From a virus, in the IMG/VR virus record IMGVR_UViG_3300017760_000044, positions 1-31,057 of that record: a stretch of DNA of 31,057 nt; one strand, written 5' to 3'. Below, piece by piece: positions 1 through 31,057 of the stretch. The notes beneath the pieces were generated by a model that was given only the letters and a program-made list of their open reading frames with translations, searched no databases and had not been told where the DNA came from. A program made the translations under genes and the position numbers. Position 1 is the first letter of the stretch; each line of letters begins with the position of its first letter.

Positions 1-118
1 GAAAGAAGGGGGGCTTAAGCAGGGCTCAAGCATTAAGAAAAGAAAAGAAAAGAAAAGATAATTACGCAAATGATAATTTATTAAAAGTAAATGATGAAGT
101 GCAAAAACTTCTTGACCA
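1..118. repeat. Left copy of 118-bp terminal redundancy
   Basis: Bases 1-118 are identical to 30940-31057. Joining the two ends restores one continuous gene (30654-30939 followed by 1-122), so the repeat is best read as the overlap left when a circular or circularly permuted genome was assembled and opened. The unit genome is then 30,939 bp. A genuine short terminal repeat is possible, but the location inside a coding sequence makes it less likely. Confidence 0.95.
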
Positions 119-122
119 ATGA
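1..122 (+). CDS. 3' end of replication-initiator-like gene (wraps from the right end)
   Basis: This is the C-terminal part of the gene that starts at 30654. In-frame codons run from base 3 to the stop TGA at 120-122. The encoded tail is strongly basic (KKGGLSRAQALRKEKKRKD) and ends LLDQ. The stop overlaps the ATG of the helicase gene at 119 in an ATGA junction, so initiator-like protein and helicase are translationally coupled. The run of GAAAA units at 37-57 encodes the Lys/Arg/Glu-rich stretch. The domain is described in the entry at 30654. Confidence 0.85.
   Translation, partial: KKGGLSRAQALRKEKKRKDNYANDNLLKVNDEVQKLLDQ
25..60 (+). repeat. 36-nt AAGCATT/GAAAA element, copy 1 (inside initiator-like gene)
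   Basis: The stretch begins CTCAAGCATTAAG and continues as a purine run of AAAAG units ending in GATA. It aligns without gaps to 5042-5077 with 30 of 36 identities by hand count. Lambdoid phages carry their origin inside the initiator gene O, so a repeated element inside an initiator-like gene is an origin candidate. This is inference; part of the similarity comes from low-complexity AAG repeats. Confidence 0.35.
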
Positions 123-973
123 TATTAGAAGATAAAGCTACAATACCATATTTAAAAGCATTTAAAGAAGGTAGAATTAAAAAAGGCATTGGTATTGGTT
201 GTTTATTAGATGATTACTTTTTATACAAGAATGGCAACTTTAATATGTTTCTTGGTTTAGATAATGTTGGTAAAACTAATTTTATATTATGGTACTTAAC
301 TGCACTAAGTAAAATACACGGTAAGAAGTGGTGCATCTGGTCAGGAGAAAACAATGCTGGACAATTGAAGCGTGATATTATACAAATGTGGACAGGTGAA
401 ACAATTAAAGATTTAAATGAATATTTATTTTACCACGATGAAATAAGCAAGTATTTTAAATTTATTGATAATAGAAAACTTTACAACCATAAAGAACTAT
501 TAAAGATTTTTGAAGCAGAAGATTGTGATGGTTGTTTTATTGACCCTTATACTGGTATAAACCACGATAGAAGAATTTCACAATTTGAACGTAATTATCA
601 AGTTTGTAATGATGTAAGAGAGTTTTGTAATAAAACAGGCAAAACAATGTTTATTGCAATGCATCCACAAACAGAAGCTGCACGTAGAGTTTATCCACCT
701 GACCATCAATTAAATGGACATATACAACCACCAAGAAAAGCAGATTGTGAAGGTGGCCAAGTGTTTCCAAATAGAGTAGATAATTTTATTTGTTTACATA
801 GATTAATTTCACACGATAAACTTTGGATGATGACAGAAGTACACGTATATAAAATAAAAGATAAAGAAACAGGCGGTAAACCTACAATGTTAGGAGAACC
901 ACTAAGATTTGATTACAATAGTGGTTTAGGATTTACTATTGGTGGTAATAACGTATTAAAACAAAAACAATGA
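119..973 (+). CDS. RecA/DnaB-fold replicative helicase-like ATPase
   Basis: A 284-aa P-loop ATPase of RecA/DnaB type, likely the phage replicative helicase. The Walker A motif is GLDNVGKT (residues 46-53). A SGENN motif at 75-79 sits where the catalytic glutamate of RecA-like enzymes is expected, and a Walker B-like GCFIDPY lies at about 138-144. It is shorter than full DnaB (about 450 aa) and lacks an N-terminal DnaG-interaction domain, as in phage RepA/gp41-like core helicases. It starts by ATGA overlap with the upstream initiator-like gene and overlaps the next gene by 4 nt. The initiator-helicase pair suggests autonomous theta-type initiation with host polymerase. Fold assignment is firm; helicase activity is inferred from context. 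Confidence 0.8.
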   Translation: MILEDKATIPYLKAFKEGRIKKGIGIGCLLDDYFLYKNGNFNMFLGLDNVGKTNFILWYLTALSKIHGKKWCIWSGENNAGQLKRDIIQMWTGETIKDLNEYLFYHDEISKYFKFIDNRKLYNHKELLKIFEAEDCDGCFIDPYTGINHDRRISQFERNYQVCNDVREFCNKTGKTMFIAMHPQTEAARRVYPPDHQLNGHIQPPRKADCEGGQVFPNRVDNFICLHRLISHDKLWMMTEVHVYKIKDKETGGKPTMLGEPLRFDYNSGLGFTIGGNNVLKQKQ

Positions 974-1209
974 GATACACATATAAAAACATACAAGAAT
1001 TTATGAATTATAAAACTTGGAGTAATAAAAAAAAGATAGATACACTTTTAGAAATAGATTGCTGTTTGTATGCACACTTAGGTACTGATTCTACTAAAGC
1101 AGAGAAAGAAGAAGTAAAAAGAAAAAGCATAGAAATATATAGAACTATAAAAACATTAGATAAAAAACTTGGTGATGAATTACTTTACTCAGAAGATTTA
1201 AAACAATGA
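970..1209 (+). CDS. Small basic protein, unknown function
   Basis: A 79-aa protein rich in Lys and Glu, with predicted helices and no motif I recognise. It has two cysteines in a CCLY stretch near residue 32. It starts by ATGA overlap with the helicase gene and ends by ATGA overlap with the following gene, so it belongs to the replication operon. The position right after the helicase would suit a helicase loader or accessory factor, but nothing in the sequence shows this. Confidence 0.7.
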   Translation: MRYTYKNIQEFMNYKTWSNKKKIDTLLEIDCCLYAHLGTDSTKAEKEEVKRKSIEIYRTIKTLDKKLGDELLYSEDLKQ

Positions 1210-1469
1210 CAGATTTAGATTATACAATTACAAAGAACAAATTAGAAATATTGCTTTTAAAGGCTCAAGAAGGTTTAAAAGTAGGTAAGGTAACGCAAAG
1301 TAAATTGGAAGCGGTAGAAACGTTGCAAGATAGTTTAAAATGTATGTTAGAGCTGAGGTTAATAGTTGATGAAATGAAAAACAAACAAACATTATTAACA
1401 ATGCAAAATGTAAAAGCATACAAAGAAACTGCTCAACTAAAGAAAAAATTTAATACATTTAAAAAATGA
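1206..1469 (+). CDS. Helical coiled-coil protein, unknown function
   Basis: An 87-aa protein that looks almost wholly helical, with heptad-like spacing of Leu/Ile/Val (LEILLLKAQEGLKVGK, then VETLQDSLKCMLELRLIVDE) and a basic C-terminus ending KKFNTFKK. Gene starts and ends lie in ATGA overlaps with the neighbours. A small dimerising accessory protein is plausible, but no family is recognised. Confidence 0.65.
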   Translation: MTDLDYTITKNKLEILLLKAQEGLKVGKVTQSKLEAVETLQDSLKCMLELRLIVDEMKNKQTLLTMQNVKAYKETAQLKKKFNTFKK

Positions 1470-1564
1470 AAACTATATTATTAATGTTAATCACATCACA
1501 CATTACCAGTTTTATCTCTGGTGCTTTAATTGTTGTAATAATAAAAAGATATTTTGAAAAGTAA
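1466..1564 (+). CDS. 32-aa single-pass membrane peptide
   Basis: A short gene starting by ATGA overlap at 1466 and ending TAA at 1562-1564. The peptide begins MKTILLMLITSHITSF, continues through the hydrophobic ISGALIVVII, and ends KRYFEK, so it is one transmembrane segment with a positively charged C-terminus. Overlap coupling to the upstream gene and A/T-ending codons support a real gene. Its role is unknown; early phage membrane peptides often affect host physiology or superinfection. Confidence 0.55.
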   Translation: MKTILLMLITSHITSFISGALIVVIIKRYFEK

Positions 1565-1718
1565 AAAGAGAACATTAAATGAATACAGACAAACAAAGGA
1601 CTCACACTATCGTAGTGATGATTCTCCTATTGAGTACAACATTGCTTTGTTGTGTAGAATATATTCTAATGATACAGAGCTTGGAGCAATAATTAGAAAA
1701 CATTTTCAAAAGATATGA
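1554..1718 (+). CDS. 54-aa protein with TTG start, unknown function
   Basis: The frame is open from TTG at 1554 to TGA at 1716-1718, giving a hydrophilic product (KSKKRTLNEYRQTKDSHYR, then SPIEYNIALLCRIYSNDTEL). The stop lies in an ATGA overlap with the ATG of the nuclease gene at 1715, the usual junction in this genome. There is no ATG in a useful position, so TTG initiation 8 nt before the upstream stop is inferred. A competing 37-codon frame from ATG 1579 is hydrophobic and lacks the overlap junction. Confidence 0.5.
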   Translation: MKSKKRTLNEYRQTKDSHYRSDDSPIEYNIALLCRIYSNDTELGAIIRKHFQKI

Positions 1719-2065
1719 GTTTAAATTCAAATCAGAAAGGCAAACGTTTTGAATTGCGAATCGCAAAAGATTTAGCTAAGAAGTTTGATACTAATATAAG
1801 AAGAACACCAAACTCAGGTGGATTAAGTATTAAAGGAGATATTATGACTACAAGTGGAATACTATCAGAATATAGCTGGGAATGTAAAAACCAAGAGAAA
1901 TTAAATATCTGGAAAGCATTAGAACAAAGTAAAGGAGATGCAAGAGGTACATTAAAAACACCTGTAGTAGTATTTACCAAAAACTTTGAAGACGATTACA
2001 TTGCTTTAAAATACGATGATTTTGTAAATATACTTCTTGAATTAGATGAGTACAGAAGTAAATAA
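1715..2065 (+). CDS. Holliday-junction resolvase-like PD-(D/E)xK nuclease
   Basis: A 116-aa nuclease resembling archaeal Hjc-type resolvases. It opens with a GKRFELRIAKDLAK stretch carrying the first acidic residue (E13), followed by RRTPNSGGLSIKGDI with the metal-binding aspartate (D42) and WECKNQ with the E-x-K pair (E56, K58). The order E...GD...ExK with a basic RRTP loop is the family signature. It probably resolves branched intermediates of replication or recombination before packaging, consistent with its place between the helicase and terminase genes. It overlaps the sigma-like gene by 20 nt. Confidence 0.8.
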   Translation: MSLNSNQKGKRFELRIAKDLAKKFDTNIRRTPNSGGLSIKGDIMTTSGILSEYSWECKNQEKLNIWKALEQSKGDARGTLKTPVVVFTKNFEDDYIALKYDDFVNILLELDEYRSK

Positions 2066-2555
2066 TATTTTACACATCTTGGTAAGAGATGAAGAAACTT
2101 GGCTATCTATGGCTGAGGAAATAAGCAGCAATAGTAAAATACCAGCAAAAGATTTATTACACGACTTTTATATTGCTTTACATAGTAAAATTGATAGTGG
2201 TAAAGTAAAAATTAACGATATTCTATATAACGATTCTTTAAATAAAGCGTTTATATATAAGATGATGCACAATATCTTCATTGACACAATACGAGTTGAT
2301 AAAGATTTACTAATTGATAAAGACCTAAAAAACATTATAGAAGCAGACAACACAAAGTATGTAGACATAGAGAAAGTAGTGGATGATATAGTAAATGAAT
2401 TTTACTGGTTTGATAGAAAATTATTTAACTTATATAGAAAGAAATTCCACAGTATAAGAAAACTATCTGCAGCAACTAACATATCACACGTAGTTGTATG
2501 GAGAACTATAAACAATTGTATTAAAGAAATTAAAAAAAAAATTAATGAAGAGTAA
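2046..2555 (+). CDS. Sigma-70-like (ECF-like) transcription factor candidate
   Basis: A 169-aa protein with two-part sigma-like architecture. Residues about 15-85 include KDLLHDFYIALHSK and AFIYKMMHNIFIDTIRVDK, which resemble sigma region 2. Residues about 120-165 (FDRKLFNLYRKKFHSIRKL, then ISHVVVWRTI) form a helix-turn-helix like region 4. Length fits ECF sigmas. It precedes the terminase and late genes, so it may redirect host RNA polymerase to late promoters; a bipartite motif before the tail and head operons is a candidate target. An HTH regulator without sigma activity is the alternative. ATG 2046 lies inside the upstream gene. Confidence 0.6.
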   Translation: MSTEVNNILHILVRDEETWLSMAEEISSNSKIPAKDLLHDFYIALHSKIDSGKVKINDILYNDSLNKAFIYKMMHNIFIDTIRVDKDLLIDKDLKNIIEADNTKYVDIEKVVDDIVNEFYWFDRKLFNLYRKKFHSIRKLSAATNISHVVVWRTINNCIKEIKKKINEE

Positions 2556-2925
2556 AGGTTTAGGCGACACAGTAGAAAAGATTACAAAAGCCACAGGCAT
2601 AAAGAAAGCTACTGATTGGATATTTGACAAGATAGGTAAAGATTGCGGATGTGATACAAGGAAAGAAAAGTTAAATAAAATGTTTCCTTATAAGAATGTA
2701 GAATGTTTAAATGAAGATGAATATGTATATCTAAAAGGATTCTTTAACCAACAAAAGAATGTAGTAAATGCAAACGAACAAAAAGGATTGCTAACAATAC
2801 ACAATAGAGTATTTAACACTAACAAACAAAGTTCAAGTTGTGGTAGTTGCGTCAAAGGTTTAGTTGATACAATGAGAAGATTATATAATGAATATGAATA
2901 CGAAAGAGAAAGCAAAAGCAATTGA
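2545..2925 (+). CDS. Cysteine-containing phage protein, unknown function
   Basis: A 126-aa protein opening with GLGDTVEKITKATGIKKATD and carrying a DCGCDTRKEKLNKMF segment (about residues 33-47) and a SSCGSCVKGL segment near residue 97. The CxC and CxxC pairs could bind a metal. I have a general impression that this type occurs just upstream of terminase in Bacteroidota phages, but no function is known to me. It overlaps the sigma-like gene by 11 nt. A role in packaging or late switching would be a guess from position. Confidence 0.65.
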   Translation: MKSKGLGDTVEKITKATGIKKATDWIFDKIGKDCGCDTRKEKLNKMFPYKNVECLNEDEYVYLKGFFNQQKNVVNANEQKGLLTIHNRVFNTNKQSSSCGSCVKGLVDTMRRLYNEYEYERESKSN

Positions 2926-3028
2926 AAGAAAGCTGATAATGTTTTTAAACAAATACAGCATAAATACAACAGTAAATGTCAAAAGAAGATATAGTAAAAC
3001 ATCAATGGACAAAAGGTCAGAGCGGTAA
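2888..3028 (+). CDS. Possible 46-aa basic peptide overlapping both neighbours
   Basis: The frame from ATG 2888 to TAA 3026-3028 encodes a basic peptide (KEKAKAIERKLIMFLNKYS, then VKRRYSKTSMDKRSER). It spans the only gap between the cysteine-containing protein and the small terminase, but overlaps them by 38 and 53 nt, more than is usual here. Only about 50 nt are not shared with another gene, so it could be chance. Confidence 0.3.
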   Translation: MNMNTKEKAKAIERKLIMFLNKYSINTTVNVKRRYSKTSMDKRSER

Positions 3029-3320
3029 TCCTAAAGGTAAACCAAAAGGTGCTAAGAATAGAAGCACAATTTTAAAAGAATTAGCAGAACTTAGAACAAA
3101 AGGAATTGACCCTGTTACTGGTGAAGAAGTTTGGATGACTAATGAATATCGTATGGCTATGGCTGTTATAGAAAAGGTTATTGAGAAAGGTGACCATCAA
3201 GCTCTTAATATGGTATTAGATAGCATCTATGGCAAGCAGAAAGATTCAGTTGATATACACACTTCAGAAGAAGTAAACCACGATTTCAGAAACATCATTG
3301 CAAGGATTAAAGCTCAATAA
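2976..3320 (+). CDS. Terminase small subunit-like protein (DUF5681 type)
   Basis: A 114-aa protein whose N-terminus, WTKGQSGNPKGKPKGAKNRS, is the DUF5681 signature found in proteins encoded directly before large terminases. Residues about 45-95 form a helical segment (YRMAMAVIEKVIEKGDHQAL) likely used for oligomerisation. Small terminases recognise phage DNA and regulate the large subunit. The next gene is the large terminase and overlaps by 23 nt. Assignment rests on the motif plus context. Confidence 0.8.
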   Translation: MSKEDIVKHQWTKGQSGNPKGKPKGAKNRSTILKELAELRTKGIDPVTGEEVWMTNEYRMAMAVIEKVIEKGDHQALNMVLDSIYGKQKDSVDIHTSEEVNHDFRNIIARIKAQ

Positions 3321-4509
3321 AAAGTATTTAGTATTAGATGAATCATTTGCAAGATACTTTATTGTAACTGGTGGCAGAGGTTCAGGTAAATCATTTGCTG
3401 TTAACTCTGTACTATTACTATTAACCTATCAAGCTGGACACACAATACTATTTACACGTTATACGCTAAGAGCTGCTGGCATTTCAATCATACCTGAATT
3501 TATAGAAAAGTTAGAACTGCTTGGAGTTATTGACAGATTTAAAATAACAAAGGATGAAATAATAAATACTGGCAATGGTAGTAAGATAATATTTAGAGGC
3601 ATTAAAACAAGCTCAGGTGACCAAACAGCAAATCTAAAATCTTTAACTGGTATTACTACTTGGGTTATGGATGAAGCAGAAGAATTAAATGATGAGGATA
3701 TATTTGATAAAATAGATTTATCTGTTCGTAATAAAGTACAAGAGAATCGAGTTATATTAATATTAAATCCAACAACTAAAGAACATTTCATTTATAAGAG
3801 ATGGTTTGAAGATAGAGGTGTTGCTGCTGGAAGTAATATAACTAAAGAAGATACTACCTATATACACACTACATATTTAGATAACATAGATAATCTTTCA
3901 GAAAGCTATATTAAGCAGATAGAGACAATGAAGGTTAGAAGACCAAATAGATACAAGCATACTATTGAAGGTGCTTGGCTGGACAAAGCTGAGGGTGTTA
4001 TATTTACTGATTGGAGTATAGGAGAATTTAAACAAGTAGGTAAAGTTGTTTATGGCCAAGATTATGGATTTAGCAATGACCCAAGCACATTAGTTAAAAC
4101 AAGCATAGATAAAGAAAATAAAGTTATCTATATACAACTATGTTTCTATCAAACTAAATTAACTACAAGCGAGATATTACAACTAAATAAAAAGTTTGCA
4201 GCAGATAATTTAATAGTAGGTGATTCAGCAGAACCAAGATTAATAACAGAACTAAGTAGAGATTGTAATGTTGTGCCAGCTATCAAAGGACAAGGTAGTA
4301 TTACATTTGGTATTAGTTTATTACAAGATTATGATTTAGTAATTACTGAAGATAGTACAGAATTAATAAAAGAGTTAAATAACTATTGTTGGTTAGAGAA
4401 GAAATCACAAACACCAGTAGATAATTTTAATCACGCTATTGACGCGCTGAGGTATGCAGTAAGCTACCAATTACAGAATCCTAATTTAGGTGAATATCAC
4501 ATTTATTAA
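3298..4509 (+). CDS. Terminase large subunit
   Basis: A 403-aa packaging motor. The ATPase domain has Walker A GGRGSGKS (residues 25-32), Walker B VMDEAE (123-128) and an ILNPTT coupling motif (155-160). The C-terminal RNase H-like nuclease has its aspartates in GQDYGFS (D255), VGDSAEPR (D309) and AIDALRYA (D382). Length and motifs fit the Terminase_3/6 families. The start appears to be TTG at 3298, because no ATG lies near the N-terminus and Walker A would be lost from later starts; TTG overlaps the small subunit. Headful packaging is possible and would fit a circularly permuted assembly, but is not shown by the sequence. Confidence 0.93.
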   Translation: MQGLKLNKKYLVLDESFARYFIVTGGRGSGKSFAVNSVLLLLTYQAGHTILFTRYTLRAAGISIIPEFIEKLELLGVIDRFKITKDEIINTGNGSKIIFRGIKTSSGDQTANLKSLTGITTWVMDEAEELNDEDIFDKIDLSVRNKVQENRVILILNPTTKEHFIYKRWFEDRGVAAGSNITKEDTTYIHTTYLDNIDNLSESYIKQIETMKVRRPNRYKHTIEGAWLDKAEGVIFTDWSIGEFKQVGKVVYGQDYGFSNDPSTLVKTSIDKENKVIYIQLCFYQTKLTTSEILQLNKKFAADNLIVGDSAEPRLITELSRDCNVVPAIKGQGSITFGISLLQDYDLVITEDSTELIKELNNYCWLEKKSQTPVDNFNHAIDALRYAVSYQLQNPNLGEYHIY

Positions 4510-4560
4510 AAAAATTTACAGAGGTAGAACAAAAAAAATTAAAAAAAGTTGTAAAAAAGT

Positions 4561-4591
4561 TTTGTAGTTTATAAATATATTTATATATTTG
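4561..4591 (+). promoter_or_regulatory. Bacteroidota-type promoter of cassette A
   Basis: TTTG (4561-4564), exactly 19 nt of spacer, then TATATTTG (4584-4591) match the Bacteroidota consensus TTTG-N19-TAnnTTTG. The start codon at 4619 follows 27 nt after the -7 box. It lies just after the terminase stop and would transcribe the 90-aa and 42-aa genes independently. Confidence 0.8.
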
Positions 4592-4594
4592 ACT

Positions 4595-4621
4595 AATTAT
4601 TAATTAAAACCAAAACAAATG
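4595..4621 (+). repeat. 27-nt shared leader, copy A
   Basis: This leader runs from AATTATTAATTAAAACC to the ATG at 4619-4621. It is identical over 27 nt to the leader of the minus-strand gene (15028-15054). Together with the matching promoter spacing it shows that the two transcription units share their 5' control region. Confidence 0.9.
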
Positions 4622-4891
4622 AAAAATTTAAATTTAACACAATTAGAAACTGTAACATTATCAGAGTTAATTAAAAATGTAGATATTAATATTAATGAAG
4701 ATTCAATATTTAGTAGTATAGAAACAGAAGACCTTTCAAATTTTACTGGAATTGAAATTAAAAAAATGCGTGGTGTTGTAGGTAGTTTAATAAAAAAAGG
4801 AATTGTTTATCTTGAAGATTATGATGATGATGGTATAGAGATTGTTTATCTTGATAATGAATATTTTTATTTATCAAATGAAAGCAAGTAA
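4619..4891 (+). CDS. Small winged-helix-like protein in moron-like cassette
   Basis: A 90-aa acidic protein. Residues about 38-60 (LSNFTGIEIKKMRGVVGSLI) look like the recognition part of a helix-turn-helix, followed by KKGIVYLEDYDDDGIEIVYL, which has the strand-turn-strand look of a wing. This is typical of small phage winged-helix proteins, so DNA binding is plausible but unproven. It has its own strong promoter and leader and is followed by one more small gene and a terminator, so it is expressed separately from the late operons. Confidence 0.7.
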   Translation: MKNLNLTQLETVTLSELIKNVDININEDSIFSSIETEDLSNFTGIEIKKMRGVVGSLIKKGIVYLEDYDDDGIEIVYLDNEYFYLSNESK

Positions 4892-5006
4892 ACTATTAAC
4901 TAAACAACAAAGAAAAGAGCAGTATGGTTTATATATTGCTTTTTTTGGTTATAATAAAAAAATAACATTTGAACAATTTTTAAGTAAAACTTATAAGCTA
5001 CTGTAA
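4878..5006 (+). CDS. 42-aa basic peptide, unknown function
   Basis: ATG 4878 overlaps the end of the winged-helix gene by 14 nt, and TAA 5004-5006 lies within the terminator hairpin. The peptide reads MKASKLLTKQQRKEQYGLY, then IAFFGYNKKITFEQFLSK: basic at the start and aromatic in the middle. Placement between a promoter-driven gene and its terminator supports expression. No family is recognised. Confidence 0.55.
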   Translation: MKASKLLTKQQRKEQYGLYIAFFGYNKKITFEQFLSKTYKLL

Positions 5007-5021
5007 AAAGTGGCTTTTTTT
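4995..5021 (+). terminator. Intrinsic terminator of cassette A
   Basis: AAGCTACT (4995-5002) pairs with AGTGGCTT (5009-5016), including one T-G wobble, around the loop GTAAAA, and is followed by a T run. The 3' half AGTGGCTTTTTTTA is identical to that of the minus-strand cassette terminator. A second inverted repeat, GTGGCT (5010-5015)/AGCCAC (5024-5029), would form a terminator-like hairpin on the opposite strand. Confidence 0.75.
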
Positions 5022-5041
5022 ATAGCCACGCATAAGCCACC

Positions 5042-5077
5042 CTTAAGCATTTAGATAAGATAAGAAAAGATAAGATA
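5042..5077 (+). repeat. 36-nt AAGCATT/GATAAG element, copy 2 (intergenic)
   Basis: It begins CTTAAGCATTTAG and continues with GATAAG/GAAAAG units. Gapless alignment to 25-60 gives 30 of 36 identities. It lies in the only gene-free stretch of the terminase-tail boundary, right after a terminator. A binding site for the initiator-like protein is one reading; chance similarity of purine-rich repeats is the other. Confidence 0.35.
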
Positions 5078-5103
5078 TATAAGAGAAATTTTTATTATAT
5101 TTG

Positions 5104-5210
5104 ATTGTAATTTAAAAATAACTTTCTGAATACGTTTAGTAAAGTCTTGATTTAAAATTTATGTTTTGGTTAAAGTAGGTATTTGCAAAAGAGCATTGCC
5201 TACTTTTTTT
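5104..5210 (+). ncRNA. Candidate small non-coding RNA
   Basis: The gene-free stretch 5007-5256 holds this unit. TATATTTG at 5096-5103 matches the -7 box, though no TTTG lies 19 nt upstream. An intrinsic terminator ends at about 5210. Between them the only ATG (5161) opens five codons, so any transcript is non-coding and about 100 nt. A preceding terminator at 4995-5021 isolates it from the upstream cassette. Function is unknown. Confidence 0.4.
5172..5210 (+). terminator. Intrinsic terminator before tail operon
   Basis: AAAGTAGG (5172-5179) and CCTACTTT (5199-5206) form an 8-bp stem followed by a T run. The loop contains an inner TGC/GCA pair (5184-5186/5193-5195). No coding gene ends here, so it must end a read-through or the candidate small RNA. 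Confidence 0.65.
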
Positions 5211-5218
5211 TATATTTG
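5211..5218 (+). promoter_or_regulatory. -7 box-like sequence upstream of tail operon
   Basis: TATATTTG matches TAnnTTTG and directly abuts the T run of the terminator. The only TTTG upstream (5182-5185) is 25 nt away, longer than usual, so host-type promoter activity is uncertain. Confidence 0.35.
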
Positions 5219-5219
5219 T

Positions 5220-5247
5220 ATATAACGATTCACTAATTTAAACGTTT
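5220..5247 (+). promoter_or_regulatory. Bipartite late-promoter candidate, tail operon
   Basis: ATATAAC (5220-5226), 13 nt, then AAACGTTT (5240-5247). The same two blocks with the same 13-nt spacer stand before the scaffold-capsid operon (15117-15144). The tail operon start codon follows at 5257. It may be read by the phage sigma-like factor; this is inference. Confidence 0.45.
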
Positions 5248-5256
5248 GTATATAAA

Positions 5257-5928
5257 ATGAAGTTAACTATTAACATACCAGAAACTCTAAATGAGGTTAC
5301 TTTAAAGCAATACCAAAAGTGGTTAAAGATTGCTGAGGGTAAAGAACTGGATTCGTTTCTACAACAAAAGATGGTAGAGATATTTTGTAATATACCACTT
5401 AAGCAAGTATTACAAATAAAAGCTACTGATATAAACAACATCTGCGAAGAACTATCAAAGCTATTTAATAACGAACCTAAGTTCATAGATAGGTTTACTT
5501 TAAACGATAAAGAGTTTGGATTTATACCAAAGCTGGATGATATTAGTTTTGGTGAATATGTAGATTTAGATACTTACTTAGCAGATTGGGAGCAGATGAA
5601 CAAAGCTATTGGTGTTTTATATAGGCCAATAACCTACAAGAAGAAACAGCAGTATTTAATAGAAGATTATGAAAGTGCTGAAAAGTACGATATGACAGAA
5701 GTTACTTTAGATATTGTATTTGGTGCTATTGTTTTTTTTTACAGTTTAAAGAACGAATTACAGAAAACTATCCTGAATTATTTAGCAACTCAGAAGGAGG
5801 TAGAGCTGCCTCAGCATCTGCGGGATTCTCTGCAAAATGGGGCTGGTATCAATCTATCTACGGACTTACTAATGGAGATATTCTCAAATACAATGAAATT
5901 ACCAAATCAAAACTACACACCTGTTTAA
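5257..5928 (+). CDS. Tail assembly chaperone, short (frame 0) product
   Basis: A 223-aa frame-0 product opening MKLTINIPETLNEVTLKQYQ. Its first about 165 residues are the N-terminal domain shared with the frameshifted form; after LK at 164-165 the frame-0 tail (ELPQHLRDSLQNGAG...) would be the short form's own end. It is the first gene of the tail module, and in siphoviruses a pair of chaperones (G and G-T in lambda) sits upstream of the tape measure and binds it during tail-tube assembly. Here the tape measure is 5 kb downstream. I assign this role mainly from the frameshift and the C-terminal motif of the long form. Confidence 0.7.
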   Translation: MKLTINIPETLNEVTLKQYQKWLKIAEGKELDSFLQQKMVEIFCNIPLKQVLQIKATDINNICEELSKLFNNEPKFIDRFTLNDKEFGFIPKLDDISFGEYVDLDTYLADWEQMNKAIGVLYRPITYKKKQQYLIEDYESAEKYDMTEVTLDIVFGAIVFFYSLKNELQKTILNYLATQKEVELPQHLRDSLQNGAGINLSTDLLMEIFSNTMKLPNQNYTPV

Positions 5929-5996
5929 TGCATTTAGCATTTGAAAAAGATAAATATGAATTAGAACAACAGATATTAAAAAGAAGCCAACGATGA
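5257..5996 (+). CDS. Tail assembly chaperone, long form made by -1 frameshift
   Basis: The -1 frame is open from 5682 to the stop at 5994-5996 with no useful start codon, so it must be reached from the frame-0 gene. Shifting at TTTAAAG (5745-5751) gives about 246 aa. The -1 part encodes SEGGRAASASAGFS, then KWGWYQSIYGLTNGDILKY and LMHLAFEKDKYELEQQ, which look like the C-terminal domain of phage tail assembly chaperones. Its stop makes an ATGA overlap with the next gene, the standard junction of this genome, which supports the frame. A homopolymer error in the T9 run at 5732-5740 is the alternative: one more T would fuse the frames. Confidence 0.75.
5745..5751 (+). other. -1 slippery heptamer T-TTA-AAG
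   Basis: TTTAAAG lies in the frame-0 register as T TTA AAG, the X-XXY-YYZ arrangement for simultaneous -1 slippage of P- and A-site tRNAs. A run of nine T (5732-5740) twelve bases upstream could also slip. No obvious pseudoknot was worked out downstream. Confidence 0.65.
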
Positions 5997-6259
5997 CAAA
6001 GGATGATATATTAGAAGAATTAACAGAACGCAATTTATTAATTGAGAATGAACACATAATTCTAGTTGATGGCTTTGAAGAAGCATTTTTAGGTATTACA
6101 GCTAACAATCCAGTACAAGCAATATATGATTATTGGATATGTTTAGATTTATTAATACAAAGAGATAATATGGATTTTGATAATGCGATTGATGACTTAG
6201 ATGTATTTATTAATCAAGATTTAGGCCAACACACACCAAGATATATAAAAGTAGTATGA
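5993..6259 (+). CDS. Small acidic tail-module protein
   Basis: An 88-aa acidic protein (NNPVQAIYDYWICLDLLIQR, then FDNAIDDLDVFINQDLGQ). It begins by ATGA overlap with the frameshifted chaperone stop and ends by overlap with the following gene. The position between the chaperones and tail-completion proteins suggests a structural or assembly role. I do not recognise the family. Confidence 0.65.
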   Translation: MTKDDILEELTERNLLIENEHIILVDGFEEAFLGITANNPVQAIYDYWICLDLLIQRDNMDFDNAIDDLDVFINQDLGQHTPRYIKVV

Positions 6260-6711
6260 ACAGTTTTTACAATATAATAGATAAAATAAAAGAAGTAATT
6301 GTTGCAGAACCATTTAACAATGAAATAACATTTGGTGATATAGCTGATATTGATTTAAAGAAGCAGAGCTTGTTTCCGTTGTCGCACGTAATGGTTAATA
6401 ACAGCACAATAAACAACAATTATATAACATTTAATATTACTATCTTCTTTATGGATTTAGTAGATATCAGCAATGAACAAGTAACAGATTTATATAGAGG
6501 CAACGACAACAGGCAAGATATATTAAATACTCAGTTAGCATTAGCAACAAGAGTTATTAGAGTTTTACAAAAAAGTGATTTATATAAAGATAAGTTTGAG
6601 TTAATTAATCCAGCTACTTGCGAACCTTTCACAGAGCGTTTTGACAATATGCTTTGCGGCTGGGCTGTAACTTTTGATTGTGGTACTAATGATGAAATGA
6701 CTTATTGCTAA
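6256..6711 (+). CDS. Tail terminator/completion-like protein
   Basis: A 151-aa protein with a helical N-terminus (YNIIDKIKEVIVAEPF), a hydrophobic beta-strand region (NYITFNITIFFMDLVDIS) and a C-terminal segment FTERFDNMLCGWAVTFDC. Size, mixed fold and place directly before a gp10-like protein match tail terminator or tail completion proteins, but the assignment is from context. It ends TAA at 6709-6711, overlapping the next ATG by one base. Confidence 0.5.
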   Translation: MNSFYNIIDKIKEVIVAEPFNNEITFGDIADIDLKKQSLFPLSHVMVNNSTINNNYITFNITIFFMDLVDISNEQVTDLYRGNDNRQDILNTQLALATRVIRVLQKSDLYKDKFELINPATCEPFTERFDNMLCGWAVTFDCGTNDEMTYC

Positions 6712-7190
6712 TGAGTGAATTTAAAAAGGCATTAGAGAAATACGCTAAGTACGTTATACAACAGTCAAGGAGCAACCTAACTAAAAAGAAAAATAACGCT
6801 TCTAAGCAACTATATAATAGTTTAGAGTATAAAATACAAGGAGATAAGATTTCGTTCCTTAGCGAGAAGTATGGAGAGTTTATAGACAAAGGTGTTAAAG
6901 GTTCTAAATCTACATATCCAGAAAGCTCAGCAAGTCCATTTAAATATACTACTAAACAACCACCAAGTTCAGTATTTGACAAGTGGAGTATAAGAAAGGG
7001 TATTGCACCAAGAGATAGTAAAGGTAGGTTTGTAAGTAGGCAATCATTAAATTTCTTAATTGCAAGAAGTATTAAAAACAAAGGTATTAGAGCAACATTA
7101 TTTTTTACTAAACCATTTGAACGTGGTTTAGATTTATACGGAGATGAAATAGTTGCTGGTTATTTAGAAGATAAATTAGATTTACAATGA
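6711..7190 (+). CDS. Neck/tail completion protein (HK97 gp10-like candidate)
   Basis: A 159-aa basic protein starting MSEFKKALEKYAKYVIQQ. The central YGEFIDKGVKGSKSTYPES and the later RQSLNFLIARSIKNKGIRAT followed by FFTKPFE resemble the gp10/neck protein group of phages, which closes the head-tail joint. The start is chosen at ATG 6711 (TAATG junction with the upstream stop) rather than the TTG at 6705, because one-base overlaps recur here. It overlaps the next gene by 4 nt. Confidence 0.6.
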   Translation: MSEFKKALEKYAKYVIQQSRSNLTKKKNNASKQLYNSLEYKIQGDKISFLSEKYGEFIDKGVKGSKSTYPESSASPFKYTTKQPPSSVFDKWSIRKGIAPRDSKGRFVSRQSLNFLIARSIKNKGIRATLFFTKPFERGLDLYGDEIVAGYLEDKLDLQ

Positions 7191-8317
7191 GTACAATAAT
7201 TAGAACAAGAAGTCCATTTTTCATAAGAACACCACAAGAAGCAGATGCTAATCTAAATTACTTTCAGATAAACATAACTGTATTTGGTGGTTTAAGTTCA
7301 TCTACAGAAATATGTGATGATTTATATGCAACTTACTCACTACAGAAAAAACCATTGGGAGCTGAGAATAGTGTTTCATTTGATATTAGTGAAATAGTTA
7401 ACGACCATATAGAACAAGTATTTACAGGAACTTATGCTTCTGCTAAAAGTTCTATTTGGGTAACTGTAGCAACATCAGCAAGACAAGCAGATGGAACTGT
7501 AATTGGTTCTGTAACATCAAACACTTACTTAGCACAAGAAGGATTCAACAAATTTAAAGAAGGTGTAAACTACACAACAGAACCTATTGCAATGTTAAGT
7601 AGTACTTACATTCAGAATCACAAAGGAAGTACAATTACAATTCCTGTAAATGTAGAAAGGGTTACACAAGTTGAATGGCGAAACGGTACAAGCGTAAGAG
7701 AAACAGACACTTTTACAGACAACGGAAACCAAAACCAAAAGATTCAATTTGCTTTATTTACTGCTGGTACTTTTTTAGACAATGCTTTAATAACTTATGA
7801 TAGTGGAAGCACAACTACAATAACTTTAGAACAAGTAGAAGAATGTAAATATCCAGTTAATAAAATAACATTTGTAAATAGATGGGGTGCTTTACAAGAC
7901 CTATTCTTTTTTAAGAAGTCTACAGAAAATTTAGAAGCAACAAGAGAAACCTTTAACAGAAGTATTTTTGAAGCAAGAGCTGTGCAACTAGACCCACCTG
8001 AAACACCTGGTGATGCTTGCCAAGAATCATTGACATTTAATACTTATTCTACAACAGCACACGCGAAGAAAACTTTTAATGCTAATGCTACAGAATCTAT
8101 TGTTTTAAATACTGGTTTTGTTAACGAATTAATGAATCCATATTTTGAAGAGTTGATGGTTAGTGAATACATTTGGTTAACAGATTCAAGTGCTAACATA
8201 TTCCCAGTTAACTTAAAAGAAAGCTCCTTTGCAAAAAAAACAGGGCTAAACGATAGGTTAATAAACTACACAATGAGTTTTGATAAATCATTTGCTTTAG
8301 TAAACAACATTAGATAG
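7187..8317 (+). CDS. Tail/baseplate structural protein of Bacteroidota-phage type
   Basis: A 376-aa mostly beta-strand protein (MSTIIRTRSPFFIRTPQEAD; NKITFVNRWGALQDLFFFKK; LNDRLINYTMSFDKSFALVN). The NRWGALQDLFFFKK region and the C-terminal FDKSF end give it the look of a conserved tail component seen upstream of a large baseplate-like protein in flavobacterial phages. It has no signal peptide or catalytic motif. Place in the tail operon supports a virion structural role; its exact part is unknown. Confidence 0.6.
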   Translation: MSTIIRTRSPFFIRTPQEADANLNYFQINITVFGGLSSSTEICDDLYATYSLQKKPLGAENSVSFDISEIVNDHIEQVFTGTYASAKSSIWVTVATSARQADGTVIGSVTSNTYLAQEGFNKFKEGVNYTTEPIAMLSSTYIQNHKGSTITIPVNVERVTQVEWRNGTSVRETDTFTDNGNQNQKIQFALFTAGTFLDNALITYDSGSTTTITLEQVEECKYPVNKITFVNRWGALQDLFFFKKSTENLEATRETFNRSIFEARAVQLDPPETPGDACQESLTFNTYSTTAHAKKTFNANATESIVLNTGFVNELMNPYFEELMVSEYIWLTDSSANIFPVNLKESSFAKKTGLNDRLINYTMSFDKSFALVNNIR

Positions 8318-10512
8318 TGCAGAAAGTTATTCTATACATACAGCCACAGTTAAGAAATACAACTACTACACAAGATTTTGTTAGAGTTGATTTAATGGAA
8401 GAAGATTTAATTGAATTAACTCAAGTTATTCAGGATGCAAGAGATATAGAAAAAATATTTACTGATTACAGTAGAACCTTTAATTTACCAGCAAGTAAAA
8501 CTAACAACAAGATTTTTAAGCATTGGTACAACCCAGATATTGATGGTTTTGATAATCAAATATTTTGCAATGCTAGAATAGAATTAAACCACTTACATTT
8601 TAGATTTGGTAAAATAAAATTAGAAGAAGCAGTTTTAAAAAATGGCCAACCTTCAATGTATAAAGTAACTTTCTTTGGAGATACTTTAACATTAACAGAA
8701 TTAATTGAAGAAGATAGTTTAAATAATTTACTATGGTTAAATAACTTTAACCACGTTGCAAGCAATGCCTATATAAAAGATGGTTTAGAAAATGGAAAGA
8801 ATTTTACTGTTAGTGGGGTTACTTATAACGATGCTATAATATATCCATTAATAGCACATTCACAAAGTTATATTTTTGATGATACTAATAATTTAGATAA
8901 TGGTTTAAATTTAAGTGTTGCATCTTCACACCACAATAAAAGAGGAGTATTCCCAGAAGATTTAAAACCAGCAATAACTGTTAAGGTTATTTTAAAAGCT
9001 ATTGAACAGCAGTATGGTATAACATTTAAAACAAGTGAATTTCTAGATTCTTCTGCTATGAATAATTTGTATATGTGGTTGCATAGAGAAAAAGGAAAGT
9101 TAGTTGCTCCAAACAGTAAGGAATTAAAAACTGCTTTTACTTGTACATCAAGCACAGTTAATTGCAATCATTTTAGCTCTAGTTCTCCTCCAATTGGCCC
9201 TCAATCAACTGGTGGTTCTTATATATTTAGTGATAGTAACACAGGAGGACAGCCAGAAGGATTTAATTTTGCAGCTCAAATAATACCAACAGATAATACT
9301 ATTGAATATGCTATTGATATTGTTAATGAAAATGATGGTGTAGTTCAAGCAACATTAGAAGGTGTTACAGGCACTCAATCTTTAAGTGTTGGTTTTGGTT
9401 TTAGTTCAATCAATCCAATAGCACTTGGTCAATCATTTACACTAATAGCCAAAGTAAGAAGTGCAACAACATTAACTTTTGATTCTGTTTTAACGTGCCA
9501 ACACTTTGTATTTAATTCTAGCACATTCACTTATGATACTTTTTTAGGAACATTTACTCAAGATGCTAATTTAACAACTGACCAAACTATTACAATAAGA
9601 AACCAAGTGCCAGATATTAAAGTTCTTGATTTTTTAAGAGCATTTTTTAATATGCATAACTTAACTGCATTTTTAAATTTTAATGGAGAAGTAGTTGTAA
9701 AAACATTAGATAGCTTTTATAGTGATGGAGATACTTTTGACATTACACCATTTGTAAAAACAGATGAGCATACTGTAGGAGCTACAGTTCCATTTAGTGA
9801 AATAGATTTTGAATATGCAGAACCAAAAAGCATTTTAGCACAACAGTTTCTAAACACTAATAACCAAAAATACGGAGAGCTTAACTATTTAGCTGATACA
9901 ACTAAAAGTAAAAAGTATCAAATTAAAATACCTTTTGAACATATGTTATTTGAAAGGCTACAAGATAAAACAAGTAGTGCTTTAACTACTGTGCAAGTAG
10001 GAAGTTTCTTAGATGATAATTTAGAACCAAGTATAGGCCAACCACTTTTATTTTATGGTATATACCAACAGAATCAAGACAATATTAATTTTATATACAA
10101 TACTAGGCCAGCAGTTTATGGAGCTTTAGCAGATAATCCAGCTAATAATTCTGATGTTTTTAATTTAAATGATTATTGGATACCAAGTGTTTGTAATGAA
10201 TTAGGCACATCTTCAACACCACCTACACACAACTTAAATTTTGGTAGTGAAATAAACACCTATACACTAACAGATTATGGTGGTAATAATAACAGTTTAT
10301 TTCAAACATATTATCAAAACTACATAGTAAGAGTATTTAACAAAAGAACAAGAATATTTAAGTTCTCTGCTGTATTGCCTTTAAAAGTTTTACTCACTTT
10401 AACCTTAGATGATTTAATTGTAGTTGGCACAAGAGCTTACACAATAAATAAAATGTCCACCAAATTACAAAGTGGAGAAACCAATTTTGAACTATTAAAC
10501 GAACCAACGTGA
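8317..10512 (+). CDS. Large tail/baseplate-like structural protein
   Basis: A 731-aa protein starting at GTG 8317, which overlaps the upstream TAG by one base. The N-terminal half contains LTQVIQDARDIEKIFTDYSR and TFNLPASKTNNKIFKHWYN, a pattern I associate with a conserved structural protein of Bacteroidota phages. The middle is beta-rich and Ser/Thr-rich; the C-terminus (KFSAVLPLKVLLTLTLDDLI, then NKMSTKLQSGETNFELLNE) looks like a tail-hub or distal-tail fold. It lies upstream of the tape measure, unlike typical siphoviruses where hub genes follow it. Function is inferred from size and position. Confidence 0.6.
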   Translation: MQKVILYIQPQLRNTTTTQDFVRVDLMEEDLIELTQVIQDARDIEKIFTDYSRTFNLPASKTNNKIFKHWYNPDIDGFDNQIFCNARIELNHLHFRFGKIKLEEAVLKNGQPSMYKVTFFGDTLTLTELIEEDSLNNLLWLNNFNHVASNAYIKDGLENGKNFTVSGVTYNDAIIYPLIAHSQSYIFDDTNNLDNGLNLSVASSHHNKRGVFPEDLKPAITVKVILKAIEQQYGITFKTSEFLDSSAMNNLYMWLHREKGKLVAPNSKELKTAFTCTSSTVNCNHFSSSSPPIGPQSTGGSYIFSDSNTGGQPEGFNFAAQIIPTDNTIEYAIDIVNENDGVVQATLEGVTGTQSLSVGFGFSSINPIALGQSFTLIAKVRSATTLTFDSVLTCQHFVFNSSTFTYDTFLGTFTQDANLTTDQTITIRNQVPDIKVLDFLRAFFNMHNLTAFLNFNGEVVVKTLDSFYSDGDTFDITPFVKTDEHTVGATVPFSEIDFEYAEPKSILAQQFLNTNNQKYGELNYLADTTKSKKYQIKIPFEHMLFERLQDKTSSALTTVQVGSFLDDNLEPSIGQPLLFYGIYQQNQDNINFIYNTRPAVYGALADNPANNSDVFNLNDYWIPSVCNELGTSSTPPTHNLNFGSEINTYTLTDYGGNNNSLFQTYYQNYIVRVFNKRTRIFKFSAVLPLKVLLTLTLDDLIVVGTRAYTINKMSTKLQSGETNFELLNEPT

Positions 10513-10646
10513 AAACAATATTAGAAGCATTAGAATTTTGTAAGGAGAATAAGTTATATGATAAACATATAAAAATTGCATTAGGTATTAATAAAGTACC
10601 ACTTACATTTAAAGAAGGATTTAACCAATTAAGAATGAAGAAATGA
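10509..10646 (+). CDS. 45-aa protein with GTG start, between baseplate-like and tape-measure genes
   Basis: GTG 10509 overlaps the upstream stop in a GTGA junction and TGA 10644-10646 overlaps the tape-measure ATG in an ATGA junction, so both ends fit the genome's coupling pattern. The product (MKTILEALEFCKENKLYDKH, then KVPLTFKEGFNQLRMKK) is small, helical and basic at the C-terminus. A small tail-assembly factor is plausible. No family is recognised. Confidence 0.65.
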   Translation: MKTILEALEFCKENKLYDKHIKIALGINKVPLTFKEGFNQLRMKK

Positions 10647-13318
10647 CTAAAGTAGTAAAAGTTATATTAGAAGCAGAAACTGGAAAAGCAAATGCTAATC
10701 TAAACAAGGTTAATAAGAGTTTAAAAACAACTGAGAAACAAGCAAAAGAAACATCTGGAGCAATGTCTTCAGCTTTTAATGCATTGCCAGCATCAATACA
10801 AGGTGCAATTGGTCAAGTTAAAAATCTTGGAACATCTTTTAAAGCATTAGCAGTTGGTGGTGGTGTTGCTGCTATTGCTGGACTTGGTTCTTTATTTGTA
10901 ATGGCAACTAAAAAAGGTGCTGAATTTGCACAAGCATTATCTGGATTAGAAGCTGTACTTGGAGCAAGTGATGCTGAAATGAATCAACTTTCTAACTCAG
11001 CAAAAGAACTTGGTGCATCAACGCAATTTACATCAAAACAAGTTGTTGAATTACAAACAGAATTTGCAAAACTTGGATTTTCAACTAAAGAGATACTTGC
11101 ATCTACAAAAGCAACACTTGATTTAGCTGCTTCTTTAGATGTTGGTTTAGGTGAAGCTGCAATGATAGCTGGTTCTACATTGAGGTCGTTTGGTTTAGAA
11201 GCAGCAGAAACTCAAAGAGTTGTTGATGTGATGGCTTTATCAACGAGTAAATCTGCTTTAGATTATGAAGGTTTAAGAGAGTCTTTAAAAATGGTAGCAC
11301 CTTCTGCAAGAGCTTTGAATGTAGACATTGAAGAAACTACTGCTTTGCTTGGCATTTTAGCTGATAATGGAATAAAAGGCTCGATGGCTGGTACTGGTTT
11401 AGGTAAAACATTTATTGAATTAAATAAAAAAGGCATTCCATTAAATGAGGCGTTAGAGAAAATAAAAAATAGTTCAAATGCTCTTAACGACGCAATTGAC
11501 TTAGTTGGAGATAGAGGTGCAAAATCACTTTTAACTTTAGCTAATAATGCTCCTAAAATAGATGTATTAACTGAATCTTTTAGAAACTCACAAGGAGCAG
11601 CACAAAGATTAGCAGAAACAAGATTGGATAATTTAGCTGGTGATACAACTAAACTTGGTTCAGCTTGGGAAGGTTTTTTATTATCTATTGAAGATGGTGA
11701 AGGATTGTTTAATAGTATAGCAAGAGGTATAGTTCAAGCTACAACATCTCTTTTAAACTTTATAACACCAACTGAAAAACTATCTGAATCTTTAGAAAAA
11801 GAAAGATTGTCTTTGTTTAGAGTGCAAGCTGAATTAGGAAATGTAAATACTACACAAGAAGAAAGAACATCTTTAATTTTAGAATTACAAAAACAATATC
11901 CAAATTATTTAAAAAACATTAATGCTGAAACTGCAAGTAATGAAGATTTAAACGCAGCTATTCAAAAGATAAATAAATCATTAATAAATAAAATATTAAT
12001 ACAAGAAAGAGAAGAAGAAATACAAGAGCAAGCAGAAGAAACTGCAAGCGAATTAAATAAAGTTCTTGATAAAGAAGCGGAAACTCTTGATTATACTGCA
12101 AAATTAAGGCAAAAATATTCTGATTTAGGTATTGAAATAAAAGCAACTTCACCAAATGAAGTTCTTGCTGAATTAAATGAAATTCAAGAAAAAGAAAACA
12201 AATTACGATTAGAAGGTAATGGACAAAATAAACTAAATATTGACCAATTATCTAAACTTGGTAAAGAACAAAATAATTTATTTTTTAAAATAAAAGCATT
12301 AAATGATGCTGAAAAAGATTTTCAAGAAGAACAAGAAAAAGGAAACAATTTAATAAAAGAAAAAGATGCTTTAATGGAGCGTCTTGGTATTACAACTGAT
12401 GATAATACTGAAAAAACAAAAGATAATACAGAAGGTCTTGATGATAATTTAGAAGCAATTGATGAAGTTGAAAAGAAAACAAGAGATTTAATACTTTTAA
12501 AACAACAAGAGCTAAAAGAAATACAAAATACTGAGGCAAAAACAAGAGATGAACTTGCTGCAAGAAATGATAAAGTTAAAGCAATACAAGCAGAGATTAA
12601 AGAGTTACAAAATTTATCTTTAAAAAAACTTGATATTGAAAGATTAGATACAGAATCTTTACCAAAATTACAAAAAAGAGAGGCGCAAAAAGTAGATGTA
12701 AGAACAAGCTCTGAAGAACAAGTTAATAGATATGTAAGAAAAGTTAATGATAATTATACTTCTTATTTTAGAAATCAATCTGAAGAAAGAAAACAAATAA
12801 TATTACAAGAAAATGCTGCAAGACTTGATATTACTTCAAACGTATTAAGTTCAGTTGAAAATTTAACAAGAGCATTTGGAGAAAGAAATGAAGAAAATGC
12901 AAAAAAAGCATTTAATGTACAAAAAGCATTAGGTATTGCTCAAGTAGGAATAAATACTGCATCTGCTATTATGAAAGTAGCTGCTGAGACTACAGACCCA
13001 ACACCAGTTCAAGCATTTAGAGTTGGTAATATGATTGCTATGGGAGTAGCTGGCGCTGCACAAATTGCTGCAATTGCAATGCAAAAATTTCAACCATCTG
13101 GAGGTACTGCATCAACAACAACACCAAGTTTTGATACATCTGGAGGTGCAACTTCACCAACACAACCACCAAGTTTTAATGTAGTAGGGCAATCAGGATT
13201 TAACCAAGTAGATGGAGCATTAGGCCAGCAACAACCAGTTCAAGCATTTGTAGTGGCTGGAGATGTAACTACGGCACAACAGCTAAATAATAATACAATA
13301 CAACAAGCAACTTTTTAA
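10643..13318 (+). CDS. Tail tape measure protein
   Basis: An 891-aa protein with a tape-measure core. The N-terminal coiled region (ANLNKVNKSLKTTEKQAKET) is followed by a Gly/Ala-rich hydrophobic segment (about residues 67-90) and a conserved block at about 95-300 containing LEAVLGASDAEMNQLSNSAK, STLRSFGLEAAETQRVVDVM and GDRGAKSLLTLANN, which matches the phage tail tape measure family (TIGR01760-like). Residues about 380-700 are long coiled coils, then a second hydrophobic stretch near 765-805 (KALGIAQVGINTASAIMKVA). By the usual rule of about 0.15 nm per residue the tail would be roughly 130 nm. It sets tail length and probably assists DNA entry. Confidence 0.9.
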   Translation: MTKVVKVILEAETGKANANLNKVNKSLKTTEKQAKETSGAMSSAFNALPASIQGAIGQVKNLGTSFKALAVGGGVAAIAGLGSLFVMATKKGAEFAQALSGLEAVLGASDAEMNQLSNSAKELGASTQFTSKQVVELQTEFAKLGFSTKEILASTKATLDLAASLDVGLGEAAMIAGSTLRSFGLEAAETQRVVDVMALSTSKSALDYEGLRESLKMVAPSARALNVDIEETTALLGILADNGIKGSMAGTGLGKTFIELNKKGIPLNEALEKIKNSSNALNDAIDLVGDRGAKSLLTLANNAPKIDVLTESFRNSQGAAQRLAETRLDNLAGDTTKLGSAWEGFLLSIEDGEGLFNSIARGIVQATTSLLNFITPTEKLSESLEKERLSLFRVQAELGNVNTTQEERTSLILELQKQYPNYLKNINAETASNEDLNAAIQKINKSLINKILIQEREEEIQEQAEETASELNKVLDKEAETLDYTAKLRQKYSDLGIEIKATSPNEVLAELNEIQEKENKLRLEGNGQNKLNIDQLSKLGKEQNNLFFKIKALNDAEKDFQEEQEKGNNLIKEKDALMERLGITTDDNTEKTKDNTEGLDDNLEAIDEVEKKTRDLILLKQQELKEIQNTEAKTRDELAARNDKVKAIQAEIKELQNLSLKKLDIERLDTESLPKLQKREAQKVDVRTSSEEQVNRYVRKVNDNYTSYFRNQSEERKQIILQENAARLDITSNVLSSVENLTRAFGERNEENAKKAFNVQKALGIAQVGINTASAIMKVAAETTDPTPVQAFRVGNMIAMGVAGAAQIAAIAMQKFQPSGGTASTTTPSFDTSGGATSPTQPPSFNVVGQSGFNQVDGALGQQQPVQAFVVAGDVTTAQQLNNNTIQQATF

Positions 13319-13329
13319 AATAAAATACA

Positions 13330-14550
13330 ATGGATATAATAGAATTAATATTAGATGAAGAGAATGAAGAGATGGTTGGAATAGATGCGGTTAGCATTGT
13401 AGAGAATCCAGCTATTGAATCAGATTTTATAACATTAGCAAGTGAAGAAATACAACTTGCAAAAATAGATGAAGAAAAAAAACTGCTTCTTGGTGCAGCT
13501 TTAATACCAAACAAGCCAATATTTAGAAAGCGTAATGATACAACATTTTATGTTTATTTTTCTAAAGATACAGTTAGAAGAGCAAGCGAATTATTCTTCC
13601 AAAACAGTAATCAAAACAATGCAACCTTAGAACACCAAATGAGTGTTAATGGTTTAACTGTTGTAGAATCTTGGATAGTAGAAGATACTAAAATGGATAA
13701 ATCTGCTAAGTATGGTTTAGAAATGCCTGAAGGTACTTGGATGATTTCAATGAAAGTAGAGAATGATGAAATTTGGAATGATTATGTTAAAACTGGCAAA
13801 GTAAAAGGTTTTAGTATTGAGGGTTACTTTGCTGATAAAGCACAAATTAAAAAACCAGATACAAAATCAGAGATGCAAGCTATTGAAGAAGAAGAAGCTG
13901 AATATATGCTTAGTAATATTAAGGCACTAATTAAGAAAGATAAAAGAACTAAATCAGGTAAGAAAATAGAATTAGAAACTTATAACGATTATCCACAAGC
14001 AGTTAGTAATAATGCTAAACGAGGTATTGAACTAAATGAAAAAGTTAATAATAAATGTGCAACACAAGTTGGTAAAATAAGAGCGCAACAATTAGCACAA
14101 AAAGAAAATATCAGTTTACAAACTTTAAAAAGGATGTATTCATATTTAAGCAGAGCGCAAGAATATTATGATGAAGGAGATAAAGAAGCGTGTGGTACAA
14201 TTAGTTATTTATTATGGGGTGGTAAAGCTGGTTTAAGATGGAGTGAAAGCAAGTTAAAAGAACTTGGTGAAATTAATTTATCTTCTATGGTAGTAGATGA
14301 GACGTTTGCTATTATTGATGATAGATTAGCTTATAGCACACAAGAAAAAGCTGAGGAGATGGCACAGAATATTGGTTGTGAGGGTTTTCACGTTCACGAG
14401 TTTGAAGGTAAAGAATGGTATATGCCTTGTAAAGAACATATTGTTGAGGCTGGTAAAACAACTAAATCACCTTGTTGGGATGGATATGAACAAAAAGGAT
14501 GGCAAACAATAAACGGAAAAAGAAGGCCTAATTGTGTAAAAAAGAAATAA
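13330..14550 (+). CDS. Prohead protease (XkdF-like) with two extra C-terminal modules
   Basis: A 406-aa protein. The N-terminal part (GIDAVSIVENPAIESDFI at 17-34) and the pairing of H102 (ATLEHQMS) with S162 (VKGFSIEGYF) fit XkdF-like/caudoviral prohead serine proteases, which mature the capsid. A second helical module follows at about 208-312 (DYPQAVSNNAKRGIELNEK; RMYSYLSRAQEYYDEGDKEA; YLLWGGKAGLRWSESKLKEL). A third, Cys/His-rich module is at 345-406 (CEGFHVHEFEGKEWYMPCKE; SPCWDGYEQKGW). The gene opens the head module. The last modules are probably not needed for proteolysis and may be metal-binding. Confidence 0.75.
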   Translation: MDIIELILDEENEEMVGIDAVSIVENPAIESDFITLASEEIQLAKIDEEKKLLLGAALIPNKPIFRKRNDTTFYVYFSKDTVRRASELFFQNSNQNNATLEHQMSVNGLTVVESWIVEDTKMDKSAKYGLEMPEGTWMISMKVENDEIWNDYVKTGKVKGFSIEGYFADKAQIKKPDTKSEMQAIEEEEAEYMLSNIKALIKKDKRTKSGKKIELETYNDYPQAVSNNAKRGIELNEKVNNKCATQVGKIRAQQLAQKENISLQTLKRMYSYLSRAQEYYDEGDKEACGTISYLLWGGKAGLRWSESKLKELGEINLSSMVVDETFAIIDDRLAYSTQEKAEEMAQNIGCEGFHVHEFEGKEWYMPCKEHIVEAGKTTKSPCWDGYEQKGWQTINGKRRPNCVKKK

Positions 14551-14552
14551 TT

Positions 14553-14705
14553 ATGAGAAGTAAAAAATTTAAAACACCAAGTAATACATCACCTAAAAAT
14601 ACTAAGCGTGGTTGTTTATGTCCAGATGGTAAAAGATATAGCAGAAAGTGTTGTGATGGCTCATTACAAGCTCAAGGAATAGGTTCTATTACTGGTATTA
14701 ATTAA
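14553..14705 (+). CDS. 50-aa cysteine-rich small protein
   Basis: From ATG 14553 to TAA 14703-14705, two bases after the protease gene. The product has a basic N-terminus and the conserved-looking block RGCLCPDGKRYSRKCCDGSL followed by QAQGIGSITGIN. I have a general recollection of such short CxC...CC proteins in flavobacterial phages near structural genes. The four cysteines could bind a metal. Function unknown. Confidence 0.7.
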   Translation: MRSKKFKTPSNTSPKNTKRGCLCPDGKRYSRKCCDGSLQAQGIGSITGIN

Positions 14706-14736
14706 AAAAAGCCACTCTTTTGAAGTGGCTCTTTTA
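14704..14736. terminator. Bidirectional intrinsic terminator between convergent genes
   Basis: AGCCACT (14710-14716) pairs with AGTGGCT (14724-14730) around a 7-nt loop. On the minus strand the hairpin is followed by seven T; on the plus strand by CTTTT. It ends the protease unit from the left and the inverted cassette from the right. Its minus-strand 3' half is identical over 14 nt to the terminator at 4995-5021. Confidence 0.85.
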
Positions 14737-14754
14737 ACTATAAGTTGTATTTTA

Positions 14755-15030
14755 TTATTGTAATTCTATAGTTCTATTTTCAATACCATCAACTAAATAA
14801 TCTATTAAATCACATTCATCTTTTTCGTTTAATAAATTTTCATTAATAGTTATGTGAGCAAAATTAGTTTTATTGTTTAAATGGCCATAACCAATTTCTT
14901 CTAAATTATAATAAACATCTAAATTAATAGAATCAATATCTCTTGAATTAGACCTTACAACTTGAATGTTATTTAAATTTAATTTTTCTTCTGTTTTTAC
15001 TTCGATTGTTTTTGTTCTTGTTATTGTCAT
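14755..15030 (-). CDS. Small acidic protein of inverted moron-like cassette
   Basis: The only credible minus-strand gene. The 91-aa product (MTITRTKTIEVKTEEKLNL; VRSNSRDIDSINLDVYYNLE; CDLIDYLVDGIENRTIELQ) is acidic and of mixed strand/helix look, without a recognised family. It has its own promoter (15059-15089), a 27-nt leader identical to that of the gene at 4619, and its own terminator (14704-14736), so it is a self-contained unit inserted against the direction of the head operon. That is the usual form of a phage moron, often an anti-defence or host-modifying gene; the function here is unknown. Confidence 0.75.
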   Translation of the reverse strand: MTITRTKTIEVKTEEKLNLNNIQVVRSNSRDIDSINLDVYYNLEEIGYGHLNNKTNFAHITINENLLNEKDECDLIDYLVDGIENRTIELQ

Positions 15031-15054
15031 TTGTTTTGGTTTTAATTAATAATT
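15028..15054 (-). repeat. 27-nt shared leader, copy B
   Basis: Reverse complement of this segment is identical over 27 nt to 4595-4621, ending in the start codon of the minus-strand gene. The identity stops at the start codon: the coding sequences differ. Confidence 0.9.
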
Positions 15055-15058
15055 TATG

Positions 15059-15089
15059 TAAATATAAATATAAATATTTAATAAACAAG
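15059..15089 (-). promoter_or_regulatory. Bacteroidota-type promoter of inverted cassette B
   Basis: Read on the minus strand: CTTG (15089-15086), 19 nt, then TATATTTA (15066-15059), one mismatch in each box from TTTG-N19-TAnnTTTG. The -7 box is 28 nt from the start codon, against 27 nt in cassette A. Confidence 0.65.
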
Positions 15090-15116
15090 CATTTTATAAA
15101 AAAAAGTTCAAAAAAA

Positions 15117-15144
15117 ATATAACAGTAAAGGTTTTCAAACGTTT
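15117..15144 (+). promoter_or_regulatory. Bipartite late-promoter candidate, scaffold-capsid operon
   Basis: ATATAAC (15117-15123), 13 nt, AAACGTTT (15137-15144): the same blocks and spacer as 5220-5247. There is no TAnnTTTG box in this region, so the scaffold-capsid genes otherwise lack a visible promoter, although a terminator stands upstream. The start codon is at 15164. Confidence 0.5.
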
Positions 15145-15163
15145 ATAGGTATATACTCAAATT

Positions 15164-15769
15164 ATGAAAGCAAACGAAATACTAAACAAAATAAAAAATA
15201 TTGTTGGTGAAAAAGTTAATCTTTCTGAAGAAAAAATAGAAATGGCTGAAATTACATTAGAAAATGGTACTGTGCTTGTTGCAGAATCTTTTGAAGCTGG
15301 TAAATCTATATTTATTAAAACCGAAGATGAAGAAATTGCTCTTCCTGTTGGTGAATATAAATTAGAAGAAGGCAAAGTTTTAGTTGTATCTGAAGAAGGT
15401 TTAATTGACAGTATTAAAGAAGCTGCTGAAGAAGAAGTAGCTGAAGAAGAATTATCTGAAGAATCTGAAGAAGTTAAAGAAACTGAATTAGAGGAAGAAG
15501 AAAAAGAAGAAATGAACTATGTAACCAAAGAAGAGTTTACATCTGCTGTTGAAGAAATCAAAGCAATGATTGACGAAAAACTTGGTAACAAAGAAGAAAT
15601 GAAGGAAGAAGTAATAGAAGAGAAAGAAGAACTTTCTGCTGTTGCTCCTGAACCTGTAAAACATAATCCTGAAGCTGAAGTTGATAATAAAGTAAATTTT
15701 CATATTGGAAGCAATAGAACAGCTACAACTAAAGACAGGGTTTTTGATAAAATTTTTAACAATAATTAA
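15164..15769 (+). CDS. Capsid scaffolding-like protein
   Basis: A 201-aa, very acidic protein placed 11 nt before the major capsid gene. Residues about 25-80 are beta-rich (MAEITLENGTVLVAESFEAG); about 85-155 is a Glu/Lys-rich coiled coil (EVAEEELSEESEEVKETELE); the C-terminus NRTATTKDRVFDKIFNNN is short and basic. Acidic helical body plus basic C-terminal tail directly upstream of the capsid gene is the usual form of scaffolding proteins, whose tail docks on the capsid protein. There is no protease motif. A head decoration role is less likely. Confidence 0.7.
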   Translation: MKANEILNKIKNIVGEKVNLSEEKIEMAEITLENGTVLVAESFEAGKSIFIKTEDEEIALPVGEYKLEEGKVLVVSEEGLIDSIKEAAEEEVAEEELSEESEEVKETELEEEEKEEMNYVTKEEFTSAVEEIKAMIDEKLGNKEEMKEEVIEEKEELSAVAPEPVKHNPEAEVDNKVNFHIGSNRTATTKDRVFDKIFNNN

Positions 15770-15780
15770 TATAAAATAAA

Positions 15781-16725
15781 ATGGCGAATAGTTTAAATAC
15801 ACCAATTACGAGTACTTATGCTGGTGAGTTTGCGGGGAAATACCTGTCAGCAGCTCTTTTAAGTGCTAACACAATTGATAAAGGCGGAATAGAAGTTATG
15901 CCTAATATCAAATATAAGTCTACAATGAAGAAAGTAGCAACTGCATCATCTATTATAGGTAATGCTGCTTGTGATTTTTCTGGAACTGCAGACCAAGTAA
16001 CATTAACTGAAAGATTATTACAACCTGAAGAATTTCAAGTAAACCTTGAATTTTGTAAGCAAGATTTCCAATCGGATTGGGAAGCTGCTCAAATGGGATA
16101 TTCTGCATTTGATAAAATGCCACCTAAGTTTTCAGATTTCATTATTGGCCACGTAGCTGGTTTAGTAGCTGAAAAAACTGAATCTAATATTTGGGAAGGT
16201 GTTAATGCAAACGCTGGAGAATTTGATGGTTTAGTAACTTTAGCTTTAGCTGATGCTGATGTAGTAGATGTTGCATCTCACGCTGCCGTAACTGCTGCTA
16301 ATGTAATTGATAAATTAGGTTCTATTGTTGATGCAGTACCTTCTGCACTTTACAATAAAGAAGATTTACATATTTACGTATCACAAAACATTGCAAGAGC
16401 TTATGTAAGAGCTTTAGGTGGTTTTGCTACTTCAATTGGTGCTGCTGGTACTGATTCAAAAGGAACACAATGGTACAACGCAGGTGGTCAACTATCTTTT
16501 GATGGTGTGAAAATCTTTGTTGCTAATGGTTTAGCTGATGATACTGCAATGGCTGCTCAAAAATCTAACTTATACTTTGGAACTGGTTTATTATCAGATA
16601 TGAACGAAGTTAAAGTATTAGATATGGCTGACCTTGACGGTTCACAAAATGTCAGAGTAATAATGAGATTTACTTCTGGTGTACAATACGGAATAGGTTC
16701 TGATATAGTTTTATACCACGCCTAA
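15781..16725 (+). CDS. Major capsid protein
   Basis: A 314-aa protein, presumably HK97-fold. It follows the scaffold and precedes the major tail protein. Recognisable blocks are FCKQDFQSDWEAAQMGYSAF (about 97-116), GHVAGLVAEKTESNIWEGVN (about 123-142), YVSQNIARAYVRALGGFATS and the C-terminal VRVIMRFTSGVQYGIGSDIV. Length is typical of an unfused capsid subunit, with no separate decoration domain. GC-richer, regular codon use fits a highly expressed gene. Fold assignment is inferred from context and overall character. Confidence 0.85.
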   Translation: MANSLNTPITSTYAGEFAGKYLSAALLSANTIDKGGIEVMPNIKYKSTMKKVATASSIIGNAACDFSGTADQVTLTERLLQPEEFQVNLEFCKQDFQSDWEAAQMGYSAFDKMPPKFSDFIIGHVAGLVAEKTESNIWEGVNANAGEFDGLVTLALADADVVDVASHAAVTAANVIDKLGSIVDAVPSALYNKEDLHIYVSQNIARAYVRALGGFATSIGAAGTDSKGTQWYNAGGQLSFDGVKIFVANGLADDTAMAAQKSNLYFGTGLLSDMNEVKVLDMADLDGSQNVRVIMRFTSGVQYGIGSDIVLYHA

Positions 16726-16740
16726 GAATTAATTAATAAC

Positions 16741-16762
16741 AAGGGAGTTGAAATGCTCCCTT
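16741..16762 (+). terminator. Hairpin after major capsid gene
   Basis: AAGGGAG (16741-16747) pairs with CTCCCTT (16756-16762) around an 8-nt loop, 15 nt after the capsid stop. The following AATTTAAAA is a poor T run, so it may be a partial terminator or a 3'-protecting hairpin that raises capsid mRNA relative to downstream genes. Confidence 0.5.
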
Positions 16763-16781
16763 AATTTAAAACAATAATAAT

Positions 16782-17330
16782 ATGGCTTGCGATTTAACAA
16801 GTGGGAGAAAAAATCCCTGTAAAGACCAAATCGGGGGATTGGTAAGAGCTTGGTTTGTTGACTTTGGAGACTTAGGAACTGTAACCAAAACTGCTGACGA
16901 AATTACCGATTTATCTGGTACATTTACTTGCTTTCAATACGATTTAAAAGGAACCAACTCTCTTGAAATTGGAATTACATCTTCGAGAGAAAACGGAACA
17001 ACCTTTTTTGAAGAAACATTAACTTTAACACTACCTAAATTATCTAAAGAAGATAATAAGGAACTTAAGCTTATGGCTTACGGAAGACCTCACATTGCTG
17101 TTGAGGACAGAAACGGTAACTTTATGCTATGCGGATTAGAGCACGGTATGGAAGTTACTGGTGGAAGTATAGCTACAGGGACAGCTTTTGGTGACTTAAG
17201 TGGTTACTCACTAACATTAACTGGTCAAGAGCTTGAACCATCTAACTTTATTGCTGGTGGTACTGCTGCAGACCCTTTTGCTGGAATGAGTTCTGCAACT
17301 GTAACAGTTACGGTGGGAACCAATAGTTAA
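16782..17330 (+). CDS. Major tail tube protein
   Basis: A 182-aa protein with a tail-tube character: RKNPCKDQIGGLVRAWFVDF, then KGTNSLEIGITSSRENGTTF, then KLSKEDNKELKLMAYGRPHI and VEDRNGNFMLCGLEHGMEV. Alternating strands with one helix fit the tube fold of siphovirus major tail proteins. The C-terminus ends SATVTVTVGTNS. It lies between hairpins at 16741 and 17382, as a separately tuned high-level gene would. It is unusually placed in the head module rather than beside the tape measure. Confidence 0.75.
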   Translation: MACDLTSGRKNPCKDQIGGLVRAWFVDFGDLGTVTKTADEITDLSGTFTCFQYDLKGTNSLEIGITSSRENGTTFFEETLTLTLPKLSKEDNKELKLMAYGRPHIAVEDRNGNFMLCGLEHGMEVTGGSIATGTAFGDLSGYSLTLTGQELEPSNFIAGGTAADPFAGMSSATVTVTVGTNS

Positions 17331-17381
17331 AAAATACGCGATTAATATAATTGTGTGATTCATAATATATAGTTTGATTGG

Positions 17382-17412
17382 AGGGGAGGAAGTGATTAGC
17401 CTCCCCTTTTTT
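17382..17412 (+). terminator. Strong intrinsic terminator after tail tube gene
   Basis: AGGGGAGG (17382-17389) pairs with CCTCCCCT (17400-17407) around a 10-nt loop and runs into a T stretch. It is the most GC-rich stem in the window, and it ends the scaffold-capsid-tube unit; the next gene begins 11 nt downstream. Confidence 0.85.
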
Positions 17413-17423
17413 ATTAAAAAAAT

Positions 17424-17777
17424 ATGCAAATATTAACTACAAGTGGCACACGAATTATTAACTTTATACCAAGAGAAACAATTTTAGGTACTAAAACTTA
17501 TAAATTAGTGATAAAGTCAGAGGCTCAAAATAAAGTTTTATTTACAGATGTTAATGCAACATTTGCTGAATTAGATTACTATTATCAATATTCAACTACT
17601 CAAGCATTAATTGAAAACAATTACTATACTATTACAATCACTAATACAACAGATAACGCAATAATTTTTAAAGACAAAATGTATTGTTCAGACCAAACAC
17701 TTTCAGACTATGAAATTTCAAACGGTGTTTATATAGAACAAAGTACAGGAGACAATCAATTTATATATTATGGATAA
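17424..17777 (+). CDS. Small beta-rich virion-associated protein
   Basis: A 117-aa protein, mostly predicted beta strands (FIPRETILGTKTYKLVIKS; YYTITITNTTDNAIIFKDKM; GVYIEQSTGDNQFIYYG). It sits between the tail tube and portal genes and overlaps the portal gene by 8 nt. Ig-like or decoration folds are compatible. I do not recognise a named family. Confidence 0.6.
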   Translation: MQILTTSGTRIINFIPRETILGTKTYKLVIKSEAQNKVLFTDVNATFAELDYYYQYSTTQALIENNYYTITITNTTDNAIIFKDKMYCSDQTLSDYEISNGVYIEQSTGDNQFIYYG

Positions 17778-19554
17778 TCTACATTTAATACAATTAGGCC
17801 AATACGAAAGGCCAACAATCACAGAAGAACGCAATAAAGATTGGGTATCTATAGGCGATAACAATGATTATTACCAAAGTTTGATTGATGCTTATATGGA
17901 TAGCACAACAAACAATGCTGTAATAAATGGTGTTGTAAATCAAATTTACGGTAAAGGATTAGATGCTACTGATTCTGCGCAAAAGCCAGACCAGTATGCA
18001 CAAATGAGGAGTTTAGTAAAACCTCACGATTTAAGAAATGTTTGCCAAGATTTAAAACTATTAGGCGAAGCTGCTTTTCAAATAACTTATAATGGTAATA
18101 AAATATCAGCAATAACACATTTTCCAAGAGAAACTTTACGTGCTGAAAAGATGAATGATAATGGTGAAATAAAAAACTATTTTTATTCTGCTGATTGGAG
18201 TAAAGTAAAACAAAATACTAAACTTAAAAAGTTTCCTGTTTTTGGTAGTGGCGCACAAAATGAGATATTTATTATTAAAAGATATGTAACTGGTTTTTAC
18301 TATTATAGCCCAGCAGATTATAATACTGCTTATGCTACACTTGAAGATGAGATAGCTAACTACCTGATTAATAGTGCAATGTGTTCATTTTCAGGCACAA
18401 AAGTGGTTAATTTTAACAATGGCGTGCCAGATAGGGAGAAACAACTTGCTATTAAGAATGATGTAATGCAAAAACTTACTGGTAGCTCTGGCGAAAAAGT
18501 AATTGTTGCCTTTAATAATAACGCAGAAAGCAAAACAACTGTTGAGGATATAAGTTTAACAGATGCTCCAGCACATTACGAATATTTAAGTGAAGAATGT
18601 TCTAAGAAGATTATGCTAACACATAGAGTTACTTCACCATTACTACTTGGCTTATCTTCTGCTAATGGTTTTTCAAGCAATGCTGATGAAATAGAGAACG
18701 CCTCAAGGCTTTTTAATAACGTAGTTATACAACCATACCAAAATTTATTAATTGATAGCTTAGATACAATATTAGCAGTAAATGATATTAGTTTAAATCT
18801 TTACTTTAAAACTATTGAACCGCTTGAGTTTATGGATTTAGAGAATGTTGAAGGTGAAGAAGCTATTGAAGAACAAACTGGAATAAAAGAAGAAGAAGAA
18901 AGCACAGAGCTTGAAATAATGGCTTCTAAGAGTGTTTCAAACAAAGATAGTGATGAACTACTAAAAAATGCTTTAGATTCGCTTAAAGGCGTTAAAATGG
19001 ATACTAAAGAGTTTGAAATAGTTGATATTAGAGATTTAGAAGATGAAAATGAAAGTGTTGAGGATTGGGCAAAATCAATGATTCAATTAAGTGATGTTGT
19101 AGATAGCAAAGAAGATGGTTTTTCTACTTTAGATAAATCAATGTATAAAGTTAGATACAAATATGCTAAAGGAAGCAGTAGAGGTGGAGAAAGCAGAGAG
19201 TTTTGCAAAGAGATGATGAACAGAACAAGTGCTGGTATTGTATATAGATTAGAAGATATTGATAAAGCAAGCAGAGATATGAACTTTAAAGCTGCTAAAT
19301 TACCAATGCATAACGGTCAAAAATACGATTTGTTTAAATTTAAAGGTGGAGTTTATTGTAGACACAAATGGCAACAGATTTTATACAAAATAAAAAAAGG
19401 AAAAGAAGTTGGTAGTGATGATTTAGATGATTACAAAAAAAGTAAAACTATTCCTAAAAGTTACGAACCAAAACCAAGAGGTAGAAAACAAGCAGTAAAA
19501 GCTCCAGTAAATATGCCTAATAATGGACATCACCCAAATTATACAGGAAAATGA
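17770..19554 (+). CDS. Portal protein with extra C-terminal Cys/His module
   Basis: A 594-aa protein. Residues about 1-355 have portal character: DNNDYYQSLIDAYMDSTTNN, YGKGLDATDSAQK, KLLGEAAFQITYNGNKIS, AITHFPRETLRAEKMN, and THRVTSPLLLGLSSANGFSS with SNADEIENASRLFNNVVIQ. An acidic linker at about 360-385 leads to a C-terminal module (about 430-594) with SREFCKEMMNRTSAGIVYR and FKFKGGVYCRHKWQQILYKI, ending in a basic tail. The module looks like a fused minor-head domain. The portal forms the dodecameric DNA channel; the gene is 13 kb from the terminase, an unusual separation. Confidence 0.8.
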   Translation: MDNLHLIQLGQYERPTITEERNKDWVSIGDNNDYYQSLIDAYMDSTTNNAVINGVVNQIYGKGLDATDSAQKPDQYAQMRSLVKPHDLRNVCQDLKLLGEAAFQITYNGNKISAITHFPRETLRAEKMNDNGEIKNYFYSADWSKVKQNTKLKKFPVFGSGAQNEIFIIKRYVTGFYYYSPADYNTAYATLEDEIANYLINSAMCSFSGTKVVNFNNGVPDREKQLAIKNDVMQKLTGSSGEKVIVAFNNNAESKTTVEDISLTDAPAHYEYLSEECSKKIMLTHRVTSPLLLGLSSANGFSSNADEIENASRLFNNVVIQPYQNLLIDSLDTILAVNDISLNLYFKTIEPLEFMDLENVEGEEAIEEQTGIKEEEESTELEIMASKSVSNKDSDELLKNALDSLKGVKMDTKEFEIVDIRDLEDENESVEDWAKSMIQLSDVVDSKEDGFSTLDKSMYKVRYKYAKGSSRGGESREFCKEMMNRTSAGIVYRLEDIDKASRDMNFKAAKLPMHNGQKYDLFKFKGGVYCRHKWQQILYKIKKGKEVGSDDLDDYKKSKTIPKSYEPKPRGRKQAVKAPVNMPNNGHHPNYTGK

Positions 19555-20054
19555 GTAAAGCACTATTTGTAACAAGACACGATATTTCAGTATTTACTGC
19601 TGCTAATGGTAATATAGATAATGATAAAATCTTACCGTATATTAACCAAGCACAAGATATACATATACAGAATTACTTAGGTACTGAACTTTATGTTAAA
19701 ATACAAAATGAAATAGTTGCTGGTACTTTAGCAAATCCTTACTTAGCTTTATTAAACGATTATATTAAACCAATGCTATTACATTGGAGTATGGTAGAAT
19801 ACTTACCTTATGCTGGAGTAAATATTTCAAATGGTGGTATATATACTAAGAATCCTGAAAATAGCACAGCATTAACAAAAGAACACGTAGATAGTTTAAT
19901 CGAACGCTCGAGGACGGTTTCTCAGTTCTACACTAACAGATTTATAGATTTTATGCAAAATAACGCAGCTGGATTAATACCTGAGTATTATAGTAATTCT
20001 CAAGAGGATATGTATCCAGATGATGTTGCAGATTTTGGAGGTTGGGTACTTTAA
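19551..20054 (+). CDS. Head-tail connector protein (DUF6712-like)
   Basis: A 167-aa helical protein: GNIDNDKILPYINQAQDIHI, QNYLGTELYVKIQNEI, LNDYIKPMLLHWSMVEYLPY and the end PDDVADFGGWVL. I recognise this pattern as a conserved connector-like family in Bacteroidota phages (DUF6712 type). Gene position, directly after the portal and overlapping it by 4 nt, fits an adaptor that extends the portal ring. The name of the family is from memory. Confidence 0.7.
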   Translation: MSKALFVTRHDISVFTAANGNIDNDKILPYINQAQDIHIQNYLGTELYVKIQNEIVAGTLANPYLALLNDYIKPMLLHWSMVEYLPYAGVNISNGGIYTKNPENSTALTKEHVDSLIERSRTVSQFYTNRFIDFMQNNAAGLIPEYYSNSQEDMYPDDVADFGGWVL

Positions 20055-20063
20055 AAATATATT

Positions 20064-22115
20064 ATGCCAGATAATAACATAGAATGGGGACAAGGTGGTG
20101 TTAACAACAACAACGATTGGGGAAAAGCAAAAGCTAATTCTACCAATAACTTTGGTGCTGTTTATGATAGTTCGCCAAGTGGTGATACTAATATTGCTGG
20201 AGGGCAACCTGTTGTATCAATAACTTATTCTGCAAGTGCTTTTTGTGCTGACGCAAGCGACCCTACACCAACTGTTTCTAATAATGCTGGTGCTGGAACA
20301 TTTGCTTCTACTACTGGATTAGTAATTAATTCTACTACTGGAGTTGTTGATATTGATGCTTCTACTGCTGGTAGTTATTTAATTACATATACAGATACAG
20401 ATGCTGCAACTGCAACATTTAACTTTACTATTAATGCTTTACCAACTGTTATTGTAAGCGTTTCTGCTGGTACAATTTGTGTTGGTGAAAGTACAACTAT
20501 AACTGCTACTGGTGCTGCTTCCTATGTTTGGAGTAACGGTTCTACAGGCAATTCAATAACAGTATCACCTACTACTACAACTACATTTACTGCTACTGGT
20601 ACAGATTCTAATGGTTGTACAAGTTCAGGTGCAACTACAATTACTGTAAATGCTTTACCAACTGTTGAAATAACAGGAACTTTAACTTATTGTGTTGGTA
20701 GTACAACAACACTAACTGCAACTGCTGGATTAAGTTCTTATTTGTGGAGTACAGGAGCAACTACACAAGCTATAAATGTAACTGCTGGTAGTTATACAGT
20801 AACTGGAACTGATAGTAATGGCTGTAGTGCTACTTCTTCTGCTTCTACAGTAACAGAATTACCTTTAGATAGTGCAACAGTAACTTATTCAGCAGCTTCA
20901 TATTGTCAAATGCCAACAGGTGCTTTAGCTGTAGATGGTTATTATCCACTTTATTCAACTGCTTCTGCTGCTAATGCAGTAAGTTCTGATGGAACAAATC
21001 ATACACATACTTTAGGTGGTGTTACATACTATATGCCAAACGCTGGTGTAATTGCTTATCACGGAACTTATTCTTTAACAACACCAGCACCAACTATTAC
21101 AGGTGAAACAGGTACATTTAGCGAATCTACTGGAAACCTAAGTATTGATAGTTCAACAGGTGTTATAAATGTCAATAGTTCAACTGCTGGAACTTATACA
21201 GTTGTATATACTACAAATGGAACTTGTCCAAACACAGTTAATAATACAGTAACAATAAATGCTTTAGATGGTGCTACGTTTGGTTATTCTGCAAGCAGTT
21301 TAGCACAAACAGGAACAGCAAGTTTAACAACTACGCCAACTACTTCTGGTGGTGTGTTTAGTGCTTATCCAAGTGGATTAAGTATTAATTCTTCTACAGG
21401 TGAAATTGATTTAGCTGCATCTACTATACAATCCTATAAAATATTCTATGTAACAAGTGGTGCTGGATGTCCTAATTCGTCAACATTTGATTTAGCTGTA
21501 ACTGCTGCTGGAATTGCTAATAATTACAGTATGAATTTTGATGGCATTAATGACTATGTAGCAACAGGAAACACTTTCTCCGAATTAGACGGAGGTACAA
21601 CTATGACTTTATCTGTATGGATTAAGCCAATCACAGGAAATGGTGCCTATATGATTGCTCACAACCCAAGAAATACAACTGCAGAGCAAAGCCAGTTTAT
21701 GTTATGGTTTTATTCAGATTTTTTAGAATTATCACTTAGTACACGTAGTCAATATGTTAGAGCTTACTCAAGTGCGATAAATATGGATAATTGGAACCAT
21801 ATCGCGTGTGTAGTTGATTTATCCTCAAGTCCAAAGGGAATAATTTATATTAATGGAGTAGATGAAGCATATGAGGTTGCTTTAACTAATTTTAACGCTT
21901 TAGAATATGCTACTGGTGTAATGAGAATTGGAGAAGAACAAACAGGTTATTTAACTCCATTTTTAGGTAATATAGACGAATTTGCAATCTGGAACACAGC
22001 TCTAACATCTACACAAGTACAAAGTATATATAACGCAAAAGGAAATAATTTAACTAAAGACTTAACCACAGTATCAGGTTCAAACCTAATTTACTGGAAT
22101 AGAATGGGAGATTAA
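20064..22115 (+). CDS. Fibre/adhesin-like protein with Ig-like repeats and C-terminal LamG domain
   Basis: A 683-aa protein, probably receptor-binding. Two Ig-like repeat types alternate. Type A (near residues 52-125, 272-400 and 405-480) has YSAS...SSTGVI...STAGTY. Type B (about 128-198 and 199-266) has VWSNGST...TGTDSNGC, like the PKD/Ig repeats of Bacteroidota surface adhesins. An insertion at about 283-335 carries NHTHTLGGVTYYMPNAG and YHGTY. Residues about 487-683 are a concanavalin-like LamG domain (NYSMNFDGINDYVATGN; NWNHIACVVDLSSSP; FLGNIDEFAIWNTALTSTQ). No signal peptide, so it is assembled on the virion rather than secreted. Confidence 0.75.
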   Translation: MPDNNIEWGQGGVNNNNDWGKAKANSTNNFGAVYDSSPSGDTNIAGGQPVVSITYSASAFCADASDPTPTVSNNAGAGTFASTTGLVINSTTGVVDIDASTAGSYLITYTDTDAATATFNFTINALPTVIVSVSAGTICVGESTTITATGAASYVWSNGSTGNSITVSPTTTTTFTATGTDSNGCTSSGATTITVNALPTVEITGTLTYCVGSTTTLTATAGLSSYLWSTGATTQAINVTAGSYTVTGTDSNGCSATSSASTVTELPLDSATVTYSAASYCQMPTGALAVDGYYPLYSTASAANAVSSDGTNHTHTLGGVTYYMPNAGVIAYHGTYSLTTPAPTITGETGTFSESTGNLSIDSSTGVINVNSSTAGTYTVVYTTNGTCPNTVNNTVTINALDGATFGYSASSLAQTGTASLTTTPTTSGGVFSAYPSGLSINSSTGEIDLAASTIQSYKIFYVTSGAGCPNSSTFDLAVTAAGIANNYSMNFDGINDYVATGNTFSELDGGTTMTLSVWIKPITGNGAYMIAHNPRNTTAEQSQFMLWFYSDFLELSLSTRSQYVRAYSSAINMDNWNHIACVVDLSSSPKGIIYINGVDEAYEVALTNFNALEYATGVMRIGEEQTGYLTPFLGNIDEFAIWNTALTSTQVQSIYNAKGNNLTKDLTTVSGSNLIYWNRMGD

Positions 22116-22116
22116 T

Positions 22117-24381
22117 ATGAGTACAGAATTTATAAATGACCAATGGCGTTTGCCTAACAATGAGAATAAAGACAAGCAGAGTAACTATTCTATGGACTTT
22201 GATGGTGCGAATAATGACCATATAGAAACTTCAAGTAATGTTGGTATATCAGGAAGCCAGTCAAGGAGTATGTCTGTATGGTTAAAAGGAGGCACGTCTA
22301 ATAATAATAAAAGTTGGCCTATGGCTGTTGCTTTTGGTCAAGGAAGCACAAATAAAGCAATGTGGATTGGTGGAGGTGGTTCACCTTCTGCTTATTGGTA
22401 TTTTGGTTGGTGGGGTGCGCCAAGTGCTACGTCTGGTGATTTAGCTACAACTATAAGGATGGATGCTGATAATGATTGGCACTTATTAACATCTACTTAT
22501 GATGGAACTACAGCTAAGGGTTATATTGACGGAGTTGAAGTTGTTTCTGCTGCAAGAACGATAAACACAACTGATAGTACATTAAAGATAGGAGAACATT
22601 TAAACGGCTCAGTTTATTGGGATGGCCAAATAGACGGAGTATCCATTTATAATTACGCACTTTCTTCAAGCCAAGTAACAACTCTTTATGGTTCAAGCTC
22701 TACTGGTATAGGTAATCCAATGAGTTTATCTCCAAAACCTGTTGCTTACTATCCTTTAGGAGACCAAGATGCTTTTAATGGAGCTAATTATTTAGTGCCT
22801 AATAGTTCTTTGAAAGATTATGTTTTTGATTTTGGTGGGAGTAGTAATGAAAAAATAACTACATCTAATTCTTCTTTAATTAATGGAGAATCTGCTGCAA
22901 GTTTTAGTTTATGGATAAAAGGTAAAACTGGACTTGCAAGTTATGATGGAATGCTTTGTTTCAGGAGTGGTAGTGATTATATTCTTATTATTGCAAGAGG
23001 CACAATTACATCTACAGAATTTCCAGTATGGATTCAACATAGTGGCGGTGGGGTTACTACATCTACATCTAATGCTATTGTTTCTTTAAATGAATGGAAT
23101 CATATTGTAGTTTCAGGTGCTGTTGGTGGTAAATGGAATATTTATGTAAATGGTGAGTTATCTACAACACAATCGCAAGCAAGTAATAATATAGCAGCTA
23201 TTTCTCAAGCATCAAGCTTTATTATTGGTCAAGACATTTCAAGTAGAGAGTTTGTAGGAGAAATGTCAAACGTTCAAATATTCAACACAGCACTACCAGC
23301 AACAGGTTCTAACTCAGTAGAAACTCTTTATAATAATGGTTCTCCACTTACTTCAATGACGGGATTTACTTCTTTACAAGGTTGGTGGAAATTAGATGCT
23401 TCTGATACTTATGATGGTACTAACTGGACGATTGAAGACCACGCTGGTTCTAACGATGGCACAAGCTCAGGAATGACACAAGCCAATTTGGTAGCTTCGG
23501 ATTTATCTTTCAAAACTTCTATTTCGCCCTTTGCTTTAGATTTTGATGCTGCGAGTGGTGATTATATAGAAATTTATAGTGGTACAGTTGGGAATTTACC
23601 ACCTTCTTTTAGTGTAGGAGCAAGTGATTCTCAAACTATTAGCTGTTGGGTAAAAAGTAACACAACAACAAATAATAATTTTATATGGTTACAAAGAGGT
23701 ACAACTACTTATTTAAGGGTTTACTTAAATTATCATAGTGGCACAGACAGCTATAGGGCAAATATAATAGTTAGAGATGATTCAAATGTTAGTGTTAGTG
23801 AATCTTCAAACGCAAATAATTTAGTAAATAGAAACCAATGGAATCACATAACTACTGTAATAGATAGAACAAATGCAAAACTTTATGTTTATGTCAATAA
23901 AGTTTTAACTGGAACTGGCACAGCTTTAGGTTCTTTAGGTGCTATTACTCAAATAACAGATGTTAATATGGGTAGAGATTCGTACGGTGGTGGAAGATAT
24001 TATTTTAATGGCAAACTTTCAAACTGTTCAATCTGGAACGCTGCTTTAACATCTGCACAAGTATCGGAACTTTATAACGAAGGAGTACCACAAAACCTAA
24101 ACAACCATAGTGCATATTCAAACTTAGTAAGCTGGTGGCAGTTAGGTAGTAATAGTTCTTTTAATACTAACTGGACTGTATTAGATGAAAAAGGTAGTAA
24201 CAATGGAACTTCTGCAAATATGGGAGAAGATGCTATAACTGACGGAGTAAATTCTTATGCTAATGGTTTGAGTTCTGGAATGGGTGGAGATGAAGTTATA
24301 GGAGATGCTCCTTATAGCACAGCAAATTCTCTAAGTGTGAATATGGATGTAGAAGATAGAGTTACAGATACACCAAGTTAA
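22117..24381 (+). CDS. Triple-LamG fibre-like protein
   Basis: A 754-aa protein built from three LamG/concanavalin-like domains, starting near residues 23 (NYSMDFDGANNDHIETS), 234 (DYVFDFGGSSNEKITTS) and 471 (PFALDFDAASGDYIEIY). Each has the SVWLKG/SLWIKG/SCWVKS strand and ends in a VSIYNYALSSSQVTTLYG-like segment. Linkers carry WWKLD and WWQLG motifs. Such domains bind glycans, so the protein may contact host polysaccharide. It starts one base after the preceding fibre gene and shares its LamG type, suggesting domain duplication. A tail fibre or a head-decorating fibre are both possible. Confidence 0.72.
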   Translation: MSTEFINDQWRLPNNENKDKQSNYSMDFDGANNDHIETSSNVGISGSQSRSMSVWLKGGTSNNNKSWPMAVAFGQGSTNKAMWIGGGGSPSAYWYFGWWGAPSATSGDLATTIRMDADNDWHLLTSTYDGTTAKGYIDGVEVVSAARTINTTDSTLKIGEHLNGSVYWDGQIDGVSIYNYALSSSQVTTLYGSSSTGIGNPMSLSPKPVAYYPLGDQDAFNGANYLVPNSSLKDYVFDFGGSSNEKITTSNSSLINGESAASFSLWIKGKTGLASYDGMLCFRSGSDYILIIARGTITSTEFPVWIQHSGGGVTTSTSNAIVSLNEWNHIVVSGAVGGKWNIYVNGELSTTQSQASNNIAAISQASSFIIGQDISSREFVGEMSNVQIFNTALPATGSNSVETLYNNGSPLTSMTGFTSLQGWWKLDASDTYDGTNWTIEDHAGSNDGTSSGMTQANLVASDLSFKTSISPFALDFDAASGDYIEIYSGTVGNLPPSFSVGASDSQTISCWVKSNTTTNNNFIWLQRGTTTYLRVYLNYHSGTDSYRANIIVRDDSNVSVSESSNANNLVNRNQWNHITTVIDRTNAKLYVYVNKVLTGTGTALGSLGAITQITDVNMGRDSYGGGRYYFNGKLSNCSIWNAALTSAQVSELYNEGVPQNLNNHSAYSNLVSWWQLGSNSSFNTNWTVLDEKGSNNGTSANMGEDAITDGVNSYANGLSSGMGGDEVIGDAPYSTANSLSVNMDVEDRVTDTPS

Positions 24382-24399
24382 AATTTTAAAATAAAAAAA

Positions 24400-24651
24400 A
24401 TGAATAATAGAAGTTATATAGTAATAGATTTAAGCGATACAGACAAAGTGCTTTTTTCTCAGGTTAATCAAAGCTCTGCACAAAGTATGCGAAGAAACTT
24501 AGCAAACACTCAAGGATTACTTTCTTATAGTGTTACACCAAGTTTTGTAACTGATGGTAGTTTACCTATTGTGGGAAGTGTTATGAACCAAACAGAAGCT
24601 CTTACGCTACTTAGTGGTAGCGACTGGACAGAGCCAATGCCAGAAGAATGA
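24400..24651 (+). CDS. Small protein between fibre and lysis genes
   Basis: An 83-aa protein (MNNRSYIVIDLSDTDKVLFS; SMRRNLANTQGLLSYSVTPS; LLSGSDWTEPMPEE). It is mixed strand/helix, with no membrane segment. It overlaps the next gene by 4 nt. I have a general impression that such short proteins with SxxxxRxNL and SDWxEP motifs follow fibre genes in flavobacterial phages. A fibre-assembly or structural role is possible but unproven. Confidence 0.6.
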   Translation: MNNRSYIVIDLSDTDKVLFSQVNQSSAQSMRRNLANTQGLLSYSVTPSFVTDGSLPIVGSVMNQTEALTLLSGSDWTEPMPEE

Positions 24652-24971
24652 ACAATTTAAAAAGTGTAAGAATGGATGACCACAATTTATTATTAGCATT
24701 AGCTGGTATTATATCAGCATTTGGAGTCAAAGAAATATGGGGAATAATAAAGCAAAAGATTGATATAGGTGCTAAAAAAGACGAAAGAGAAGAAAGTTTA
24801 TATACAAAACAGATTGAAATTCTTACTAATAAAATTACACAGCTAGAAACTAAGATAGAATTACTTATTGAAGAAAATATTCAACTAAGGGTTAAAGTTG
24901 TCAAGATGGAAGCGCGTTTAATAAATAGTGCAAAAAAAAAAGTAAATAGGAAAAATGAGAAAAGTAAATAA
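24648..24971 (+). CDS. Membrane-anchored coiled-coil protein, lysis candidate
   Basis: A 107-aa protein with one hydrophobic N-terminal segment (LLLALAGIISAFGVKEIWG, about residues 14-32) followed by a long charged coiled coil (about 40-95, EILTNKITQLETKIELLIEE) and a basic tail. It lies directly before and overlaps the endolysin gene. One-pass membrane plus periplasmic coiled coil is the form of an inner-membrane spanin or a regulator of the holin. Topology is inferred. Confidence 0.6.
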   Translation: MNNLKSVRMDDHNLLLALAGIISAFGVKEIWGIIKQKIDIGAKKDEREESLYTKQIEILTNKITQLETKIELLIEENIQLRVKVVKMEARLINSAKKKVNRKNEKSK

Positions 24972-25467
24972 AATTGTAATACATTATACAGCTACCAAAG
25001 AAGGTAACAATGTAAGTCCAGCCACTATAAAAAGATGGCATCTAAACAGAGGTTTTTCAGATATAGGTTACCATTATATTATTGGTATTGAAGGTAAAAT
25101 AAATGCTGGTAGGCCAGTATCAAGAGCTGGCGCACACGTTAAGAACGGCAATAGCGACAGCATCGGAATCTCATATGTTGGTGGCTTAGATTCTAACGGA
25201 AAAGCAAAAGATACAAGAACAGAAGCACAAAAAGCATCATTAATTAAAATACTAAAAGTATTAAAAAACATTTATCCACAAGCAAGTATTCACGGACATC
25301 GAGACTATTCACCTGACAGAGATGGCGATGGAGTTGAGGAACACGAATTTATGAAAATGTGTCCTTGTTTTTCAGCAGAAGTAGAATATTTAGAGCTACA
25401 ACCAAAATCTTTCAAACCAAAATCAAAAAAAGCAAAGGATAAATTAAATGGAAAAAAATCAAACTAA
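24955..25467 (+). CDS. N-acetylmuramoyl-L-alanine amidase (endolysin, Amidase_2)
   Basis: A 170-aa peptidoglycan amidase that cleaves the bond between N-acetylmuramic acid and L-alanine. Zinc ligands are expected at H10 (IVIHYTAT), H115 (IHGHRDYSP) and a cysteine of MCPCF (C136 or C138); GYHYIIG (38-44) is the second family motif. DRDGDGVEEHEF between them is an acidic loop. No signal peptide, so it depends on a holin for release. A basic tail (about 150-170, KPKSKKAKDKLNGKKS) may bind the cell wall. Neighbours are the coiled-coil membrane protein and the holin. Confidence 0.9.
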   Translation: MRKVNKIVIHYTATKEGNNVSPATIKRWHLNRGFSDIGYHYIIGIEGKINAGRPVSRAGAHVKNGNSDSIGISYVGGLDSNGKAKDTRTEAQKASLIKILKVLKNIYPQASIHGHRDYSPDRDGDGVEEHEFMKMCPCFSAEVEYLELQPKSFKPKSKKAKDKLNGKKSN

Positions 25468-25561
25468 CTTAGAGGACTTAATTAAGAGAATGGAAAACTT
25501 GCCAGTACCTGAACGTACTTGTAATATAGATGACGAAAACTGTGAAAGCTGTAGTGGATGA
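25448..25561 (+). CDS. 37-aa cysteine-containing small protein
   Basis: ATG 25448 overlaps the amidase end by 20 nt, and TGA 25559-25561 overlaps the holin ATG in an ATGA junction. The peptide is acidic (MEKNQTNLEDLIKRMENLPV, PERTCNIDDENCESCSG) and has C...C-x2-C at its end, possibly redox-active or metal-binding. Its place in the lysis cassette suggests a lysis-related role, but nothing shows it. Confidence 0.55.
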   Translation: MEKNQTNLEDLIKRMENLPVPERTCNIDDENCESCSG

Positions 25562-26001
25562 AGCAATTAAAAGATACTAAAATAGGAAAGTTCTTAGCTG
25601 AGAAAGCACCTGATGTTTTAGATGTTGCTGGTTCTTTATTGCCTGATGCTGGTTTATTAGGTGTAGTTAAAAATTTAATTGACAAAGATTCTAATTTAAC
25701 ACCAGAAGATAAACAACAAATACACGAACAATTAGTTGAATTATATAAGTTAGAAGTAGAAGATAGAAACTCAGCAAGACAACGTGAAGTTGAGATGGTT
25801 AAAGCTGGTAGTGAAGATTGGTTGATGAACTTTACTGGTATTGTTGGTTTAGGTGGGTTTGTATTGTTGTTGGTTGCAATAGTGTTTATACAAGTACCAG
25901 AACACAACAAAGAACTAATGATTCACACAACAGGAATTGTTGAAGGAATTGTTCTTTCAATTGTTGGATATTACTTTGGAAGTATAGCTAAAAAAAAGTA
26001 A
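25558..26001 (+). CDS. Holin (multi-pass membrane protein)
   Basis: A 147-aa protein. The N-terminal half is soluble-helical (PDVLDVAGSLLPDAGLLGVV; ELYKLEVEDRNSARQREVEM) and is followed by two membrane segments, about residues 89-110 (FTGIVGLGGFVLLLVAIVFI) and 122-142 (IHTTGIVEGIVLSIVGYYFG), and a KKK tail. The EDRNSARQREVEM run before two closing helices resembles the 3TM-type holins of phages of Gram-negative hosts. It sits right after the amidase, completing the lysis cassette. Confidence 0.75.
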   Translation: MKQLKDTKIGKFLAEKAPDVLDVAGSLLPDAGLLGVVKNLIDKDSNLTPEDKQQIHEQLVELYKLEVEDRNSARQREVEMVKAGSEDWLMNFTGIVGLGGFVLLLVAIVFIQVPEHNKELMIHTTGIVEGIVLSIVGYYFGSIAKKK

Positions 26002-26016
26002 ATAATTTATTTTTAT

Positions 26017-26039
26017 TATATTTAACAAAATTGTTAAAT
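26017..26039 (+). promoter_or_regulatory. 9-bp inverted repeat overlapping start of the phosphoesterase gene
   Basis: ATTTAACAA (26020-26028) and TTGTTAAAT (26031-26039) are perfect inverted copies separated by AA. The left arm overlaps a TATATTTA box (26017-26024), and the right arm runs into the ATG at 26038. No TTTG lies 19 nt upstream, so it may be an operator or a translational hairpin rather than a promoter. Confidence 0.5.
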
Positions 26040-27099
26040 GAAATCACACAAAAAAAGGTGGAAAGATTCAGGTAATCCACGTTACAGACTTAACACAGAC
26101 GAAGCACAAATCATTAACGATTATAGAAGGTTAAAACAAGAAGCAAAAGCTGAAGGTTTAAATCCTAATGATATTCATAGTGGTTGGATAAAGAACAAGA
26201 AAGCAAGTTTATATTTTAAAAATCCGAATTTTAAGAAAAACGATTTAAAGGAGTTTAAGCAACAATTATTAAACGACCTTAAAGAATACTCTCCAAACTT
26301 TCAAAAACTTCTTAAACCCAAAGTAAACGATGGTCATTGCTTATTAATATCACCAGCAGATATACACATTGGTAAATTATGTAAATCTTTTGTAAGTGGT
26401 GAAGAATATAATAAGCAGATAGCAGTACAAAGAACATTAGAAGCTATTGATGGTATATTACAAAAAAGTAATGGTTTTAACATAGATAAATTAGTTCTTG
26501 TTATTGGTAACGATGTAATGCACATTGATACACCAAGTGGTGGTAAAACTACAAAAGGGACTGTACAAGATGTTGATGGAATGTTTTTTGAGCATTTTCA
26601 TATTGCAAAACGTTTATATATAAATATAATTGAAACATTAGTTAGTTTTTATCCAGATTTACACGTTGTTTATAATAGTAGTAATCACGATTACTTAACT
26701 GGTTTTTGCTTGGCAGATACTATTGCAACATACTTTAGAAATAGCAAGAACATCACTTTCGATATTAGTTTACAACATAGAAAGTATTATACTTATTATA
26801 ATAATTTAATTGGTAGCACACACGGAGATGGTGCTAAGTGGGATTTACTACCTTTATTAATGGCTGATGAGTGTAAAGAATGGAGTGAATCAAAGTATAG
26901 ATATATGTTTACGCATCATTTACATCACAAAGTTTCAAAGGATTTAATCGGTTGCAGTTTAGAAAGTTTCCGTAGCCCATCGCCTTCGGACAGTTGGCAT
27001 CACAAGCAAGGTTACACTTCATCTAATAACCAAGCAATAGAGGGTTTTATCTTCTCTAAGAACAATGGCCAAGTAGCCAGAATTACACATTTATTTTAG
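26038..27099 (+). CDS. Calcineurin-like metallophosphoesterase
   Basis: A 353-aa phosphoesterase with a complete metal site: DIH (108-110), GND (157-159), NHD (216-218), HGD (262-264) and HHLHH (293-297). The N-terminal about 95 residues are basic and helical (YRRLKQEAKAEGLNPND), perhaps a DNA-binding part. Family members include SbcD/Mre11 nucleases and other phosphodiesterases; the substrate cannot be read from sequence. It stands alone between late lysis genes and the early promoter, with its own inverted-repeat control site. A role in host DNA degradation or recombination is a reasonable guess. Confidence 0.85.
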   Translation: MKSHKKRWKDSGNPRYRLNTDEAQIINDYRRLKQEAKAEGLNPNDIHSGWIKNKKASLYFKNPNFKKNDLKEFKQQLLNDLKEYSPNFQKLLKPKVNDGHCLLISPADIHIGKLCKSFVSGEEYNKQIAVQRTLEAIDGILQKSNGFNIDKLVLVIGNDVMHIDTPSGGKTTKGTVQDVDGMFFEHFHIAKRLYINIIETLVSFYPDLHVVYNSSNHDYLTGFCLADTIATYFRNSKNITFDISLQHRKYYTYYNNLIGSTHGDGAKWDLLPLLMADECKEWSESKYRYMFTHHLHHKVSKDLIGCSLESFRSPSPSDSWHHKQGYTSSNNQAIEGFIFSKNNGQVARITHLF

Positions 27100-27100
27100 A

Positions 27101-27120
27101 ATTAACATTTGATTGTTAAT
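27101..27120 (+). terminator. AT-rich hairpin after the phosphoesterase gene
   Basis: ATTAACA (27101-27107) pairs with TGTTAAT (27114-27120) around TTTGAT, immediately after the stop codon, followed by AAAG and a T run of five. With one G-C pair only it is a weak terminator, but it is the only one before the early promoter. Confidence 0.35.
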
Positions 27121-27136
27121 AAAGTTTTTAGTGTGT

Positions 27137-27170
27137 TTTGTAATTTGTATTATAATTATATATATATTTA
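27137..27170 (+). promoter_or_regulatory. Probable early promoter
   Basis: TTTG (27137-27140) and TATATTTA (27163-27170) resemble the Bacteroidota boxes, but with a 22-nt spacer and one mismatch. A second TTTG at 27144-27147 would give 15 nt. Location upstream of the structured leader and the early operon supports promoter function. Confidence 0.5.
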
Positions 27171-27214
27171 CAACCATAAACTTAAAAACAAACAAAATAT
27201 ATAAGGCAATTATA

Positions 27215-27240
27215 GACAGGAACAATAACCTATGACAAAC
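27215..27240 (+). repeat. 26-nt direct repeat, copy 1
   Basis: Starts GACAGGAACAATAACC and ends GACAAAC; identical to 27253-27278, with a 38-nt period. AGG and CCT inside it can pair around AACAATAA. Confidence 0.95.
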
Positions 27241-27252
27241 TTATAATGAATT

Positions 27253-27278
27253 GACAGGAACAATAACCTATGACAAAC
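27253..27278 (+). repeat. 26-nt direct repeat, copy 2
   Basis: Exact second copy of 27215-27240, separated by 12 nt. I saw no further full copy in the window. Confidence 0.95.
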
Positions 27279-27312
27279 AAATTCACGCCTTATATATTAT
27301 AAACAAACAATT

Positions 27313-27468
27313 ATGAGTAGAGAAATATCATACACAACAAGAACCTTTTACGTGCCAGCAGAGAAAATAGAAACGCTGGTTAAGTTTCAAGGCAAATGCA
27401 AAGAGAATGGACACAAATCTTATTCTGAAGTATTACTTAGTTTAATGGAAAAATATAATGAGCAATGA
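27313..27468 (+). CDS. 51-aa ribbon-helix-helix-like DNA-binding protein
   Basis: From ATG 27313 to TGA 27466-27468, overlapping the next ATG in an ATGA junction. The layout fits Arc/CopG-like proteins: a strand at about 5-14 (ISYTTRTFYV), helix 16-31 (AEKIETLVKFQGKCKE), a GHKSYS turn and helix 37-48 (SEVLLSLMEKYN). As the first gene after the early promoter and repeat-bearing leader, it may autoregulate that region; ribbon-helix-helix dimers commonly bind paired repeats. Assignment rests on secondary-structure pattern only. Confidence 0.65.
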   Translation: MSREISYTTRTFYVPAEKIETLVKFQGKCKENGHKSYSEVLLSLMEKYNEQ

Positions 27469-27782
27469 TACATTACCCTCATCCACATAACGAACAGCAC
27501 CATAATGATAATATTAACCATTGGTGGGCTTATGAAACTAACAGATATTTACAAGATAGATTAAGAAACTTAGTAATAAGAGCTAATTGGAACAAACGTA
27601 TTATCTGTAGAATACACCTAACAACAAATGACTTAGAAATACATCAACATAGATTTGAAAGGTTTATTTCACAATTAGAAAACATTGATAAGCAATTAAA
27701 AACAATTGCAATGCAATACAACGAACAAAGAATGAATAAATTAAAAACTATATTTACTAAAATTAAAAATTATGAAAATTAA
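27465..27782 (+). CDS. His/Asn-rich early protein, unknown function
   Basis: A 105-aa protein with a His/Asn-rich N-terminus (MIHYPHPHNEQHHNDNINHW) and a helical, basic remainder (HQHRFERFISQLENIDKQLK). The eight or so clustered histidines could bind a metal. It overlaps both neighbours (4 and 11 nt). No family is recognised. Confidence 0.6.
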   Translation: MIHYPHPHNEQHHNDNINHWWAYETNRYLQDRLRNLVIRANWNKRIICRIHLTTNDLEIHQHRFERFISQLENIDKQLKTIAMQYNEQRMNKLKTIFTKIKNYEN

Positions 27783-28146
27783 AGAATTAGCACAAAAATA
27801 TGATTTATCAAAAGATGACTTTTGGGAATTAAAAAGAGGTACAAGAAGTATGTGGATTATCACACACGATGCTTGTGAAAAGATAGCAGCAAAAGAAAAC
27901 ATACAATTTGGCGCACCAACTATATACAGAGATAGCAACCAAGATGTTGCAATAGTAGGAGATGCAAAACGTGGTAACAAGATTATCTGGTCAACTGGTG
28001 AAGCATCACCTAAGAACTGCAAAGCTCCTTATCCGTTTGCAATGGCCGAAAAGAGACTGAAGGACAGACTCGTTTTAAAATTAATAGATGCTTATCAGTA
28101 TTCAATATACTCAGATTCTGAAGCAGATAACTTTAAGAAACAATGA
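27772..28146 (+). CDS. Putative recombination-associated protein (annealing-protein candidate)
   Basis: A 124-aa protein: MKIKELAQKYDLSKDDFWEL, WIITHDACEKIAAKENIQFG, VAIVGDAKRGNKIIWSTGEA and YPFAMAEKRLKDRLVLKLID. The AMAEKR...R..LKL segment resembles the end of Rad52/Sak-type and related phage annealing proteins. A RecE/YqaJ-like exonuclease gene follows after one tiny gene, the usual partner arrangement. At 124 aa it is shorter than classical annealing proteins (about 180-260 aa), so the function is tentative. Confidence 0.5.
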   Translation: MKIKELAQKYDLSKDDFWELKRGTRSMWIITHDACEKIAAKENIQFGAPTIYRDSNQDVAIVGDAKRGNKIIWSTGEASPKNCKAPYPFAMAEKRLKDRLVLKLIDAYQYSIYSDSEADNFKKQ

Positions 28147-28241
28147 TAGAAACAAATGCAGTAGAACTAGCTACGCTTATTATGACAAGCGTGTTTGCTG
28201 GAATCGTATTTGCTATGGCAGTCGATTACTTTAAGAAATAA
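28143..28241 (+). CDS. 32-aa single-pass membrane peptide
   Basis: ATG 28143 overlaps the upstream stop in an ATGA junction, and TAA is at 28239-28241. The peptide (MIETNAVELATLIMTSVFAG, then IVFAMAVDYFKK) has one transmembrane segment and a KK end. Same length and style as the peptide at 1466, though not the same sequence. Function unknown. Confidence 0.55.
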   Translation: MIETNAVELATLIMTSVFAGIVFAMAVDYFKK

Positions 28242-28256
28242 ATCAAAAACTATATT

Positions 28257-28985
28257 ATGAAAAAGAATCACTTGAGTTACTCGGCTTTATGCCAGTTTAA
28301 GAAATCTCCTAACCATTTATTGGCTTACTGGAATAAAGAATTAAAAACTACAGATGCAATGCAGTTTGGAACTATAATACACAAGATGTTATTAGAGCCA
28401 GATACATTCACTAAAGAGTTTGCAATTTTTGAAGGTGCAAGGCGAGCTGGTAAACAATGGATTGAGTTCAAAGAACAGAATGAAGGTAAAACACTAATTA
28501 AGCAACAAGAATTAGATGATGCAAACAAAATAATTAACAACGCTATGTTACATCCAGTATTAATTGAAATGATGCAAAATAAAGTAGATACTGAAATTAA
28601 ATTAGAGTGGCAACATAAAGATGTTAATTTTAAAGGCTTTGCAGACCTTCTAACAACGTTTAACGGCAAGAAGTGCATAGTAGATATAAAAACTACTAAT
28701 GATGCTGGTAAACGCTTTGAACGTGATTTATACTATAATGATTATAAAATGCAGTTAGCAATGTATCAAGACCAATATGATAAAGATACAGATGCTTATA
28801 TTGTAGCAATAGAAACTACAACACCATTTAATGTACAGATATATAAATTAGATGATAGTTTATTATTTAAAGGTTGGATGGATTATGATTATTATACAGA
28901 TAAATTCAAAGAATGGAACGGAGAGCCTCAAGGTTACTCAAGTGATATTGTAGAAGTAAAAACAGAAACAGAAGAAATATTATGA
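28257..28985 (+). CDS. RecE/YqaJ-like exonuclease (PD-(D/E)xK)
   Basis: A 242-aa nuclease. YSALCQFKKSPNHLLAYW (8-25) is the typical opening of RecE C-terminal/DUF3799-like exonucleases. It is followed by FGTIIHKMLLEP (H42), a metal-binding D130 in GFADLL, and DIKTT (143-147) as the D-x-K motif, then a NDYKMQLAMYQ segment (161-171). It would resect DNA ends for annealing-type recombination with the protein at 27772. It ends by ATGA overlap with a small membrane protein. Confidence 0.85.
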   Translation: MKKNHLSYSALCQFKKSPNHLLAYWNKELKTTDAMQFGTIIHKMLLEPDTFTKEFAIFEGARRAGKQWIEFKEQNEGKTLIKQQELDDANKIINNAMLHPVLIEMMQNKVDTEIKLEWQHKDVNFKGFADLLTTFNGKKCIVDIKTTNDAGKRFERDLYYNDYKMQLAMYQDQYDKDTDAYIVAIETTTPFNVQIYKLDDSLLFKGWMDYDYYTDKFKEWNGEPQGYSSDIVEVKTETEEIL

Positions 28986-29137
28986 AGAAGTTAGCAATAA
29001 TAGGTGGTTTATCTTTAATGACTGCTGGTGCAACTAATATGATTATGCACAAACAAAAATTAGATTTAAATCCTAATACATTTGCAATAGCTACAGGAGG
29101 TTTTTTTGTAGCTGTAGGAATAACATATAAATTTTAA
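28982..29137 (+). CDS. 51-aa two-pass membrane protein
   Basis: ATG 28982 overlaps the exonuclease stop (ATGA); TAA is at 29135-29137. Two hydrophobic segments, LAIIGGLSLMTAGATNMIM and FAIATGGFFVAVGITYKF, are joined by the basic loop HKQKLDL. Overlap coupling supports a real gene. Function unknown; small early membrane proteins may act on host envelope or exclusion. Confidence 0.6.
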   Translation: MKKLAIIGGLSLMTAGATNMIMHKQKLDLNPNTFAIATGGFFVAVGITYKF

Positions 29138-29139
29138 TT

Positions 29140-29433
29140 ATGTATAAGACTAAACAATATTATGAAGAAAATAAAGAGTATTACATTAAAAAAGCAAAAG
29201 ACTGGAAAGATAAAAATTCAGAAGATAATAAAAAACATTTAAAAAAATATTATCATAAAGATTCACCAGAAGAAGATGCTACAATGGGTGCTTATAACAA
29301 AAGAAATAGTAGAGCTAAACAGAGAGCAGAAGGTACTTTACATATTTATTGTGAATGTGGTTCTAAAGTTAACAGAAACAATATGGCAAGACATAAAACA
29401 ACTAAAAAACATTTAGAATATTATAAAATGTAA
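29140..29433 (+). CDS. Basic protein with C-terminal C2H2-like zinc finger
   Basis: A 97-aa Lys/Tyr-rich protein. The N-terminal half is helical and charged (YYIKKAKDWKDKNSEDNKKH); the C-terminus has YCECGSKVNRNNMARHKTTK followed by KHLEYYKM, with C71, C73, H85 and H91 in zinc-finger-like spacing (C-x-C-x11-H-x5-H). This form of finger occurs in proteins of bacteriophages and large DNA viruses. DNA or RNA binding is likely but not shown. Confidence 0.65.
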   Translation: MYKTKQYYEENKEYYIKKAKDWKDKNSEDNKKHLKKYYHKDSPEEDATMGAYNKRNSRAKQRAEGTLHIYCECGSKVNRNNMARHKTTKKHLEYYKM

Positions 29434-29454
29434 ACTGCAAACTGCAAACTGTAA
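29434..29454 (+). repeat. Three tandem 7-nt repeats before a start codon
   Basis: ACTGCAA, ACTGCAA, ACTGTAA fill the space between the zinc-finger gene stop and the ATG at 29455. It may affect ribosome loading or simply be a slippage product. Confidence 0.7.
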
Positions 29455-29670
29455 ATGATAAAAAAAGAATGGCATTGGATGCCAGATTATAAACAACAAA
29501 AACAAATGAGTATTATAAAAGAAAAAAATCTAAGCAACATTGATGTTTGGAATATAGTAAATGAATGGTATATTAATGGAATGTATGCAGATATTTTACA
29601 AGATGAAAACGGTGCAGACCTCGAAGAAATATGCGAATGGCAATTATATAAATTAAACAAAAACAAATAA
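29455..29670 (+). CDS. Small Trp/Tyr-rich protein, unknown function
   Basis: A 71-aa protein (KKEWHWMPDYKQQKQM; NIDVWNIVNEWYINGMYADI; LEEICEWQLYKLNKNK) with six tryptophans. It is helical in appearance, with no recognised motif. It follows a short tandem repeat and precedes the SSB-like gene by 12 nt in the early operon. Confidence 0.6.
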   Translation: MIKKEWHWMPDYKQQKQMSIIKEKNLSNIDVWNIVNEWYINGMYADILQDENGADLEEICEWQLYKLNKNK

Positions 29671-29682
29671 AAACAAATAACA

Positions 29683-29946
29683 ATGAATAAAAAAGAAGAA
29701 ACAATATACTGTGGTAGTGGTAAAGTTATGAATCCTAAATGGTTAAAAGTAACTATTAATCCTACTAAAATCGCTGATTACATACAAGAGTATAATGGCA
29801 ACAAATTCATCAAACTAAATATTAATTTAAAAGATGAAGCTGACCAATATGGTAAAGATGTAAGTATTAGTGTAGATACTTGGAAGCCAGATGCAGAAGC
29901 GCCTAAAGCTGAAGCAAGTAATACTTCAAATGATTTACCCTTTTAA
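29683..29946 (+). CDS. Small protein with SSB-like acidic C-terminal tip
   Basis: An 87-aa protein: YCGSGKVMNPKWLKVTINP, FIKLNINLKDEADQYGKDVS and a flexible linker ending ASNTSNDLPF. The last residues NDLPF match the DDIPF/DLPF tip by which SSB proteins recruit replication and repair partners. The strand-rich body is short for a full OB fold (about 110 aa) but could be a small ssDNA-binding domain. It lies in the replication operon. Role as SSB substitute is inferred from the tip and position. Confidence 0.55.
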   Translation: MNKKEETIYCGSGKVMNPKWLKVTINPTKIADYIQEYNGNKFIKLNINLKDEADQYGKDVSISVDTWKPDAEAPKAEASNTSNDLPF

Positions 29947-29951
29947 GTATT

Positions 29952-30263
29952 ATGAAACAATCAAAAATCTTAACCGCATTGGGTTTGAGTTCGTTAGATG
30001 TACAAAATATGTTAATGAACGGACTAACAATGCCAGAGATAGCAAAGAAGTATAATATTACATATATTTCATTGGTACAGGCATTTAAAATCCAAAAGAA
30101 AGGTTTTAAGTATATTGATTATATACAACCAAAAGAAGAAGTAAAGGACATTAAAAACGTGTCCTTTGCTTTTGATAAACTATATACAGAAGAATCACTT
30201 AATGAAGATGAGCTATTAGCTTACTATAAATACCAACAAAAACACAAAGCGTATTATGAATGA
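29952..30263 (+). CDS. Helix-turn-helix protein
   Basis: A 103-aa protein with a clear N-terminal HTH at about 14-48 (LDVQNMLMNGLTMPEIAKKY, NITYISLVQAFKIQKK) and an acidic helical C-terminus (YTEESLNEDELLAYYKYQQK). HTH of the sort that recognises DNA through the second helix. It overlaps the following nuclease-like gene by 8 nt. It may regulate early genes or act with the initiator. Confidence 0.65.
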   Translation: MKQSKILTALGLSSLDVQNMLMNGLTMPEIAKKYNITYISLVQAFKIQKKGFKYIDYIQPKEEVKDIKNVSFAFDKLYTEESLNEDELLAYYKYQQKHKAYYE

Positions 30264-30657
30264 GCAAGAAAAAACCATACTTACAATTGATTGGTTAAAT
30301 AAAAAATATAATTTATTAATACAAAAAACAACTGGTCAATTTGATTTATGGGATGCTCAAGATGATAAAAGAATTATTGAATTTAAGTTTAGAAATAAAT
30401 ACTATAAACAAAAATACATACAAGTAGATAAGTTTTATGCTTTATTAATGGCTGCTGAATACTACAATAAGGAAGCTTATTATATTGTAGTAGATGATGA
30501 AGTAAGAATATTTAATTTAACTCAATTAAAAGATAAATTAATTAATAGTAAAGTAGTAATTAAACAAGCTCCATATCAAACTGAATTTAAAAACAATAAA
30601 AAAATTAATAAATATTTTTATATATTAAACCAATCAAATCAAACTAATCAATTATGA
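30256..30657 (+). CDS. PD-(D/E)xK nuclease-like protein
   Basis: A 133-aa protein. FDLWDAQDDKRIIEFKFR contains D30 and the E42-x-K44 pair, the core of the PD-(D/E)xK fold; YIQVDKFYALLMAAEYYNK and AYYIVVDDEVRIFNL give the helix and strand that follow in this fold. A small DNA-cleaving or branched-DNA nuclease is likely. Its stop overlaps the initiator-like gene in an ATGA junction. Active-site completeness cannot be verified here. Confidence 0.6.
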   Translation: MNEQEKTILTIDWLNKKYNLLIQKTTGQFDLWDAQDDKRIIEFKFRNKYYKQKYIQVDKFYALLMAAEYYNKEAYYIVVDDEVRIFNLTQLKDKLINSKVVIKQAPYQTEFKNNKKINKYFYILNQSNQTNQL

Positions 30658-31057
30658 AAGAATTACCATATTTTAAATTTTATCCTAACCAATGGATAAC
30701 TGGCTCAATATCATTTATGGACTTAGATGTTCAAGGTGCATTTATGAAAGTTTGTTGCTACTACTGGAGCAAAGAATGTAAAGTTTCAAGAAATCAAATA
30801 AAAACATTAATACCTAAACAATGGAGTGCTTTAGTAGATGCTGAGTTATTTAAGATAGAAGAAGAAACTATTAGTATTAAATGGCTAGATGAACAACACC
30901 AGCAACGCTTAGTAGAACACAAGCGAAATGTAATCAACGGAAAGAAGGGGGGCTTAAGCAGGGCTCAAGCATTAAGAAAAGAAAAGAAAAGAAAAGATAA
31001 TTACGCAAATGATAATTTATTAAAAGTAAATGATGAAGTGCAAAAACTTCTTGACCA
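30654..31057 (+). CDS. Replication-initiator-like protein (DUF1376/YdaU-like), 5' part
   Basis: The gene starts at ATG 30654 and runs off the window; joined to 1-122 it encodes 135 aa. The N-terminal about 80 residues (PYFKFYPNQWITGSISFMD; VQGAFMKVCCYYWSKECKVS; IKTLIPKQWSALVDAELFK) resemble the winged-helix domain of YdaU/DUF1376-like phage replication proteins. The C-terminus is basic (VEHKRNVINGKKGGLSRAQ) and probably contacts DNA. A helicase gene follows directly. This layout suggests it melts the origin or loads the helicase. An origin within its own gene is possible (25-60). Confidence 0.65.
   Translation, partial: MKELPYFKFYPNQWITGSISFMDLDVQGAFMKVCCYYWSKECKVSRNQIKTLIPKQWSALVDAELFKIEEETISIKWLDEQHQQRLVEHKRNVINGKKGGLSRAQALRKEKKRKDNYANDNLLKVNDEVQKLLD
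30940..31057. repeat. Right copy of 118-bp terminal redundancy
   Basis: Identical to 1-118; see that entry. It lies inside the initiator-like gene and shows that the window closes into a circle. Confidence 0.95.

Follow-up and report, generated by a model that had tools for sequence, protein, structure and literature searches.

The put sequence of phage HK022 consists of two adjacent, different hairpins in the leader of the early transcript and is needed for early transcription. The packaging RNA of phage phi29 (pRNA) is an essential RNA built on a three-way junction, with a loop on each of two arms; these complementary loops serve ring assembly. Tandem repeats in an RNA upstream of a gene characterize the RNA antitoxins of type III toxin-antitoxin systems (ToxI, CptI and TenpI), and MITE and palindromic repeat elements are short and non-coding, with inverted terminal repeats and precise empty sites. 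RNA-based anti-CRISPRs (Racrs, or solitary repeat units) are small, non-coding phage sequences that bear a repeat (PMC10651486).

The stretch analyzed here, which we call the window, is a 31,057-base record of a tailed phage (terminase, portal and tape-measure families). By terminase its nearest named relatives are the Nonlabens phages P12024L/S (~52% identity), and a host of the Flavobacteriaceae type is therefore likely. Computation of repeats revealed a 103-nt element on the plus strand (27196-27298) in which an outer stem of 12 bp (12/12 complementary) encloses two adjacent inner stems of unlike sequence, of 6 and 5 bp (Table 1). Each inner stem closes a 27-nt loop, both loops contain an identical 26-mer at a spacing of 38, and the junction is tight (1, 0 and 2 unpaired nt). 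The initial annotation had described a 12-bp inverted repeat around two shorter ones that present the same 26-nt loop, and this arrangement is present exactly as claimed. Even with up to 3 mismatches allowed, the 22-nt core of the repeat matches nowhere else in the window. In the window the element is sense-oriented and lies directly downstream of a strongly conserved promoter-like sequence: aligning the window with 30 relatives showed almost no variation in the block TTTTG...TATATTTAC, and the promoter consensus in the literature is TTTG...TAnnTTTG.

Table 1. Features of the early operon start in the window, in order of position.
Feature	Position	Strand	Basis or remark
Bacteroidota-type promoter-like sequence of the early operon: TTTTG 27136-27140, TATATTTAC 27163-27171	27136..27171	+	Alignment
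Left leader motif AAACAAACAA, cassette edge	27186..27195	+	Direct repeat with 27301-27310; single copy at the L020/L028 empty site
Outer stem, 5' arm AATATATAAGGC	27196..27207	+	Sequence, repeat computation, fold, copies compared
Stem 1, 5' arm ATTATA	27209..27214	+	Sequence, fold, shuffles
Loop copy 1, 26 nt, GACAGGAACAATAACCTATGACAAAC; mini-stem AGG 27218-27220 / CCT 27229-27231	27215..27240	+	
Stem 1, 3' arm TATAAT	27242..27247	+	Sequence, fold, shuffles
Stem 2, 5' arm GAATT	27248..27252	+	Sequence, fold, shuffles
Loop copy 2, identical 26 nt; mini-stem AGG 27256-27258 / CCT 27267-27269	27253..27278	+	
Stem 2, 3' arm AATTC	27280..27284	+	Sequence, fold, shuffles
Outer stem, 3' arm GCCTTATATATT	27287..27298	+	Sequence, repeat computation, fold, copies compared
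Right leader motif AAACAAACAA plus TT, A-rich translation-start region outside the stem	27301..27312	+	Edge common to L001/L002/L158
First early gene, 51 aa, lineage core gene, Arc-like ribbon-helix-helix (weak fold match)	27313..27468	+	

When compared to the systems above, the element resembles put in that two neighboring hairpins would form in an early phage leader, but its loops are identical, an outer stem encloses both, and most relatives lack it. A put-type RNA, as a constant part of the early leader, was rejected, since the element is absent from 66 of the 69 readable slots after the exonuclease gene and from 50 whole records of relatives. With phi29 pRNA it shares a (predicted) phage three-way junction with two loop-bearing arms; a packaging RNA of this type was discarded because the loops are identical rather than complementary (kissing) and the element is optional. 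The tandem repeats are similar in length to those of type III antitoxins and likewise lie upstream of a gene, but no toxin-like gene is found downstream, the neighbors coding for a 51-aa Arc-like or an unrelated 97-aa protein, and this candidate was rejected as well. Perfect 12-bp terminal inverted repeats and precise empty sites recall MITEs, whereas dispersed copies were found in neither viruses nor hosts and the same element occurs only in three other phages (L001, L002 and L158); as to a target site, AAACAAACAA stands on both sides of the element and once at the empty sites of L020 and L028, and the motif flanks the other location too. Like Racrs, the element is small, non-coding, repeat-bearing, optional and not tied to one gene. 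As for their position directly downstream of a promoter, a promoter-like sequence immediately precedes the element in the window and L158 but not in L001 and L002. Racrs mimic a CRISPR direct repeat of the host; the repeat here is not recognizable as one (no Rfam CRISPR family and no near match in 301 genomes of a Flavobacterium's family) and stands in two copies within a closed, predicted three-way junction.

The three-stem, twin-loop architecture is non-random. In a shuffle test in which the loops were kept fixed and the rest was shuffled 200,000 times, a stem at least as long as the observed one flanked the loop by chance with P = 0.011 for stem 1 and P = 0.011 for stem 2 (both: P = 1.8e-4), an enclosing outer stem of the observed length arose with P = 1.9e-4, and all three stems together appeared in 0 of the 200,000 shuffles. 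A scan of the loci collected at that stage showed no other element with this architecture. Folding of the region, which the initial annotation had proposed as a check, gave z = -3.2 for the whole region as RNA; the element alone as DNA gave z = -3.6 and the minus-strand RNA z = -3.8. At 37°C the outer stem is virtually certain in each of the four copies (pairing ~1.0), stem 2 pairs at ~0.7, and stem 1 at only ~0.15 because UUAUAG/CUAUGA competes with it. Of the temperatures modeled (10, 20 and 37°C), only the lowest gave the full three-way junction as the minimum-energy fold, in which each arm gains an AGG/CCU mini-stem; the stability of the arms may depend on cold water, tertiary contacts or a partner. 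A minus-strand RNA folds better (-23 vs. -16 kcal/mol), yet it was rejected: each of the four copies lies in the sense orientation of its operon, and the sole substitution within a predicted pair is tolerated on the plus strand only.

This substitution, an A to G change at 27256 in L158, turns A-U into G-U on the plus strand and on the minus strand would give A-C and break the pair. The four copies show no differences other than three substitutions and an inserted A, none of which falls in the three long stems, and the predicted pairs are kept in all copies (30/30); none shows a compensatory change, because the copies are too alike. Loss of the stems with retention of the repeats, the pattern that the initial annotation had named as speaking against it, is not seen among the four, a check with almost no power given how little the copies differ. 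The other two substitutions, also in L158, are the same C-to-T change at the equivalent position of both loops (27236 and 27274), which would fit two loops serving one partner; gene conversion between the repeats could look the same.

Exact searches of 2.9 million viral contigs with the loop recovered two further phages, L001 and L002. The third, L158, was found among relatives of the upstream exonuclease gene and again by a degenerate tandem-loop search, whose extra matches look like repeat-type coding or low-complexity sequences and were discarded. Searches with the outer stem and with a single loop copy gave no carriers beyond these four, matches to a pattern with 10-bp arms in the 2.9 million viral contigs were limited to these phages, and an exact 21-mer had 0 matches in 84,980 bacterial and archaeal genomes. 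Of 74 exonuclease loci, 69 could be read after the exonuclease gene, and three of these carry the element (L019 = L002, L027 = L001 and L029 = L158). A covariance-model search of related phage genomes, likewise suggested at the outset, brought no credible further copy in the 50 whole records: one match had E = 0.53 and was rejected, as was a weak match in L033 that lies within coding sequence.

In L020 and L028 the site is empty, with the promoter followed by ACTTAAAAACAAACAATTATGAGTAGAGAA; relative to it, the window has 103 nt, AT and a second AAACAAACAA inserted before TTATGAG. The cassette comes first after the promoter in the window and L158, upstream of the 51-aa gene. In L001 and L002, by contrast, it lies inside the operon, after two different small ORFs and before a 97-aa gene that is unrelated to the 51-aa gene and without a significant Pfam match, so that the described position between the early promoter and the first early gene holds for only two of the four carriers. 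Both downstream genes also exist without the element (the 97-aa gene in L008, L009, L023 and L051). Across the two operon contexts the element is sense in 4/4 copies, and it is 97–100% identical among carriers, when compared to mostly ~80–90% for the aligned flanks and mostly 84–95% for neighboring genes. On a poorly resolved tree of the exonuclease gene the carriers are scattered, with 4 changes, at least 2 of them forced by well supported branches. On both sides the shared block ends at the A-rich gene-leader motif AAACAAACAA(TTATGA), and recombination at gene leaders would therefore explain the pattern without a transposase.

These observations show that the element is independent of the next gene, optional, provided with defined edges and more conserved than its surroundings. 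Since it is rare among relatives, has an empty site and precedes two unrelated genes, we conclude that it is an optional sense cassette moved by phage mosaicism and not the fixed regulator of one gene. What the initial annotation had called an early-leader RNA regulator thus stands as a structured, sense-oriented element downstream of a promoter-like sequence, with stems kept in all four copies, but not as a standard leader of the early operon, given its absence from most slots and its two gene contexts.

Homologs of the gene downstream of the element in the window were matched in 131 loci, not all of them on separate contigs. Its 51-aa product is modeled as helix-helix (mean pLDDT 85), the best PDB match being the Arc repressor at a non-significant E of 0.99, and no significant Pfam or PHROGs match was found; judged by the model, it could be an Arc-like DNA-binding protein. 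In F. johnsoniae, an A at -3 and mRNA structure tune translation starts (PMC6847099). The AAACAAACAATTATG start, with an A at -3, remains largely single-stranded when the element is folded (mean unpaired probability of the translation-start region, 0.74–0.89 at 37°C), and simple start-site sequestration is therefore unlikely. Most relatives have a different ORF in first place after the early promoter, indicating that the slot after the exonuclease gene (window ~27180-27312) is an accessory position; such a hypervariable slot may be a home of counter-defense genes. The early regions of relatives are otherwise densely coding, and the element is one of few non-promoter gaps of at least 60 nt.

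No Rfam 15 family matched in the window at the gathering threshold, and at E ≤ 10 there was one unrelated chance match (DapZ) elsewhere, in keeping with the first impression that the element is no recognized riboswitch. Blastn against known phages and plasmids returned only weak chance matches. An antisense to, or mimic of, a conserved 23S rRNA hairpin was rejected, as the score of the loop against a Flavobacterium 23S locus did not exceed that of shuffled loops; the loop's complementarity to the phage's own genome was no better than that of shuffles either. Within 3 mismatches, the 26-mer is absent from 301 genomes of a Flavobacterium's family, which may not be the family of the host. Matches to an 18-mer in 20 genomes and to a 17-mer in 13 further viral contigs mostly encode TGTITY-type peptides, and no second copy or element was visible in the flanks shown around these matches.

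From its sequence, we tentatively read the element as an accessory RNA-level cassette with twin binding loops, an explanation to which we give somewhat less than an even chance. It would be an optional, non-coding structured RNA in the accessory slot that opens the early operon, and the promoter suggests sense transcription together with the early mRNA. The 12-bp stem would fold the cassette into a compact, self-contained unit in which each arm presents the same 26-nt surface, and the two copies may be equal binding sites for one partner, e.g., a dimeric or multi-site host or phage protein. It may act as a stand-alone or decoy RNA in early infection, comparable to the small accessory protein genes in the same slot of other phages; this role is favored because the cassette is portable, does not depend on the next gene and is lacking in most relatives. 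We regard it as more likely than a switch for the next gene, but taken by itself the decoy or trans role is rather doubtful. Against the twin-loop reading speak the weakness of stem 1 at 37°C, the lack of compensatory changes and the restriction of the element to four copies in one lineage, and its constant place just ahead of a start codon would equally suit a cis-acting leader. Distinctly improbable is the more specific idea of a phage-encoded, exchangeable decoy whose clamped junction shows a 26-nt ligand twice and traps a host defense or RNA-processing factor, as an RNA counter-defense gene that does not mimic a CRISPR repeat, in a slot where relatives carry small accessory proteins.

A portable cis-acting leader is the main rival of the twin-loop cassette; we rank DNA mobility, operator and coding readings lower. 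Such a leader would control or stabilize the mRNA of the next gene, as a protein-bound leader, an anti-terminator, a 5' stabilizer or a ligand sensor. The start codon that always follows within 12–20 nt, the sense strand, the exposed start region and the conserved promoter upstream all agree with it, and in other relatives another invariant hairpin insert occupies the same place. Two unrelated downstream genes, each also found without the element, argue against it, as do the location inside the operon in L001 and L002 and the failure to find a terminator or start-site sequestration tied to an alternative fold, and we consider it unlikely. A cassette that moves or recombines as DNA, either MITE-like with 12-bp terminal inverted repeats and a target duplication or as a recombinase hairpin, would account for the perfect terminal repeat, the flanking direct repeat AAACAAACAA, the precise empty sites, the two locations, the near-identity of the copies and the folding as DNA (z = -3.6). 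However, neither the 2.9 million viral contigs nor the 84,980 bacterial and archaeal genomes hold other copies, this model leaves the internal twin loops without a role, and AAACAAACAA need not be a target duplication because the same motif flanks both sites and is an ordinary gene leader; DNA mobility thus appears improbable.

Direct repeats 38 bp apart next to a gene whose 51-aa product weakly resembles the Arc repressor could also suggest a DNA operator or iteron, with the 26-mers bound by a DNA-binding protein such as that product. Yet the Arc-like gene occurs in 131 loci and the element in four phages, the promoter regions of 30 element-less relatives have no more loop words in common with the 26-mer than with shuffled loops, and three nested stems are left unexplained, making this reading very unlikely. 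The same low standing goes to a coding element, either a short ORF (TTG at 27251, MTGTITYDKQIHALYIINKQL*) or upstream mini-ORFs (ATG at 27233 and 27271). It is kept alive at this low probability because all three L158 substitutions are synonymous in the TGTITYDK frame; the ORF also ends in an ATGA overlap with the next gene, and elsewhere the 18-mer lies mostly inside genes, often in this frame. On the other hand, a stop precedes the frame in copy 1, in L001, unlike L002, the frame continues into the next gene, the loop ATGs lack an A at -3, the favorable base in Flavobacterium (PMC6847099), and the stems again find no explanation.

Should the twin-loop cassette be a decoy for a host factor, RNA-based counter-defense would extend beyond mimics of CRISPR repeats. 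Optional non-coding RNA genes in phages are hard to see because annotation lists proteins only. The visible empty site, the cassette edges and the two gene contexts mean that the element can be removed, moved and mutated cleanly, and the junction with twin identical loops is an unusual design that predicts one partner with two sites.

We also observed other features in this part of the early region. Just upstream of the promoter in the window, ATTAACATTTGATTGTTAAT (27101-27120) is a palindrome with 7-bp arms (ATTAACA..TGTTAAT) that is nearly invariant in 30 relatives and, by its sequence, a candidate terminator or operator. After the exonuclease gene, L005, L008, L012, L019, L023, L031, L032, L051 and L072 have a second promoter-region class (TAAGGGGTAGAATAATTTTTTT...) in place of the common TAGAATTAACATT class. 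In L053, ~80–200 nt after position 913, there is a 30-codon ORF with a TTG start and an 11-bp inverted repeat (GTCAAAAGAGA/TCTCTTTTGAC) at its ends. In several relatives the same early promoter is followed immediately by another non-coding insert, the nearly invariant AAAAAGCAGTTGACGAACAACGTAAAACTTTTTAAAATAATT, ahead of different ORFs (L001, - strand, ~3931 of the reverse complement; L040/L043, L046, L080, L081, L083, L095, L124 and L186), which can fold as AAAAAG..CUUUUU plus GUUG/CAAC.
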